From Woeseia sp. (lineage in GTDB: Bacteria; Pseudomonadota; Gammaproteobacteria; Steroidobacterales; Woeseiaceae): a stretch of DNA of 64,000 nucleotides. The stretch spans positions 2,649,305 through 2,713,304 of the forward strand of contig JAJFKW010000001.1 of NCBI GenBank assembly GCA_021773015.1, written 5' to 3'. Positions 1 through 64,000 of this stretch are shown here, piece by piece. Below the pieces are notes generated by a model. It ran no database searches and had not been told where the DNA came from. It was given only the letters and a program-made list of their open reading frames with translations. Each line of letters begins with the position of its first letter. The stretch's first letter is position 1. The position numbers and the translations under genes are program-made.

Positions 1-549
1 ATTGACGGCGTTGAACTGAGCGACGAAGCCGTCATCAACGATCAAATGCAGCGCGCGTTGGCGGGTGTGGCGTTTTTACCTTTTGCTAAGCTTGTCGACG
101 AATGGCGTTGGGGTGTTTTTTCTGGCGACATTTCTCCGGAGAATTACAACAGCGCGTGGTGGGAACTCAGAGAGAAGTATCAAGGCATCGCGGCCCCCGT
201 AGAACGCTCTGAAGACAATTTCGATCCTGGCGCGAAATACCATATTCCCGGCAACGTATCCTACACACGGTATTTTCTTGCGCGAATTTTGCAGTTCCAG
301 TTTTTGCAGGCGCTATGTGACACAGCAGGTCACGAAGGTCCGCTACATGAATGCTCTTTTTACGGCAGCAAGGAAGCGGGCAAAAAATTCAATGCGATGT
401 TGGAGACCGGCGCGAGCGAACCATGGCAAGACACATTGGAGAAGCTAACGGGCACCCGCGAAATGGATGGCGGCGCAATCGTTAATTACTTCCGACCGCT
501 AATGGGCTGGTTAAAAGAACAGAACTCCAACAGACAGTGCGGATGGTAA
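1..549 (+). CDS. Peptidyl-dipeptidase A (ACE-like, M2 family), C-terminal part
   Basis: The reading frame is open from base 1, so the gene begins upstream and only the last 182 residues are visible. Zinc metallopeptidases of family M2 remove C-terminal dipeptides from oligopeptides, usually in the periplasm. The fragment contains the family signatures [26 protein letters not shown] (with the Arg-Tyr pair that corresponds to the substrate/chloride-site region of human ACE), [16 protein letters not shown] and a C-terminal [13 protein letters not shown]. The HEXXH zinc motif lies upstream and cannot be checked. The reading ends cleanly at a TAA, so the truncation is due to the window edge. Identification rests on motif recall, and the family assignment is firm. 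Confidence 0.93.
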
Positions 550-625
550 TTCTTTAGTGACCTAAAAGAACGAGATGATAATCTTCAGACTGAGCGCTAT
601 TACCTAATTCGGCTGTTGTACCGAT

Positions 626-1033
626 ATGACGGACCTCCGTTACTCAAATCAAACACCGCGCGTACAGGAGTTCATGGACCTTCGCGTAAGCGCGGGCCTG
701 AGCGCGAATAGCCGAGATGCGGCGACCAAAGGGCTTGCGGGAACGTATTTCTCAGTCTCTGTTCGCGACACAGAAAAACTGGTCGGCATGGGGCGCATAA
801 TTGGCGACGGCGGTTGCTTCTTTCAGGTCGTCGACATTGCCGTGCATCCTGATTATCAGCGACGCGGCATCGGCTTTAAGATCATGGGCAGGTTGATGGA
901 ACAACTTCGCGATAATGCGCCGAAGTCCGCATACGTCAGTCTTATCGCTGACGGGGCTGCATCAAAGCTATACGAGAAATTCGGTTTTGAGCAGACTGCA
1001 CCTGTGTCGGTTGGCATGGCGTTACGCCTGTGA
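626..1033 (+). CDS. GNAT family N-acetyltransferase
   Basis: A 135-residue single-domain protein of the GCN5-related acetyltransferase superfamily, which transfers an acetyl group from acetyl-CoA to an amine. The acetyl-CoA pyrophosphate-binding motif A is visible as VVDIAVHPDYQRRGIG followed by FKIMGRLME, and the C-terminal SKLYEKFGFEQT strand-helix is typical of the family. The length is usual for a stand-alone GNAT. The ATG at 626 leaves a complete domain. No strong ribosome binding site is seen. The substrate cannot be predicted. It lies 76 bp after the ACE-like gene and 134 bp before the sulfatase, so co-transcription is uncertain. Confidence 0.88.
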   Translation: MTDLRYSNQTPRVQEFMDLRVSAGLSANSRDAATKGLAGTYFSVSVRDTEKLVGMGRIIGDGGCFFQVVDIAVHPDYQRRGIGFKIMGRLMEQLRDNAPKSAYVSLIADGAASKLYEKFGFEQTAPVSVGMALRL

Positions 1034-1167
1034 CTTAGGAAGAAACGAGGGATCAACCGCGCTTAAATAGAAAACCGGGCCTTTGATTGGAAAAAGTGGC
1101 CGAGTTTTAGATTTCGATAGCGAAACATAGCGCCAAAGGGGGTCAGAGTGCTTACTATGATCGAATC

Positions 1168-2568
1168 GTGAGAATTCCTATATGCCTGTTAGTCCTTGCT
1201 ACGTTCATTGCGCCTGCAATGGCTGCGCCTGGCAGTGAAAACAAACCCAATATAGTCCTCGTTCTGATGGATAATTTTGGTTACGGCGAAATTGGCGTTT
1301 ATGGTGGCGGCGTCTTACGCGGCGCCGCAACGCCCAGTATCGACAGCATTGCCGCTGAGGGATTCCAACTAACCAACTTCAATGTCGAAGCAGAGTGCAC
1401 ACCGTCACGTTCGGCGTTAATGACAGGCCGCTATGGGATTCGCACACGACAACGACAGGACGGCCCACCTCGCGGCGTGTGGTATGGGATTACCCAATGG
1501 GAGATAACACTGGCCGAGATGCTGTCCGACTCCGGTTACACGACGGGCATTTTCGGAAAGTGGCATTTGGGAGATACTGAAGGACGGTACCCCACGGATC
1601 AGGGTTTCGACGAGTGGATTGGTCTTCCAAGATCTTCGGACCGGGCCTTCTGGCCAGACAGCAATAGCTTCACGCCCGGCAGCCACCCCAGCGCTGTATT
1701 TACCCACGTTATGTCGGCCAAGCGTGGAGAAAAACCCAAAGAACTGGAAGTGTATGGGCGGGAGAAACGCAAGACAATCGATCGCGAAATCACCGATCAG
1801 GCTATCGACTTCATTAAACGCAAGGCGGCGGGCAGGCAACCATTCTTTGCCTATCTCCCCTATACGCAAACGCATGAGCCGGTTGACCCACATCCTGACT
1901 ACTACGGTAAGACGGGCAACGGCAGCTTTGCCGATGTGTTGGCGCAAACGGATGACTACGTCGGTGAGCTCTTAGATACAATCGACGAGCTGGGACTCAA
2001 AGAAAAAACCATTTTCATATTCACTTCGGACAATGGCCGCGAAGGCGTTCCGAGATCATTTGGTTTCACCGGCCCTTGGCGGAGCGGCATGTTCTCTCCT
2101 TATGAAGGTTCGTTGCGCGTCCCTTTCCTAATCCGCTGGCCAGGGAAAATTCCACCGAAGCAAGTATCGAACGATATCGTCCATCAGATTGACTTGTTTC
2201 CCACGATAGCAAGCATCGTCGGCGCCGATGTTCCGGACGATCGGATTTTGGATGGCGTTGACCAGTCAGACTTCTTGATGGGCAAAGCAGAAAAGTCCGC
2301 CCGCGAGTCGGTCGTTATCTATATCGGCAACGAACTCTTTGGTGTCAAATGGCGCAACTGGAAATTGCTTCTCAAGGAAATGGATGAGGATAGTTACGCA
2401 GTTCACAACATGGCGTATCCATCCATTTACAACTTACTTGTGGATCCCAAAGAAGAGGTGCCCGAACTGAACTACCTCAATGACACCTGGGTAGACTTTC
2501 CGTTGTACCAGGTCGTGGAAGATCACGAAGCATCAATTGAAAACGATCCCGGTGCGCCGGGTCCATAG
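1168..2568 (+). CDS. Sulfatase (arylsulfatase-type), exported
   Basis: A 466-residue member of the alkaline phosphatase-like sulfatase family, which hydrolyses sulfate esters. The GTG start gives a Sec signal peptide (residues 1-20, ending AMA). The formylglycine motif C-T-P-S-R (Cys77) with the following ALMTGRYGIRTR is intact, so maturation by a formylglycine-generating enzyme or anaerobic maturase is expected; neither is in this window. Metal ligands are visible at MDNFGYGE (about 34-41), GKWHLG, and SDNGRE (about 287-292). The C-terminal subdomain reads SIYNLLVDPKEEVPE, as in arylsulfatases. The substrate is unknown. A sulfated polysaccharide or sterol sulfate would suit a marine organism, but that is inference. 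Confidence 0.93.
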   Translation: MRIPICLLVLATFIAPAMAAPGSENKPNIVLVLMDNFGYGEIGVYGGGVLRGAATPSIDSIAAEGFQLTNFNVEAECTPSRSALMTGRYGIRTRQRQDGPPRGVWYGITQWEITLAEMLSDSGYTTGIFGKWHLGDTEGRYPTDQGFDEWIGLPRSSDRAFWPDSNSFTPGSHPSAVFTHVMSAKRGEKPKELEVYGREKRKTIDREITDQAIDFIKRKAAGRQPFFAYLPYTQTHEPVDPHPDYYGKTGNGSFADVLAQTDDYVGELLDTIDELGLKEKTIFIFTSDNGREGVPRSFGFTGPWRSGMFSPYEGSLRVPFLIRWPGKIPPKQVSNDIVHQIDLFPTIASIVGADVPDDRILDGVDQSDFLMGKAEKSARESVVIYIGNELFGVKWRNWKLLLKEMDEDSYAVHNMAYPSIYNLLVDPKEEVPELNYLNDTWVDFPLYQVVEDHEASIENDPGAPGP

Positions 2569-2630
2569 ATTCAGCCCAATGCCCAACATTCGAATTCAGT
2601 TTCCTGTCCATCGGTAGCGGCTGCATTGCG

Positions 2631-3128
2631 GTGCAAGAGGAAATCACACAGCTCTCCGAGACACATCTCGACGCCGCCATAAATCTCATCGTTGAGGTTC
2701 GGCGACAAGAGTTGCCTCTTCTTGACGATTCAATAGACGAGCACCTGCCGCCTGATATCGAGGAACCGTATCGTACTGGCTCGGGCAAGTTTTGGATCGC
2801 ATTAGTAGACGACAACGTTATAGGCACCGTTGGCCTAGTGGATCTCGACAGCGGTCAAGGATGCCTGCAAAAAATGTATGTGCACCCGAACTTTCGTGGA
2901 ACAGGGGCCGCGCTTCGCTTGTTGAACACGCTAATTGACTGGGCTGATTCTCGGCAAATACGAGATATCTATCTCGGCACCTTTTCCAAGAACCGTGCCG
3001 CCCGTAGGTTCTATGAAAAGCACGGGTTTGGGGAGATTTCGAATGTTATCGTACCCGTCAATTGTCCACGATCTGATTTGGAGGATTGCTTTTACCACCG
3101 GTCATTACGTACGGTGCCGACCAACTAG
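2631..3128 (+). CDS. GNAT family N-acetyltransferase
   Basis: A 165-residue GNAT protein starting at a GTG. The acetyl-CoA-binding motif reads LQKMYVHPNFRGTGAALRLL, followed by IYLGTFSKNRAARRFYEKHGF, the usual C-terminal strand and helix. The sequence IAINLIVEVRRQE-type N-terminal helix (residues 14-29) is also family-like. The enzyme should acetylate a small molecule or a protein N-terminus or amine, but nothing identifies which. It follows the sulfatase by 62 bp on the same strand. It is a different subfamily from the GNAT at 626-1033, so the two are not a recent duplication. Confidence 0.88.
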   Translation: MQEEITQLSETHLDAAINLIVEVRRQELPLLDDSIDEHLPPDIEEPYRTGSGKFWIALVDDNVIGTVGLVDLDSGQGCLQKMYVHPNFRGTGAALRLLNTLIDWADSRQIRDIYLGTFSKNRAARRFYEKHGFGEISNVIVPVNCPRSDLEDCFYHRSLRTVPTN

Positions 3129-3254
3129 TCAGACACCGCGACCTACCAATCAACTGCGCAATCCGCATTGCGACTGGGAACACAGACCCCCGACCTATAA
3201 ACTACGCCGATAAACCTGCGGCAAGAATAATCACAATGAGGTCGTCGACACTCC

Positions 3255-5672
3255 ATGCTGGACTTTGAAAAACTAGGTGCCTTTTATCTAGGCAAACGCA
3301 TCGAACCGGAAACCGGTCAACAGAGCGAAGGCATCGTTCTCTATGACGCCAAGGACCTCACCACCCACGCCGTCATCATCGGCATGACAGGCTCCGGTAA
3401 GACCGGCCTGGGTATCGGCATATTGGAAGAAGCCGCTATCGATAAAGTGCCGGTGATCGCCATCGACCCTAAGGGCGATATGGCCAACCTGATGCTCACC
3501 TTTCCCAAGCTCTCTGCGGACGACTTTCGGCCTTGGATCAATCCGCGCCAAGCCAGTGACGCGGGTCTCTCGATCGATGAATTTGCGGGCAAGCAGGCAA
3601 GTATGTGGAAAAAGGGCCTTGCGAACTGGGGGCAAGACGGAAAACGCATCAGCAAACTCAAGGCAGCTGCGGACGTGGCCGTCTACACACCCGGCAGTAA
3701 TGCGGGTCTACCGATATCCGTTCTGAAGTCGTTCAATGCGCCCACCGGCGCGATAGTCGATGACCTCGATTTGTATCGAGAGCGGGTGCAATCCACCGCA
3801 ACCGGCGTGTTAGCGCTGCTCGGTATCGACGCTGACCCCATATCCAGCCGCGAGCACATCCTCATTTCGCGCGTACTCGATGACAGCTGGCAAAACGGTG
3901 ACGACCTCGATATCGCTTCGATGATCGCCGCGATTCAAAACCCCAGCTTCACACGTATCGGGGTAATGGACATAGACTCGTTTTTCCCGGCCAAAGATCG
4001 CTTCGCGTTATCAATGCGTCTAAACAATCTGTTGGCCGCACCCGGTTTTCAATCGTGGATGGAGGGCGAAGCTCTCGATGCGGCGAAGCTGTTGTACTCG
4101 ACTAGCGGCAAGCCAAGAATTTCGGTGATGTCTATCGCTCATTTAGACGATGCGTCACGCATGTTTTTTGTTTGCATGCTACTCAACGAGGTAATCGCGT
4201 GGATGCGCTCGCAGCCCGGAACCGGCAGCTTGCGGGCAATTTTGTACATGGACGAAATATTCGGTTACTTGCCGCCAACCGCAAATCCCGCGTCAAAGAA
4301 ATTATTTTTGACACTCTTGAAACAGGCGCGCGCCTACGGTCTGGGCCTGGTGCTGGCGACGCAGAATCCCGTCGATCTCGACTACAAAGCCCTGTCGAAT
4401 ACCGGCACATGGTTTATCGGCCGTCTGCAAACAGAGCGTGACAAAGCGCGCGTCATGGAGGGCCTCGAAGGCGCAAGCCAGGGTGGCGAGTTCAACCGTC
4501 AAGCAATGGAACGCACGCTCGCCGGGCTCGGCAAGCGTCGCTTCCTGCTGCACAACGTTCACGAAGACGAACCCGTGGTATTCGGCACACGCTGGGTAAT
4601 GTCGTACCTCGCAGGGCCGATGACGCGAGACCAAATTAAGAAACTCATGGCGCCGTTAACACGGGCAACAGTAGTGCCAGAAAAACCGGCCAGCAAGAAA
4701 CCACAACGCGGCCATGCAACACCAGCGCTTGGCCCGAAGATCGACCAGTATTTTGCAGCCAGCAGCGATAGCGGCGCAGATGAGAGCGCTGTTGTTTACT
4801 ACCCGCGTGTCGTCGCTGCCAGTGAGGTCTTACTCAGTAGCGCGCGGTACAACGTGGAAGAGGACCGGCAGCTTCTCCATACGGTCGAGCTGGATGAGGG
4901 CCCGGTTGCAGTAGACTGGGATAGCGCGGAAAAGCACGAATTGCGCGCGGAAGAGCTGTTGAACTCTGCGGAAGAGGGTGCGCGATTCTCCGACTGTCCT
5001 ACTGCCGCGGCTAAAGAGAAAAACTATACGAAGTGGCGAAAGGACTTTTCTCAATGGCTGAGACGAAACGAAGTTGTCACGCTTTATCGCTGCAAGAAGT
5101 ACAAATTGACGTCGTCCGCGAATGAAAGTGAGGGTGAGTTCCGTGCGCGACTGCAGCAAACAGCGAATGAAAAACGCGACATCGCAGTACAAAAACTTCG
5201 CAAGCGATATGCCAGTAAAGCAAACACTCTGGAAAATCGTCTGCTACGCGCGCAACAGACCATCGAACGGGAAAAACAACAGTCGACGCGCAAGAAGCTC
5301 GATACAGCCGTATCGTTTGGCACTGCAATTCTGAGCGCGGTGCTGGGCAGAAAGAAAATATCGGCGAGCAGCGCCGGACGAATCGGCACCGCAATCCGCA
5401 GTGCGAGCGGCGCGCGAAAGGAGGCAGGTGATGTCGACCGTGCTCGCGCAACCGCAGAAAAAGTGCGCAATGATATTGCTGCGCTGGAAGCCACTCTAGA
5501 GGGCGAGGTTGCGGAGCTCGACGACGCATTTGACGCACAAGACGAGGTCTTGGATGAATTGATTGTCAAACCAAAGGTGAGTGACATCAATATCGAGGTC
5601 TTTGGTCTTTTGTGGGTTCCTTACCGCGACTCCGGCGACGGCCGACTGCGCCCGGCTTGGCTCGAAGGTTAG
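3255..5672 (+). CDS. HerA/DUF87-like ATPase with C-terminal coiled coil
   Basis: An 805-residue ATP-binding protein of the HerA/FtsK-like group, which form hexameric DNA or protein pumps. Walker A is GMTGSGKT (residues 43-50), followed by VPVIAIDPKGDM, and Walker B is LYMDEIFG (Asp333-Glu334). A sensor-like LVLATQNPVDLD and an arginine-rich IGRLQTERDKARV follow. The segment from about 600 to 770 is rich in charged heptads (for example ENRLLRAQQTIEREKQQS) and looks coiled coil. The protein ends in a conserved-looking WVPYRDSGDGRLRPAWLEG. No NurA nuclease gene is adjacent, so a HerA-NurA resection role is not supported. Its function is unknown beyond ATP-driven translocation. Confidence 0.8.
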   Translation: MLDFEKLGAFYLGKRIEPETGQQSEGIVLYDAKDLTTHAVIIGMTGSGKTGLGIGILEEAAIDKVPVIAIDPKGDMANLMLTFPKLSADDFRPWINPRQASDAGLSIDEFAGKQASMWKKGLANWGQDGKRISKLKAAADVAVYTPGSNAGLPISVLKSFNAPTGAIVDDLDLYRERVQSTATGVLALLGIDADPISSREHILISRVLDDSWQNGDDLDIASMIAAIQNPSFTRIGVMDIDSFFPAKDRFALSMRLNNLLAAPGFQSWMEGEALDAAKLLYSTSGKPRISVMSIAHLDDASRMFFVCMLLNEVIAWMRSQPGTGSLRAILYMDEIFGYLPPTANPASKKLFLTLLKQARAYGLGLVLATQNPVDLDYKALSNTGTWFIGRLQTERDKARVMEGLEGASQGGEFNRQAMERTLAGLGKRRFLLHNVHEDEPVVFGTRWVMSYLAGPMTRDQIKKLMAPLTRATVVPEKPASKKPQRGHATPALGPKIDQYFAASSDSGADESAVVYYPRVVAASEVLLSSARYNVEEDRQLLHTVELDEGPVAVDWDSAEKHELRAEELLNSAEEGARFSDCPTAAAKEKNYTKWRKDFSQWLRRNEVVTLYRCKKYKLTSSANESEGEFRARLQQTANEKRDIAVQKLRKRYASKANTLENRLLRAQQTIEREKQQSTRKKLDTAVSFGTAILSAVLGRKKISASSAGRIGTAIRSASGARKEAGDVDRARATAEKVRNDIAALEATLEGEVAELDDAFDAQDEVLDELIVKPKVSDINIEVFGLLWVPYRDSGDGRLRPAWLEG

Positions 5673-5703
5673 GTGATCCCAAAGGAATCGCGATAGTCGG
5701 AAG

Positions 5704-6909
5704 ATGCGCAACATCGCGATAATTGGTTGCGGTATTTCTGGGCTCGCAAGCGCAATCTTCTTACGCCGCAGCGGCCACTCAGTAACTTTGTTTGAGCGAT
5801 TCGAGCAACCCGAGTCGGTTGGTGCTGGCATCATATTGCAGCCTACCGGCATGGCCGCGTTGGAGCACCTCGAATTACTTACCAGCGTTGTGGCGCATTC
5901 GTCACGTGTTGACGCAATGGTTGGCGAGAACCGTGCTGGCAAGGTGGTCATGGACGTTCACTATGGCGATTTGAAACCGGGCCTACACGGCCTCGGCATG
6001 CATCGTGGAAACTTGTTTCGCTGCCTTTACGATGCTGCCGGTGCGGCCGGCGCGAAAGTGGTGACGGGCGCAGAAATTGAGCGTATCGAGACGCACGACA
6101 AGGGCGTAATGCTTTGCGCTACTAACGAACGCCGTATCGAGGGCTTCGACATGGCCGTAGTGGCAAATGGTTGGCAATCGCGTGTTACGCAGGAAATTGA
6201 TATGAAGATGCAGACAAAGCCGTATTCATGGGCGGCGCTTTGGGCGATCGTCGATATGCCCGCATCTGTAGACATACATACGTTGTCGCAACGCTACGAT
6301 ACAGCGTCGACCATGATTGGCATATTGCCTAGCGGTCTGCACCCACAAACTGGCAAGCCGTGTGCAAGTTTTTTCTGGAGCCTGCGAGCAGATGCATATG
6401 AGCAATGGCTGAATACCGATTTAGGCGTCTGGCGCAATCAGGTAACTTCGCTCTGGCCGGAACTCACCGAAACCATGAAGTCATTCACACAACATGATCA
6501 GCTAACCCTCGCAAATTACGCCGACCGCGTGGCAAGAACACCGTTTGCTGAGAATGTCGTTGTTATAGGAGACGCCGCTCACGCCATGAGCCCGCAGCTC
6601 GGTCAGGGTGCCAATTTGGGGCTCGTCGATGCGTGGGTACTTGCTGAATGCTTGGATCAATTTGAAGATACAAATACCGCGTTGCGGAATTACGCTGACA
6701 GACGAAAACGCAATATTGCGTATGCGCAATTTGCTAGCCGCTTACTGACGCCGGTATTTCAGTCCGACAGCGGTTTGCTATGGCGCCTGCGAGATACTTT
6801 TTTCCCGCTCCTAAATCGCTTCTGGTTCGCCTACAAAGAAGCCTTGCGTACTATCGTTGGTGTGAAGACCGGCATACTTTTTGATCGTTCAATTATCGAT
6901 ATCGATTGA
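5704..6909 (+). CDS. FAD-dependent aromatic-ring-type monooxygenase
   Basis: A 401-residue class A flavoprotein monooxygenase-like enzyme. The FAD dinucleotide-binding motif IAIIGCGISGLASAIFLRRSGH is at the N-terminus. The second FAD motif GDAAHAMSPQLGQGANLGL starts at Gly289, and Asp290 contacts the flavin ribityl/pyrophosphate in this family. The length is typical. Such enzymes use NAD(P)H and O2 to hydroxylate aromatic or polyketide-like substrates. The substrate is not predictable. The gene stands 31 bp after the HerA-like gene, so the two may be co-transcribed. It converges with the Kazal-domain gene. Confidence 0.87.
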   Translation: MRNIAIIGCGISGLASAIFLRRSGHSVTLFERFEQPESVGAGIILQPTGMAALEHLELLTSVVAHSSRVDAMVGENRAGKVVMDVHYGDLKPGLHGLGMHRGNLFRCLYDAAGAAGAKVVTGAEIERIETHDKGVMLCATNERRIEGFDMAVVANGWQSRVTQEIDMKMQTKPYSWAALWAIVDMPASVDIHTLSQRYDTASTMIGILPSGLHPQTGKPCASFFWSLRADAYEQWLNTDLGVWRNQVTSLWPELTETMKSFTQHDQLTLANYADRVARTPFAENVVVIGDAAHAMSPQLGQGANLGLVDAWVLAECLDQFEDTNTALRNYADRRKRNIAYAQFASRLLTPVFQSDSGLLWRLRDTFFPLLNRFWFAYKEALRTIVGVKTGILFDRSIIDID

Positions 6910-7086
6910 CCGCCACGCGGCAGATTGCTGCGCTCGTAAAGACGGCGAACTAGGACCAGCTCATCAATCAATCGTTGCAGCGCACGCGGTGACGAAACTA
7001 TCAGAGCGCCGTTGAAATAAACTTTCGCTGTGAGGAATCGAAAAGCGGCGCGGTAGTCTTTGTAAGAGCATTACAGGCTCACTAGC

Positions 7087-7124
7087 AAGGAGATTGCCTC
7101 GACGGTTCCCGTCTCGCAAAGATG
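7087..7124 (+). repeat. Degenerate intergenic repeat, copy 1
   Basis: Starts AAGGAGATTGCC, continues TCGACGGTTCCC and ends GTCTCGCAAAGATG. It matches copy 3 closely at both ends (AGGAGATTGC and TCTCGCAAAG) and differs in the middle. The ends are partly complementary (GAGATTGC against the CTCGCAA type), so the unit could fold into a hairpin in RNA. Confidence 0.55.
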
Positions 7125-7137
7125 GGTGCGGTTGAAA

Positions 7138-7176
7138 TGAGGTCGTTTCGGCGTTTCGCGCCTCTCAATGACGGGG
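7138..7176 (+). repeat. Degenerate intergenic repeat, copy 2
   Basis: Starts TGAGGTCGTTTCGGCG and ends GCGCCTCTCAATGACGG. It follows the same plan as the flanking copies (GAG..TTGCTTCG..CG then CTCGCAATGACGG) but has diverged. GAGG at the left pairs with CCTC at the right, and the CTCTCAATGACGG end is the most recognisable part. Confidence 0.5.
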
Positions 7177-7183
7177 GGCTTTG

Positions 7184-7223
7184 AAAGGAGATTGCTTTGA
7201 CGTTCCAAATCTCGCAAAGTCAC
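7184..7223 (+). repeat. Degenerate intergenic repeat, copy 3
   Basis: Starts AAAGGAGATTGC, continues TTTGACGTTCCA and ends AATCTCGCAAAGTCAC. It shares AAGGAGATTGC and TCTCGCAAAG with copy 1. It lies 28 bp beyond the stop of the Kazal gene and could act as a transcript-end structure, although it has no T tract. Confidence 0.55.
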
Positions 7224-7251
7224 AAGTGTTGAGAGGTCTCGACCGCGACGA

Positions 7252-8226
7252 CTAATCGCCTAAACACGCACCCGCGTACGCCATCGCTTCGCCGGCATTG
7301 TCCAACTGACAGGAGTTCTCATACGTTACACCATTGATTCCGCAGACCGGCTGGTATTCGCGTCCGCAATTTCGGCCTTGCGCCTTGCAAAGGCCGGCGT
7401 GCACGATACGTGCGCCATTGCGCTCTGCCTGGCACGCGTTGCCGTAGGTCGTTTCGTCGACGCCACACACCGGAATAAACATTGATGGGCAAGGCCGCGT
7501 GTCGCACGCACCTTCCGTTACTGTTTCAACACCGGCCGCCTGTGCTTCACAGGCGTTTTTGAAATTCTTGCCGTCCAGGCTACACACCGGCACGAAAATG
7601 TCCGGGCAATTATTAACGTCGCAGATACCACGGCGCTGCACAGGCATTCTTTCCACTTCCGCTTCGCACCGATTTCGGTAAGTGCGCCCGTTCATGCCGC
7701 AAACCGGTTCATAAAGGTCGGAGCAGCCGTTGTCGTCGCATGCGCCGAGCGTCTTTATCTCGACGCCAGCTTCGGCAGCGACGCACAAGTTATTGTAGGT
7801 ATTGCCATCGGCGCCACATACCGGCTCGTATTCGTCCGTACATTCGATGATATCCTGCTCAGGGCAGGCGCCTTCCGTCAGTGCGGCGGTTCCATTTGCA
7901 ACGGCAAGACATTCGCTGTCATACGTGACGCCATCCGCCCCGCATACAGTATTGACTTCATCGCTGCATTCCTCGGCAGGTATGCTGCGGCACTCACCGG
8001 CTGCCAGTATCTCAACCCCGGCCGCACCTGCAATACATGCATTGCTATACGTTGTGCCGTCAAGACCGCAGACCGGATCGTACTGCATCGTACATGCAAC
8101 CTCGTCGGCAGCTACGCCTTGCGCCGTCACGCTATCCTGGCTAAAAGACGTTTGCGCGCAAAATTGTCCGGCGAAGACAAGGGCTGTCGTTGCCATGAAA
8201 CTTCTGTGTATCGGTAGGTAGTTCAT
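7252..8226 (-). CDS. Secreted protein with seven Kazal-type inhibitor domains
   Basis: A 324-residue exported protein made almost entirely of seven Kazal domains. After a signal peptide (about 1-30, ending in the FSQDS region), seven units of about 36-40 residues repeat the pattern C...x-P-V-C-G-x-x-G-x-T-Y-x-N-x-C...G-x-C. Examples are YDPVCGLDGTTYSNAC, YEPVCGADGNTYNNLC and YQPVCGINGVTYENSC. Each unit carries about four cysteines, fewer than the six of animal Kazal domains, as in other bacterial versions. Kazal domains inhibit serine proteases by a substrate-like loop. The target is unknown and could be the cell's own secreted peptidases or those of predators or hosts. Varied residues before the second Cys (D-P-V-C, N-T-V-C, E-P-V-C, V-P-V-C) suggest different specificities. 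Strong family match. Confidence 0.92.
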   Translation of the reverse strand: MNYLPIHRSFMATTALVFAGQFCAQTSFSQDSVTAQGVAADEVACTMQYDPVCGLDGTTYSNACIAGAAGVEILAAGECRSIPAEECSDEVNTVCGADGVTYDSECLAVANGTAALTEGACPEQDIIECTDEYEPVCGADGNTYNNLCVAAEAGVEIKTLGACDDNGCSDLYEPVCGMNGRTYRNRCEAEVERMPVQRRGICDVNNCPDIFVPVCSLDGKNFKNACEAQAAGVETVTEGACDTRPCPSMFIPVCGVDETTYGNACQAERNGARIVHAGLCKAQGRNCGREYQPVCGINGVTYENSCQLDNAGEAMAYAGACLGD

Positions 8227-8244
8227 TATTTATTCGATTCGTAT

Positions 8245-8273
8245 TATTTAGATCAGTTCGCTGCAGCTGACAA
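8245..8273 (-). promoter_or_regulatory. Possible sigma-70 promoter of the Kazal gene
   Basis: On the minus strand TTGTCA (8273-8268) is followed after 17 bp by TAAATA (8250-8245) in an AT-rich stretch just ahead of the Kazal gene start. The -35 matches consensus at five of six positions. The -10 is weak. This is a sequence match only. Confidence 0.35.
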
Positions 8274-8327
8274 TATTTTCACTATATTTAGCATAATCCC
8301 GTTTGGATTTGAAAATATCGCTTGGCA

Positions 8328-9095
8328 TTATTGAGCCGCTTGAGCAAGTTTCTGGCGTTGACTGGCAATTAGTTGGCTCACGCTGACGAACTCGAAACCA
8401 TCAGCCGCAAGCTGTGGGAGTTCACGCTCGAGCAAAGCGATGGTCTCTGGATACGGGTGCCCGATACCGACTGCCGAACCTCTTTGTCTTGCGACTTTTT
8501 TCAGTCGCGCAAATTCCCGTAACACGGTTGCAGCCGTTTGGTCGGGGTCGAGAAAAACGTCGCGCTTCAAAGCCGGTACACCGGCTTCTTTGGCCATGCT
8601 GAGCGCCACGCTCTCGTGAGTCGTGTAGCTATCTACGAAAAACAAATCACCAGCCGCATCGATTTCCTCCATCAACCAGCGCATGTGACCGGGGTGTTGC
8701 GTCAATAGACTGCCGCGATGCGTGTTAACGCCGATGGCGTGCGGAACCGCCGCCAAACTCGTTGCAAATGTGTGTGCGAACTGGCCGCGACTCATATCCA
8801 AAACGATTCCTCCGGGCTCCGAACCACCGCGTTCGTCCAGCGCCTGCAGCGGTAAATGCAATAGCACATCTTTGCCGCTAGCGTGCGCCGCTTCCGCCAA
8901 TGCGCCAGCACGCGGCGCGGCGGGCAATATTGCACACGACACTGGGCCCGGTAGTTGGGTCACGCGTTTGCCGAGTTGCAGTTTGTAACCTAAGTCGTCG
9001 ATGATGATTGCTATCTGCGGCAGTGATTGTGCGCACGTGGATTCGGCGGCGAACGCCAATAGCAACGATAAAATGACAGCGATGTGGACGCGCAC
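8328..9095 (-). CDS. yibQ: Divergent polysaccharide deacetylase family protein (YibQ-like)
   Basis: A 255-residue exported protein with a GTG start and a signal peptide ending around STCAQS. It belongs to the divergent polysaccharide deacetylase family (YibQ, DUF610). The typical opening IAIIIDDLGYKLQLGKR is at residues 28-44. The later VLLHLPLQALDE, FFVDSYTTHESVA and AVGIGHPYPETIALL match the family. The motif near residue 122 reads GVNTHRGSLLT where I would expect GVNNHMGS, so a normally conserved pair is changed. It lies in the usual order next to ctpA and envC, suggesting a role in peptidoglycan or envelope remodelling, though the biochemical activity of the family is not established. The gene runs towards the Kazal gene. 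Confidence 0.88.
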   Translation of the reverse strand: MRVHIAVILSLLLAFAAESTCAQSLPQIAIIIDDLGYKLQLGKRVTQLPGPVSCAILPAAPRAGALAEAAHASGKDVLLHLPLQALDERGGSEPGGIVLDMSRGQFAHTFATSLAAVPHAIGVNTHRGSLLTQHPGHMRWLMEEIDAAGDLFFVDSYTTHESVALSMAKEAGVPALKRDVFLDPDQTAATVLREFARLKKVARQRGSAVGIGHPYPETIALLERELPQLAADGFEFVSVSQLIASQRQKLAQAAQ

Positions 9096-9137
9096 GAAGT
9101 TTCGGTCGTTGCTAACTGTCGTAACGCAGGCGCATAT

Positions 9138-10376
9138 TCATTCTGCGCTGCTGTGCATGACTCGTTGATTACGCAAATACTCTATTGCTTCAGTCAGTTG
9201 CGCATCGCGTTCTCGGTCGAGTTTGCTGCTGATACTTGATCCAGGAAAGTCCGCCGAGCCTTCGACGCGCACGTCAGGAGAAATACCAGTTTCGTGAATC
9301 GAGTCACCCGACGGCGTGAAATAGCGTGACGTTGTCAGCTTGATCGCGCGACCTTTGGAAAGCGGCATAACGGTTTGCACCAGCCCCTTGCCAAAGGTTT
9401 GCGTACCGAGAATTGTCGCGCGGCCATGATCCTGCAGCGCGCCAGCCACGATCTCCGAAGCCGATGCTGATCCGCCGTTGACCAAAACCACGATAGCCTC
9501 GCCATCCAGAATATCGCCACGTTTCGCGTCGTGTGAAAACCTTGCTTCGGGCGTGCGCCCTTCGGCGCTGACAATGACCCCGGAGTCGAGGAAAAGATCG
9601 GAAACCTCAATTGCTGCATCCAGCGTACCGCCCGGATTATTGCGCAAATCTATCACCAGCCCAGACAACAGCCGTCCCGTGTCGGCTTGGATATCGTCCA
9701 ACATGTCGTCCAAAGCGCCCGCGAGTTCGTCGGCGGTGGTATCGGTAAATTGACTAATCCGTACGTAGCCAAAATCCGGTCGCAGTGTTTCATAACGGAC
9801 GCTGGCAACTTTTATGTGCTCGCGCTGCAAATTGAATACCAAAAGGTCGTCCTCGCCATCCCTTTTGATTGTTAAAATAACGTGGCTACCTGGCACACCG
9901 CGCATCATGCCGATTGTTTCCAACAACTTTTCTTTGCCGACGTCGACATTGTCTATGGCAACGATGGTGTCGCCACTCAACACACCGGCGCGTTGCGCCG
10001 GTGTGTTGTCGATCGGCGCAACAACGATAATTTCGTCATCTGCAGTGCTGACTTCGATACCGACGCCTGAGTATTTACCGCTGGTGCTGATGCGTATGTC
10101 GTCGTACTCGCTGGCGTCGAGATATTGTGAATGCCTATCGAGATCCGCAACCATGCCGCGAATAGCGCTTTCGACCAGTTCGCGATCATCCATGGGCTCG
10201 ATATAGTCGCGTTTCACCCGTTCCATCACCTCGGCAAACAAGCGCGCCTGATCCCAGCTGATGTCGTCCGGCAGCTGAACGGCTCGACGTTGCATAATAT
10301 CACCGCCGATGGTCAGCCCCGCCGTAATCACTGTGGCGACCAGCAGCACCAGAAATGCTCTGGTTTTCAATGACAT
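9138..10376 (-). CDS. ctpA: C-terminal processing peptidase, S41 family
   Basis: A 412-residue exported serine protease. I place the start at the ATG at 10376 because GGAG lies 6 bp upstream and the next residues (MSLKTRAFLVLLVATVITAG) form a signal anchor; a longer frame to 10436 has no such support. A PDZ domain (from YSGVGIEVSTADDEIIVV, about 95-180) is followed by the S41 catalytic core with GGSASASEIVAGALQ and the catalytic-lysine motif TFGKGLVQT. These Ser-Lys proteases trim C-termini of periplasmic proteins and often control peptidoglycan hydrolases. The gene sits between envC and yibQ, a conserved gammaproteobacterial order, consistent with a role in cell-wall hydrolase control. Confidence 0.95.
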   Translation of the reverse strand: MSLKTRAFLVLLVATVITAGLTIGGDIMQRRAVQLPDDISWDQARLFAEVMERVKRDYIEPMDDRELVESAIRGMVADLDRHSQYLDASEYDDIRISTSGKYSGVGIEVSTADDEIIVVAPIDNTPAQRAGVLSGDTIVAIDNVDVGKEKLLETIGMMRGVPGSHVILTIKRDGEDDLLVFNLQREHIKVASVRYETLRPDFGYVRISQFTDTTADELAGALDDMLDDIQADTGRLLSGLVIDLRNNPGGTLDAAIEVSDLFLDSGVIVSAEGRTPEARFSHDAKRGDILDGEAIVVLVNGGSASASEIVAGALQDHGRATILGTQTFGKGLVQTVMPLSKGRAIKLTTSRYFTPSGDSIHETGISPDVRVEGSADFPGSSISSKLDRERDAQLTEAIEYLRNQRVMHSSAE

Positions 10377-10487
10377 AATATTCTCCAACGGGTGCGGCTT
10401 TGGGTTGTTTTGATGGCCGTCAGGCGACCTTATCACAGCACAGAGCCAATATTCTGCCGACGGCGTGCCTCAGCGGCTTGTGGTTCA

Positions 10488-11651
10488 TTAGCCCGTCTTG
10501 GGTTGGCGATTGAACCAACGTCGCGGATTCAACGGCTTCGTCCCTTGCCGCAGTTCGAAATACAGCGCCGGCTGCCGCTGCCCGCCGCTATCCCCAACTG
10601 TTGCGATGACGTCCCCGGGCGCTACCCAATCGCCCGCTGTTTTGAGCGTTGATTCGTTATAGCCGTATAGCGTCATAAAGCCTTCGCCATGGTCGACGAT
10701 CACCAACAAACCCAGCCCTGCCAGCCAGTCGGCGAACACCACCCTGCCATGGTATGCGGCCCGCACCTCCCGACCGCGTGGCGCAGCAATGACGACACCG
10801 TTCCAGTTCACGCCGCCGCCCGCCCGTGGTTGACCGAAATCATTGCTCAAATTGCCCGCAACCGGCCAGGTCAAACGGCCTTTCAGCTGACTGAAGGGTG
10901 CCTCCGATGTGATGGGGTAATCCGACAAGATGGAGGTTAGCTCCGCGATGAGCCGGGACAGGTCTTGCTCCTGCGCTGCCAGTCGCTGCACCTCCGAGCC
11001 TTCCTCTGCAATTCGTGCTTGCAGCGAAGTCAGCAGGTTTTGCCGATTGTCTTGTGCAGCGCTTAGCTCGTTGAGCTCTGCGCGACGCGCCCTCCCCAGA
11101 CCCGACAACCGACCTTCCTCTGCGGCAGCGCTCGTCTGCAACTTAGCCAAATCCGCGATAAGTTCGCCAACCCGTTCGATGTTGCCGCCGCGATAGTCGT
11201 TAAAATAGCGATAGTAGGCCAGCAGCCTTCCTAACGTGGCTGGGTTTTGTTGGTTCAGCAGTAGCTTGACGCGCTCCTGGCGACCGCTGGTGTAAGCCGC
11301 TCGTGCTTGCGCTACCAACGCCTGAGTTTCACTCTGCAGCGCCGTCTCCTGTTCGGCCAGGCGACCATCGATTTCGAGTTTTTTGCGCTCGCTGAATGCT
11401 CGTTGCCGCTCTAATTCTTTGAGGTGAATACGTTTTTCGGAAATCAGGATCTCCGCCGACTGCAATTCGCCGGTAATTCGATCGCGCTCGTTGGCGCGGC
11501 GATCCATGCTCTTTTTGAGCGCTGAGATCTGCTCGCGTACCGCCTCGAGCTCGCGTTCTTTGATTTGCGCCATGTCGGCGTCCTGGGCGGACGCCCACAA
11601 TGACCAGCCGGCCAGGACCGGCAGCAGCATTCTGAGGACAAGATTAAGCAT
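10488..11651 (-). CDS. envC: Murein hydrolase activator EnvC
   Basis: An exported coiled-coil protein with a degenerate LytM/M23 domain. I choose the ATG at 11651, giving 387 residues with a signal peptide ending WASAQD; an upstream frame to 11696 adds a non-signal-like extension. Residues about 25-230 are rich in coiled-coil heptads (KERELEAVREQISALKKS onwards). The C-terminal domain reads GRVVFADWLAGLGLLVIVDHGEGFMTLYG, as in EnvC. The region that would carry the first zinc ligands reads VNWNGVVIAAP instead of an HxGxD type, so the domain should be catalytically dead. EnvC activates AmiA/AmiB amidases at the septum under FtsEX control. It is adjacent to ctpA and yibQ as expected. Confidence 0.94.
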   Translation of the reverse strand: MLNLVLRMLLPVLAGWSLWASAQDADMAQIKERELEAVREQISALKKSMDRRANERDRITGELQSAEILISEKRIHLKELERQRAFSERKKLEIDGRLAEQETALQSETQALVAQARAAYTSGRQERVKLLLNQQNPATLGRLLAYYRYFNDYRGGNIERVGELIADLAKLQTSAAAEEGRLSGLGRARRAELNELSAAQDNRQNLLTSLQARIAEEGSEVQRLAAQEQDLSRLIAELTSILSDYPITSEAPFSQLKGRLTWPVAGNLSNDFGQPRAGGGVNWNGVVIAAPRGREVRAAYHGRVVFADWLAGLGLLVIVDHGEGFMTLYGYNESTLKTAGDWVAPGDVIATVGDSGGQRQPALYFELRQGTKPLNPRRWFNRQPKTG

Positions 11652-11790
11652 GTAGGCGCAGTGTAGATCTCTAGGCTGGCAACGACCAATCGGCACGAAA
11701 TATTTTAGCGGTCAGAGCGGTCGCTGGTATACTTCTCGTCTTTGTGAAACCCCAATCGCGGCAAATCTGCTGTGACAGCATTCAGGCCTT

Positions 11791-12231
11791 ATGGATACCT
11801 ATCTTGATTTTGCCAGTAACCACACCCTACTGGTCAGCGCACTTTTGTTCAGCTTTTTCTTGGTTATTTTCACGGAACTGCGCCGCAAGGCCGCAGGTCT
11901 GGTTAACGTCGACCCAGCGCATGCGGTCAAATTGATCAACGCAGACGCCGCCGTCATCGATGTGAGAAGCGTCGATGGTTACGCCGCTGGCCATATTGTT
12001 GGCGCCAAGAATATTCCTTTTGACGAGCTTGAAGCGAACAACGAAAAACTAACCAAACTTGCTAAAGGCGCGGTCGTCGCCGTTTGTCAAACTGGCGCCA
12101 CCTCTTCAAAAGCCGTAGACGCTCTGCGCAAACAAGGGTTTGAAAGCGTATACGGCTTAAAGGGCGGCATGGCCGCGTGGATGCAAGCGGGTTTGCCCGT
12201 AGTGACCAATAAGAAAACCAAGAAAAAATAA
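11791..12231 (+). CDS. Membrane-anchored rhodanese-domain protein
   Basis: A 146-residue protein with one N-terminal transmembrane helix (residues about 11-29, HTLLVSALLFSFFLVIFTE) and a single rhodanese domain. The active-site loop is CQTGATSSKA, with the catalytic Cys in place, preceded by VIDVRSVDGYAAGHIVGAKNIP. Rhodaneses carry sulfur as a persulfide. The gene heads a run of rhodanese, grxC, secB and gpsA, a conserved gammaproteobacterial order in which this protein resembles E. coli YibN. The tail is lysine-rich. Its in vivo sulfur donor and acceptor are unknown. Confidence 0.92.
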   Translation: MDTYLDFASNHTLLVSALLFSFFLVIFTELRRKAAGLVNVDPAHAVKLINADAAVIDVRSVDGYAAGHIVGAKNIPFDELEANNEKLTKLAKGAVVAVCQTGATSSKAVDALRKQGFESVYGLKGGMAAWMQAGLPVVTNKKTKKK

Positions 12232-12248
12232 TATACGGATTCCAAAGT

Positions 12249-12539
12249 ATGGCTGAGAAACCAAAGATCGAAATCTACGGCACTGAATTTTGCGGCTACT
12301 GTACAGCGGCACGAATGCTTTTAAAGAAAAAGGGCCTGGACTTCGTAGATATCTTGGTTTCCCGGGACGCCGCGGCGCGCACGCTTATGGAACAGCGATC
12401 CGGACGCCGCTCTGTGCCGCAAATTTTTGTTGACGACAAGGCCATTGGCGGCTTCGACGATCTTTATGCGTTGGAGCAAAGCGGTGAGTTGGACAGCATT
12501 TTAGACGCCCGCGATGGCGCGGCAATCGATCAAGTGTAA
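12249..12539 (+). CDS. grxC: Glutaredoxin 3
   Basis: A 96-residue dithiol glutaredoxin. The active site is C15-G-Y-C18, a variant of the common CPYC in which Pro is replaced by Gly. The cis-Pro motif SVPQIFVDDKAIGGFDDL supplies the glutathione-binding TVP/SVP loop and GG-D element. Glutaredoxins reduce protein disulfides and mixed disulfides using glutathione. It lies 17 bp after the rhodanese gene and 14 bp before secB, in the conserved rhodanese-grxC-secB-gpsA order, so co-transcription is likely. Confidence 0.95.
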   Translation: MAEKPKIEIYGTEFCGYCTAARMLLKKKGLDFVDILVSRDAAARTLMEQRSGRRSVPQIFVDDKAIGGFDDLYALEQSGELDSILDARDGAAIDQV

Positions 12540-12553
12540 TTCAGGAAGTTACT

Positions 12554-13042
12554 ATGGCAGAGCAAGACAAACAGATCGCTATTCAAAAAATTTACATCAA
12601 GGATTTTTCTTTGGAATCTCCGCAAGCACCCATGGTATTTGCGAAGTCCGATTGGGAGCCGAAGACGAATCTAAATCTCCGAAGCACGCACAGTCCGGTC
12701 GCCGAAAACAATCATGAAGTTGTCCTCTCATTGACAGTGGAAACGAAACATGAAGAACAAACCTTGTTTCTAATTGAATTGCACCAGGCCGGTATTTTCA
12801 CCGTAGCAGGCTACGAAGGCGAAGAGCACGCGGCGGTCCTAGGCAGCTTTTGCCCAAACGTTTTATTTCCTTATGCGCGGCAAACTCTCGCGTCGATGGT
12901 TCAAAAAGGCGGCTTTCCGGAATTTGTTTTACAGCCCATTAACTTTGACGCGCTCTACGCTCAATCGAAGCAACAGGCAGATGCGCAAGTTCAAACGCAA
13001 GCGACCGACCTGACGCCGCCGAGCAATGGGGGAACGCACTAA
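12554..13042 (+). CDS. secB: Protein-export chaperone SecB
   Basis: A 162-residue cytoplasmic chaperone that binds unfolded precursors and hands them to SecA. The N-terminal IYIKDFSLESPQAP, the central LIELHQAGIFTVAGYE and CPNVLFPYARQTLASMVQKGGFPEFVLQPINFDALYAQ are characteristic of SecB. A good ribosome binding site, AGGAAG, precedes the ATG. The C-terminal tail after residue 140 is Gln-rich and variable. The last codons contain the GGGGGA that appears to serve as the ribosome binding site for gpsA, and the TAA overlaps the proposed gpsA start by one base. Confidence 0.97.
   Translation: MAEQDKQIAIQKIYIKDFSLESPQAPMVFAKSDWEPKTNLNLRSTHSPVAENNHEVVLSLTVETKHEEQTLFLIELHQAGIFTVAGYEGEEHAAVLGSFCPNVLFPYARQTLASMVQKGGFPEFVLQPINFDALYAQSKQQADAQVQTQATDLTPPSNGGTH
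13028..13033 (+). promoter_or_regulatory. Ribosome binding site inside secB that places the gpsA start
   Basis: GGGGGA lies 8 bases before an ATC that occupies the position where TAATG overlaps usually put the next start. It is the only strong Shine-Dalgarno-like sequence in the region, and the reason I place the gpsA start at 13042 in the absence of an ATG, GTG or TTG. Confidence 0.5.
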
Positions 13043-14070
13043 TCGGCACCACAGACTACGCGGATAGTAATTTACCGATAGCTGTTGTCGGCGCCGGTTC
13101 GTGGGGCACGGCACTGGCATTACAATTTGCCAGAGGTGGGCGCATTGTAAATCTCTGGGGGCGGGACAGTTCTCAGCTCGCAGCGATGACACAAGACGGC
13201 GAAAATTCGCGGTATTTGCCGGGCGCAAAATTTCCAGACACCTTGCACGTGAGCCCGACACTTAGTGATTGTCTAAACGGCGCTAAAGATATTCTTATCG
13301 CGGTGCCAAGCCACGGCTTGCGCGAAACGCTCGAGAAGCTAAAAGAACTGCGGCCATCACTCGCGAATTCCGGCAGAATTTGCTGGGCGACAAAGGGCTT
13401 CGAACTCAGCACGGGACGCCTCCCGCACCAAGTAGCGGAAGAAGTCCTTGGCGACAATATGCCAATGGCGGTCTTGTCCGGCCCTACCTTTGCCAAGGAG
13501 GTTGGTGCCGGGTTGCCCACTGCGATGACCGTCGCCGCGAACGATATCGCTTTTGCCACAGACCTCGCCGCATCATTGTCTGGCGACAATTTTCGCGCCT
13601 ACACGTCAGACGACATGGTCGGCGTTGAGGTTGGCGGCGCTGTCAAAAACGTGCTCGCGATCAGCGCCGGTCTATCCGACGGCCTCGGTTTTGGCGCCAA
13701 CACCCGAATTGCGCTCATCAATAGAGGCCTTGCCGAAATGACCCGGCTTGGCGTTGCTCTGGGCGCCAAAGCAGACACCTTCATGGGTTTGGCGGGCATG
13801 GGCGATTTGGTATTGACCTGCACTGACAATCTCTCCCGAAACCGGCGCATGGGTCTGGCGCTCGCCAGCGGCAAATCCATCAGTGAGGCACAGGAAGAAA
13901 TTCAGCAAGTCGTCGAAGGCGTGCTGGCGGCCAAAGCAGTCCGCGAGGTCGCCGAGCGCTTGCAGGTTGAGATGCCGATCTGCGAAGAGACCTATCGAAT
14001 TTTGTACGAAGGCGTACCGCCAGCAGAAGCCGTCGCTGCGCTGATGAGTCGTGCACTAAAACCAGAATAG
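13042..14070 (+). CDS. gpsA: Glycerol-3-phosphate dehydrogenase [NAD(P)+], apparent ATC start
   Basis: GpsA reduces dihydroxyacetone phosphate to sn-glycerol 3-phosphate for phospholipid synthesis. The frame from 13042 gives 342 residues, the normal family length. The nucleotide-binding loop VVGAGSWGTALA is at about residues 15-26, followed by GPTFAKEVG, the catalytic-lysine motif GGAVKNVLAI, NTRIALINRGLAEM and the C-terminal CEETYRILYEG. The first ATG in frame is at 13186, downstream of GAGSWG, and would delete the cofactor loop. No ATG, GTG or TTG lies between the previous in-frame stop (12946) and that loop. The best start is therefore the ATC at 13042, next to GGGGGA. A G-to-C change or sequencing error in a TAATG overlap would explain it. 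Function is certain; the start is not. Confidence 0.9.
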   Translation: MGTTDYADSNLPIAVVGAGSWGTALALQFARGGRIVNLWGRDSSQLAAMTQDGENSRYLPGAKFPDTLHVSPTLSDCLNGAKDILIAVPSHGLRETLEKLKELRPSLANSGRICWATKGFELSTGRLPHQVAEEVLGDNMPMAVLSGPTFAKEVGAGLPTAMTVAANDIAFATDLAASLSGDNFRAYTSDDMVGVEVGGAVKNVLAISAGLSDGLGFGANTRIALINRGLAEMTRLGVALGAKADTFMGLAGMGDLVLTCTDNLSRNRRMGLALASGKSISEAQEEIQQVVEGVLAAKAVREVAERLQVEMPICEETYRILYEGVPPAEAVAALMSRALKPE

Positions 14071-14203
14071 CGCACCCGCCGGTTGATGCTGCAAGATCCC
14101 TCTCAGCCGTTTATAACTGTTTGTACCTGTTGCCAGCCATCGGCATTACCTCGATTGCAGCCGGGTCTTGGCGACATTTGAGTATCTGTCCATTATGCAG
14201 ACG

Positions 14204-14665
14204 TTACGCTTGTGCGTACTCCAATTGCCGCCAGGCCTCGTAGACAACAACCGCCGCTGCATTCGAGAGATTTAGGCTGCGGCTTGCCGCGCGCATGGGT
14301 ATGCGCAGCCGCTGCTCCGGCGGATAAGATTGCAAAACCGATTGCGGCAAGCCTCTCGTTTCCGGCCCAAACAAAAAGGTGTCTCCCAGTCGGTACAGCG
14401 GATCTGAGTGAGCTGTTTCGCCGCGCGTACTAATGGCAAACACTCGGGGCTGCTGCAATTCCTCCAAACACGCCGCTAACGCTGCGTGCGTTTGCACGCT
14501 TGCGAATTCACGATAGTCCAGGCCCGCCCGCTTTAGCCGTGGCTCGTCCAATTCGAAACCCAGCGGCTCGATAAGATGTAGTGCCATCCCCGTATTCGCA
14601 GCCAGGCGAATAATATTTCCGGTATTCGGCGGGATTTCCGGCTCGAATAGAATGATATTGAACAT
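14204..14665 (-). CDS. trmL: tRNA (cytidine/uridine-34 2'-O)-methyltransferase TrmL
   Basis: A 153-residue SPOUT-class methyltransferase that uses S-adenosylmethionine to methylate the wobble ribose of tRNA-Leu isoacceptors. The N-terminus [21 protein letters not shown] is diagnostic. The knot-forming motifs [15 protein letters not shown] and [28 protein letters not shown] follow. The ATG at 14665 matches the length of the E. coli enzyme; the longer frame to 14734 adds 23 residues unlike the family. It converges with gpsA across 133 bp that show no clear terminator, and diverges from pyrD. Confidence 0.94.
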
Positions 14666-14749
14666 CGTTGTGCGGTAAAGTCCCGGCGTCGTTCCTTCAA
14701 TCCATAGTCGCACACGCATGAACTTATTACACACCGGTAGTTCCCGGCA

Positions 14750-15697
14750 ATGGCGGTGACATTGCCGGTCACGCCCGCACCGCTTAACACAGATTTTTGC
14801 GGCTTGACGCTCAACTCGCCCATCGTGCTGCTATCCGGTTGCGTCGGTTTCGGTGAGGAATATACGCGCGTCGATGGCTTTTCTAATGCGGATGTTGGCG
14901 CGGTGGTATTGAAAGGTACAACGCGCGAATCACGCTTAGGCAACCAACCGCATCGAGTGTACGAAACGCCCGCCGGCATGTTGAACGCAATAGGGCTGCA
15001 AAATCCCGGCATGGATAGGGTAGTTGATCACATACTCCCTGGGCTCGACTTCGCGGAAACGCGCTTTTTCGCCAACGTATGTGGCTCTACGATCGATGAT
15101 TATGCAGCGGTTACCAAGCGCTTTGACGACTCGCCGATCGATGCGATCGAGATCAACATATCCTGCCCGAACATCAAGCAAGGCGGTGTCTCGTTTGGCA
15201 ACTACCCTGACATGTCCGCAAAGGTTGTCGCTGCTTGTCGTGCACAGACGTCAAAGCCGATCATTGCCAAACTTTCGCCGAACCAGACCGACATTCAGGA
15301 GAATGCGCGGCTCTGTATAGAAGCGGGCGCGGATGCGCTCGCGGTCATCAATACGGTGATGGGCATGGCAATCGACACCGAAAACCGCCGGCCTGTCATC
15401 GGCAATGTTCGCGGCGGATTGTCCGGCCCGGCAATCAAACCTATCGCGCTTTTGAAGGTACACCAAGTGTATGAAATCGCTGGCCCTAGGAATATACCCA
15501 TCATTGGTCAGGGCGGAATCGTCAGTGCGCGTGACGCGATCGAATTCCTGCTTGCTGGGGCGACCACCGTTGGTGTCGGTACCGCGCTATTTTACGACCC
15601 CATGGCGTGCAAAAAGATCAACACAGGGCTCGCAGATTATCTAAAGGTGCGGCAATTGCAGTCCGTATCGCAGCTTGTTGGCGCGTTGCAGCTATAG
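14750..15697 (+). CDS. pyrD: Dihydroorotate dehydrogenase, class 1B type
   Basis: A 315-residue FMN-binding TIM-barrel enzyme that oxidises dihydroorotate to orotate in pyrimidine synthesis. The signature [11 protein letters not shown] carries the catalytic cysteine of class 1 enzymes (Cys139); class 2 membrane enzymes have Ser there. [55 protein letters not shown] and [11 protein letters not shown] match class 1B. Class 1B enzymes usually pair with the Fe-S/FAD subunit PyrK to use NAD+, but no pyrK is in this window. Most gammaproteobacteria use the class 2 enzyme. The gene diverges from trmL and converges tightly (6 bp) with ntrC. Confidence 0.88.
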
Positions 15698-15703
15698 AGT
15701 TCA

Positions 15704-17101
15704 CTAGTGAATGTTGAGGGAGCGAATTTTTCGGGTTAGCGTGTTGCGCCCCCAACCCAATAACTTTGCCGCGTCTTGACGGCGCCCCTGTGATTTTTTT
15801 AGCGCCATCTTGATTAATGTGCGTTCAAATTCTGGTAATGCCGTATCGAGTAGCGGCGCGTCTTCTCTACCTAGTTGATGCTCCGCCCAGTTCGCCAGCG
15901 GTTTTGTCCAGTCGGCGTACGTGCCGCCCGCCGCAGTCGCACCACCAAACTCGGCGGGAATATCGCGTTCGGTGATCACGCCGCCCGGAGCTGTGACGGT
16001 CAGTCTTCTCGCGGCGTTCACCAGCTGTCGAACGTTGCCCGGCCAATCGTAGGCCTGCAGCACGTCCATCGCCTGACTATTGAGCGATTTCGCCGGTGCA
16101 CTGAGCTCCGATGCGGCATCGCTCAGGTAATGCTTCAGCAGCAAAGGAATGTCCTCTCGGCGATTTCTCAACGGCGGCGTGTTGATGCGAATGACGTTGA
16201 GCCGGTGGTATAGATCCTCGCGAAAGCGTCTTTCGGTAACCGCTTTGGCCAAATCTTGATTGGTGGCAGCGATCACTCGCACGTCAACCTTGATCGACAC
16301 CTGGCCGCCAACGCGAAAAAACTCGCTTTCAGCCAGCACGCGCAACAAACGCGTTTGTAGCCCGGGCGACATATCACCAATCTCGTCCAAGAATAGGGTG
16401 CCGCCATTTGCTTGCTCGAAGCGGCCGATTCTTTTCGAATCCGCGCCGGTGAATGCGCCTTTCTCGTGCCCGAACAATTCCGTTTCCAAAAGCTCTGATG
16501 CAATAGCAGAAGTATTCAGCGCAACGAATACTTTCTCTGCCCGTGGGCTATGTTCGTGCAGTGCACGAGCGACGAGTTCTTTGCCGGTACCGGATTCGCC
16601 AGTGATCAGCACCGTCATACTGGAGCGGGCTAGGCGTCCTATCGAGCGAAACACATCCTGCATGGCGGGCGCTTTGCCAATCATCGACGAAATGTCATTG
16701 GTATCGACTTGCTCTGCCGGCGCGCCGCCATTGCGGCGAGCTGCTTTCGTAACCAGCTGAATGGCTTCGTCAAGATCGAACGGTTTTGGTAAGTATTCGA
16801 ATGCGCCACCGCGATAAGCGGCAACCGCGTTATCCAGATCAGAATGCGCCGTCATCACGATGATCGGCAAATTGGGATAACGTTCCGTTAGACGCTCAAG
16901 CAAGGTCAGCCCATCCATGCCCGGCATGCGTACGTCCGTGAGGAGCACATCAGGCTGTTCATGGTCGATGGCGTCGAGTAGATATTCCGCGCGTTCGAAA
17001 CTCGTCGTATGCATGCCCGCTTGGCGGAAAGCCTTTTCCAGCACCCAACGCAGAGACTGGTCGTCATCGACAATCCAGACGTGCACTTTGGTGTCAGCCA
17101 C
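15704..17101 (-). CDS. glnG: Nitrogen regulation response regulator NtrC
   Basis: A 465-residue sigma-54 activator with a GTG start. It has a receiver domain with phospho-acceptor Asp56 (VLLTDVRMPGMDG), an AAA+ domain with Walker A GESGTGKE and the sigma-54-contacting GAFTGA loop intact, and a Fis-type helix-turn-helix at the C-terminus (GRRQDAAKLLGWGRNTLTRKI). It activates nitrogen-limitation genes when phosphorylated by NtrB. Its start overlaps the ntrB stop by 8 bp. Candidate binding sites and a sigma-54 promoter are readable upstream of glnA, three genes away. Length and domain order are standard. Confidence 0.97.
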   Translation of the reverse strand: MADTKVHVWIVDDDQSLRWVLEKAFRQAGMHTTSFERAEYLLDAIDHEQPDVLLTDVRMPGMDGLTLLERLTERYPNLPIIVMTAHSDLDNAVAAYRGGAFEYLPKPFDLDEAIQLVTKAARRNGGAPAEQVDTNDISSMIGKAPAMQDVFRSIGRLARSSMTVLITGESGTGKELVARALHEHSPRAEKVFVALNTSAIASELLETELFGHEKGAFTGADSKRIGRFEQANGGTLFLDEIGDMSPGLQTRLLRVLAESEFFRVGGQVSIKVDVRVIAATNQDLAKAVTERRFREDLYHRLNVIRINTPPLRNRREDIPLLLKHYLSDAASELSAPAKSLNSQAMDVLQAYDWPGNVRQLVNAARRLTVTAPGGVITERDIPAEFGGATAAGGTYADWTKPLANWAEHQLGREDAPLLDTALPEFERTLIKMALKKSQGRRQDAAKLLGWGRNTLTRKIRSLNIH

Positions 17102-18164
17102 GCGGTATCGCCTTCTTTGCAGCTAACGGTATTCGTAAAAAGAACGTCGTCTTTCCGGGTCTGCTTTCGAACTCTATCAGTCCGGAATGGCGGCTAAGCA
17201 GTTCTTGCGCTGCTGGTAGGCCGAGTCCCGTACCGTCCGGCCGGCTCGTTACCAGCGGGTAAAAAATCGAACCCTGCAGATCGGCGGGTATCCCCGGACC
17301 ATCGTCCTCTATTTCGATGCTTACAATGTTCCTATGGCGGGTATCGCCGATTGTGAAATTCATCATCGCGCGGCTACGCAAGGTAATGGTGCCATGTCCA
17401 TCGAGCGCAGCCGCTGCATTGCGTACGACATTCAGCAACGCTTGGACAATCTGGTCGCGGTCCAGCGGGATCAACGGCAAACCAGGGTCGTAATCGCGCC
17501 GGATGGTGAGCTTGTCACCGACCTCGGTACTCAGCACGCGCATCACGTATTCGAGCACCTCGTGAATATTCGTGGGCTGTTTGTTTGGCGGACCTCCCGG
17601 GCCCAAGAGAGTGTCGACGAGATCGGCAAGGCGATCGGCTTCGCTGATAATGACGTCTGTATACTCTTGCAGCTCTTCCCTATCCAACTGTTTGCCCAGA
17701 AGTTGCGCGGCGCCGCGCAGACCGCCCAGTGGATTCTTGATTTCGTGCGCAAGCTGGCGAATCATTTGCCGGCCAGCCCCGTGCTGAATAAGCAATGCAT
17801 TCTCGCGATTGATTTTTAATCGTCTGGTGACGTCCGTCATTTCCACCAGTAATATCGTTCCCGCGCCGCGACCGCGTAGGCTCGACACTCTGCAGTCAAC
17901 GACACGACTTTCAGAATGTACTTCAGTCGGCCCGAGTTGAATTTCGTTTGCGTAAGTAATGGCGGACTCAAGAACACGCGACAATACGGTTTCGAAGTCC
18001 TTGTGATCGCCGAGCAAAGGTAACAGCGGTTTTTGGATTGCGCGTTGTTGACTGATGCCGAGCAGGTTTTCAGCTGCCGGGTTAAGCTCGTGGATCAGAA
18101 AGCTGTCATCGAGAACGATGATGGCAGTGTTGAGATTTTCGATGAGCCGTCGTGCACTCGGCAA
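17094..18164 (-). CDS. glnL: Nitrogen regulation sensor kinase NtrB
   Basis: A cytoplasmic histidine kinase/phosphatase that controls NtrC according to PII status. A PAS domain (IENLNTAIIVLDDSF onwards) is followed by the H box QLAHEIKNPLGG with phospho-acceptor His140, the N box, and the GHKL ATPase motifs IEDDGPGIPADL and GTGLGLPAAQELL. No ATG fits. I use the TTG at 18164, which gives 356 residues and puts the His within one residue of that in E. coli NtrB. The longer open frame to 18449 lies wholly across the DUF4124 gene in another frame and reads as low-complexity sequence. The start remains uncertain. It overlaps ntrC by 8 bp. Confidence 0.93.
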   Translation of the reverse strand: MPSARRLIENLNTAIIVLDDSFLIHELNPAAENLLGISQQRAIQKPLLPLLGDHKDFETVLSRVLESAITYANEIQLGPTEVHSESRVVDCRVSSLRGRGAGTILLVEMTDVTRRLKINRENALLIQHGAGRQMIRQLAHEIKNPLGGLRGAAQLLGKQLDREELQEYTDVIISEADRLADLVDTLLGPGGPPNKQPTNIHEVLEYVMRVLSTEVGDKLTIRRDYDPGLPLIPLDRDQIVQALLNVVRNAAAALDGHGTITLRSRAMMNFTIGDTRHRNIVSIEIEDDGPGIPADLQGSIFYPLVTSRPDGTGLGLPAAQELLSRHSGLIEFESRPGKTTFFLRIPLAAKKAIPRG

Positions 18165-18205
18165 ATCGCCGTCGCCGTCGCGATTACCCGCCGGCGGCGG
18201 TGCGC

Positions 18206-18745
18206 CTAATTGATCACCGAATTCTGCTGTACGTAAAAGCGATTGATCTCGCTGCGCATCATTAGCTTCCCGGTCTCGTCCACGATCTCCGCCTGAACAC
18301 GATGAACGCCGCGAAAAACTTCCTGTAACTCTACCGTCGTCCCCGTTGCCATCGTCGGCACACCATTCAAATACACGCGAACCTGGTCCCCCGTTCGCAA
18401 GGCCGGTTCGATGCTCAGCGTCACGTTCAAGACGCCAGCGATGTTCCACAACGTTTCCTCCGCGCCGGGTGTCGCCACTTCAAGTCGCTCGTAGGCAAAT
18501 GGCTGGTTGCTGGGCGGCTGCTCTGTTTGTTCCGCGGCATTGTTTGATGTTCGCGCGGCAGGGCGTGGTCGTTGGGTTGCTCTGCTCGCGCTACTGTTAC
18601 CCGACAGCTGGACCTGGACAGCACCAGGATGCGGCCGGTCCGAGTAATGGACAATGCCGTTCTCATCGGTCCATTTGTAAGCTTGCGCAAATACCGCTCC
18701 GGCAAAGAGCAGCGTCGCGAAAACCAAAATAGCTCGCTTAACCAT
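18206..18745 (-). CDS. DUF4124 domain-containing exported protein
   Basis: A 179-residue exported protein of unknown function. I use the ATG at 18745, followed at once by a signal peptide (MVKRAILVFATLLFAGAVFAQ). The next segment, YKWTDENGIVHYSDRPHPGA, is the DUF4124 signature seen in many proteobacterial envelope proteins. A low-complexity linker rich in Ala, Ser, Gln and Pro follows, and then a C-terminal beta-rich part with NGVPTMATGTTVELQEVFRGVH. DUF4124 genes commonly sit between glnA and ntrB in gammaproteobacteria, as here, but no function in nitrogen control is established. Confidence 0.88.
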   Translation of the reverse strand: MVKRAILVFATLLFAGAVFAQAYKWTDENGIVHYSDRPHPGAVQVQLSGNSSASRATQRPRPAARTSNNAAEQTEQPPSNQPFAYERLEVATPGAEETLWNIAGVLNVTLSIEPALRTGDQVRVYLNGVPTMATGTTVELQEVFRGVHRVQAEIVDETGKLMMRSEINRFYVQQNSVIN

Positions 18746-18845
18746 GTGCTTAGCATAGCAGCAACTCATTTGGTGCATAGTGGCGATGGTTCAAAAATGC
18801 CGCTCCGATCACATTTTTTTCGAAAAATTAGAAGCTTGCGGGACT

Positions 18846-18871
18846 GTTTTGGACTTTGTGGAGCCCAAAAC
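18846..18871 (-). terminator. Stem-loop downstream of glnA
   Basis: GTTTTGGGCT and AGTCCAAAAC form a stem of nine pairs with one mismatch around a six-base loop, 16 bp past the glnA stop. No U tract follows immediately; a TTTTTC run appears some 25 bases later. It may terminate or attenuate glnA transcripts ahead of the DUF4124-ntrBC genes. Confidence 0.45.
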
Positions 18872-18886
18872 AGCGTCATTTTCCGC

Positions 18887-20314
18887 CTACAAGCTGAAGT
18901 ACATATCGAACTCGACCGGATGGGTGGTCATTCGCAGCCGTGTCACATTCTCGTTTTTCAGGTCGATGTAGGCATCGATCAGGTCATCGCTGAATACACC
19001 GCCCGCTTTCAAAAACTCGCGATCGCCATCCAATTCGTTCAACGCCTCCTCCAGCGAAAACGCAACGAGATTCAGGTCCTTTTCCTCTTCAGGCGGCAGG
19101 TCATACAAGTCCTTGTCCATCGCGTCGCCCGGGTGAATCTTGTTTTGGATGCCGTCGAGGCCAGCCAGCAGCATTGCTGAGAACGCCAAGTATGGATTTG
19201 CCATGGAATCCGGAAAGCGCAATTCGATGCGGCGACCCTTGGGATTTGACTCATAAGGGATGCGAATAGACGCGGATCGGTTGCGCGCTGAATACGCGAG
19301 GATCGTAGGTGCCTCGAAACCGGGCACCAAACGCTTGTAGCTATTGGTTGAAGGGTTTGCGAACGCGTTAAGTGCTTTCGCGTGCTTAACCAGCCCACCG
19401 ATGTAGTAGAGCGCGTCATCGGAAAGCCCACCATAGCCATCACCGGTAAAAAGATTTGTGCCGTCCTTGAATAGCGACTGATGCACGTGCATACCATTAC
19501 CGTTGTCGTTGACCAGTGGCTTGGGCATAAACGTTGCCGTTTTTCCGTAGCCATGTGCAACATTGTGAACAACGTATTTGAGAATCTGTACTTCGTCCGC
19601 CTTGCGAATGAGGGTGCCGAATTTCACGCCTATCTCGCATTGTCCGGCGGTTGCCACCTCGTGGTGATGCACTTCCGTTTCCAGGCCCATTTCTTCCAGC
19701 GCCAGACACATTGACGATCGTACGTCGTGTAGAGAATCGACCGGTGGCACCGGGAAATAGCCGCCTTTGACCGTCGGTCTGTGCCCGGTGTTTGTATATT
19801 CGCCGGTTTCACGATCGTGGTAATTGCGGCTGGAGTTCCATGACGCCTCGCGGGAATCGATCTTGTAGAAAGCGCCTTCCATCGAGTCGCCCCATGAAAC
19901 ATGGTCGAACACGAAGAACTCGTTTTCGGGACCGAAAAAAGCCGTGTCCGCAATCCCGGTTGATTTCAGGTACGCCTCAGCACGGGTTGCCAAAGACCGG
20001 GGGCAACGGTCGTAACCTTGCATCGTCGCGGGTTCGACGACGTTACAACGCAAATTCATCGTCGCGTCCTCGGTAAAGATATCGACGACGGCGCTGGACG
20101 CATCGGGCATCAATATCATGTCCGACTCGTTAATGCCCTTCCAGCCGGTGATGGATGATCCGTCGAACATTTTGCCTTCTTCGAATAGATCCTCGTCGAC
20201 GGCGTGAGCTGGGACAGTGACATGCTGCTCTTTGCCCTTCGTATCAGTGAATCGGAAATCGATGAATTTGATTTCTTTGTCTTCTATTTGGCCAAGAACC
20301 TCAGCAGGCGTCAT
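18887..20314 (-). CDS. glnA: Glutamine synthetase type I
   Basis: A 475-residue GSI enzyme that makes glutamine from glutamate, ammonia and ATP in a dodecamer. Visible signatures include [17 protein letters not shown] (N-terminal beta-grasp), [12 protein letters not shown], the metal-binding [34 protein letters not shown] and the ATP/glutamate site [20 protein letters not shown]. The adenylylation Tyr in [10 protein letters not shown] is Tyr404, so control by adenylyltransferase GlnE is expected. The ATG is preceded by GGAGGAG. A sigma-54 promoter and two NtrC boxes lie upstream, so nitrogen-limitation induction is likely. The order glnA, DUF4124, ntrB, ntrC is a typical gammaproteobacterial nitrogen module. 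Confidence 0.98.
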
Positions 20315-20370
20315 GTTCGTCTCCTCCAGTCATTATGTGGGTGAGCCTTTCGACTCCGTTGATCGTCTAG

Positions 20371-20386
20371 TGCACGTTTTGTGCCA
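20371..20386 (-). promoter_or_regulatory. Sigma-54 promoter of glnA
   Basis: On the minus strand the sequence reads TGGCAC, AAAAC, GTGCA. This matches the sigma-54 consensus TGGCAC-N5-TTGCA, with the invariant GG and GC at the correct 10-bp spacing and one mismatch (G for T in the -12 element). Counting from the -12 C gives a transcription start near 20360, some 46 bp before the glnA ATG. Confidence 0.8.
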
Positions 20387-20449
20387 TTTTGGGGCGTGAC
20401 ATAAGCTTTTGTTTTTTAACGTTATCGAGCTGTTCGGGCAAACCAAGTC

Positions 20450-20464
20450 GCACCATTATAGTGC
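20450..20464. promoter_or_regulatory. NtrC binding site 1 (promoter-proximal)
   Basis: GCACC-ATTAT-AGTGC is a full match to the NtrC inverted repeat GCACY-N5-RGTGC. Its centre (20457) lies about 97 bp upstream of the predicted glnA start, a usual enhancer distance. Confidence 0.72.
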
Positions 20465-20480
20465 GAAAGTGGCGTGTGTC

Positions 20481-20495
20481 GCACTAAAGTCGTGC
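20481..20495. promoter_or_regulatory. NtrC binding site 2 (distal)
   Basis: GCACT-AAAGT-CGTGC matches the NtrC inverted repeat with one deviation (C for R). Its centre is 31 bp from site 1, three helical turns, close to the spacing of the paired glnA enhancer sites in enteric bacteria. This would allow cooperative binding of two dimers. Confidence 0.65.
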
Positions 20496-20650
20496 GTCCG
20501 GTCTCCCGATATCATCAGATTAGGTGGCTTGAGTGGATCCGTCGCGCCGTTGCAAAATGCGAGTTAGTCAGATGGGCAAGTTTTTCTTGTCGCAGTGCGG
20601 CAATCGCAGGTTATACTTCTGCGCCTCTTTTTTCGCGCGTAAGCATCTCA

Positions 20651-21586
20651 ATGGACAAGGAAAAATCGCCTGAATCAAGCAGTTTTCAGGAGCTGATTCT
20701 GCGCCTGCAGCACTACTGGGCGGAGCGTGGTTGCGTTATCGCTCAACCCTACGATATGCCAATGGGTGCGGGCACGTTTCATCCGGCGACGTTTCTGCGC
20801 GCCATTGGGCCGGAGCCTTGGAGTGCCGCTTATGTGCAGCCAAGCCGGCGTCCAGCGGACGGGCGGTATGGCGATAACCCGTTTCGTTTGCAGCATTATT
20901 ATCAATATCAGGTAATCATCAAGCCGTCTCCGGACAACTTCCAAGAAATGTACTTGGACTCTCTACGCGCTATCGGTATCGACCCTACAGTTCACGATAT
21001 CCGTTTCGTCGAAGATAATTGGGAGTCGCCGTCGCTGGGCGCATGGGGTTTGGGCTGGGAGGTTTGGCTTAACGGCATGGAGGTTACCCAGTTTACTTAC
21101 TTTCAACAGGTCGGCGGTTTGGAGTGCCGTCCGGTCAGCGGCGAAATCACCTACGGCTTGGAGCGACTTGCGATGTATCTACAAGACGTCGAGAGTATTT
21201 ACGATATCGTATGGACCGACGGGCCGCTCGGCCGTATCACCTATCGCGACGTATATCATCAAAACGAAGTCGAACAGTCTCGCTACAACTTTGAGTTAGC
21301 GAATGTCGATAAACTGTTTGCAGCGTTCGACGAAATGGAGGGCGCGTGCACGTCGTTAATCGAAGAAGGTCTCGCTCTACCCGCTTACGAACAGATGTTG
21401 GGCGCGTCACATACATTTAACCTGCTGGATGCACGACAGGCGATATCCGTCAGCGAGCGACAACGTTTCATTCTGCGAGTACGTGCGATGTCTCGGGCGG
21501 TCGCCGAGGCATACTACGCATCGCGGGAGAAGCTCGGGTTTCCGATGCTCGGAACCGTGCACAGCCAAAGCGCGGGTGACGCCTGA
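20651..21586 (+). CDS. glyQ: Glycyl-tRNA synthetase alpha subunit
   Basis: A 311-residue catalytic subunit of the alpha2beta2 glycyl-tRNA synthetase, which charges tRNA-Gly. [46 protein letters not shown] and [34 protein letters not shown] (read here in part) are hallmarks of this class II enzyme. The ATG at 20651 fits the family length; the longer frame to 20474 reads through the NtrC sites and is not protein-like. The TGA overlaps the glyS ATG, so the two subunits are translationally coupled. Confidence 0.97.
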
Positions 21587-23700
21587 TGTCTGCGAATCAT
21601 AGTGCCGACTTTTTGGTGGAAATTGGTACGGAGGAATTGCCTCCGAAAGCCTTGCCGAGCCTGATTGCCGCGTTTGCAGAGAATCTTGCTGGTTTGCTGC
21701 ACGACAACCGTTTGGCGCACGGAGCCATCACGCAATTCGCGACGCCGAGGCGCTTGGCGTTGGTTGTAGCGGCGCTCGCCTGCGCACAGGATGACCGCAG
21801 CGTGGTTGCCAAGGGGCCACCCGTAAGAATCGCTTTCGACGAGAAAGGAAAGCCGACCGCGGCGGCTGAGGCATTTGCGAAAAAATGCGGCACGAGCGTG
21901 GATCTTTTGCAGAGATCGATGACCGACAAGGGCGAGTGGCTGTTTTTCGAGTCGACCGAGACAGGGCAAGCGGCGCACGTGCTATTGCCCGCGCTGGTTG
22001 AGCAAGCTCTGCAGGCGCTGCCGATTCCTCGCCGTATGCGTTGGGGCGATTCGGAGATCGAGTTCGTTCGCCCAGTGCATTGGTCGCTAATGCTACATGG
22101 CCCGGAAATCGTAGCGGGCAAAGTTATGGGCCAAACGAACGATCGTTTGACTCGCGGCCATCGATTTATGTGTTCAGGCCCGCTTGAAATTGCGACGCCC
22201 ATTGAATACGCCGACACCCTTGAAAAGGAAGGCTTTGTTGTCGCGGACTTCGCTGAGCGGAGAAATCGGATTGTGCGCGATATCGCACTGGCCGCAGAGG
22301 CATCGGGTGGCGTGGTTTATTCCAATGACGATCTCGTCGATGAAGTCACCGCGTTGACGGAGTGGCCTGTCGCGATGGCTGGTCACTACGATGAGTCGTT
22401 TCTCAAGCTGCCTCGTGAAGTCGTTTTTTCTTCTATGACCGGGCATCAGAGATATTTCCCGGTATTGGCCACAAGTGGCGAGTTATTGCCAGCATTCGTC
22501 TTCGTTGCTAATTTACAAAGCAGCGATGCGGAGCAAGTTAAAGATGGCAACGAACGCGTCATAAAGCCGCGCCTCGCGGATGCGGTATTTTTTTGGGACG
22601 CGGATCGCAAAGTTACGCTTTCGGAGCGTCGCGCCGATCTCGATCGGGTTGTTTATCAACGTGGTCTTGGCAGCATGCTGGATAAGTCGACACGCCTTGA
22701 AAAGCTTTGCGAGGTAATCGCACGAGCCGCTGGATTGGCTGCGGGAGATGCGATAGCAGCGGCAAGCATTGCTAAGTGTGATCTCTTAACGGGCATGGTC
22801 GGCGAGTTTCCAGAATTACAGGGCGTCATGGGTCAGCACTATGCGCGCGCTGAAGGTGCCAGTGATGCGATATCGCTGGCGATCGGCGAGCAGTACCGGC
22901 CTCGGTTCGCCGCCGACACGATCGCTGATTCAAAAGCGGGCCGAATTCTTTCATTGGCCGACAAAGTGGATACTTTGGCCGGAGTGTTCGCCATAGGCAA
23001 GCGGCCGACGGGCAACAAAGATCCGTTTGGTCTGCGGCGCGCCGCATTGGGTTTTGTGCGCACGCTCATAGAGGGCGATATCAATTTGCTCGTCTCTGAG
23101 CTATGTGCGAGCGCGGTTGCTCTGCAGCCGGTCGACGAGCTTGATATACATCAAACTGCTGCAGATTTAGAACGTTTTATCGACGATCGATTGCGTAGCT
23201 ACTACGTGGAGCGGGTCGGTATTGCTGCGGATAGCTTTGAAGCGGTTAGTTCTTGCCGCGACCGGCGGGAAATTTCTCTCGCTGATTTCCATCAGCGCGT
23301 CCTTGCTGTTGAAGATTTCCGGAAAATTCCTGACGCGGAGAGCCTTGCGGCCGCCAACAAGCGCATTGGCAACATGCTGCAAAGTATCGCTGTTGCCGCA
23401 AACGTGAATGTCGACGATAGTTTGTTGACGGTTGATGCGGAGGTCGCTCTGTTTGGGGCTTTGGAACTGGCGCTTGCCGATGTGTCCCCGCTGCGCGCGC
23501 AGAGAAATTATGCTGCCGTATTGGCGCGTCTAGCGCAGCTGCGGGAGCCGGTCGATCGATTCTTCGATGAGGTCATGGTGATGGCTGACGATCCTGCATT
23601 GCAAGAGAATCGGTTGGCGTTGCTGGCTCGATTGCAAGAACCGTTTCAGTCGGTAGCTGATATTTCGAAGTTGGCAAGTAAAGTCAGCGCCCCCGGATAG
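21586..23700 (+). CDS. glyS: Glycyl-tRNA synthetase beta subunit
   Basis: A 704-residue beta subunit needed for tRNA binding by the heterotetrameric glycyl-tRNA synthetase. The N-terminal DFLVEIGTEELPPKALPSL, the MRWGDSEIEFVRPVHW segment, FSSMTGHQRYFPV and the HD-like LGSMLDKSTRLEKLCEVI are characteristic. The C-terminal anticodon-binding-like domain (DALRP type) includes LALADVSPLRAQRNY. It begins in a TGATG overlap with glyQ. The length is standard (689 in E. coli). Confidence 0.97.
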   Translation: MSANHSADFLVEIGTEELPPKALPSLIAAFAENLAGLLHDNRLAHGAITQFATPRRLALVVAALACAQDDRSVVAKGPPVRIAFDEKGKPTAAAEAFAKKCGTSVDLLQRSMTDKGEWLFFESTETGQAAHVLLPALVEQALQALPIPRRMRWGDSEIEFVRPVHWSLMLHGPEIVAGKVMGQTNDRLTRGHRFMCSGPLEIATPIEYADTLEKEGFVVADFAERRNRIVRDIALAAEASGGVVYSNDDLVDEVTALTEWPVAMAGHYDESFLKLPREVVFSSMTGHQRYFPVLATSGELLPAFVFVANLQSSDAEQVKDGNERVIKPRLADAVFFWDADRKVTLSERRADLDRVVYQRGLGSMLDKSTRLEKLCEVIARAAGLAAGDAIAAASIAKCDLLTGMVGEFPELQGVMGQHYARAEGASDAISLAIGEQYRPRFAADTIADSKAGRILSLADKVDTLAGVFAIGKRPTGNKDPFGLRRAALGFVRTLIEGDINLLVSELCASAVALQPVDELDIHQTAADLERFIDDRLRSYYVERVGIAADSFEAVSSCRDRREISLADFHQRVLAVEDFRKIPDAESLAAANKRIGNMLQSIAVAANVNVDDSLLTVDAEVALFGALELALADVSPLRAQRNYAAVLARLAQLREPVDRFFDEVMVMADDPALQENRLALLARLQEPFQSVADISKLASKVSAPG

Positions 23701-23715
23701 CTTGGGAATCGCGCC

Positions 23716-24441
23716 GTGATTTGGATCCGTTCGTTTCTGTTTCAGGTATTTTTTTTCGCGTCCGTTACTTTCGCCTCGCTGATGATAGCGCTGTGCGTGC
23801 TCTTTCCTTTTCGCGTTCGATTCTTTTTTGCGCACTGGTGGGGACGCAGCATGTTATGGGTCGGCGATTGGCTCTGTGGATTGAAATACAGCATTGAAGG
23901 CCGCGAGAACATCCCAGACACCGCTTCTGTTATTTTGATTAAGCACTCCACCGTGTTCGAGACTTATGCGCAGCTCGCGGTATTTCCGCCGCAGACTTGG
24001 GTTCTGAAAAGAGAACTAAAATGGATTCCTATTTTCGGCTGGGGCGTCGCAGCGATGAAAACTATTGCGATTGACCGCGGTGCGGGTAGGACAGCGGTTA
24101 CGCAGGTGGTCGAGCAGGGTAAGCAGCGCCTGGCAGATGGCATTTGGGTAACCGTGTTTCCCGAAGGTACGCGCGTGCCGGTCGGTCAGTCAAAGAAGTA
24201 TGGTATCAGCGGCGTGGCGCTTGCGAAGGATGCGGGCGTATTGATATTGCCGGTTGCACACAATGCCGGCGATTTGTGGGCGCGCCGCGGCTTCTTGAAA
24301 AAACCGGGTCTCATCCGCTTTGTGATTGGAAAGCCGATTGATCCTTCCGGCCACACCCTTCGTGAATGCAATGAGATCGTTCGCGATTGGATCGACCGCA
24401 CCGTGACGGAGATCAGCGCACCGCCAGACGCTGAACGATAA
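23716..24441 (+). CDS. 1-acyl-glycerol-3-phosphate acyltransferase family protein (PlsC-like)
   Basis: A 241-residue membrane-bound acyltransferase with a GTG start. Two hydrophobic N-terminal stretches (about 8-30 and 40-55) precede the catalytic motif. The HX4D box appears as His77-STVF-Glu82 (HX4E), a variant common in one PlsC subgroup rather than a defect. The FPEGTRVPVGQ block that binds glycerol 3-phosphate is intact, and VAHNAGDLWARRGFLKKPG follows. The enzyme should acylate lysophosphatidic acid or a related lysolipid. It lies 15 bp after glyS, so it is probably co-transcribed. The usual gmhB gene found in between in many gammaproteobacteria is absent. Confidence 0.9.
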   Translation: MIWIRSFLFQVFFFASVTFASLMIALCVLFPFRVRFFFAHWWGRSMLWVGDWLCGLKYSIEGRENIPDTASVILIKHSTVFETYAQLAVFPPQTWVLKRELKWIPIFGWGVAAMKTIAIDRGAGRTAVTQVVEQGKQRLADGIWVTVFPEGTRVPVGQSKKYGISGVALAKDAGVLILPVAHNAGDLWARRGFLKKPGLIRFVIGKPIDPSGHTLRECNEIVRDWIDRTVTEISAPPDAER

Positions 24442-24504
24442 GGCGCATTGTTAGAGGGCACTACTAACTTTGGCATGGGGTACAATACGATTTTTTCATT
24501 GCGT

Positions 24505-24969
<465 letters not shown>

Positions 24970-24980
24970 CGTGTTGCTGG

Positions 24981-27434
<2,454 letters not shown>

Positions 27435-27569
27435 TTAAGCCGGCGCATTGTAACATTTCGGGCACCGCAAAGGGCTTTCTTGGGTGGTCACATTAGGTGT
27501 TTTTTGGTTATTATTTCGGCCCTTAGCCAGCGGCTAAATGGCGAAAAGATTAGCGCTGTTTGCGGCCCT

Positions 27570-27608
27570 CAGCCAAGCCCCGCGGAGCCGGCGTAATGCG
27601 CTTGGCTG
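27570..27608 (-). other. Inverted repeat in the recF-gyrB gap
   Basis: CAGCCAAGC (27570-27578) and GCTTGGCTG (27600-27608) form a perfect nine-base inverted repeat around a 21-base loop. A second smaller hairpin, TTAGCC-AGC-GGCTAA, lies at 27523-27537, nearer gyrB. Neither is followed by a T tract on the minus strand. They could be part of the gyrB leader or a weak recF transcript end. The rest of the 27420-27692 gap shows nothing recognisable. Confidence 0.5.
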
Positions 27609-27692
27609 GCTTTGGCCGAGAGCGTCCTTTCGCGTGCGCCAATGCGAAACCTACAGCAAGAAAAGGGACGCGCATTGCTGACTTGGTTCTGC

Positions 27693-28760
27693 CTAGCCCT
27701 CTGCTTTCATCAACGTGCCGCGTTCCACGTGGAACAGCGCCGGCGCGCTAGGGAAAAGCCGCGAGTCCGGCTCTAATGCGGTCGCCACGACCTGACACCC
27801 CAGATTTATGACACGCGCCATTAGGCGCCCGAGCGACGAAGCGTCAAGTTCAGCCGCCGGATCGTCCAAAAGCAACAGAAGCGGTCGTTCAGTCTCACTC
27901 TGCACAAGTTCAGTGGCCGTCAGAATAAGCGCACACGCCAGCAGTTTCTGCTGACCCCGCGATACAATCTTCCGCGCCATTCGGTCGTCCAACGCAAGCT
28001 TTAGATCAGCACGATGAGGGCCGGCGTGCGTCGTACCATACTCTCGATCCCTTGCCCGATTTTTAGAAAGAGCGGCATCGAGGGCACTATCGGATGCCCA
28101 GCCCTGCCGATATTCTACTGCGGCGGAATGCTCCAGCAAATCCTCGGCAACCTCTTCAAACACCATTGCACAAAGACCCGTGATTTGAACCCGAAACTGA
28201 TGAACCAAGCTCGCGGACTCCAGAAACTCTCTATCCCAGGAATCCAGCACGGCCTCCGACGCACCCTCTTTCAATGCCGCATTTCTCTGCTTTAATGCGC
28301 GCCGGAACCTCCGCCAAACAGCCAAATACCCTGGTTCCACGTGGAACGCTATCCAGTCGAGATAACGCCGGCGGACTTCTGGATTACCGGAAACGAGTTC
28401 ATGAACATCTGGATCGACGATTTGTAGCGGCAAAGCTTCGGCAAGTTTCGCTGTACCGGCGGACTCCCCATCCACCCTTATCTCTAAGCCCTCTTTGCTA
28501 TTCCTTACGCCGACGGTAGCCTCTCTGCCGCCGCGCCCTACCTTGCCGAGCAATAGCAGCTCGTGCGCCCCATGTTTAATGACATCTTGGGTTGCCGAAC
28601 TGCGAAAGGATTTGCCGCGCCCCAAATAAGCAATGGCTTCCAACAAGCTCGTTTTGCCGGACGCATTTTCCCCAAAAATAAGATTGTAGTGGCGATCCGC
28701 CACGAATTGCGCTTCTTCAAAGCACCGAAAAGCCGTCAGCTTCAGACTAAGTAACGCCAA
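27693..28760 (-). CDS. recF: DNA replication and repair protein RecF
   Basis: A 355-residue SMC-like ATPase that loads RecA at gaps with RecO and RecR. A TTG start is used, 5 bp after the dnaN stop. Walker A reads IFGENASGKTSLLEAI, the signature motif region VSRGQQKLLACALIL and Walker B PLLLLLDDPAAELD. YREYGTTHAGPHRADL is also typical. The position directly after dnaN is standard for gammaproteobacteria. The C-terminus FHVERGT is RecF-like. Confidence 0.96.
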   Translation of the reverse strand: MALLSLKLTAFRCFEEAQFVADRHYNLIFGENASGKTSLLEAIAYLGRGKSFRSSATQDVIKHGAHELLLLGKVGRGGREATVGVRNSKEGLEIRVDGESAGTAKLAEALPLQIVDPDVHELVSGNPEVRRRYLDWIAFHVEPGYLAVWRRFRRALKQRNAALKEGASEAVLDSWDREFLESASLVHQFRVQITGLCAMVFEEVAEDLLEHSAAVEYRQGWASDSALDAALSKNRARDREYGTTHAGPHRADLKLALDDRMARKIVSRGQQKLLACALILTATELVQSETERPLLLLLDDPAAELDASSLGRLMARVINLGCQVVATALEPDSRLFPSAPALFHVERGTLMKAEG

Positions 28761-28765
28761 TCAAA

Positions 28766-29863
28766 TTACAGCCGCATGGGCATAACGACATACTTGCAAT
28801 CGTCTTTTTCTGGCTCTCGTAGCAGGCAGCTGGAGTTACCATCCACTACGGAAAGGACAACCTCCGACGATTCAACCGCATTCAATGCATCTAGCAGATA
28901 ATTCACGTTGAAGCCAATTTCCAAATCATCACCGTCATAGCTCACCTCGAGCTCTTCTTCCGCTTCCTCCTGCTCCGGATTGTGCGCTTGCAATAACACC
29001 ACACCATCACGAATCATCAACCGGATACCGCGATATTTTTCATTCGACAATATCGCCGTCCGTTGCAACGCACCCCGTAACGTCTCCCGATCAGCTACCA
29101 GTTTGTTTTCAGCTTCTTGCGGGATCACCCGGTCATATTCCGGGAAACGGCCATCAATCAGCTTAGATGTGAAACGGTTGCCATCTACCTCTAATCGAAT
29201 GTGGTTTGCGGCTAAGTCAAGCTTTACCGAACCCTCGCCAGTCAGCAGCCGTTGTAACTCCAAAACACCCTTTCGCGGCACTATTACCTGCTGCTCCGGC
29301 AGCTTCGCACCATCCATCGCAATCTGACAAAGCGCCAACCGGTGCCCATCGGTCGCCACCGCGCGCAGATACTTCGGACCCGTTTCCAACAATAAGCCGT
29401 TCAAATAATACCGAACGTCTTGTTGCGCCATCGAAAAGTGCGTTTTCTCTAAGAGACGAAGCAGGTCGCTTTGCGCAACCTCTATGCTCTGATTAGCACT
29501 AATATCTTCTACGGTTGGATATTCCGATGCCGGCAACGTCATCAAACTAAATTTGCTGCGACCCGAATTAACCGCCACTTTATCGCCAACCAGCGAAATG
29601 CCGATCTCAGCCTTTTCTGGCAACGCCCGGCAAATATCCAGCAGCTTTCTCCCAGGCACCGTGATCTCACCATCTGCTGCAACCTCGACGGAAGCAGAAG
29701 CGACCAACTCAACCTCAAGATCTGTCGCTGTGACCGACAGCTCACCCTTGCGAGCAACTAACAACACGTTAGCCAGTATCGGCATTGTCTGACGACGCTC
29801 AACAACGCCCATTACGGCTTGTAGTGGTTTGAGTAATGTCTCTCGTGTCGCGCTTAACTTCAT
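28766..29863 (-). CDS. dnaN: DNA polymerase III beta sliding clamp
   Basis: A 365-residue ring-forming clamp. The N-terminal MKLSATRETLLKPLQAVMGVVERRQTMPILANVLL and the C-terminal VVMPMRL are diagnostic; the latter forms part of the hydrophobic peptide-binding pocket. I choose the ATG at 29863, preceded by AGGTGG, rather than a GTG three codons upstream. It lies between the candidate origin and recF. Three copies of the clamp fold are evident by length. Confidence 0.98.
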   Translation of the reverse strand: MKLSATRETLLKPLQAVMGVVERRQTMPILANVLLVARKGELSVTATDLEVELVASASVEVAADGEITVPGRKLLDICRALPEKAEIGISLVGDKVAVNSGRSKFSLMTLPASEYPTVEDISANQSIEVAQSDLLRLLEKTHFSMAQQDVRYYLNGLLLETGPKYLRAVATDGHRLALCQIAMDGAKLPEQQVIVPRKGVLELQRLLTGEGSVKLDLAANHIRLEVDGNRFTSKLIDGRFPEYDRVIPQEAENKLVADRETLRGALQRTAILSNEKYRGIRLMIRDGVVLLQAHNPEQEEAEEELEVSYDGDDLEIGFNVNYLLDALNAVESSEVVLSVVDGNSSCLLREPEKDDCKYVVMPMRL

Positions 29864-29929
29864 GAAACCCACCTGTTAATAAATATTGGAAATAAATCTC
29901 TTTTTATTATTATTAAGGCACCGAGCACT

Positions 29930-29938
29930 TGTGCATAA
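29930..29938 (-). other. DnaA box, one mismatch
   Basis: TGTGCATAA is the complement of TTATGCACA, a recognised single-mismatch variant of TTATCCACA. It borders the AT-rich segment. Confidence 0.6.
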
Positions 29939-30027
29939 CTAAAAAAACACTATATAAAACAACACACTCGGAGCAGAAATAAAGACCTGTTAGTTGTTTG
30001 CCAAACACCTGTATCTTGTGGGCGACC

Positions 30028-30036
30028 TGTGGATAA
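30028..30036 (-). other. DnaA box, perfect
   Basis: TGTGGATAA is the exact complement of the consensus DnaA box TTATCCACA. It faces the box at 30063. Confidence 0.85.
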
Positions 30037-30062
30037 AAAACCGACCGAATTTTCTCTACATG

Positions 30063-30071
30063 TTATCCACA
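30063..30071 (+). other. DnaA box, perfect
   Basis: TTATCCACA, exact consensus. A weaker match (ATACCCACA, two mismatches) lies at 30085-30093. Confidence 0.85.
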
Positions 30072-30103
30072 AGTAAATACTGGCATACCCACATTACCGA
30101 AAA

Positions 30104-31441
30104 CTATCCGGTCAATGTTCTTAATAAATTCAAATAATCGTCGTCGACACGTTTTTCAACTTCACGTAAAGATGCAATTCGCCTGCAGCCGTGTAAGACA
30201 GTTGTGTGATCGCGCCCGCCGAAGGCATCGCCGATCTCCGGCAAGCTGTGATTCGTGAGCTCCTTCGCTAACGCCATTGCAACTTGCCGTGGTCGCGCGA
30301 TCGAACGTGTTCGGCGCTTCGACAACAAATCCGCGACGCGAAGTTTATAATAGTCAGCCACCGTCTTTTGAATATTTTCGATCGACACAAGCCGATCCTG
30401 CATTGCCAGCAGATCACGCAAGGCTTCTTTGGCAAAGTCTAGACTGATCGGCCTGCCGGTGAATTGCGCATTGGCCATCACCCGATGCAACGCCCCCTCC
30501 AACTCACGCACATTCGAGCGAATACGTTTGGCAATGAAAAAAGCAACCTCCTCAGGGAGATCTACCGCCTCTCCTTCCGCTTTGCTCATCAAAATGGCCA
30601 CCGACGTCTCTAGCTCCGGAGGTTCTATAGCGACCGTAAGGCCCCAACCGAAGCGAGACTTCAACCGCTCTTCAAGCCCGTTGACCTCTTTCGGATAGCG
30701 ATCGCAAGTTAAAACAATTTGCCGTTGGCCTTCCAACAACGCATTGAATGTATGGAAGAACTCTTCTTGAGAACGCTCTTTCCCAGCAAAAAATTGAATA
30801 TCGTCAATAAACAGCGCATCCAAAGAACGGTATGATCGCTTGAAATCTGAAATCGTATTGTGCTGTAAGCCACGGACCATATCCCCGACAAACCTTTCGG
30901 AGTGGACGTAACTTACTTTTGCCCCAGCGTTTCTTTGCAGCATTGAAGCACCGATAGCTTGCATCAAATGCGTTTTGCCTAAGCCCACGCCGCCATAAAT
31001 AAACAGCGGGTTGTATGACTTGCCGGGGTTTTCACCAACCTGGGATGCCGCTGCGCGCGCCAACTGATTGCTCTTGCCCTCTACGAAATTGTCAAATGTA
31101 AAAAGCGGATTTAGCCCGCTACTTTTTGCTCTGGCAGATGTCGGCAAAACAGCCGCATTTACTCGTGGGGCAACCGCTGTCACGACGGGCGCCTCCCTGG
31201 ACCCCACCTGCACGATTACCTGAACCTCCGGGCCAGCAATGTCATGCAGGCGCGTCATGTAGTGCTCCTCCAACCACTCCACGACAAACCGGTTGGGCGC
31301 GAGCAATCTAAGCGTTTGCCCATCCTGCACGGCTTGCAAGGGGCGAATCCACGTATTAAACCGCTGCTCGGGCAGCTCCGCTTGCAGTTCGCGGACGCAT
31401 CGGTTCCACAGTGAATTGTCGACGTGCAACGGGATCCCCAC
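30104..31441 (-). CDS. dnaA: Chromosomal replication initiator DnaA
   Basis: A 445-residue initiator ATPase with a GTG start. Domain I begins [25 protein letters not shown]. The AAA+ domain carries Walker [17 protein letters not shown] and Walker [23 protein letters not shown]. The DNA-binding domain IV shows [41 protein letters not shown] (in part), whose last stretch reads the DnaA box. The domain II linker is short (about residues 80-110). It transcribes towards the candidate origin and dnaN. Confidence 0.98.
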
Positions 31442-31549
31442 TTAAGCAGGTGTTTTTCAAAGAGGTAGATCGCGCAGTCTATAACGTCTCAATAGCCTTC
31501 GCCAGACATCACAGCGAGCAAACTTGTAAATGAATCGCGAGCAACTCTA

Positions 31550-31578
31550 TTGACAGTAAAACCGCCCCCGCGTACTCT
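31550..31578 (+). promoter_or_regulatory. Probable sigma-70 promoter of rpmH-rnpA-yidC
   Basis: TTGACA (31550-31555, perfect -35) is followed after 17 bp by TACTCT (31573-31578). The -10 matches at three positions. It lies about 58 bp before rpmH. A small hairpin CCGGC...GCCGG (31581-31599) falls in the leader. Bases 31442-31549, upstream of dnaA, show no further clear element. Confidence 0.6.
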
Positions 31579-31635
31579 TGCCGGCTTTCTTTTGGCCGGA
31601 CATTTAGTAACCGGCACACATGCAGGTTCAAGGCC

Positions 31636-31770
31636 ATGAAACGCACATTTCAGCCCAGCAAAATCAAGCGAGCTCGGACCCACGGGTTCAGAGCGCGGAT
31701 GGCAACCAAGGCGGGACGCTTAATCCTAAAGCGGCGCCGAGCTAAAGGCCGCGCGCAGCTTTCGCCCTGA
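31636..31770 (+). CDS. rpmH: 50S ribosomal protein L34
   Basis: A 44-residue basic ribosomal protein, too short for most automated cut-offs. The translation begins [20 protein letters not shown] and continues [24 protein letters not shown], matching L34 along its whole length. AAGG precedes the ATG at short spacing. It is in the universal order rpmH, rnpA, yidC next to dnaA, oriented away from it. Confidence 0.98.
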
Positions 31771-31829
31771 TAAGGCGATTGCGCAACCGACCACTCCGGC
31801 AACGCAAACCCATTCGGTGAGATAAGGCA

Positions 31830-32186
31830 ATGGCGAGCTTGCGGCTTTCAAGAGTTTGCCGCATGCGCGATGCTGCTACGTACGGTCGTGTTTTTGCGAA
31901 AGCAAAACGCAGCAAAGACGGATTGTTTACCGTGCTGTATAGGAAGAACGGTGAACAACATGGGCGACTTGGCTTAGCAGTCTCGAAAAAAAACTGCCGC
32001 TTGGCCTGTCGGCGAAATCGCATTAAGCGAATTATAAGAGAGTCTTTCAGGCATCATCAGGCCTCGCTTGTCGGAATAGACATCGTTGTGTTGAATCAAT
32101 CGGCGACCAGTCAAGCCGATAATCGCTTGTTGCGTCAAAGCCTTGAAGCGCATTGGCGGCGGTGTTGTGCGAACGAGCCGGTATAA
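31830..32186 (+). CDS. rnpA: Ribonuclease P protein component
   Basis: A 118-residue basic protein subunit of RNase P, which matures tRNA 5' ends. The RNR signature is present as CRRNRIKRIIRESFR, with LGLAVSKKNCRLA preceding it. The ATG is preceded by AAGG and by in-frame stops. It lies 59 bp after rpmH. The yidD gene that usually follows or overlaps rnpA is missing: only 15 bp separate the TAA from yidC. Confidence 0.96.
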   Translation: MASLRLSRVCRMRDAATYGRVFAKAKRSKDGLFTVLYRKNGEQHGRLGLAVSKKNCRLACRRNRIKRIIRESFRHHQASLVGIDIVVLNQSATSQADNRLLRQSLEAHWRRCCANEPV

Positions 32187-32201
32187 GGACTTGAGGACTT
32201 A

Positions 32202-33905
32202 ATGGACAATCAAAGACTGCTTGTTTGGGCCGCGTTTGGCCTGTTGGCATTCATGACTTATCAAACCTGGCTTTTGGATAACGCACCAAAGCCGGCGGAA
32301 ATCCAAGAGCAGACGACGAACGCAACAAACGGCCTGGCGCCTCCAGACGCCTCGTTACCGAGCCTGCCGGTCGGAGGCGATGAGTCAGTACCGAGTTTGC
32401 AGTCCGAGGCACCCAGCGTTTCGATTGGACCGCCGGGCTCGACAACTGAGACTCCCTCTCGAGCACAAACGATCCACGTCGATACCGACGTTTTTTCTCT
32501 AGAAATCAGCTTAGCTGGCGGCGTTATCGAAGGAGCGAAACTTAAACAATACCCGGTCGCAAAAGATCAACCGGATACATTGATTCAACTGTTGAGCAAC
32601 GGCGAACGACGCTTCGCCTCGCTGCAAAGCGGTCTTATCGCCGACGAGTCGGACGACGAAGCGTATTTTAATGCGCTGCTGACAGCGGACCAAAGCGAAT
32701 ATCGGCTCGATAGCAACGACGAACTGCTTGTTTCGCTGAACTGGCGGGGCGTAAGCGGCGTGCGTGTCGAAAAGCGTCTTCGATTTACGCGCGGCAGCTA
32801 TCGAATTGACGTCGAACACATTGTAACCAATGGCAGCGACAGCAACTGGCGGGCAGCCTCCTACGACGTGCTTAAGCGCCACGCAGAGGCCGGCGAACGA
32901 TCAATGTTCGATGTCGATAGCTATTCATTCGACGGCATGATCGTCTATGACGGCAGCAAATCAGAAAAACTTGACTACGATGATCTGCTTGACGGTCCAT
33001 TTCAAAGCCAGGCCGCCAACGGTTGGCTTGCGGGTATTGAGCATCACTTTCTGAGCGCGATTGTTCCTCAGGACGGGGAGAGTTACCGCTATGACGTTAG
33101 TGTGCGTAGCGGCCGCGCCAAAGCAAGCGCATTCGGCCCGGCGGTTTCGGTGCCGCCCGGTGGGCAACATACATTCACAACAACGCTTTTCGTTGGCCCA
33201 AAATTACAAAGCCAACTTGAAGAGATTGCGCCAAAATTAACGTTGACGGTCGACTATGGAATTCTCACTCTGTTGTCGAACCCGTTGTTCTGGTTGCTCA
33301 GCAAAGTTTTTAGTTTCGTCGCCAACTGGGGCGTCGCAATCATCCTGGTAACGGTGCTCATCAAGGCGGCATTTTATAAGCTGACCGAGAAGAGCGGTCG
33401 CTCAATGGCGAAGATGCGCGAAATTCAGCCGCGTATGAAAGCACTGCAAGATCGTTACAAGGATGATAAGCAACAACTAAGCCAGGCCATGATGGAGTTG
33501 TATAAGCGGGAAAAAGTTAATCCGGCTGCGGGCTGTTTGCCAATACTCATCCAGATGCCATTCTTTCTGGCGTTTTATTGGGTGCTCCTGGAAAGCGTAG
33601 AGATGCGGCAAGCGCCGTTTGCACTATGGATAACGGATCTCTCATCCAGAGACCCCTATTTCATCTTGCCGCTGATCATGGGCGCAGCAATGCTGTTTCA
33701 ACAAAAACTGAATCCAGCGCCGGCAGACCCCGTGCAAGCGAAAGTGATGCAAATCATGCCGATCATGTTTACCGGCTTTTTCGCATTTTTCCCATCCGGA
33801 TTGGTGCTGTACTGGGTAACCAACACGCTGCTTTCCATTGCGCAACAGTGGTATGTCAACAAAGTCGTCGAGCAAGAGCGCATTGACCGAAAAGGCAAGA
33901 AGTAA
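32202..33905 (+). CDS. yidC: Membrane protein insertase YidC
   Basis: A 567-residue inner-membrane insertase of the Oxa1 family. It has an N-terminal anchor (about 6-22), a long low-complexity linker, the large periplasmic P1 beta domain (about 90-345), and a C-terminal five-helix core (GWGVAIILVTVLIKAAFYKLTEKSGRS onwards) with MRQ-containing loops KMREIQPRMKALQDRYKDDKQQLSQAMMELYKREKVNP. The hydrophilic-groove Arg lies in the first core helix region. The tail is short and basic. GAGG precedes the ATG. Confidence 0.97.
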   Translation: MDNQRLLVWAAFGLLAFMTYQTWLLDNAPKPAEIQEQTTNATNGLAPPDASLPSLPVGGDESVPSLQSEAPSVSIGPPGSTTETPSRAQTIHVDTDVFSLEISLAGGVIEGAKLKQYPVAKDQPDTLIQLLSNGERRFASLQSGLIADESDDEAYFNALLTADQSEYRLDSNDELLVSLNWRGVSGVRVEKRLRFTRGSYRIDVEHIVTNGSDSNWRAASYDVLKRHAEAGERSMFDVDSYSFDGMIVYDGSKSEKLDYDDLLDGPFQSQAANGWLAGIEHHFLSAIVPQDGESYRYDVSVRSGRAKASAFGPAVSVPPGGQHTFTTTLFVGPKLQSQLEEIAPKLTLTVDYGILTLLSNPLFWLLSKVFSFVANWGVAIILVTVLIKAAFYKLTEKSGRSMAKMREIQPRMKALQDRYKDDKQQLSQAMMELYKREKVNPAAGCLPILIQMPFFLAFYWVLLESVEMRQAPFALWITDLSSRDPYFILPLIMGAAMLFQQKLNPAPADPVQAKVMQIMPIMFTGFFAFFPSGLVLYWVTNTLLSIAQQWYVNKVVEQERIDRKGKK

Positions 33906-33997
33906 ACAAGGTGCCAATACAGATCGTCACCGAGCAACGCGATTAGGCAGCTACCACGACGGCGTGCTGGTAGACGAAGATAGGGTCGGAGCAGCAG

Positions 33998-35359
33998 GTG
34001 AACGCAGCGCAAAACTCAGTAGTCGATACCATCGTCGCCGAGGCGACACCGAAGGGTGCGGGTGGCGTGAGCATTGTTCGCCTCTCCGGAGCAAACGCCG
34101 CAGAGATTGGCGCAGCCATCGTTGGCGAATTGCCAAAACCGCGGCGCGCGACCGTCGCGACATTTCGTGACTCCGCCGGCGAGCAAATCGATCACGGAGT
34201 CGCGGTATATTTTCCCGCGCCGAACTCATTCACCGGCGAACACGTATTCGAACTGCATGGGCACGGCAGCGTGCAGGTGGTCGCGCGGCTCCTGCAAACC
34301 GCTTTCCAGCTCGGTGCTCGTCTAGCGGAACCCGGCGAGTTCTCCAAGCGGGCATTCCTGAATGAGAAACTCGATCTTGTTCAAGCAGAAGCTATAGCGG
34401 ACCTCATCGAAAGCGGTTCTCAACAAGCAGCGCGTGCGGCGCTACGCTCGCTCAGCGGAAAGTTTTCAGCAGCAGTGACGGCCTTACAAGCACTGTTGAT
34501 TGGTTTGCGAATGCATGTAGAGGCGGCGCTGGACTTTCCCGAAGAAGAAATTGATTTTCTATCTGATGAATTGCTGCAGAAGAAAATTGCAGACTGCGCA
34601 ACGACGTTCGACGATATTCAAGAGCGCGCCAAATACGGGCGCGTTCTAAGAGACGGGCTGCAGATTGTCATTGTCGGTCGGCCGAACGCCGGCAAGTCGA
34701 GTTTGCTTAACCTGTTGAGCGGCAACAATGCTGCGATTGTTACCGATGTCGCTGGAACAACTCGGGACATTCTTCGTGAGCGCATCGACCTCGATGGCAT
34801 AGTCGTAGAGCTGGTTGACACTGCTGGTCTGCGCGAAAATCCGGATGCGATCGAAGCAGAGGGCATTCACCGTGCGCAAGTGGCGAGCCAACAGGCAGAC
34901 GCGATCATTTGGGTGCGTGATATTACCGCCGACAACGCATCCAGCTTGGCGGAGCTCGATGACGAGATCGATAGAGACGTCCCCGTTCTTCAATTGAGAA
35001 ACAAGATTGATCTGACAAACGACTTGCCGGGCATCGATTCTGGTGATGCATCGGTTATCAATATCTCTGCTAAAACGGGCGAAGGCGCCAACACATTGCG
35101 CGAGCGAATCAAAGCATTGGCAGGGTCCAGCGATCTTGGAGAGGGCGCGTTTACGGCGCGCCGCAGGCATCTCGATGCTTTGCGTCGCGCCAGACGGCAT
35201 TATGATGCAGGCAGGAGCGCGTTAGATCAGGATCGCTCAGGCGAGTTATTCGCAGAGGACTTACGTCTGGCACAACAAGCACTTAGCGAAATAACGGGAG
35301 AATTCAGCAGCGATGACTTGCTGGGCAAAATATTCTCCGAGTTTTGTATCGGTAAATAG
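33998..35359 (+). CDS. mnmE: tRNA modification GTPase MnmE
   Basis: A 453-residue GTPase that, with MnmG, makes 5-carboxymethylaminomethyluridine-type modifications at U34. The N-terminal folate-binding domain begins TIVAEATPKGAGGVSIVRLSG. The inserted G domain shows G1 GRPNAGKSSLLN, G2/G3 AGTTRD and DTAGLRE, and G4 NKID. The C-terminal CIGK motif (Cys450) is present. A GTG start with GGAG 10 bp upstream is used. mnmG lies 4.7 kb further on, not adjacent as in many genomes. Confidence 0.97.
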   Translation: MNAAQNSVVDTIVAEATPKGAGGVSIVRLSGANAAEIGAAIVGELPKPRRATVATFRDSAGEQIDHGVAVYFPAPNSFTGEHVFELHGHGSVQVVARLLQTAFQLGARLAEPGEFSKRAFLNEKLDLVQAEAIADLIESGSQQAARAALRSLSGKFSAAVTALQALLIGLRMHVEAALDFPEEEIDFLSDELLQKKIADCATTFDDIQERAKYGRVLRDGLQIVIVGRPNAGKSSLLNLLSGNNAAIVTDVAGTTRDILRERIDLDGIVVELVDTAGLRENPDAIEAEGIHRAQVASQQADAIIWVRDITADNASSLAELDDEIDRDVPVLQLRNKIDLTNDLPGIDSGDASVINISAKTGEGANTLRERIKALAGSSDLGEGAFTARRRHLDALRRARRHYDAGRSALDQDRSGELFAEDLRLAQQALSEITGEFSSDDLLGKIFSEFCIGK

Positions 35360-35375
35360 CTTACCCACACGCCGT

Positions 35376-36029
35376 CTAACGACTCGCGGCGGCGTATCTG
35401 CCGGTACCGTCCAGGCTAAATGCGGCCAGCAGTTTTTTTGCTTCCCGGCGCGCGCCGGTGACGACAAGTTTCTGACTATCCAGGGCCTTATTGAACGGCA
35501 AGGAGCCGGCAGCGAGTTCCCGGGCCACAGACTTACTCATGGCAACGGATACGAGGGGGTCCTTACAACGACCGCCGCTGACAGAAACCGTTGAACGGCC
35601 CTTCTCAATACAGAACGGCGCACCGTCAAGCTCGAACAGATACGAGCCGAAGAGCTCAACACCGCGTTCCGCGTCGTAGAGCGCGCGCAATGCAACCGCA
35701 TCCCACTCGGGTCGTGTCAATTTCTCGTCTTCTGCGGTTACGTTCAGCAAAAAGCCAAAGCGCACGGTTTCCCAGATAATAGGTTGTAGCGCCAAGCCCA
35801 ATTCCGTCAGTTCATAGCGGTTCGCTTTTTTGTCGATTAAACCGCGCCACTCCAGTTCTTTCAGGCGAGCCGCGAGCAGGTTCGTGCCGATTCCCGCCAA
35901 ATTGTCCAGCAATTCACCGTAGCGTTTCGGCCGGATCAATAACTCCCGAACAAGCAATAGAGTCCAGCGCTCGCCTATTACGTCGAGTGCATCCGCCAGG
36001 GCACAGTTTTGTTGATAGCTTCTTTTCAT
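35376..36029 (-). CDS. HxlR-family transcriptional regulator
   Basis: A 217-residue winged-helix regulator. The HxlR core is at residues 1-105: KRSYQQNCALADALDVIGERWTLLLVRELLIRPKRYGEL with a Cys at position 8, followed by LAARLKELEWRGLIDKK and YELTELGLAL. The C-terminal half (about 110-217) looks like an SCP2/sterol-carrier-like ligand or oligomerisation domain, which occurs in some HxlR relatives; this part is inference. It diverges from a small membrane-protein gene, with a palindrome in the 67-bp gap, so it probably regulates itself and that neighbour. Confidence 0.87.
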   Translation of the reverse strand: MKRSYQQNCALADALDVIGERWTLLLVRELLIRPKRYGELLDNLAGIGTNLLAARLKELEWRGLIDKKANRYELTELGLALQPIIWETVRFGFLLNVTAEDEKLTRPEWDAVALRALYDAERGVELFGSYLFELDGAPFCIEKGRSTVSVSGGRCKDPLVSVAMSKSVARELAAGSLPFNKALDSQKLVVTGARREAKKLLAAFSLDGTGRYAAASR

Positions 36030-36043
36030 TGACTTTAAAAAAG

Positions 36044-36059
36044 TATAGCAGTTACTATA
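36044..36059. promoter_or_regulatory. Possible operator between the HxlR regulator and membrane-protein genes
   Basis: TATAG-CAGTTA-CTATA is an inverted repeat with five-base arms in the AT-rich gap of two divergent genes. It also overlaps AGTA...TACT. Its location fits an HxlR operator. No experimental basis. Confidence 0.4.
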
Positions 36060-36096
36060 TAAAAATCAAGTAATGAGTAGAAACTGGAGATAACCA

Positions 36097-36504
36097 ATGA
36101 AAGACAAATTTACCACGAACGACTCGCGACTATTGTTTATCGCGCTAACGGCAAACGGGGTCTTTTCAACTCTTTCTGGACTAACGATGTTGCTGTTCTC
36201 CGGCGCACTAGCGAATCTAATCGGCTTATCAGAGCCGCGAATCCTGTTAGGGCTAGGGGTTGGACTATTGTTATTCGGCGGCAGCCTGTTACTGCATCGA
36301 TATCGAAACTCAGTACGCAAGAGTGAGGCCTACATCATTTCGTTGATGGATCTGTTCTGGGTTATTGGCAGTATCGTATTGGTCGTTGTTGCGCCGAGCA
36401 TTTTTAGTAGTGCTGGAATTGTCGTAGTTCTTGCGGTTGCTGCGGTCGTGCTAACGTTTTTCGAAATGCAGGCGCTTGCACTTTGGCGAATGCGTGCGAG
36501 CTAG
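36097..36504 (+). CDS. Small membrane protein, four predicted helices
   Basis: A 135-residue integral membrane protein with hydrophobic segments at about 14-37, 46-66, 81-101 and 103-125. I recognise no named family. It is divergently transcribed from the HxlR-type regulator and is the likely target of that regulator. Charged residues cluster in the loop HRYRNSVRKSEAY between helices two and three. The function is unknown. Confidence 0.72.
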   Translation: MKDKFTTNDSRLLFIALTANGVFSTLSGLTMLLFSGALANLIGLSEPRILLGLGVGLLLFGGSLLLHRYRNSVRKSEAYIISLMDLFWVIGSIVLVVVAPSIFSSAGIVVVLAVAAVVLTFFEMQALALWRMRAS

Positions 36505-36514
36505 GTCGCGGCGC

Positions 36515-37693
36515 TCAACCCAGAAGTCCTTCACGGCGGTACAAGCGTGCGCATAACAGCGCGCACAGCGCGCCTAGAAACAAAGTGCTGCTAACCGAAG
36601 TTGCTATGTCGAGAAAATTTAGGGGCTCATTCTTAATGAGACCAACCAGCAACAAGTGTTGGCTTAGCGAAGGCACGAGCATCAATTCCGTTGTCGAACG
36701 TACCATCAAAATACTAACAACGAGAATAGGCAGCGTCGGTGCGAGCAACACTACGCTGACCCAAGTTTGCGCTTCCTTGTAACTTCGAGTGAACGAGGCG
36801 ACGAGGGTCATCAGTGATGCTCCGAGCAAAGCGAACGGCAGCAGTAACAAAAATGCGATTACCGCCTGTGGAGCACCAAAATTCGGTGTCATGCCCAGTT
36901 CCTGCAAGGGCAAAAACCGCAGAACAAAAAAGAATGTCATTAAACTGAGCGATAGCGAAATTGCCATAAAAACGCAAGTCGCTAGAATCTTCCCGTAGAT
37001 CAAATGGTCGCGAACCACGGGTAAACACAACAACGGTTCTAAGGAGCCGCGCTCCCGTTCGCCAGCGGTTGCATCTATCGCCAAATTCATACCGCCGGTC
37101 AACAGCGCAAACAGAAAAAAGTAACTCAACATGCCGAGCAGAATCGCAGAGCGGCCACTCGGTGTGGAGACGTCTACCGTATCAATATTCAACGGCCGCA
37201 TAACGCCTGGACTGATACCTCTGGCAACGAGTCGCATGGACGCTATTTGCTGATTGTAGGTACGCAGCGCACGCAGTATGCGCCTGGACTCACGCTCTGC
37301 TTGTGTGTTTGCCTGATCGGAGACGACTTCAATGGTTGCCGGTATCGATGCGGCTATATCGTCACCAAAGTCATCCGGAATCACCAAAACCAGATCATTC
37401 TCACCGCTTTTAACCGCCTCAATTGCCTCCGCGCGCGACGCGGGCCCCTCAGTCGCGACAATATTCTCGCTCGCCAGAAAGCGCAGTAAATTGGGTGCGA
37501 ACTCTCTGCCGATAACAGGAACGGCGGTTTCGACCGATGCATCCGAAAGCGACTGCTTAACCGACAGATTGATCACAAACGCAAACAACACCGGACCAAA
37601 TATCGGACCCATGATCAGTGCGGACATCAAAGTGCGGCGATCACGAAAATTATCGATCACTTCCTTCCAAAAAACCGCACGAATGGCCGACAT
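36515..37693 (-). CDS. ABC-2 type transporter permease (NatB-like)
   Basis: A 392-residue membrane subunit of an ABC-2 exporter. The ATG at 37693 follows the ATPase gene in a TGATG overlap, so MSAIRAVFWKEVIDNFRDRRTL is the true start; the longer frame to 37762 is within the ATPase gene. An N-terminal helix (about 25-45) precedes a large extracytoplasmic domain (about 50-195), and five or so helices fill the C-terminal half. GERERGSLEPLLCLPVVRDHLIYGKIL is the conserved ABC-2 motif. The arrangement resembles NatB, a sodium-efflux permease, but the substrate is not predictable. Confidence 0.88.
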   Translation of the reverse strand: MSAIRAVFWKEVIDNFRDRRTLMSALIMGPIFGPVLFAFVINLSVKQSLSDASVETAVPVIGREFAPNLLRFLASENIVATEGPASRAEAIEAVKSGENDLVLVIPDDFGDDIAASIPATIEVVSDQANTQAERESRRILRALRTYNQQIASMRLVARGISPGVMRPLNIDTVDVSTPSGRSAILLGMLSYFFLFALLTGGMNLAIDATAGERERGSLEPLLCLPVVRDHLIYGKILATCVFMAISLSLSLMTFFFVLRFLPLQELGMTPNFGAPQAVIAFLLLLPFALLGASLMTLVASFTRSYKEAQTWVSVVLLAPTLPILVVSILMVRSTTELMLVPSLSQHLLLVGLIKNEPLNFLDIATSVSSTLFLGALCALLCARLYRREGLLG

Positions 37694-38433
37694 CAAGACG
37701 GTCCTGTATCCACGTCCAGCGGTTCGATGGCCCTTACAAAAGCTTCCTCTAGGTCGTCGCAACCGGTCGCCTGGCGGATCCCGTCCGCGGTGTCCTGCAT
37801 AGCCACGCGTCCGCCGGCGATAATAACGATCTCGTCACATAGGGCGGCAACCTCTTGCATGACATGACTCGAAAACAAAACACATTTGCCAGCTGCCTTT
37901 AGCCCACGAATTAGCTCGCGCAATGAACGCGTAGCCATCACATCAAGACCATTACTCGGTTCATCGAGAATGATATTCTGAGGTTCGTGAACGAGGGCGC
38001 GCGCCAAAGCGACTTTCGTTCGCTGCCCTTGCGAAAACCCTTTAGTCCGCCGTTCAGCAAAATCCGCAATATCCAACTGTTCAATGACCTTTTGTACCTT
38101 GCCATCGATGCTTGACGCGCCCATTCCATAGAGGCGCGCGTAGTAGGCAATATTTTCTCTAGCTGTAAGGTGTGGATAAAGGCCAGCCCCATGAGGAAGT
38201 GTGCCGATACGTTGCCGCGCTTCTAAGCCTTTCTCGACAACGTCAACGCCGTCGATGCTTGCATGGCCGGCATCCGGCTTTAGCACCGTGTACAACATGC
38301 GCAGCGTAGTGGATTTGCCAGCGCCATTGGGACCCAACAAACCCGTTACTTTGCCGTCCGTCGCCTCGAAACTAACGCCGGACACCGCTTTCACCGCGCC
38401 AAACGATTTGTGTAATTCGTCTACGACTATCAC
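37693..38433 (-). CDS. ABC transporter ATP-binding protein (NatA-like)
   Basis: A 246-residue ABC ATPase. The GTG at 38433 overlaps the TGA of the hydrolase gene by four bases (GTGA) and gives the natural start VIVVDELHKSFGAVKAVSGVSF. Walker A is GPNGAGKST (34-42), the signature FSQGQRTKVALARAL and Walker B NIILDEPSNGLDV, followed by the switch His in LFSSHVMQE. It pairs with the permease at 36515-37693. The order hydrolase, ATPase, permease with overlaps suggests one operon. Confidence 0.93.
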   Translation of the reverse strand: MIVVDELHKSFGAVKAVSGVSFEATDGKVTGLLGPNGAGKSTTLRMLYTVLKPDAGHASIDGVDVVEKGLEARQRIGTLPHGAGLYPHLTARENIAYYARLYGMGASSIDGKVQKVIEQLDIADFAERRTKGFSQGQRTKVALARALVHEPQNIILDEPSNGLDVMATRSLRELIRGLKAAGKCVLFSSHVMQEVAALCDEIVIIAGGRVAMQDTADGIRQATGCDDLEEAFVRAIEPLDVDTGPS

Positions 38434-39908
38434 GGACCGGGTCCCGCAAAACTCAGAAAAAACGGCATCGCGAATAGGCGCTCCATGCAGGCTGTCTCCA
38501 GTCCATCGACTGCGGCGGCGTCTACAAACTCGCCAATGATGTCCGGCATGCAACCCTGTCCTGCTAGGCCGTGACCCTGATCTTTGCCAACCAGCGCCAA
38601 GGAATTCGACATTTCTTGTGCGGCCAGCATCGCATAGGCCGGCGGCGTTACCGGATCCGCGCCGCCAGATAGGAGTAAGACCGGCTTGTCAGTTTTAAGA
38701 GGCGCATGAAAGCCGTCGTCGATAATGCCGGCCGGCCACGTCGAACAAATTGCCGTCAGCGCTTCGGTCATCAACGGACCAATATAAGTTGCTTCCAATA
38801 TTCCCGGCTCGGTCTCGCCGTAGAAGGGCGCATCCTCTGTGCAAACCACAGCATTGTGCATGCCAATCGCCAATTGCGACGACATTTGCTCAGAGGTTGC
38901 GAGAAAGTTTGCCGCCAATGGCTGCAAGTTGCCGTTAGCTGCCGCATCGATCATCAACGGCAGAAGGGCAACGGTATTGGGGCTGTAACTGAACAGACGA
39001 ATGGTTCCCGCCAATTCTGTATCGCCAAACGTTAATGAGCGTAGCTCTCCGGTCATCGGGTTGGCTATCTCTATACTCGCAGGTCTCGTTCGCAGCTCCT
39101 CGCGTAATACTTCAAAACGATCCGTGAGCGTCGGAAACGCCTCGTTACACGCGGCATCTTCTTCACAACGATCAAAAATAGCGCGCAGTGCCTTTTGTGC
39201 TTCAATTGCTATTTCCGGCCCGAGTGCAATCTGTGGTGCGGTCACCCCGTCTAGGATTACCGATCTTGTGGAGTCCGGATAGCGCCGCACAAAATGTTGC
39301 GCGACGCGCGTGCCATACGATGAGCCGTACAGGTTTAGGGCAGGATAGCCGAGCGCAACCCGCAACGCCTCGAGGTCCTGAACTGCAACGCTTGTCGTAA
39401 AGAACCGCGAGTCGTGAGGCAGTTCCTCGAGACACTGCCGCGCATATGCCACGGTTTCTTCCACGCTAAGCTGACCCTCGATAATCTCGTCGCCAAAATC
39501 GCAAGCCATCAGCTCCGATTGTCCAGTGCCCCGCTGGTCGATAAGCAAAATATCGCGATGCCGGCGGATACTCTCAAAGGCTTGTGCATACCCCGCGTAA
39601 AAACGAATGCTGGCACCGCCGGGGCCCCCGGCAATCGGCACGAACGGGTCGGGCTCCGGTTTCAACGACAGCGCGGGAACAATCGCAATGCTTAATTTCA
39701 GCAACGGTGAGCTGGTGTCCTCTGGGTCAAGATGACGCTCAAACTCGCCACAACGGGCTTTTATGCCGGGGTATCCTTCTGCCGCTCGAATACGGCATTC
39801 CGTCAGTACCGGCCCAATGGCCTCCTCGGCGTCAGACTGTGCGAAGGGAATTAGCATAGGCAAAACCGCCGCCAAACCAAAGACCAACAAATTGCGCAAG
39901 CCATACAC
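38430..39908 (-). CDS. Exported alpha/beta hydrolase, S33/TAP-like peptidase
   Basis: A 492-residue exported hydrolase of the tripeptidyl aminopeptidase/proline iminopeptidase type. A GTG start gives a signal peptide (about 1-26). The oxyanion region reads IAGGPGGAS, the strand-Asp segment DILLIDQRGTGQSEL is characteristic of the group, and the nucleophile elbow is GSSYGT (Ser197). A C-terminal TAP-like region includes KPVLLLSGGADPVTP (catalytic Asp) and DQGHGL (His). Cysteines near 139, 159 and 239 could form disulfides. It is first in the operon with the ABC exporter. Confidence 0.9.
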   Translation of the reverse strand: MYGLRNLLVFGLAAVLPMLIPFAQSDAEEAIGPVLTECRIRAAEGYPGIKARCGEFERHLDPEDTSSPLLKLSIAIVPALSLKPEPDPFVPIAGGPGGASIRFYAGYAQAFESIRRHRDILLIDQRGTGQSELMACDFGDEIIEGQLSVEETVAYARQCLEELPHDSRFFTTSVAVQDLEALRVALGYPALNLYGSSYGTRVAQHFVRRYPDSTRSVILDGVTAPQIALGPEIAIEAQKALRAIFDRCEEDAACNEAFPTLTDRFEVLREELRTRPASIEIANPMTGELRSLTFGDTELAGTIRLFSYSPNTVALLPLMIDAAANGNLQPLAANFLATSEQMSSQLAIGMHNAVVCTEDAPFYGETEPGILEATYIGPLMTEALTAICSTWPAGIIDDGFHAPLKTDKPVLLLSGGADPVTPPAYAMLAAQEMSNSLALVGKDQGHGLAGQGCMPDIIGEFVDAAAVDGLETACMERLFAMPFFLSFAGPGP

Positions 39909-40073
39909 CTACAGAGCAACCAAAGAGGCCGCTATCTTCGGGTCTGCGCGAGGCTGTGTAAAGCCGCGGCAAGGATCTATATGTTTTATGCAATTTTCGA
40001 GCGATTCGGTGGCCGATAGGCGCTAGAATGCGCGTCCAAATTTGATTAAATATTGACCACCAAAAATTCACCA

Positions 40074-42017
40074 ATGAGCAATAGCAACCCATTCGCAGTC
40101 GTTGTAGTAGGTGGCGGACACGCTGGCACTGAAGCCGCGCTCGCGTCCGCGCGCCTGGGCGTGGCGACGCTGTTGGTTACGCAAAAGCTCTCGACGCTCG
40201 GGCAAATGAGCTGCAATCCGGCCATTGGCGGTATTGGCAAAGGACACCTCACTCGCGAGGTTGATGCGCTCGGCGGCGCGATGGCCAGCGCAATCGACAA
40301 AGCTGGCATCCAATTTCGCATGCTCAACGCGAGTAAAGGGCCGGCAGTGCGTGCGACACGTGCGCAAGCTGATCGTGAGCTCTACCGGCAAACGATCCGC
40401 AGTATGCTGGAAAATCAAGCAAACTTGACGTTGGTCGAACAAAGCGTTGCGGACCTCATTGTTAAAGGTGGACGTGTCGCCGGCGTGATCACCGATGACG
40501 GCAGTGAGATTTTTGCGCCACAAATTGTTTTGACCGTTGGCACCTTTCTTGGCGGTCGAATATTGATCGGCGCAGAGGAAAAGGCGGGCGGGCGCGTGGG
40601 CGACGCACCCTCTAACCGGTTGGCTGAGCGCTTGCGCGAATTGCCCTTTCGAGTCTCGCGATTGAAAACCGGCACCCCACCGCGCCTCGACGGCAAGACG
40701 CTGAACTATGATGCAATGATCAGACAACCGGGCGATACGCCAACGCCAGTATTTTCATTTCTCGGCACGCGCGGCGAGCACCCCCGACAGATCGATTGTT
40801 TTATTACGCGGACGAACGAAAAGACCCATGACATCATTCGTGGTGCGCTTGATGAGTCGCCGATCTATACCGGTGTTATAGAAGGCGTCGGACCGCGTTA
40901 CTGTCCGTCGGTAGAGGACAAGGTCGTGCGTTTCGCGGACCGGGACTCGCATCAAATATTCGTCGAGCCGGAAGGCCTGAATACAGACACGGTTTATCCA
41001 AACGGAATTTCGACAAGTTTGTCGCAACAGACGCAGCTTAAGTTTGTGCGCAGCATAGAAGGATTCGAAAACGCACAAATTTCACAACCGGGCTACGCAA
41101 TCGAGTATGACTATTTCGATCCGCGCGATCTGCGCCCATCGATGGAAACGAAGCATCTCGACGGACTCTATTTTGCCGGACAAATAAACGGCACAACAGG
41201 TTATGAGGAGGCAGCAGCGCAGGGTCTGCTCGCCGGCCTCAATGCTGCGCGCGCGGCGGCCGGGCAAGACAGTTGGTATCCAAAACGCAGTGAGGCCTAC
41301 ATTGGCGTTCTGGTAGACGACCTCACTACGCGAGGCGTGAGCGAACCCTACAGAATGTTTACCAGTCGCGCGGAGTATCGTTTGCTGTTGCGCGAAGATA
41401 ATGCAGATCTACGACTAACGCCTGTCGGTAGAGAGTTTGGCTTGGTCAACGACACTCGCTGGGAGATTTTTTGCACGAAACAGTCTGCGGTTGCCGACGA
41501 GCAACAACGCCTCAACAAAATTATCGTGCGTGAGTCACAGATCAACGCACGAGACCGGGAATTGCTAGGTACAAACTTTCGCCGGGAAATACGCGCATCG
41601 GAATTATTACGGCGTCCCGAAATAAGCTATTCAGGGCTGTGTAAACTATCAACCGTTGGCGATGGCGATGGCGATGGCGATGGAGATGGCGATGGAGATG
41701 GTAATTGGCGCGGCGATTTTCCAGACGAGATTGCAGAACAAGTTGCGTTGCAGTTGGAGGCAACCGCTAAGTATGCTGGATACATTCAACGTCAGCAGCG
41801 GGAAATAGAAAAACACGCCAAGCAGGAGGCATTGCGCTTACCTGATTCAATTGACTATGCGTCAGTGCGCGGTCTTTCGACAGAGGCGCGGCAAAGACTG
41901 CAGTCGTCTCGCCCGCTAACAATCGGTCAAGCCTCGCGACTGGAAGGTGTAACGCCATCAACGGTTTCTTTGCTCCTGTTGCACATAAAGAAGCAGCAGC
42001 TACAAAAAACCGCGTGA
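40074..42017 (+). CDS. mnmG: tRNA uridine-34 5-carboxymethylaminomethyl modification enzyme MnmG
   Basis: A 647-residue FAD enzyme that partners MnmE. The FAD motif [21 protein letters not shown] follows the ATG at 40074; a TTG at 40053 would add seven residues. [14 protein letters not shown]-type sequence ([14 protein letters not shown]), [22 protein letters not shown], and [18 protein letters not shown] are hallmarks. The C-terminal domain with [23 protein letters not shown] binds MnmE. Between LSTV and NWRGDF lies a Gly-Asp tract of seven dipeptides, encoded by a hexanucleotide repeat, in a loop where E. coli MnmG has no such insert. Confidence 0.97.
41661..41702 (+). repeat. Hexanucleotide repeat GATGGN, seven units, inside mnmG
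   Basis: Seven tandem copies: GATGGC x3, GATGGA, GATGGC, GATGGA, GATGGT. They encode (Asp-Gly)7. Third-base variation shows the array is slightly older than the perfect array at 24845-24904. Copy-number change would be in frame. Confidence 0.95.
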
Positions 42018-42781
42018 GTAACACGCGCTTGTTTTCATTGTCAGCAAATGGGTGCAACCGCCAGCGAAAAAAAACCGCAGGCAGGGGCGTGCCGGGTATA
42101 TTGAGCGGTGTCTTGGGCCTTTTGCTAGCAAACGCCACTACTGCTCACGCACTTGAGTTTTCGGGAGCAGCAACGATCACGACAGACTATATCTATCGCG
42201 GACTGTCGACCTCAGGCGGCAACCCGGCGTTGCAGTTGGGCGTTGATTTGCATCATAAGAAGGGCTGGTTTGCAGGAATATGGGCGTCGACAGCGAACCT
42301 GAAAACCGGCGATGGTCGCCGTCACTTGGAGGTAGATATTTACGCTGGGTATCAGTTTCAGCCGAACAAGGATTGGTCGGCGACCATGACAGTCCTTCAC
42401 TACACCTTTCCCGATGCTAGCGGACCGCGGAATTACGATCATACTGAGTTGCTGTTGGGCGTCGACTTTTTGCGTCACTACTCTGCGGAGCTCGGATACA
42501 CCAATGACGTTTACGGTTCTGGGCGGGACGCCAAGCATTGGGAGCTGAGAGGCGACTGGCCAGTCGGCAATGCGTGGACCATCGGTGCCGGAGTGGGCGG
42601 CAACGATCTATCCGATTTCGGCACGCCGCACTATTTGCATTGGGATGTGGGTGCAAGCACTCGACTATCGAGATTTACTTTCGATCTTCGCTGGCACAAC
42701 AATGAAACACCCGATCGCGGTGTTGTCGTAGCGCTATCCGCAGAGTCTCAGCTCGTGCTATCGATTTCGGCCGGGTTTTAG
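42014..42781 (+). CDS. TorF family putative porin
   Basis: A 255-residue outer-membrane beta-barrel protein of the TorF/Gcw_chp family. It starts at a GTG that overlaps the mnmG stop by four bases (GTGA). The signal-like hydrophobic segment is at about 29-46 after an unusually long basic N-terminus, so the true start may lie further in. The mature part opens [36 protein letters not shown], the family signature (YxxRGxS and PAxQ), and continues as alternating strands ending in an aromatic residue (SISAGF). Its cargo is unknown. Confidence 0.85.
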
Positions 42782-42809
42782 CGTCAGTCGATGAGAAAGC
42801 TGCGGGGTG

Positions 42810-44090
42810 TTAGCGCGCTGCACTACCGTTTGCGCCGCAAGTTGCGTCACCGAATAATGGCGCCAGCGCGCGACAGGCGTTCACAATACCGCGTGTCGAA
42901 GCTGGGCTATCAACGATCAGCTGACGGACCTCTTTTCCGGATAACTTTGGCTGCGCGGCAACCAGTAAAGCTGCGATGCCGCTAACGTGCGCTGCAGCAA
43001 GGGAACTGCCAGACGCAAAATCGTAACTATCGTGCGGCGCGGCAACCAAAATTTCGTCTCCTGGCGCGTTGACGGCACTAAGGTGGCCGGAATCCGCACC
43101 TGCTGAGTCGGCCGCAACAACCAGGACGCCCGGTACATTGGTTGGAAAGCCGGATAAAGTATCAGCAGGCGCAGCCGCGACAACCGTAATTCCTTTGTCA
43201 ATCGCGTTATGAATCAGCCGTGCCAGCAATGGATCGGGTGGGCCACCTAGGCTTAGGTTAATAATGTCGGCCGCAGATTCGATGGCGTGACTCAATGCCC
43301 GCGCTAACGTAAAGCTGTCACACACGGCCCGCCTCTTGTCAGCGAGATACCAGCAGGCTTTTAAAATCGATAAATGTGCCTCCGGAGCGACGCCGACAAT
43401 GCCTTCGCCATTGTTGATTGAGGCGGCGATAATCCCGGCAACGGCGGTGCCGTGAGCATCGGCAACTCCGCCGCGATTCTTGGTGCCAACAAAGTCTTGA
43501 TGCTCGGCAATCTGTCCGGCCAATTCGGGATGGCGTAGATCGGCACCGGTATCCACAACAGCGATTCGCGCGCCCTGGCCGCGAGTCCAGGCGTGGGCTT
43601 GCGGAATTTCTAGAGTATCAAGCACATGTTGGAATCGTGCGTACGGATCCAGGTTACTCGACTGCGCTGTCCCGAAAGCAGAAAATGTGTTGAGGCGCTG
43701 CACCGACTCGACGTCATTGCGCGCTTCCAGCTTGGATATTAGTGTGTCTACAGATAGGTCCGTTGTGCGCTCCGAATCAAGCGCATAGACGACGCAAAAC
43801 ACAGCAAGCGGGCGAATCGGCCATTCGTCTATTTTTTGCAGTCCAAATAGTTTTGCGATGCGTTTTGCTGAGCGGCTAATCGCAACGGATGTGGTGTAAC
43901 TACCGCTGCTTCGACGGTAGCTAGGACGAGCCGGGCCGCCGCGATGCGCGTTACGCATTCCTGGGTCTGCAAAGGTCACTAATATCCTAACCGCATCGTC
44001 GCTTTTATTGCCTTCTTCGGCAGCTAATAGACTTGGCAGCGATAGCGACACCAACATCAACAGGCTTACAATTTTCGTCGTTATCGTCAT
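42810..44090 (-). CDS. Exported S8 (subtilisin-like) peptidase, oxyanion Asn not seen
   Basis: A 426-residue exported subtilase. Signal peptide about 1-23; an N-terminal prodomain (about 33-136) ends with the propeptide-like LISKLEARNDVESVQRLN. The catalytic triad is readable: Asp180 in AVVDTGADLRHPEL, His213 in DAHGTAVAGIIAA, Ser363 in ASGSSLAAAHVSGIAALL. Where subtilases have the oxyanion-hole Asn in an AAGN motif, this protein reads VVAAAPADTLSGFP, with Ala309 in that place, so activity may be reduced or altered. The gene is third in an apparent operon: sigma factor, anti-sigma factor, protease, with a 9-bp gap after the anti-sigma gene. Confidence 0.9.
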   Translation of the reverse strand: MTITTKIVSLLMLVSLSLPSLLAAEEGNKSDDAVRILVTFADPGMRNAHRGGPARPSYRRSSGSYTTSVAISRSAKRIAKLFGLQKIDEWPIRPLAVFCVVYALDSERTTDLSVDTLISKLEARNDVESVQRLNTFSAFGTAQSSNLDPYARFQHVLDTLEIPQAHAWTRGQGARIAVVDTGADLRHPELAGQIAEHQDFVGTKNRGGVADAHGTAVAGIIAASINNGEGIVGVAPEAHLSILKACWYLADKRRAVCDSFTLARALSHAIESAADIINLSLGGPPDPLLARLIHNAIDKGITVVAAAPADTLSGFPTNVPGVLVVAADSAGADSGHLSAVNAPGDEILVAAPHDSYDFASGSSLAAAHVSGIAALLVAAQPKLSGKEVRQLIVDSPASTRGIVNACRALAPLFGDATCGANGSAAR

Positions 44091-44099
44091 TTGTCAGCT

Positions 44100-44726
44100 C
44101 TATTGCGCAGTTACCGGTTGCGCGAATAACACCCGATCGTCTACCTGCAACGCCGCCGCGATGGCCGATCGTTCGGTCACGCCTAATGGTCGCGACGTTG
44201 TCAATGTATAGACGCCGCGCTCGCTTGGCCCCGAATACAGTGCCAAATCTTGCTCGCCGAGCAACGTCGTCAGCTCTGCCAATGTCAACGTTGGCGAAAA
44301 GACAGCGCGAATCAATCTTTGAGCGTTTTCCGCCGTTGGCTTGCTCAAGGTCCTAAATTCAGGCGCGCGCGCACCTGGCAGCAAAACCATTGTCGCGACA
44401 ATAGCCACGACCGCGCTCTGTGCGACAAAAGCGAAGCGCCACGGTCGTGCAACAATGTTGCTACGGGTTACCGACCAAAGGTTTTGCAGGCGGCTTGGGG
44501 TTGCAAGCTTATCGATACGTTGATTGATTCGCCGCATGTCGATAGCCGGCGCAGTCTGCGACGCTAGAAATTGTTCGGCAGATGTTTGCAGTGCCCGCAG
44601 CTGCCCAAGTTCCTTGCGGCATATCACGCAGCTTGAGGCATGGGTCTGCACGGCTTCGCTTTGGGCATGTTCCAGCGAGCCGTTTATCAACCACGGCAAT
44701 AGTGAATTGGCTTCGGCATGCAGCAT
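44100..44726 (-). CDS. Transmembrane anti-sigma factor with zinc-binding N-terminus
   Basis: A 208-residue membrane protein. The cytoplasmic N-terminus holds the zinc anti-sigma motif H29-x3-C33-x2-C36 within THASSCVICRKELG. One transmembrane helix lies at about 98-117. The periplasmic part (about 122-208) reads AQRLIRAVFSPTLTLAELTTLLGE, YSGPSERGVYTL and AAALQVDDRVLFAQPV, a pattern that recalls subtilase propeptide-type domains. It starts one base after the stop of the sigma factor gene and ends 9 bp before the S8 protease gene. It should hold the sigma factor inactive at the membrane. How it is released is unknown, but the adjacent protease is an obvious candidate. Confidence 0.85.
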   Translation of the reverse strand: MLHAEANSLLPWLINGSLEHAQSEAVQTHASSCVICRKELGQLRALQTSAEQFLASQTAPAIDMRRINQRIDKLATPSRLQNLWSVTRSNIVARPWRFAFVAQSAVVAIVATMVLLPGARAPEFRTLSKPTAENAQRLIRAVFSPTLTLAELTTLLGEQDLALYSGPSERGVYTLTTSRPLGVTERSAIAAALQVDDRVLFAQPVTAQ

Positions 44727-44727
44727 T

Positions 44728-45321
44728 TTATTTAACCTGACCTTGAGTTGCCTTCACGCGAGGCTCTCCGAGCTTCGGCAGCAAAACCTGTAGCCGCCGT
44801 CTTGCGTGAAACATTCTTGTCTTAACCGTATTCACCGGGCAGCCTACTATGGCCGCGATTTCGTCGTAAGAGAAGCCACCGAAATAGGTGAGGTCGATAA
44901 TCTGCCGGTGGTCAACACTCAAATGTTGTAGACCAACATCCAGCCAATTGTCCGGTGTTGTCGTATGGCCCACCAGAGACGCTTCGTCGACGCTGTGGTC
45001 CAGCCGGGATTGATAGCGCTTTTCCTTGCCGAGTGCAGCCAAGCCTTTGCGATACGCAATACCAAATACCCAGGTTGAAACCGCCGATTTACCGCGAAAT
45101 TTGCTGGCATCTTTCCAAACGACGAGCATGACATCGTCCAAAACCTCTTCGGCGGTGCAGGCGTCGCGCAACATTCTTCGCAAATAGCCGAAAAGCTTTG
45201 GCTGAAAGCGGCAATACAGTGCGCTAAACGCCTCGCGGTCGCGGCCGCAGACCTGCTTGAGCAGTGCCAAATCGAGGCCAGCCGGGTCCGGCGTGCTGGT
45301 GTTTTCCGATACGTCGGCCAA
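44728..45321 (-). CDS. RNA polymerase sigma factor, sigma-70 (ECF) family
   Basis: A 197-residue ECF-type sigma factor with a TTG start preceded by GGAAGG. Region 2 reads REAFSALYCRFQPKLFGYLRRMLRDACTAEEVLDDVMLVVWKDASKFRG. Region 4 reads HLSVDHRQIIDLTYFGGFSYDEIAAIVGCPVNTVKTRMFHARRRL, a clear helix-turn-helix that recognises the -35 element. The anti-sigma gene follows one base after the stop. The gene diverges from the c-haem lipoprotein gene, whose 155-bp upstream region may hold its target promoter; I could not identify a clear GGAAC-type -35 there. Confidence 0.92.
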   Translation of the reverse strand: MADVSENTSTPDPAGLDLALLKQVCGRDREAFSALYCRFQPKLFGYLRRMLRDACTAEEVLDDVMLVVWKDASKFRGKSAVSTWVFGIAYRKGLAALGKEKRYQSRLDHSVDEASLVGHTTTPDNWLDVGLQHLSVDHRQIIDLTYFGGFSYDEIAAIVGCPVNTVKTRMFHARRRLQVLLPKLGEPRVKATQGQVK

Positions 45322-45476
45322 AATCGTCGCCTTCCGCGCAAACTACCATAAAGCTTAAGTGCGCCAATGAGCGCCAAAAGTTCAATCGCGCGAACAAATA
45401 AGGGCATTTGAACCATTAGCCGCCGGTTTGCCACTCAAGGACTGAACATGTCTTTTCTTGACGGAGCAACTGGACT

Positions 45477-46679
45477 GTGCCGCAACGTAGAATTTATAGC
45501 GCGATAATTAACGGTGTGGCGGCCATATTGTGCGCCTGTAGTGCCGGTAGCGGCGGGGGCTTAGATGTGGCTGGCCGCCCTTCGTCGCCCGATGGCGGCG
45601 TGGCACCTGCGCCAACTTTAGCGTTCCTGCAGGGAGAACTTTTCGACGCCTCTTGCATCATCTGCCATGCCGGAGCAAATGCACCGCTTGGCCTGCGTCT
45701 CGATACGGAAAACAGCTTCAACAATTTAGTTGGGGTACCCAGTCGACAACAGGGGTCGTTGCTGCGCGTCGACCCCGGCCAACCGGCTCAGAGCTATTTG
45801 ATTCAGAAGCTAGAAGGGCGCGCGTCGGAGGGCGCACAAATGCCGCTCGGTGGTCCACCGGTTCCGCAGGAGATTATTAACTTTGCGCGGCAATGGATCT
45901 TGGATGGCGCGCAGGCCAGCGCAAGTGACACGCAGCCGATTTCGCCGCCAGTGGTGACGTCGTTTACGCCAGAGCCAGGCGCCGCTCTACCGTCATTACC
46001 GGCGCAAATTGTCGTCGGCTTTGATCAGGAGATCGATGCATCGACCGTCAACGAGATGACGATCGAGATTTTGCGCAGTGGTGATGACGGCGAATTCGAA
46101 AGCGGCAATGAACGGGCGGTACCGATTTCCGCTTTTTCGCTTGCCACGGCGAATCCGCGGCTTGCGCTGATCGACATACGCGGCGCAGCTGCAATTGATG
46201 ACGCCTATCAAGTGACGATTCGCGGCAGCGGCGGCAGTCTCTTGCTAAGCATCGGTGGGCGGGCGTTGGACGGCGAATTTAGCGGCTCACTACCATCTGG
46301 CGATGGCATCGAAGGCGGGGACTTTGTCGCAACATTTTGGGTGCGCAGTATTCAGGCGAACTTGCAGTCAATCCAAGACAATGTATTTGCCGTTAGCTGT
46401 TCGCCCGGTTGCCATACCGGCCCAACTAGCAGCAATTTACCAAGCGGCATGGACTTAAGCAGCGCGGCTGCGAGCTTTGCCAGCCTGGTAGGCGTCAACA
46501 GCCTGCAGTCACCGGCCCAGTTTCGTGTTTCGGCTGGCGACGCCAGCACAAGCTACCTGGTGCAAAAAATTGAGGGGACCGCGACCGTCGGCGGTCGTAT
46601 GCCGTTAGCTTCTGCGCCGCTAGATCAGGTGACGATTGATGCCATTCGTTTGTGGATAAACGACGGAGCGAATCCGTGA
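45477..46679 (+). CDS. Lipoprotein with c-type haem motifs and an Ig-like middle domain
   Basis: A 400-residue predicted lipoprotein (GTG start, GGAG 10 bp upstream; lipobox ending in Cys21). Residues 55-140 resemble a cytochrome-c-like module with C60-I-I-C-H64, a spacer, then PAQSYLIQKLEGRASEGAQMPLGGPPVP and a distal WILDGA helix. A middle region (about 155-280) looks like an SbsA/Big-type Ig-like domain (VVGFDQEIDASTV). A second module repeats the first, with the haem motif written C308-S-P-G-C312-H313, i.e. CX3CH, and SYLVQKIEGTATVGGRMPL. The repeated QKIEG and RMPL motifs match cytochrome-like proteins of Planctomycetes and Gammaproteobacteria. Its role is likely electron transfer or haem sensing at the outer membrane. 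Confidence 0.78.
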   Translation: MPQRRIYSAIINGVAAILCACSAGSGGGLDVAGRPSSPDGGVAPAPTLAFLQGELFDASCIICHAGANAPLGLRLDTENSFNNLVGVPSRQQGSLLRVDPGQPAQSYLIQKLEGRASEGAQMPLGGPPVPQEIINFARQWILDGAQASASDTQPISPPVVTSFTPEPGAALPSLPAQIVVGFDQEIDASTVNEMTIEILRSGDDGEFESGNERAVPISAFSLATANPRLALIDIRGAAAIDDAYQVTIRGSGGSLLLSIGGRALDGEFSGSLPSGDGIEGGDFVATFWVRSIQANLQSIQDNVFAVSCSPGCHTGPTSSNLPSGMDLSSAAASFASLVGVNSLQSPAQFRVSAGDASTSYLVQKIEGTATVGGRMPLASAPLDQVTIDAIRLWINDGANP

Positions 46680-47761
46680 AGCATTGCGTATCGGTGATGC
46701 TCTTAGTCATTTTTTGTCAGGCGCATATAGCACATGCGGAACCTTATCTCGCAATAAAAAAGGGGCTGAAGTGTTTGGCATGCCACAGCTCGCCAAGCGG
46801 CGCCGGTAAGCGTACGCCGTACGGTAATTTGTTTGCAGCGACAGAGATGCCCGCTCATAAGCTGCCGGGAAAGGCTGCTAATTTTTGGTCTGGAGAGATT
46901 TCAAAGTATTTGGCCGTCGGCGGTGACGTGCGAGCTGCGTGGAATCGAATCGATGTCCCCGGCCAAGCGGCAACGGAAGACGCCGCGCTCAGCGAAATAC
47001 TGAGCTACGCCGAACTGCGGCCCATGCCGAAATACCTTACGCTCTACATCGACGCAAAAATTGCGCCGGACGACGTCACTGTTCGAGAGCAATACGCGAG
47101 ACTATCTACGCAAAGTGGCCGAATCTACCTGCAAGCCGGCGAGTTCTTCCTGCCATACGGGTGGCGCATACAGGACGATGATGCATTCATACGCCAAGTC
47201 AGCGGCATTAATTTCAACACCCCAGACAGTGGCTGGCAGCTGGGCTGGGAACAAGGCAATTGGTCATCGCAATTTGCTGTCAGCCGAGGAACGGCTGGCG
47301 GACCGGAAGTTGATTCGGGTAAACAATATAGTTTGCGAGTCAGTCGCGTCGTCTCGAAATGGCGCGTTGGTGGTAGTGTCAATTTCAATGATTCAGCATT
47401 GGGTGACCGGCAAATGCAAAACATCTTTGCTGGACTGCGCACAGGTCGCGTCGCATGGCTCGGAGAAGTCGACTTAATCATCGACAAGGGTCTATCCGGT
47501 GGCCGTCGCGAGTTGTGGGTAGCACTACTGGAAGCAAATATTTCTCTCGGTCAGGGCCACAATCTGAAGCTAACCTACGAACACTTCGATCCGGACGGCG
47601 ACATCGCCGAAAATGAACAGAACCGATACTCGGTTGTCTGGGAGTATTCGCCAATACGCTTTTTGCAGTCGCGCATTGGTTTGCGCAATTTTGAAGGCAT
47701 TCCACAAAATTCTGCACAAAATCGCGAGCAGTGGTTCATCGAATTACACCTGCCGTTTTAA
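46676..47761 (+). CDS. Outer-membrane barrel-like protein with one c-haem site
   Basis: A 361-residue exported protein starting at GTG in a four-base GTGA overlap with the lipoprotein gene, with GGAG 7 bp upstream. A signal peptide (about 1-21) is followed closely by a haem site, GLKCLACHSSPSGAGKRTPYG (C33-L-A-C-H37). The remaining ~300 residues alternate polar and hydrophobic strands with many aromatic residues and end in Phe (IELHLPF), as expected of a beta-barrel. Proteins that join a KCxxCHxxPxGxG site to a barrel occur in several proteobacteria and are thought to serve extracellular electron transfer or porin functions; none is well characterised. Translational coupling implies partnership with the lipoprotein. 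Confidence 0.78.
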   Translation: MKHCVSVMLLVIFCQAHIAHAEPYLAIKKGLKCLACHSSPSGAGKRTPYGNLFAATEMPAHKLPGKAANFWSGEISKYLAVGGDVRAAWNRIDVPGQAATEDAALSEILSYAELRPMPKYLTLYIDAKIAPDDVTVREQYARLSTQSGRIYLQAGEFFLPYGWRIQDDDAFIRQVSGINFNTPDSGWQLGWEQGNWSSQFAVSRGTAGGPEVDSGKQYSLRVSRVVSKWRVGGSVNFNDSALGDRQMQNIFAGLRTGRVAWLGEVDLIIDKGLSGGRRELWVALLEANISLGQGHNLKLTYEHFDPDGDIAENEQNRYSVVWEYSPIRFLQSRIGLRNFEGIPQNSAQNREQWFIELHLPF

Positions 47762-47910
47762 TCGCAAGCAACCGTATTTGTGCTCCAACGCCCTCACAGC
47801 GAGGCAGTTCGCCGCCCGAGTGAGCGGCGTCCGGCAATTGAGTGACGTGGTTGGCGGAAAACACCAGACAATGAGTTATTCTGCAAGACGTCTGAACCTC
47901 TGGATATAAG

Positions 47911-49554
47911 GTGACGAAATTCTGTCGAAATCGTTGTGCAAGCGAAGCGTTACGCTTGACCCTTGTATTCAGCGCGCTGTCTTTACTCGCGTTAACTGGC
48001 TGCAACAAGACAGCAGAACAACCGTTCGACAACACGCTCTACCGGTCGATTGGCGCCGAGCCAGAGTCACTGGACATACACACCGCGCGTAGTACCCAGT
48101 CCTCCGTCGTGCTACGCGATCTGGGTGAAGGGCTAACCGGGTATTCGGCGAGCGGCGTGGTTGTCGCGGCAGGCGCCGAAAGCTGGCAGGTTTCTGCAAA
48201 CGGATTGGAATATCGTTTCCAACTGCGAACCGCGGCGCGCTGGTCCAACGGTGAGCCGGTTATCGCGGAGCATTACGTTTATTCGATGCGCCGCATGGTT
48301 AATCCAGATACGGCTGCCGCATATGCGGAGTTCGTCAATGAGATTAAAAATGCGCGTGCGATTCTTAGCGGAGATCTGCCGCCGCAGTCGCTCGGCATTG
48401 AAGCGGCGTCCGATTTCGAGCTCGTTATCACGCTGGAACGTCCGGTGCCGTATTTTCTCAGCCTATTAACGCATAACAGTACTTTTCCCATTTACCCGCC
48501 GTCTGTCGAAGCGCACGGCGCGGAGTACGCACGGCCTGGCAATATGATCAGCAATGGCGCCTATACACTTGACGATTGGAAAATAGGTTCGGCGATCTCG
48601 ATCAATCGAAATCCCTACTATTGGAACAATGTATCGACCTCGATCGACCGGGTTCTGCATTTAGTAACGCCAGAGCCAACGGCGGAAGCCAACCGATTTC
48701 GCGCGGGCGAGCTCGACATCACCGATACCGTGCCGACAGAATCATTTGCACAATTGCGCGAAGAGTATCCTGAGCAGCTGCGCGTCGCCCCGTTTCTTAA
48801 TGTTTACTATTATGGCCTGAATCTGACCAAACCACCGCTCCGTGGCAACCCTGAATTGCGCCGCGCATTGTCGATGGCAATTGATCGCGAGGTTATCGTC
48901 GACAAGGTCATGGGGCGAGGCGAATTACCGGCGTACAGTTGGGTGCCGCCGGGCGTGGATAACTATCAGGCAATGCAATTTTCCTATGCCAATCAGCCGC
49001 ACGAGGAGCGTGTTGCCACGGCGCGCCGGTTATACGAAGAGGCGGGCTACAGTACGTCGAAGCCGCTGGAAATAGAGATTCGCTATAACACTTCGGATGT
49101 TCATCAGAGAGTCGCTTTGGCAGTGCAAGCCATGTGGCGCGAGGCCCTGGGTTTTGAGGCCAAACTGATCAACGAAGACTTTCAAGTGCTCCTCGCAAAC
49201 ATACTCGCTCGCGAGGTTACCCAAGTGTTTCGCTCGGCTTGGAATGGCGAATACAATGACGCGAGTGCTTTTCTTTCTGTAATGGAGAGCGGTAACGCAT
49301 CCAACTTGCCGGGTTACAACAGCGAAGAATTCGACTCGCTAATGACGCGAGCGGCAGATCAAATGAACCCGAGGCATCGACGCTTGTTTCTGGAGGAGGC
49401 GGAACGAGAGTTACTGTCGGATCACCCGGTCATTCCGATATATTTCTACGTTAGCAAACATTTAGTGAGCTCGCGCGTGCAAGGCTGGCAAGACAATCCG
49501 CTCGATTATCATTACAGTCAACACCTGAGTCTGATACCAAGGCAAGCCAACTAA
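47911..49554 (+). CDS. oppA: Oligopeptide ABC transporter substrate-binding lipoprotein
   Basis: A 547-residue family 5 solute-binding lipoprotein (GTG start). The lipobox LALTGC ends a basic, long signal peptide. The mature part shows GAEPESLDIHTARSTQSS, the binding-fold LREGL-type EGLTGY segment, RRMVNPDTAAAYAEF, GAYTLDDWKIGSAISINRNPYYWN and the NPELRRALSMAIDREVIVDKVM stretch typical of OppA. It binds peptides in the periplasm or at the inner membrane and delivers them to OppBC. It heads a compact operon: oppA, then the permeases and a fused ATPase, with 0-6 bp or overlapping junctions. Confidence 0.94.
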   Translation: MTKFCRNRCASEALRLTLVFSALSLLALTGCNKTAEQPFDNTLYRSIGAEPESLDIHTARSTQSSVVLRDLGEGLTGYSASGVVVAAGAESWQVSANGLEYRFQLRTAARWSNGEPVIAEHYVYSMRRMVNPDTAAAYAEFVNEIKNARAILSGDLPPQSLGIEAASDFELVITLERPVPYFLSLLTHNSTFPIYPPSVEAHGAEYARPGNMISNGAYTLDDWKIGSAISINRNPYYWNNVSTSIDRVLHLVTPEPTAEANRFRAGELDITDTVPTESFAQLREEYPEQLRVAPFLNVYYYGLNLTKPPLRGNPELRRALSMAIDREVIVDKVMGRGELPAYSWVPPGVDNYQAMQFSYANQPHEERVATARRLYEEAGYSTSKPLEIEIRYNTSDVHQRVALAVQAMWREALGFEAKLINEDFQVLLANILAREVTQVFRSAWNGEYNDASAFLSVMESGNASNLPGYNSEEFDSLMTRAADQMNPRHRRLFLEEAERELLSDHPVIPIYFYVSKHLVSSRVQGWQDNPLDYHYSQHLSLIPRQAN

Positions 49555-49560
49555 ACCACT

Positions 49561-50484
49561 ATGCTGCGTTTCGCGCTGCTGCGCATACTAAGCGCCATAC
49601 CCACCCTGCTGTTTGTCATCTTGACGGCATTCTTGCTGGTGCATGCGGCGCCTGGCGGGCCGTTTGACGCTGAGCGGGTTTTGCCGCCTGAGATCGAGGC
49701 CAATATTGAGCGTACTTATCATCTGGATGAGCCGCTCCCGCAACAGTTCGTGCGCTACGTCAGGGGTTTGCTACATGGCGATATGGGTCCCTCCTATCGC
49801 TACCGGTCATACACCGTCGCTGAAATTATCGCTGGTGCGTATCCAGTATCCTTCTTGTTAGGCGCGCTGTCGTTATTGCTGGCGTTGGCGCTTGGCATGT
49901 TTCTCGGGCTGGCAGCGGCCATCCGCCGCAACACAATGTTGGATAGGGTGCTCAGTGCGGTCGCCATTAGCGGCATTTCGCTGCCGGTATTTGTGATTGC
50001 GCCGGTTCTGGTTTTGTTTTTTGCGGTGCACTTGCATTGGTTGCCGGCAAGTTTTGCCAGCACGAGCCCGGGCACGCGATTTGTTTTACCGGTATTAGCA
50101 CTCGCCTTGCCGCAAGTCGCCTACATAGCGCGGCTGTTTCGCGGCAGCATGATCGAAGTATTGGAAAGCGACTTCATTAGAAGCGCCACTGCGCAAGGCT
50201 TGCGGACCCGTGCGATTCTTTTTCATCACGCGATACGGCCGGCGGTACTGCCATTGCTGTCCTACCTCGGCCCCGCAGTAGCCACGGTGTTAACCGGTTC
50301 TGTGGTTGTAGAGCAAATTTTCGGCATACCCGGACTCGGCCAGCACTTTGTCAGTGGTGCGCTAAATCGCGATTACACGCTGGTGTTGGGTCTGGTGATT
50401 TTCTATGCGGTTCTGATAATTACGCTTAATCTGATAGTGGATTTGCTCTACGGCTATCTGGATCCACGGATACGCTACCGATGA
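49561..50484 (+). CDS. oppB: Oligopeptide ABC transporter permease OppB
   Basis: A 307-residue membrane permease with about six helices. The start MLRFALLRILSAIPTLLFVILTAFLLVHAAPGGPF is typical of OppB/DppB. The EAA loop appears as RGSMIEVLESDFIRSATAQGLRTRAILFHHAIRPAVLPLLSYLGP (in part), which docks on the ATPase. The end overlaps oppC by four bases (ATGA). Confidence 0.95.
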   Translation: MLRFALLRILSAIPTLLFVILTAFLLVHAAPGGPFDAERVLPPEIEANIERTYHLDEPLPQQFVRYVRGLLHGDMGPSYRYRSYTVAEIIAGAYPVSFLLGALSLLLALALGMFLGLAAAIRRNTMLDRVLSAVAISGISLPVFVIAPVLVLFFAVHLHWLPASFASTSPGTRFVLPVLALALPQVAYIARLFRGSMIEVLESDFIRSATAQGLRTRAILFHHAIRPAVLPLLSYLGPAVATVLTGSVVVEQIFGIPGLGQHFVSGALNRDYTLVLGLVIFYAVLIITLNLIVDLLYGYLDPRIRYR

Positions 50485-51338
50485 AGCTTTCGCCAGCAAC
50501 GAAAAACGGCATCAAGCTCGTTACCGGGAACCGCACCGTTCGCGCTTGCTTGATAATTTTGTCCGGCGTACTTCTTTTGTCGCTCATTGGACCGTTCGCA
50601 AGCCGGCACAGTGTCGAAGCGATTAATTTCGACGAGAGTCTGATATCGCCAACGTTCACCGATGGCCGTGTGTTTGGCACCGACGATCTTGGTCGCGATT
50701 TGTTTGTAAGAACGATGCAGGGCATCAGGCTAACCATGGCGGTCGCTGTCGTTGCGACGCTGGTGAGTTTATTGATCGGCGTAACTTATGGTGTGATCGC
50801 GGGCTATGCGGGCGGCAAACTCGATGCGCTCATGATGCGTTTGGTCGATGGTTTATACGCCATGCCGTTCATATTTTTTGTCATTTTGCTGATGGTGGTC
50901 TTTGAACGCAGCATGTTGTTGATCTTCGTTGCAATTGGCGCGATCAATTGGCTGGATACCGCGCGCATCGTTCGCGGACAAACGTTGAGCCTGAAGCGCC
51001 GCGCATTTGTCGACGCAGCACGGCTAACCGGCGTGCCGTCAATGCGCATAATATTTCGTCATATCGTGCCAAACTTGATGGGTGTGGTGGTCATCTATAT
51101 CACTTTGACGATCCCGCAAATTATTCTGTTCGAATCTTTTCTAAGTTTTCTTGGGCTGGGCGTGCAGGAGCCACAGGCGTCGCTCGGTTCATTGGTCAGC
51201 GGCGGTGTCGATAGCATGGAAGTGGCGCCCTGGATGCTGCTGATACCTGCATCGTTCCTCGCACTAATACTATTCTGCTTTAACTTTTTGGGCGACGGTC
51301 TGCGTGATGCGCTGGATCCACGGGGCGATGCAACGTGA
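50481..51338 (+). CDS. oppC: Oligopeptide ABC transporter permease OppC
   Basis: A 285-residue permease of the OppC/DppC family, with the extracellular segment FGTDDLGRDLFVRTMQGIRLTMAVAVVATLVSLLIGVTYG characteristic of OppC. The EAA loop reads RRAFVDAARLTGVPSMRIIFRHIVPNLMG and the C-terminal SFLSFLGLGVQEPQASLGSLV is highly typical. The GTG of the fused ATPase gene overlaps its stop. Confidence 0.95.
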   Translation: MKLSPATKNGIKLVTGNRTVRACLIILSGVLLLSLIGPFASRHSVEAINFDESLISPTFTDGRVFGTDDLGRDLFVRTMQGIRLTMAVAVVATLVSLLIGVTYGVIAGYAGGKLDALMMRLVDGLYAMPFIFFVILLMVVFERSMLLIFVAIGAINWLDTARIVRGQTLSLKRRAFVDAARLTGVPSMRIIFRHIVPNLMGVVVIYITLTIPQIILFESFLSFLGLGVQEPQASLGSLVSGGVDSMEVAPWMLLIPASFLALILFCFNFLGDGLRDALDPRGDAT

Positions 51339-52933
51339 GTTTGCTTAGCGTGTCCGACTTGAGAATTCGCTATGGAGGCTGCGAGGCACCCGCGGTTGAC
51401 GGGCTAAGTTTTTCGTTGGGTGCCAGCGACTCATTAGGGATTGTTGGCGAGTCTGGTGCTGGCAAGAGCCAGACAGCCCTTGCAATTATGGGCTTGTTGC
51501 CGGACACAGCAACGATAAGCGGCAGCATAAAGGTTGACGGTACCGAAGTCGTCGGCGCCAGCAAGCAGACTCTGCGACAGTTGCGCAGGCAGACGTTGTC
51601 GATGATTTTTCAAGATCCAGCGACTGCGCTCAACCCCTACCTCCGCGTTGGCGCGCAACTGGATAAGATCCTCCGAATGCGGCCTGGCATGAGCCGCAAG
51701 GCCGCCGCTCAAAAAAGTATCAGCTTATTGGAACGCGTCGGACTACCTGATCCGGAAAAGCAATATCGTGCGTTTCCACATCAGCTGTCGGGGGGTATGC
51801 GCCAACGAGCGTTAATTGCAGCGGCCTTAATTGGTGATCCGGCGCTCATTGTCGCTGACGAACCTACCACCGCATTAGACGTTACTGTGCAGGCACAAAT
51901 CCTTGAGTTGTTGCGCCGATTACAAAGCGAAATGAACACCGCTTTGCTGATGATCAGTCACGATCTTGGCGTTATATCGCAAAGCGCCCAGAACATTTTG
52001 GTGATCGACAAAGGTAAGACAATCGAAGAGGGGAGGTGCACGGAGGTCTTTTCGAGTCCGCAACACCCGCATACAGCAAGACTACTTGAGGCCGCACCGG
52101 TTATCGATGCTGAGTTACCGAAAAACCCTGCGCGCAGCGACGACGTATTACTCGATGTACAGGACATTACCATCGGTTTCCGCGAACGCCGTGGATGGCG
52201 TCACAGAAACTTCGTAGCAGTTGATTCACTGAGCATTTCGGTGAACAAAGGCGAAGTCGTCGCGGTGGTTGGCGAGTCTGGTTCGGGCAAAACAAGTCTC
52301 GCCAGGTCGATAGCCGGCTTGCTCCCCGCGCAACACGGCAAGTTGCAGCTACTCACAAATCGTCTGCCGTGGCAGGTGTCCGAACGTTCAAAGTCGGTTC
52401 GCAAGCTTCTGCAGATGGTGTTTCAAGATCCTGTTTCATCACTGAGCCCGGCGATGCGCGTTGCACAAATTCTCGCTGAGCCCCTGACCGTGCATCAGAC
52501 CGCGGTAGGCATCGACGATATGCAAAAAGCGGTAGCAGATATTCTACGCAGAGTGGGCCTTGATGCAGATCTAAAAGACCGCTATCCGCATGAATTATCC
52601 GGTGGTCAGGCGCAGCGTGTGGCGATTGCGCGAGCACTGATCGTCGAACCTTCCCTATTGATTTGCGATGAGGCTTTAGCGGCGCTTGATGGCTCGGTCC
52701 GGCGTGAAATTCTGGCGCTCTTAAAAACGGAGCAAGAACGATCCGGCCTATCAATTCTTTTGATTACCCATGACTTAGGCGTTGTGCGTGAAATAAGCGA
52801 TCGAGTTGTCGTCATGTTTCAGGGGAAGGTTTGCGAAACGGCGACGAATGAAATGCTGTTCGCCAGTCCGCAGCATGACTACACGAAAAAGCTTCTGGCT
52901 GCTGTGCCAAGATTGGCGCGACGAGTCGCTTAG
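51335..52933 (+). CDS. Fused oligopeptide ABC transporter ATPase (OppD-OppF)
   Basis: A 532-residue protein with two ABC ATPase domains in one chain. Domain 1 has Walker A GESGAGKSQ, signature LSGGMRQRALIAAALIGDPALIVADEPTTALDVTVQAQIL (in part). Domain 2 has Walker A GESGSGKTS (about residue 314), LSGGQAQRVAIARAL and LLICDEALAALDGSVR. The OppD-type linker and the conserved VVVMFQGKVCETATNEMLFASPQHDYTKKLL tail are present. Many species carry OppD and OppF separately; fusion is also common. It powers OppBC. The second domain has DEALAALD in place of DEPxSALD, a Pro-to-Ala change next to the Walker B Glu. Confidence 0.93.
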   Translation: MSLLSVSDLRIRYGGCEAPAVDGLSFSLGASDSLGIVGESGAGKSQTALAIMGLLPDTATISGSIKVDGTEVVGASKQTLRQLRRQTLSMIFQDPATALNPYLRVGAQLDKILRMRPGMSRKAAAQKSISLLERVGLPDPEKQYRAFPHQLSGGMRQRALIAAALIGDPALIVADEPTTALDVTVQAQILELLRRLQSEMNTALLMISHDLGVISQSAQNILVIDKGKTIEEGRCTEVFSSPQHPHTARLLEAAPVIDAELPKNPARSDDVLLDVQDITIGFRERRGWRHRNFVAVDSLSISVNKGEVVAVVGESGSGKTSLARSIAGLLPAQHGKLQLLTNRLPWQVSERSKSVRKLLQMVFQDPVSSLSPAMRVAQILAEPLTVHQTAVGIDDMQKAVADILRRVGLDADLKDRYPHELSGGQAQRVAIARALIVEPSLLICDEALAALDGSVRREILALLKTEQERSGLSILLITHDLGVVREISDRVVVMFQGKVCETATNEMLFASPQHDYTKKLLAAVPRLARRVA

Positions 52934-52990
52934 CGCTGCGGTTTGCGCAACAACACCGCAACCAGCAAGGATTTTATCAGGGACAATTAG

Positions 52991-54304
52991 TTAGAATCCG
53001 CTCAGTGGAATTGGCGCGCCATTAACTTTAGCGACGCCTTTGGCGATGTCCACATGCATGACGTATTGCTCATCCTCCGCTACGAGGAAGCCGGTGGCGA
53101 CGGCCATATTCAGTTGCGGATCAGCACTCGCTAATTGCTCGAATAGTGCCTCTGGCATACTAAAATTCATCGTTCCATGGAGCTTGAGTAGCAGCCCCGA
53201 CCACGAGACGGGCTCGTCTGAATCACTTGCCGGCAGCGTAACGCTCAGATCACCGGCAAACATTCCTTGTGGACTACCGACTCGTGCGGATTCGATGTCT
53301 AGTTCTATGCCCGCTTGGAGCAGCGCTAGCAGGGACTCGGTATTACCCGAATAAAGCGCCTGCAGCGCGGATTTAGAATTGTGGCCCTCCCGCAAGTATG
53401 CAGAATAGGCGTGATATAAATCCGCGAACCGCTTCGCGTCAATTCCGCTTGTCGACGCAACAACATTGATATCGAACTTCTCTCCAGTCAACATCGCAAG
53501 GTCGTCGATATCGATTGCGATATTTCCCAACAGTTTTCCGCGAACAACGTCGCTAACTAATTCGATTTGAAATTCGGACAATCCGCTGCGTTCTATATTG
53601 CTGCCCCCAAAATAGGCATTCATTGCGCCGCTACCTAATTTCAGCGTTGGCAACACCAGGCTATACGGCCCGCCCGTCTGGTCGAACGCGATATTCAATG
53701 TGGATGTTTCAACGTGTAACGAGTCGGCACTGAATTCCATCGGTCCGACGTGTCCGCTTAAAGTTGACAAAATTCCCGCACGATCCAAAGAGAATTTCAA
53801 GTCTGCACCCTGCCAATTTATTTCGTTGCTACCGGCGTGCCATTCCCCGGTATCAACCTCGACAGTGCCATCGGTGAGGCCGGTGAGAGAAATCGTGCTT
53901 TGCACCCGTGCTGGCAAGTCAACGAGCTTTCCATTGCCCGGGTCGAGCTGAAATGTGGACGCAATATTTGCAATGCCGGGAACAACCGATCCGGCCGGAA
54001 CCAGACCGTGATCGATACGGGTGTCAATCACCACCGCGGGTAATCCATCGTAGCCCGAGTCGGCCGTGAATTTGCTAATACTTGGAAACGCATCACGGTC
54101 GCTTAGTTCGATTCTGTGACGGCCCTCTGAACTGAACCAGCGACGCTCAAATCGTTCCGTCTGGATCGAGACATCAGGAGATTCGACGTTGGCGATTTCG
54201 ATGCTTTTACTAATGTCTCTTTCGGTCAAACGACCGACGATCGCCGGGGAGATCAGCACGATGACGGCGAGCAGGACAAGTAGCGCAACAAACCACTTTT
54301 TCAC
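52991..54304 (-). CDS. DUF945 family protein (YdgA-like)
   Basis: A 437-residue exported protein with a GTG start. An N-terminal hydrophobic anchor or signal (KKWFVALLVLLAVIVLISPAIVG) precedes a long, mostly beta-strand domain with repeated TGSLSI-type segments, and WFSSEGRHRIELSD near 58-71 is characteristic of DUF945. The family is common in gammaproteobacteria and resembles large periplasmic AsmA-like or YdgA proteins of unclear role. It converges with the opp operon (57 bp) and diverges from the cytochrome c gene across 259 bp. Confidence 0.82.
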   Translation of the reverse strand: MKKWFVALLVLLAVIVLISPAIVGRLTERDISKSIEIANVESPDVSIQTERFERRWFSSEGRHRIELSDRDAFPSISKFTADSGYDGLPAVVIDTRIDHGLVPAGSVVPGIANIASTFQLDPGNGKLVDLPARVQSTISLTGLTDGTVEVDTGEWHAGSNEINWQGADLKFSLDRAGILSTLSGHVGPMEFSADSLHVETSTLNIAFDQTGGPYSLVLPTLKLGSGAMNAYFGGSNIERSGLSEFQIELVSDVVRGKLLGNIAIDIDDLAMLTGEKFDINVVASTSGIDAKRFADLYHAYSAYLREGHNSKSALQALYSGNTESLLALLQAGIELDIESARVGSPQGMFAGDLSVTLPASDSDEPVSWSGLLLKLHGTMNFSMPEALFEQLASADPQLNMAVATGFLVAEDEQYVMHVDIAKGVAKVNGAPIPLSGF

Positions 54305-54563
54305 AACGGTTTTTCCTGTTAATGGAGACCAAGCGCAATGCTAGCACGGCAACTTTCGCGCCTGCGGCAACGCAACGGCCAGCCTTTGCCAGACAAAAGG
54401 TGAGACGCGGGCGCATTTGCTGGTAAATTCCGATGGCGCGAAACAATTCCACAGAATCCGCCCATTTACCGGGTATCCGGGCTAGAATTCCGCATTGACT
54501 GTCACTAACATGGCGCCCTCACTTTCGACAGTACAGTGTCGCGTGCAAGATGAATAAAATGAT

Positions 54564-55187
54564 ATGCAGTTAACAACCAAGAGCAACAATCTTCTTACTC
54601 CAGCATTAGCGATGGCAGGTGCCCTGCTGTTGTCGATGGCCGCGCATGCGGCTGCCGATGTTGATCCAGGCGAAGTTATTGCCTATAGCTGCCTTGGCTG
54701 CCACGGCGTCGAAGGGTACCGCAACGCCTATCCGTCTTATCGCGTACCAAAACTTGGCGGCCAAAAGCGCACATACATTGAAAATGCCCTGCTCGCATAC
54801 CGTGATGGCCACCGCAAACACCCGACAATGATCGCGCAGGGCAGCGCTATGACGGATGCCGATATCAATGATGTTGCCGCATGGTTGCAGGGCAACGATG
54901 CTGCGTCAGATGTCTCGACAAGCGAGTCGGGCAATGCTCCGGCGGCTGCCGCGACTTGTTTTCAGTGTCACAGCGCTGATGCACCTGAGACCTCTCCGAC
55001 ACCGCCGATATTGTCGGGACAGTATCAGGACTACATGACCAACGCGCTGCAGCAATACAAAACTGGCGATCGCAGTGGAACGGTTATGAGTGCATTTGCC
55101 GCTACGCTCGACGATGAAGATATAGCGGTGATCACGCAATTTTTTGCCGCACAAAACGGCTTGCAAACACCTACCATAGACGACTGA
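54564..55187 (+). CDS. Dihaem cytochrome c (c4-like)
   Basis: A 207-residue exported cytochrome with a signal peptide (about 1-31) and two class I haem domains in tandem. The first haem site is C43-L-G-C-H47, the second C132-F-Q-C-H136. Axial methionines fit TMIAQGSAM (about 89-96) and TVMSAFAATL (about 170-180). Tandem dihaem proteins of this size are cytochromes c4, which carry electrons from the bc1 complex to terminal oxidases in the periplasm. The 259-bp gap upstream holds no recognised element. Confidence 0.9.
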   Translation: MQLTTKSNNLLTPALAMAGALLLSMAAHAAADVDPGEVIAYSCLGCHGVEGYRNAYPSYRVPKLGGQKRTYIENALLAYRDGHRKHPTMIAQGSAMTDADINDVAAWLQGNDAASDVSTSESGNAPAAAATCFQCHSADAPETSPTPPILSGQYQDYMTNALQQYKTGDRSGTVMSAFAATLDDEDIAVITQFFAAQNGLQTPTIDD

Positions 55188-55195
55188 GTTAGGTC

Positions 55196-56149
55196 GTGCC
55201 GGCTACCGCTGTGAGCACGACAAGGTTTGCGCATGGCATTACCGCCATCGATACCGACTACATCCGCCCGCAGCTCGACGCTAGCCATCTCTTGATCGAG
55301 GGTGGCCGCGCCGCATTCGTAGATACTGGTACGCACTACAGCGTGCCGATGCTGCTCGAGACCCTGCAGCAACAAAATATTGATGTCGCGAATGTCGAGT
55401 ACGTCTTTTTGACGCACGTTCATTTGGACCACGCTGGCGGTGCGAGCTCGCTATTGTCACACCTGCCCAATGCAATGGTCGTTGTGCATCCGCGGGGCGC
55501 AAGACATATGGTCGACCCTGGCAAACTCATTGCCGGAACCATTGCCGTATACGGTGAGCAAGGATTCGCGGACTTATATGGAAAAATTGCACCGATCTCT
55601 GAGCGGCGAATTATTGTTGCGGAAGATGGCCAAGCGTTTTCTCTGGCCGGACGAACATTGAAATGTTTTTTTACGCTCGGACACGCAAAGCACCATTATT
55701 GCTTGTGGGACGACAAATCAGCAGGCGTATTCACTGGCGATAGTTTTGGCGTGTCGTATCGTGAATTGGATTCCGCCGACGGGCCCTATATATTTCCGAC
55801 GACGACGCCGATAGACTTCGATCCCGACGAAGCCCATCTGTCGGTTGATCGAATTATGTCGTACGAGCCCGAACAAATTTTTCTTACGCACTACAGTCGC
55901 GTAACGGGATTGCCAAGATTGGCGGATGCGTTACATCGAGGTCTTGAGGTTTTCGTCGCGATAGCCATTGAGTTCGCCAAACACGCAGAGCGCACGCAAA
56001 GGATTCGCGAGGCGATGTTCGAATATTTTCGCGCGGGACTGAGTGAACTTGGACACAATGCGGGCGAAGATCGACTGCACGCTTTACTTGATTTCGACGT
56101 CCAGTTGAACACGCAGGGTCTAGAGGTTTGGTTGGATCGCCGTCGTTAG
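55196..56149 (+). CDS. MBL-fold metallohydrolase
   Basis: A 317-residue metallo-beta-lactamase-fold enzyme with a GTG start. The zinc motif is HVHLDHAGG (His74, His76, Asp78, His79), with further ligands at TLGHAKHHYCLW, the Asp in FTGDSFGVSY and LTHYSRV. The fold is that of glyoxalase II, lactonases and similar hydrolases. The substrate is unknown. It begins 9 bp after the cytochrome c gene and may be co-transcribed. Confidence 0.88.
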   Translation: MPATAVSTTRFAHGITAIDTDYIRPQLDASHLLIEGGRAAFVDTGTHYSVPMLLETLQQQNIDVANVEYVFLTHVHLDHAGGASSLLSHLPNAMVVVHPRGARHMVDPGKLIAGTIAVYGEQGFADLYGKIAPISERRIIVAEDGQAFSLAGRTLKCFFTLGHAKHHYCLWDDKSAGVFTGDSFGVSYRELDSADGPYIFPTTTPIDFDPDEAHLSVDRIMSYEPEQIFLTHYSRVTGLPRLADALHRGLEVFVAIAIEFAKHAERTQRIREAMFEYFRAGLSELGHNAGEDRLHALLDFDVQLNTQGLEVWLDRRR

Positions 56150-56216
56150 CGAGCAACAAAACGCTGACCGAAAAACAGCATACTTAATAGAATGACAATC
56201 TACTTGAGCGGTAATA

Positions 56217-57203
56217 ATGAATAACTTCAAGGCGTTTCGACTCGATCAACAAGGCAAAAAAATTGTTGCTCAATTTACCACGATGAAAATCGAAGACCTC
56301 ACAGCGGGCGACGTTGTCATAAAAGTTGCGCACTCGACGATCAACTACAAGGATGCGCTTGCCGCGACGGGCGCGGGGCGAATTCTCCGCAAATTCCCGC
56401 TTAACGGTGGTATTGATTTGGCGGGTACTGTCGTCAGCTCGGAGGACGAACAGTTTTCAGAAGGCGACGTGGTCTTAGTCAACGGTTGTGGTTTGAGTGA
56501 GACGCTGGACGGCGGCTACGCGGAATATGCGCGCGTGCCTGCTGAGGCGGTGGTACCGATTCCGGCAAACATCACAACTGCACAAGCGATGCAGATTGGC
56601 ACCGCCGGATACACTGCCGCGCTTGCTATCCATCGCATGGAACAAAACGGCCAGCTTCCCGAGCATGGCCCTATCGTTGTGACTGGCGCAACGGGTGGCG
56701 TAGGCAGCCTCGCAATCGACATGCTGGCGGCGCGCGGTTACGAAGCAATTGCTTTCACTGGAAAAAACGATCAAATCGACTATTTGCGGGCCATTGGTGC
56801 GAGCGATGTGCTGCTTCGTGACAAAACGGACTTCGGTTCAAGGCCGATGGAAAATCCGTTATGGGCCGGCGCTATTGATAACTTAGGCGGCGACACCCTC
56901 GCCTGGCTTATTCGCACGATGGGTTACGGCGGCAATATTGCCAGCATCGGGTTGGCGCAAAGCCACGCATTGGACACAACGGTCATGCCATTTATCCTCA
57001 GGGCGGTATGTCTGCTCGGTATCAACTCCGTCGAGACGCCACGCGACGTACGCCTCAAGGTTTGGCAGAGAATTGGCGGCGACCTGTGGCCGCAACACCT
57101 TGATAACATTGCGAGCCGAAGCATCGCTTTCGATGCCTTGCCGGATGCGTTTCAGGCGTTTGTCGACGGTACGGTAACCGGGCGAACAGTCGTCATCTTT
57201 TGA
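56217..57203 (+). CDS. acuI: Acrylyl-CoA reductase AcuI / YhdH-type quinone oxidoreductase
   Basis: A 328-residue MDR-superfamily NADPH reductase. The N-terminal VIKVAHSTINYKDALAATGAGRILRKFPLNGGIDLAG, the Rossmann motif VTGATGGVGSLAIDMLAARGY and the C-terminal HLDNIASRSIAFDALPDAFQAFVDGTVTGRTVV match the AcuI/YhdH group. AcuI reduces acrylyl-CoA to propionyl-CoA, detoxifying acrylate from DMSP cleavage or other sources. It sits 204 bp upstream of prpBCD on the same strand, which would remove the propionyl-CoA it makes. AcuI and YhdH are hard to tell apart without phylogeny, so the gene name is a best guess. Confidence 0.85.
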   Translation: MNNFKAFRLDQQGKKIVAQFTTMKIEDLTAGDVVIKVAHSTINYKDALAATGAGRILRKFPLNGGIDLAGTVVSSEDEQFSEGDVVLVNGCGLSETLDGGYAEYARVPAEAVVPIPANITTAQAMQIGTAGYTAALAIHRMEQNGQLPEHGPIVVTGATGGVGSLAIDMLAARGYEAIAFTGKNDQIDYLRAIGASDVLLRDKTDFGSRPMENPLWAGAIDNLGGDTLAWLIRTMGYGGNIASIGLAQSHALDTTVMPFILRAVCLLGINSVETPRDVRLKVWQRIGGDLWPQHLDNIASRSIAFDALPDAFQAFVDGTVTGRTVVIF

Positions 57204-57374
57204 GCCATTTTCGCGGGATTTTGGCGCCGGGCAGTTATTGTCCAATTTGGTCAATTTGGGAAACGACCCTCCGGTAGTTTAAAATCCCGCTGCCGCTCGC
57301 ATCCGGGCGGCAAACCCCATTCGTTGATTGTTATGCGAAGGTGGATATAGCCGCCACGAGGGTTAAACAAATTA

Positions 57375-57396
57375 AATTTTAATCTGGATTAAAATT
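57375..57396. promoter_or_regulatory. 22-bp perfect palindrome upstream of prpB
   Basis: AATTTTAATC-TG-GATTAAAATT: two ten-base arms around a two-base centre. It ends 11 bp before the prpB ATG, just ahead of the GGGGCG ribosome binding site. This suggests an operator for a dimeric regulator of the methylcitrate genes, or a hairpin in the leader. No regulator gene is adjacent. Confidence 0.7.
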
Positions 57397-57407
57397 CGGG
57401 GCGACCA

Positions 57408-58292
57408 ATGGCCGATAAAGCAAACGCGACTCTCTGGCAAGCAATTGAAAACGAACGACCTTTGCAAATCGTCGGCACGATAAACGCGTATGCAGCGCTG
57501 CTCGCGGAGAACGCCGGATTTAGCGCGATCTACCTCTCGGGTGCTGGTGTCGCCAACCATTCGTTCGGTTTGCCCGATTTGGCGATGACAACCCTAAATG
57601 ACGTTTGCGAGGACATTCGGCGTATCAGTTACATCACGGACTTGCCGTTGCTGGTCGATGCCGATACCGGGTGGGGCAGCGCCTTCATGATCGGCCGGAC
57701 AATTCGTGAAATGGCGCGAGCCGGAGCTGCCGGCTGCCACCTTGAAGATCAAGTCAGCGTTAAACGATGCGGACATCGCCCCGGCAAGGTGCTGGTCGAC
57801 AGCGGCGAAATGTGCGACCGCATCAAGTCAGCAACTGATAGTCGAGACGATGAAAGTTTCGTCATCATGGCGCGAACCGACGCGCACGCCGTAGAGGGCC
57901 AACGGGCGGCGTTGGATCGTGCGGCTGAATATGTTAACGCAGGCGCCGATATGATTTTTGCTGAAGCATTGACCACGCTTGATGAGTACCGTGAGTTTAC
58001 AAGTACGATTCAAGTACCCGTGCTGGCGAACCTAACCGAATTCGGCAGTACGCCTTTGTTCACTGCGAAAGAACTTGGCGACGTTGGTGTGCAGCTCATT
58101 CTTTACCCGTTGGGCGCATCGCGCGCGATGGCGAATGCAGCCGCGAGTGTTTACAAGATCATTCGCGAGGATGGAACGCAAAAAGCAAGCGTGCCGGCGA
58201 TGCAGACCCGCGACGAACTCTACGAAGTTCTGGGCTATCGAGATTACGAAGATAAATTAGACGAGCTGTTCGCAGAAAAAGGCTTGAAGTAG
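57408..58292 (+). CDS. prpB: Methylisocitrate lyase
   Basis: A 294-residue TIM-barrel lyase of the isocitrate lyase/PEP mutase superfamily that splits 2-methylisocitrate into pyruvate and succinate. The catalytic loop KRCGHRPGK (Cys121) is specific to methylisocitrate lyase. Metal-binding Asp85 lies in LLVDADTGWG. HLEDQ, VMARTDAHAVEG and the C-terminal YEVLGYRDYEDKLDELF complete the pattern. The next gene is prpC, so the methylcitrate cycle is likely complete here except for methylaconitate steps handled by PrpD or by aconitases. Confidence 0.96.
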   Translation: MADKANATLWQAIENERPLQIVGTINAYAALLAENAGFSAIYLSGAGVANHSFGLPDLAMTTLNDVCEDIRRISYITDLPLLVDADTGWGSAFMIGRTIREMARAGAAGCHLEDQVSVKRCGHRPGKVLVDSGEMCDRIKSATDSRDDESFVIMARTDAHAVEGQRAALDRAAEYVNAGADMIFAEALTTLDEYREFTSTIQVPVLANLTEFGSTPLFTAKELGDVGVQLILYPLGASRAMANAAASVYKIIREDGTQKASVPAMQTRDELYEVLGYRDYEDKLDELFAEKGLK

Positions 58293-58326
58293 CCGCGAAT
58301 AGCAGGCAGCAATATTGGAGAGATAG

Positions 58327-59448
58327 ATGACGACGAACAAAAAAGCGGGTGGCTTAGCAGGCGTATCGGCCGGCGAAACGGCGTTGTGCACCGTTGGCAA
58401 AGAAGGCGCTGGTTTGACATATCGCGGCTATGACATCTATGACCTTGCCGACAACGCAAGTTTCGAAGAGGTGGCATTTCTGTTATTGCACGGGCACTTG
58501 CCAAATCGCGCTGAACTTAAAGCCTACATCAGCAAGATTATATCTTTGCGCGGCCTGCCCGATGCGCTTAGCAAGGTGCTCGAAATGATTCCTGCGCATG
58601 CGCACCCGATGGATGTTCTGCGAACCGGTGTATCGCTGTTGGGTAACATAGAACCTGAGGGTGACTTTGACAATCAGCATGATGTGGCGGATCGTTTGCT
58701 CGCCTGCCTGCCATCGATGCTTCTCTACTGGCACCGATTTCATACCGACGGTACTCGCATTGATGTAGAAACCGATGATGACAGTGTGGCGGGACACTTC
58801 TTGCACGTGCTGCACGACAAACCGCCAAGCGAATTGCACCGGCAATCGCTAAATACAACGCTAATTCTATACGCAGAACATGAGTTCAACGCTTCGACCT
58901 TTGCCGCGCGGGTCATCACCGGAACACTATCTGACATGCACTCGGCAGTATCCGGAGCAATTGGTGCGCTGCGGGGTCCATTGCACGGCGGAGCCAACGA
59001 AGCCGCGATGGAATTGATCCAAAAATTTTCAACGGCAGGGGAGGCAACTGCGGGCGTACAACAAATGCTGGTCGACAAAGAAAAGATTATGGGGTTCGGA
59101 CATCGTGTATACACAACCTCTGATCCACGCAACTCCGTCAACAAGAAAATGTCAAAAATTCTATCAGACGAAGTTGGCGATACGCGCTTGTACGCAATCT
59201 CGGAGGCTATCGAAAAGGTCATGTGGGACGAGAAAAAACTATTTGCAAATGCCGACTTTTTTGCGGCATCCGTTTACCATTTCATGGGCATACCTACCTA
59301 TTTGTTTACGCCAATATTTGTATGTTCACGTATCACCGGTTGGGCAGCGCACGTTATCGAGCAACGCGCAAACAATAAGTTGATTCGACCGGCTGCGGAC
59401 TATGTCGGTCCTGACCTACAAAAATATGTTGCGTTAGACGACCGATAA
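58327..59448 (+). CDS. prpC: 2-methylcitrate synthase
   Basis: A 373-residue citrate-synthase-fold enzyme that condenses propionyl-CoA with oxaloacetate. The opening KAGGLAGVSAGETALCTVGKEGAGLTYRGYDI is that of PrpC. His and Asp active-site segments MGFGHRVYTTSDPRN and LRGPLHGGANEAAMEL are readable. GGAGAG precedes the ATG. Its length (about 373-389) and PrpC-specific opening separate it from true citrate synthase, which is not adjacent. Confidence 0.95.
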   Translation: MTTNKKAGGLAGVSAGETALCTVGKEGAGLTYRGYDIYDLADNASFEEVAFLLLHGHLPNRAELKAYISKIISLRGLPDALSKVLEMIPAHAHPMDVLRTGVSLLGNIEPEGDFDNQHDVADRLLACLPSMLLYWHRFHTDGTRIDVETDDDSVAGHFLHVLHDKPPSELHRQSLNTTLILYAEHEFNASTFAARVITGTLSDMHSAVSGAIGALRGPLHGGANEAAMELIQKFSTAGEATAGVQQMLVDKEKIMGFGHRVYTTSDPRNSVNKKMSKILSDEVGDTRLYAISEAIEKVMWDEKKLFANADFFAASVYHFMGIPTYLFTPIFVCSRITGWAAHVIEQRANNKLIRPAADYVGPDLQKYVALDDR

Positions 59449-59534
59449 TCGAGCTATAACGGTGCGCATTGTTGGCGCGCTTAAATGTGTATTGCCACAT
59501 TCAGTGGTAACGACCGATATTCCAAGGAGACTTC

Positions 59535-60983
59535 ATGTCCGGGCACGATATTCGTTCTGCGAAAAGGGCGGAACCTGATCAGGTATTGATCGACATTGCA
59601 GACTATGTCTGCAACGCAGAAATAGATTCCGAGCTAGCCTTCGAAACGGCGCACTATTGCTTGCTGGACACGCTGGCTTGTGGATTTCAGGCACTGGACT
59701 ACCCAGCCTGCACAAAACTCCTGGGGCCAGTGGTTCCCGGCGCGACCCTAGCCGGCGGCGCAAGAGTGCCAGGTACCTCGTACGAATTGGATCCAGTGCT
59801 TGCGGCGTTCAATATCGGTGCGATGATCCGTTGGCTGGATTTCAATGACACCTGGCTGGCTGCTGAATGGGGCCACCCCTCTGACAATCTCGGCGGCATA
59901 TTGGCGACCGCAGACTATCTTAGCCGTCTTGCGCGCGCCGAAGGCAAAGAACCATTGTCGATGCGTGATGTGTTGCTTGCAATGATCAAGGCGCACGAGA
60001 TTCAGGGCGTTCTCGCGCTCGAGAACAGTTATAACCGCGTCGGACTCGATCACGTACTGTTGGTGCGTGTTGCGTCCACGGCCGTCGTGACCAGAATGTT
60101 AGGCGGCAGCCGGGAGCGGGTGATTAATGCCGTATCAAATGCCTGGATCGACGGCGGCGCGTTACGAACTTACCGTCATGCGCCCAATACTGGCTCACGC
60201 AAAAGTTGGGCGGCGGGCGACGCAACCAGCCGTGCTGTTCGCCTCGCATTAATCGCTATGACCGGCGAAATGGGCTACTCATCGGCTCTGAGCGCAAAGA
60301 CCTGGGGCTACTACGATGTTTTATTCAAGGGTCAGCCGTTCGCGTTCACACAAGGTTACGGCAGCTACGTCATGGAAAACATTCTGTTCAAGATTTCGTT
60401 TCCCGCCGAGTTCCATGCGCAAACCGCAGTCGAAGCTGGCATGACACTACATCTCAAGGTGAAAGATCGTATTGATGATATTGAGAAAATCGTCATTGAG
60501 ACACAGGAGCCCGGTGTGCGCATCATTGACAAGACTGGGCCATTGGACAATCCAGCAGACCGTGATCATTGCATTCAATACATGACAGCGGTGCCGATGA
60601 TATTCGGTCGTCTTACCGCAGCAGACTATGAAGATGACATAGCGGGCGATCCACGTATTGATGCGCTGCGCGACAAAATGGAAGTTCGCGAGAACGAGCG
60701 CTATACCAAAGACTATTTTGATGCGGACAAACGCTATATTGGCAATGCGATCCAGGTATTTTTCAAGGATGGCAGCAGCACCGAGCGGGTGGAGGTCCAC
60801 TTTCCAATCGGTCACCGAAATAGACGTGACGAAGGCATACCGGTACTCATCAACAAGTTCGAAACGAGTCTTGCCGGGAAATTGCGTGATAGGCAATGGC
60901 AAAAACTTCAAGCGTTGTGCGCCGATCAACGTAAGCTCGCCGAAACGGATGTTGATGAGTTTATGGCGTTGCTGGTTGTCTAG
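59535..60983 (+). CDS. prpD: 2-methylcitrate dehydratase PrpD
   Basis: A 482-residue member of the MmgE/PrpD family, which dehydrates 2-methylcitrate without an iron-sulfur cluster. [26 protein letters not shown] near residues 97-122 and [33 protein letters not shown] near 197-229 (each read here in short segments) are family hallmarks. AAGG AG before the ATG is a good ribosome binding site. PrpD is followed by an 130-bp gap, then the S9 peptidase. The alternative acnD-prpF route is not present in the window. Confidence 0.94.
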
Positions 60984-61113
60984 CGGCTAGCGTCCTTCCA
61001 GTCAATGAATTTTTGTTGCGGCTGACGATTTGCTCTTCAATTGGTAAGCCAGTGAATGAATTAATGTCGAGGCGGATTGTCTAGAGTCTGCAACACACTC
61101 AGCGGGGAAAATC

Positions 61114-63090
61114 GTGAAATTGAAACTATTGGTGGGTAGTGCCTGGATACTTTGGGCGAGCGCGGCGCTTACGGCCGACGTGGCAACCCGGGAAGCGAAT
61201 GATGGCAATATCGTCATGCAGAACGTTCCGCAGATTCCCAACGCCGTAATTAATGACCTTAACCGCTACCAGAACGTCCGCTCGGCGAGCATGCAGGATT
61301 GGTCAGCCGACGGGCAGCACATCTTCGTCAAAACACGATTTGACGATGTCCAGCAGATTCATCGTGTCGAAATGCCGGGCGGCGCCAGACATCAACTGAC
61401 CTATTTCAACGAGCCGGTCGGTGGGGTTAGCCGCAGGCCGAATCACGAGACGCTGTTGTTCTCGCGCGATGCTGATGGCGGCGAATTCGTTCAGCTATTC
61501 ATGCTTAATCCGCAAGATGCTTCGACAGCGCTGTTGACAGACGGTACGTCAAGAAACGGCGCGGCCACCTGGGACAGGTCTGGCCGCAAACTTGCCTATC
61601 AAAGCACTCGTCGAAACGGTGCTGCCAATGACATATGGATGATGGACCCGGATGAACCGGCAAATGCAAAGATGATTTTGGAATCCCCGGACGGTAGTTG
61701 GTGGGGGCCACAGGAGTTTTCCGAGTCGGGCAGTCAGCTTTTGGTACTAAATTACGTCAGCATTGCCGACTCGCGCATTCACTTTCTCGATTTAGATTCG
61801 GGACAGCACCAGATGGTTTCAGGTGGTGGCGAAAATGCGAGCGCAAATTTTCCTATCGGTTTCGATGCCGAGGATCGAGGCGTATGGCTTATTACGGATC
61901 AGGGTAGCGAATTCGGTCAGCTTGCGTGGCAGTCGCTGAATAAAAATGCGGCGATGGAATATGTGACCGGCGACATACCGTGGAATATCAGTTCGGCAGC
62001 TATCAGTCACGACCGGAAGCGTATCGCATTCGTTTCTAACGAAAATGGTTTGTCGCGTTTGTATTTGATGGACGCCGAGTCACGCGAATATCGTACCGTC
62101 AATGGAATTCCGACAGGCACTATCTTCGGCTTAACCTTCAGTCCGGACGACCGGCGGCTGGCGATGACGCTCAACACACCGCGTACGCCAAGCGATACGT
62201 TCGTTTTGACGTTACGTGACAACCCGCAAGCAGCTGCGGAGCTGACCCGCTGGACGCATAGCGAGGTCGGCGGGTTGGAAACGAGCGCCTTCATTACGCC
62301 AGAGCTCATTCACTATCCTACTTTCGACACGGTAGACGGCAAGCGGCGGCAAATTCCGGCCTGGGTATACAAACCAGCAGGCAAGGGGCCGTTTCCTGTC
62401 GTCGTGTCAATCCATGGGGGTCCGGAGGGGCAGTCGCGGCCGTTCTTTAGTAGTACCTATCAAATGTGGATGGCGAAATTAGGAGTCGCTGTCGTCGTGC
62501 CGAATGTTCGCGGTTCGAGCGGTTATGGAAAAAGCTATCTTGCGCTGGATAACGGGTATTTACGCGAGAATTCAGTGAAAGACATCGGCGCGCTATTGGA
62601 TTGGATTGCGACCAACCGGTCGCTGGACGAAGCAAAGGTTGCTGTTTTTGGCGGCAGTTACGGCGGCTACATGGTGCTCGCTAGTGCAGTACATTTCAGT
62701 GAGAAACTTCGTGCTGCAGTGGACATCGTTGGTATCAGCAATTTCGCAACCTTCCTGCAAAATACTCAGGACTATCGACGAGATCTACGGCGTCAGGAAT
62801 ATGGTGACGAACGTGACCCTGACATGTACGAATTTCTGCAGAATATTAGTCCGCTGAACAATGTCGCGAAGATCGACGTGCCGCTATTCATCGTGCAAGG
62901 GCAAAACGACCCACGGGTGCCGGTGACGGAATCGGGCCAGATGGTCGACGCATTGCGCGATCAAGGGCTCCCCGTTTGGTACATGAATGCACTAAACGAA
63001 GGCCACGGATACAAGAAGAAAGAAAATCGCGACCTTTACCAGCAGGCGGTCGTGCTGTTTTTTCGCCAGCACTTGCTCAGCGACAACTGA
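61114..63090 (+). CDS. Exported S9 (prolyl oligopeptidase) family peptidase
   Basis: A 658-residue exported peptidase with a GTG start preceded by GGGGAAA. The signal peptide (about 1-21) is followed by a beta-propeller of repeated WD-like segments (for example QHIFVKTRFDDV, GGEFVQLFMLN, RIAFVSNENGLSRLY) and a C-terminal alpha/beta hydrolase. The catalytic triad reads Ser515 in GGSYGGYM, Asp599 in GQNDPRVP and His631 in NEGHGYKKKEN. The enzyme cleaves oligopeptides, complementing the Opp importer. It lies 6 bp before rsmG, so the two may be co-transcribed. Confidence 0.95.
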   Translation: MKLKLLVGSAWILWASAALTADVATREANDGNIVMQNVPQIPNAVINDLNRYQNVRSASMQDWSADGQHIFVKTRFDDVQQIHRVEMPGGARHQLTYFNEPVGGVSRRPNHETLLFSRDADGGEFVQLFMLNPQDASTALLTDGTSRNGAATWDRSGRKLAYQSTRRNGAANDIWMMDPDEPANAKMILESPDGSWWGPQEFSESGSQLLVLNYVSIADSRIHFLDLDSGQHQMVSGGGENASANFPIGFDAEDRGVWLITDQGSEFGQLAWQSLNKNAAMEYVTGDIPWNISSAAISHDRKRIAFVSNENGLSRLYLMDAESREYRTVNGIPTGTIFGLTFSPDDRRLAMTLNTPRTPSDTFVLTLRDNPQAAAELTRWTHSEVGGLETSAFITPELIHYPTFDTVDGKRRQIPAWVYKPAGKGPFPVVVSIHGGPEGQSRPFFSSTYQMWMAKLGVAVVVPNVRGSSGYGKSYLALDNGYLRENSVKDIGALLDWIATNRSLDEAKVAVFGGSYGGYMVLASAVHFSEKLRAAVDIVGISNFATFLQNTQDYRRDLRRQEYGDERDPDMYEFLQNISPLNNVAKIDVPLFIVQGQNDPRVPVTESGQMVDALRDQGLPVWYMNALNEGHGYKKKENRDLYQQAVVLFFRQHLLSDN

Positions 63091-63096
63091 ATATTC

Positions 63097-63750
63097 GTGA
63101 ATTCGGCGTCGCTTAAGCGCTCAATTGAGGACGGCTGCAACGCACTTGGTGAGCCGCTTTCCCCGACGCAGCTCGCACAGATGCAGTGTCTGCTGCAGGA
63201 GTTGCAGCGCTGGGGTACGAAGATCAATTTGACCGCAATTCGGGATCCGGCAGAGATGGTGAGCGGCCACTTGCTGGATAGCCTTGCTGTGCGTTCCCAT
63301 TTACACGGCAAATCCGTGGTCGATATCGGCACGGGCGCAGGGTTTCCAGGATTGCCGCTGGCGATTGCAGAACCAGACCGTTCATTTGTGCTGCTTGATG
63401 GCAATCGGAAAAAAGTCAGTTTTGTGCAGCATGTGGTCACTACCCTCAAGTTACAGAATGTAACGGCGCTGCACTGCAGGGCGGAAAACTATGCACCGGA
63501 GCAGGCGTTTGATACCGTCGTTGCGCGGGCGTTGGCCAGTATTCCGCGAATTATCGAACTTGGCGCTCATTTGCTGGCAAAAAAAGGTGTACTGTTAGCG
63601 CTGAAAGGTCAGTATCCGGCCGACGAGCTGGAACAGACAAAAAAACTGCCTGAACCGTGGGATTGGAAAGTGTGTGAACTTCGCGTCCCGGGACTGCAGC
63701 AGCGTGCCCGGCACGTCGCCAGGCTTGAGAGGAAAAGCAGAGTAAGCTGA
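63097..63750 (+). CDS. rsmG: 16S rRNA (guanine-527-N7)-methyltransferase
   Basis: A 217-residue SAM-dependent methyltransferase (GTG start) that methylates G527 of 16S rRNA. Signatures: [31 protein letters not shown]-binding [37 protein letters not shown], and [24 protein letters not shown]. Its normal neighbours are mnmG upstream and parA downstream. Here mnmG is about 21 kb away while parA still follows at 80 bp. Confidence 0.96.
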
Positions 63751-63830
63751 GGTGTAAGCCACAGTCTTCGATAACTAATTGGCAATACCCAGATCATAGT
63801 CGCCCTCGGGCGAACGTTGGATCAACTGAA

Positions 63831-64000
63831 ATGACCAGAATCATTGCTGTCGCCAATCAAAAAGGCGGCGTGGGCAAAACCACGACCTGCGTTAATCTCG
63901 CGGCTTCGCTCGCGGCGACGCAACGGCGTGTGTTGCTGGTCGACTTGGACCCTCAGGGCAATGCGACCATGGGTTGCGGCGTCGATAAAAAGGAACTCGA
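63831..64000 (+). CDS. parA: Chromosome partitioning protein ParA, N-terminal part
   Basis: Only the first 56 codons are inside the window. The deviant Walker A motif of Par[19 protein letters not shown] (residues 11-28), is intact, followed by [17 protein letters not shown], the Walker A' / switch region. ParA moves the origin with ParB at parS sites. It follows rsmG by 80 bp, the conserved order near the origin. The 3' end is cut by the window edge. Confidence 0.94.

Follow-up and report, generated by a model that had tools for sequence, protein, structure and literature searches.

The locus between positions 42,014 and 45,321 of the window (the whole 64,000-nucleotide stretch of DNA analysed here) may encode an envelope-to-nucleoid signalling unit of four parts: an outer-membrane protein of the TorF family, an S8 subtilase located in the periplasm, a zinc-finger anti-sigma factor that bears a subtilase propeptide as a tethered domain, and a sigma factor of the ECF type. 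The protease would dock on the anti-sigma factor and the sigma factor would be released. We put the probability of this reading at about one half. The observations it draws on are the gene order, its conservation, a predicted fold, profile similarity to propeptides, the position of a helix-capping residue, the length of the tail that follows it and a promoter motif.

Three of the genes are co-directional on the reverse strand and separated by gaps of 1 bp and 9 bp, just as the original prediction described them: the gene of the ECF sigma factor (44,728-45,321; 197 aa, TTG start), that of a membrane-bound zinc-finger-type anti-sigma factor (44,100-44,726; 208 aa) and that of the S8 subtilase (42,810-44,090; 426 aa, with signal peptide, prodomain and catalytic domain). 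The proposed survey of their co-occurrence turned out in favour of a conserved trio. Of 30 order-level loci (L007-L036, the window's own among them), 28 have all three genes side by side, the exceptions being L013, without the sigma factor, and L036, without the S8 gene, both of which end short at a contig end. The trio is likewise complete at 73 of 80 S8-selected loci, which are the best 80 of at least 477 confirmed relatives and no random sample, and, among the phylum-level anti-sigma loci, in 28 of the top 30 (L119-L148, with L125 being the window's own). The relatives listed belong to the Gammaproteobacteria, Betaproteobacteria and Alphaproteobacteria and, in some cases, to the Acidobacteriota. 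The loci behind these counts are related to one another, also across both halves of the held-out promoter test given below. Chance adjacency is ruled out by the recurrence of the trio at most loci examined. A scan of genome contigs with the single anti-sigma protein gave 104 pattern matches and no confirmed relatives.

A fourth gene, absent from the trio of the original prediction, lies 28 bp away from the S8 gene and is convergent with it (42,014-42,781, forward strand). Its product matches TIGR02001 with 137.8 bits (cut-off 47.15) and PF09694 with 94.7 bits, and is thus a TorF putative porin of the TorF/Gcw_chp family, whose members are described in Pfam as proteins of unknown function. Because a TorF homologue is present in the window and at 67 of the 80 loci (the best 80 of at least 477, counted with a profile built from these same loci), the trio and the TorF-family gene are, judged by sequence, a unit of four genes. 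In a check with NCBIfam, independent of that profile, 66 of the 68 rows of alignment A5 matched TIGR02001 at E 0.001. Genes with PF09694 number two in the window's own genome and 31 among the matches listed, in 22 of 30 genomes (own included). It counts against the main proposal that a search of the 73 complete trios left 8 without a TorF gene (one of these, L038, has little upstream flanking DNA) and that the gene, where present, lacks a promoter motif of its own: no site of the sigma-promoter motif was found upstream of TorF genes, and in a motif search upstream of 67 of them the best pair stood in 14, compared with maxima of 8-10 after shuffling, and is G+C-rich and not ECF-like.

The sigma factor matches Sigma70_r2 with 42.6 bits (cut-off 24), Sigma70_r4_2 with 53.6 bits (cut-off 25.7) and sigma70-ECF with 74.4 bits (cut-off 42.9); as a 197-aa protein with regions 2 and 4 only, it is assigned by its sequence to the ECF sigma factors. 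Its gene is preceded by a predicted two-block ECF-type promoter, TTGAACTTT N12 GCGCACTTAA (45,355-45,385, reverse strand, score 19.8), located 33 nt from the start codon, the same distance as at L008-L010 and L012. Such a promoter before the sigma gene itself points to autoregulation. In the held-out test, scores of at least 10 were reached in 46 of 51 regions as compared to 2 of 153 shuffled ones. At L046, where the S8 gene is split from the sigma pair, it has a separate and strong motif copy (score 28.0). In the window's own genome the pattern has one exact match, the sigma gene itself, which is a partial source of the pattern, and at up to two mismatches there are 7 matches in all versus 14 for the reversed control. 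One match at 57,982-58,013 was dropped, as it lies inside a gene on the opposite strand.

A weaker copy of the motif (45,408-45,438, forward strand, score 11.7), with a site at the same position in 5 of the 6 close loci (L007-L012, own included), precedes a divergent gene that we regard as a predicted target (45,477-46,679, forward strand). Its lipoprotein-like product has c-type-cytochrome-like motifs and, in Pfam, matches Big_5 with 23.9 bits (cut-off 23.6) and, below the cut-off of 22, PSCyt1 with 19.8 bits; of 110 loci (L007-L116, counting the window's own), 13 have a homologue. Motif copies also stand before genes nearby whose products are exported, cytochrome-like, copper-binding or PEP-CTERM/JDVT-CTERM-linked; TIGR03118 and MrtJ genes are likewise among the predicted targets. 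Predicted target genes were present in 37 rows and 16 target proteins were scanned; among the latter, those at L087 and L039 had no Pfam match. A gene at L080, read by eye as caspase-like, was rejected, since Pfam finds only a peptidoglycan-binding domain in it.

The anti-sigma factor has the ZAS arrangement, H-x3-C-x2-C near the N-terminus followed by one predicted membrane span. The motif H29...C33xxC36 is encoded at 44,619-44,642 (reverse strand) and numbered here on the full protein; for the window, alignments A1 and A3 as well as the anti-sigma model begin with the second codon, so that their numbers are one lower. Its His and two Cys residues are invariant in the 29 rows of A1. The zf-HC2 match of the window protein is weak (E 0.1, below the Pfam cut-off), while in the family 70 of 76 members have a match of E 1 or better, and the N-terminal part aligns with RsiW (5wuq_D, Z 6.9). 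The hydrophobic helix at residues 96-115 (44,382-44,441, reverse strand; 95-114 in the AlphaFold2 model) is taken as the transmembrane segment, and from it we infer a single span.

As to the periplasmic part, the original prediction held that it resembles a subtilase propeptide, and the evidence from sequence and modelling now supports this view. The end of the protein that had been quoted does occur there, yet the true end, ...VDDRVLFAQPVTAQ, comes 3 residues further on; the quoted stretch of the S8 prodomain, LISKLEARNDVESVQRLN, is present as given. The propeptide-like domain with its C-terminal tail covers residues 138-208 (44,103-44,315, reverse strand). In the AlphaFold2 model, where the means of 10-residue pLDDT blocks are 85 to 98 from residue 131 onward, it consists of strands 137-142, 160-164, 172-176 and 198-203 and helices 148-157 and 182-194, in the order beta-alpha-beta-beta-alpha-beta. 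This predicted fold resembles propeptides, the top three structural matches being PC1/3 prodomain entries (Z 8.2, 7.7 and 7.7), but the fold alone discriminates poorly, because unrelated ferredoxin-like folds follow at Z 7.0 and are tied, by the rule of the tool, with the prodomain rows at Z 7.7. Foldseek returned nothing at E 0.001 with the anti-sigma model; the absence of a family from structural match lists carries no weight as evidence.

Profile comparisons point to propeptides more specifically. The Pfam family Fervidolysin_NPro-like (PF22148) matches 29 of 76 anti-sigma family members at E 1 or better (best 3.3e-7), and one anti-sigma factor paired with the second clade of proteases discussed below exceeds its cut-off (21.1 vs 21). 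In hhalign the domain profile matched the prodomain of the cognate S8 protein with an E-value of 4.8e-6 and a probability of 86 (61 in global mode), as against E-values of 0.1 to 3.7 in four control comparisons. In alignment A3 (76 rows, that is the window and 75 of 76 anti-sigma references, L069 being left out) the helix-capping position is occupied by Glu in 64 rows and by Gln in 6, and in 70 of the 76 the chain ends 4-10 residues past it, about where propeptides end. According to PMC6993865, such a Glu caps the subtilisin helices in propeptide complexes, and the chain ends 8 and 7 residues past it in two malarial examples. The cap residue and the tail length are compatible with a propeptide-type subtilase inhibitor. 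The window's own anti-sigma factor gives no PF22148 match at E 1 and has Gln, not Glu, at the capping position; both facts, together with the empty Foldseek result and the tie with ferredoxin-like folds, count against the main proposal. A recent copy of the partner's prodomain was rejected as the origin of the domain, considering that PF22148 matches 29 of 76 anti-sigma factors versus 4 of 77 partner proteins.

We infer, from sequences and models, that the S8 protein docks on the anti-sigma factor as on its own propeptide and thereby gates sigma release. The anti-sigma domain would occupy the face of S8 that normally holds the prodomain of the latter, and the anti-sigma C-terminus would lie in the active-site cleft as the end of a propeptide does after cleavage. 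A signal in the envelope would alter whether S8 is free to take this domain, which could happen when its own prodomain is lost or displaced, possibly via the outer-membrane partner. Once captured, the anti-sigma factor would be either cleaved or made accessible to intramembrane proteolysis, and the released sigma factor would transcribe its own operon and the nearby genes of exported proteins. It counts against this scheme that S8 has a prodomain of its own, with which the anti-sigma domain would compete.

By its fold and Asp-His-Ser triad the window protein belongs to peptidase family S8. It matches Peptidase_S8 (PF00082) with 114 bits (cut-off 21.8), and its model aligns with pro-subtilisin E over residues 32-410, prodomain and catalytic domain included (Z 40.8). 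The prodomain (residues 33-142; 43,665-43,994, reverse strand) contains Cys99, present in 76 of the 77 rows of alignment A4 (the window and 76 of 80 S8 references; L073, L075, L109 and L113 are left out). Many relatives have a lipoprotein-type signal. Asp180 (43,551-43,553), His213 (43,452-43,454) and Ser363 (43,002-43,004), all on the reverse strand, are invariant in the 77 rows. Residues 305-311 (AAAPADT; 43,158-43,178, reverse strand) stand at the usual place of A-A-A-G-N with the oxyanion Asn, and the A-A-G-N signature of canonical subtilisins occurs in none of the 77 rows of this clade, in contrast to all 19 rows of a second clade of trio proteases. Six of the 77 have another G/A/K-Asn or an Asn nearby in the loop, and column 310 holds Asp in 25 and Asn in 10, either of which could replace the oxyanion Asn. 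The altered loop counts against the main proposal in that it speaks against efficient proteolysis, which cannot be taken for granted in this clade; lacking the usual signature, its proteins probably act slowly, only once, or largely by binding.

A binder would also fit a rather unlikely alternative, in which S8 is a standing shield on the propeptide-like domain and keeps the anti-sigma factor safe until a signal removes it, much as RseB shields RseA. The chain end would then fit the cleft like a product inhibitor, and S8 shares an operon with the anti-sigma factor under a sigma-type promoter. However, a pure binder would not need the invariant triad, and the second clade has a canonical active site. 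We consider it unlikely that the propeptide-like fold serves another ligand and that S8 is no more than one of the members of the regulon, expressed while sigma is active. In favour of it, ferredoxin-like domains are common, and S8 is encoded in the operon and carries a separate promoter copy at L046, as a plain target would. Against it stand the conservation of the cap position and of the tail length, a profile similarity specifically to subtilase propeptides, and the pairing of anti-sigma factors of this kind with S8 proteins from two distinct clades. Very improbable is a second, intermolecular chaperone or inhibitor of S8 that protects the cell and has little role for sigma, for while stand-alone propeptide-like inhibitors exist (PMC6993865), S8 already has a prodomain and the fusion to a membrane-bound anti-sigma factor suggests that sigma reads the occupancy of the domain.

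The proposed docking of S8 on the anti-sigma factor has parallels in known systems. In the RsiV-SigV pair of Bacillus subtilis the outer domain of the anti-sigma factor is an inhibitor-like receptor, to which lysozyme binds, triggering proteolysis of the anti-sigma factor. By analogy, the outer domain here may be an inhibitor-like receptor for an enzyme, although the enzyme, fold and host differ and here the operon itself encodes the enzyme. The RseA-RseB-DegS and MucA-MucB-AlgW systems, which work by regulated proteolysis, would be analogous in having an ECF sigma factor, a membrane anti-sigma factor, a periplasmic partner and a dedicated protease; unlike the present locus, they have neither an S8 subtilase nor a propeptide-like domain. 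Csp subtilases of clostridial spores have altered active sites and a sensing role and act as spore germination receptors. CspC and CspBA, listed as pseudoproteases in NCBIfam model names, share an altered active site with the window protein, whose triad, in contrast, is intact and which is accompanied by a sigma factor. The ECF54 group, described in PMC8999054, likewise has a subtilase in its gene context, but was proposed for sigma factors without an anti-sigma factor, which is present here. Stand-alone propeptide-like subtilase inhibitors are described in PMC6993865 from Pleurotus, yeast and Arabidopsis, along with TgMIC5 and Plasmodium SUB1-ProM; with them the anti-sigma domain shares the propeptide fold, the capping Glu and a free C-terminus at about the right distance, and with the Plasmodium case a gene near subtilase genes. 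It differs from them in being the periplasmic end of an anti-sigma factor, and its inhibition of S8 is putative. The first three are called POIA1, IB2 and SPI-1, respectively. Among the titles and abstracts listed from the open literature none describes the trio, and a mention elsewhere, including ECF classification, is possible; a word look-up for four terms in PMC9549277 found none.

More tentatively, the locus may represent a widespread proteobacterial class in which the sigma factor reads, via a tethered propeptide, the zymogen state of a dedicated TorF-coupled periplasmic subtilase, with exported and partly C-terminally sorted surface proteins as the output, and in which one large clade is a slow, single-use or mainly binding sensor without the usual oxyanion Asn. 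The compact promoter motif lends itself to regulon prediction, and a link to PEP-CTERM/JDVT-CTERM surface proteins is possible. If the docking is true, many S8 proteases and TorF-family outer-membrane proteins would gain a suggested function, and a protease would govern gene expression while itself staying on the outer side of the inner membrane. The propeptide, otherwise familiar as an inhibitor and an aid to folding, would then have taken on a new task as the sensing part of a transcriptional switch.

The three co-directional genes that the original prediction placed here, encoding an ECF sigma factor (44728-45321), a zinc-finger-type anti-sigma factor (44100-44726) and an S8 subtilase (42810-44090), were confirmed on the minus strand of the window, separated by 1 and 9 bp. 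The quoted end of the anti-sigma factor is present as well, but the chain runs three residues further, to ...VLFAQPVTAQ. The co-occurrence of the three genes, on which the prediction depended, was borne out in each of three surveys. Among 296 genomes of the order Steroidobacterales, 63 matched the anti-sigma query (some by the N-terminal part only), and all three genes are adjacent in 28 of the 30 loci fetched (L007-L036, the window's own included); L013 and L036 are without one trio gene each, and both loci end short. The S8 profile gave at least 477 confirmed relatives in named genomes, and the record titles of the best 80 retained (L037-L116) include Dyella, Rhodanobacter, Xanthomonas, Luteibacter, Nevskia, Woeseiaceae, Steroidobacteraceae, Nitrosomonas, Duganella, Massilia, Rhizobacter, Novosphingobium, Sulfitobacter, Acidobacteriota and others. 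The complete trio is present at 73 of these 80 loci, at 71 of them on one strand and in the same order, while at L046 and L094 the S8 gene lies close by on the strand opposite to the other two. As to the incomplete trios, a contig end cuts L050, L073, L075 and L113, L044 has no anti-sigma match in its mere 359 bp upstream of the S8 gene, and at L077 the sigma gene was not found. At L069 (Rhodanobacter sp. OK091), the S8 gene is a second copy that follows a shrunken anti-sigma gene, and no sigma gene was found; this anti-sigma factor keeps the zinc-finger part, the last strand and the tail, having lost the middle, and an intact trio (L068) lies elsewhere on the same contig. The remnant is a decaying copy.

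At the phylum level, 129 of 397 genomes match the anti-sigma profile at E 0.001, many across the zinc finger only; in at least 39, by our reading of the rows displayed, the match starts at the zinc finger and reaches the C-terminal domain. The S8 gene adjoins the sigma/anti-sigma pair at 28 of the 30 best loci (L119-L148, the window's own being L125), with L127 and L148 as the exceptions; at L131 and L133 it lies beyond the sigma gene, i.e., on its other side. The public annotation of Sphingomonas sp. R1 (OIM94_RS18965 to RS18980) gives the identical order, porin included.

Beyond the membrane helix of the anti-sigma factor, AlphaFold2 (76 sequences; model numbering is that of the full protein minus one) predicts a confident beta-alpha-beta-beta-alpha-beta domain. 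In the structural comparison, at a second look, the top three rows were PC1/3 prodomain entries (Z 8.2, 7.7 and 7.7), subtilisin propeptides had Z of 6.5 to 6.7, and ribosomal S6, RRM and ACT-type domains 6 to 7, where rows within 1 count as tied and Z under 8 possibly reflects just a common arrangement; Foldseek gave no match to the model at E 0.001. Since non-propeptide folds score so high, rows are tied and Foldseek found no match, the modelled fold by itself argues only weakly for propeptide identity. The strand-helix plan of the original prediction stands, with prodomains as the top structural matches and ferredoxin-type folds scoring almost as high. Sequence matches add to the fold as evidence: PF22148 (Fervidolysin_NPro-like) matches 29 of 76 anti-sigma family members (best E 3.3e-7), though by Pfam not the window's own anti-sigma factor, and the domain profile aligns with that of the cognate S8 prodomain at a probability of 86 (61 in global mode) and E 4.8e-6, whereas four control comparisons, made with other segments, gave 0.1 to 3.7. 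Among the anti-sigma factors of a second protease clade (see below), one is above the PF22148 curated cut-off, and five others in the same scan are without a match.

In the subtilase-propeptide complexes described in PMC6993865, a propeptide Glu caps an enzyme helix, with the C-terminal tail occupying the active-site groove; examples are Glu69 in subtilisin BPN', Glu209 in PfSUB1 (end 217) and Glu146 in SUB1-ProM (end 153). The last strand of the anti-sigma family reads V-x-[LF]-[AV]-E-P, and a by-eye alignment of this strand equates its Glu with Glu69 of BPN'. The position holds Glu in 64 of 76 members, Gln in 6 and other residues in 6, the window having Gln at this putative cap, and in 70 of 76 just 4 to 10 residues follow it. 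Because the Glu position and the short tail are kept, the anti-sigma factor looks like an already cleaved propeptide tethered to the membrane; the S8 residues that it would contact are suggested by the pro-subtilisin-like S8 model.

This model superimposes on pro-subtilisin E (Z 40.8 over 330 residues), in the prodomain as well as the catalytic domain. Asp180, His213 and Ser363, and likewise Cys246 and Cys257, are invariant in all 77 rows of the S8 alignment (the window and 76 references). None of these 77 first-clade rows has the A-A-G-N signature that carries the oxyanion Asn, versus 19 of 19 second-clade proteases (L129-L147); the aligned window segment is AAAPADT, and Asp (25/77) or Asn (10/77) at column 310 may stand in for the oxyanion Asn. 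A tree was built from the catalytic domains of 20 of the 77 first-clade rows, 12 of the 19 proteases of the second clade and 5 other S8 proteins of the window's genome (37 in all); in it, a branch sets each clade apart (support 99/95 and 96/92). Outside sequences are too few, and we make no claim on a sister relation. The loci L129-L147 represent a second class of such trios, in which the S8 active site is canonical and the C-terminal domain divergent; within the ~1.5 kb that they contain on either side no gene of the TorF family (Gcw_chp/TIGR02001 outer-membrane proteins) was detected. A lipoprotein-type signal is seen in 33 of the 77 rows by a simple pattern that misses some, and by that pattern the window's S8 protein has none. 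The prodomain Cys99 (43794-43796, minus strand) is kept in 76 of 77 rows. Eight rows hold just three cysteines in total, which could leave Cys99 without a partner in these; it may have a redox or metal role.

Clustering of neighbouring open frames placed the TorF family at 44 of the 80 loci, the runner-up being at 8. By profile, it is present at 67 of the 80 S8 loci, 65 of the 73 complete trios and 28 of the 30 order-level loci; the profile was built from loci in which it was then counted, and the independent TIGR02001 check at E 0.001 recovered 66 of 68 proteins (the 67 and the window's). At the 67 loci, the gene lies upstream on the same strand in 37 cases, downstream on the same strand in 20 and otherwise in 10, mostly at a distance of up to 350 bp; at L052 and L094 the sigma gene is 1.6 and 3.4 kb away. 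The window's copy (42014-42781, plus strand) is 28 bp from the S8 stop codon. TorF-type genes are rare (2 in the window's genome; 31 listed matches in 22 of 30 genomes), and their upstream regions have no clear promoter motif of their own. Three alphaproteobacterial trios without TorF (L063, L080, L101) have downstream genes in common, which encode a protein kinase (L063), a T6SS ImpA_N protein and a protein with a peptidoglycan-binding domain (both L080) and, at L101, the HAMP/Tll0287-like protein described below. Elsewhere in the window, an mnmG/GidA-like frame (40053-42017) has a Gly-Asp repeat run in its C-terminal third, apparently encoded by an in-frame short tandem repeat, a possible slippage site.

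Regions upstream of the sigma genes carry an ECF-type motif, TTGAACCTT or TGCAACCTT, 12 bp, GGGTACTTAC, mostly ~30-50 bp before the sigma start (in the window at 45355-45385, minus strand). The final model used 95 of 102 regions; when the regions were split for a test, 46 of the 51 held out scored at least 10 versus 2 of 153 shuffles. Outside sigma promoters, 44 sites scoring at least 15 are listed for the 80 loci versus 2-4 by a first-order Markov model, two of the 44 being the same site at L112 and another, at L058, lying ahead of the sigma gene if a different start is taken. The highest score (28.0) belongs to the site before the S8 gene of L046, where S8 is split off. The 16 predicted target proteins scanned include plastocyanin-type Copper-bind proteins (L073, L085, L099), TIGR03118 (L043, L111), NHL (L078), PEP-CTERM (L115), CHRD and PSCyt1 (L041), a weak match to a diheme-cytochrome model (L090), RTX-type (L052) and Ig-like (L086) repeats, and a HAMP/Tll0287-like sensor preceded by a strong copy of the motif (L101). 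The JDVT-CTERM intramembrane protease MrtJ is above cut-off at both L096 (2-2456, minus strand) and L103 (2067-2417, minus strand), and a JDVT-CTERM protein adjoins its gene at L096. At both loci the MrtJ gene, divergent from the sigma gene, has a sigma-type promoter ahead of it, and this predicted promoter would connect a C-terminal sorting system with the unit. The window has a weaker site (11.7) ahead of its divergent cytochrome-like gene (45477-46679, plus strand), and 5 of 6 close loci (L007-L012, the window's own included) have a site in this place. The cytochrome-like gene and a CxxCH-bearing porin-like gene occupy 45477-47761 and have homologues near the trios of L053, L058 and L090.

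RsiV is an anti-sigma factor serving as an inhibitor-type receptor for lysozyme. Propeptide-like inhibitors of subtilases occur as free proteins (PMC6993865); those stand alone, while here the propeptide-like domain is part of the anti-sigma factor. Among the papers listed by searches of an open full-text library, one that lacks the central ECF classification paper, we found no report of such a domain with a cognate S8 protease. The original prediction was that S8 may bind or cut this domain to release sigma. In the mechanism proposed here, S8 would dock on the anti-sigma domain in the way it does on its own prodomain, and would thereby gate protease access to the anti-sigma factor; the signal probably comes from, or acts on, the outer-membrane protein of the TorF family. 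Binding, cleavage and signal are inferred, as is the direction, which is the least certain: our first choice is that S8 is an activating protease that would free sigma by acting on the anti-sigma factor, but it might instead be a co-inhibitor alongside that factor.
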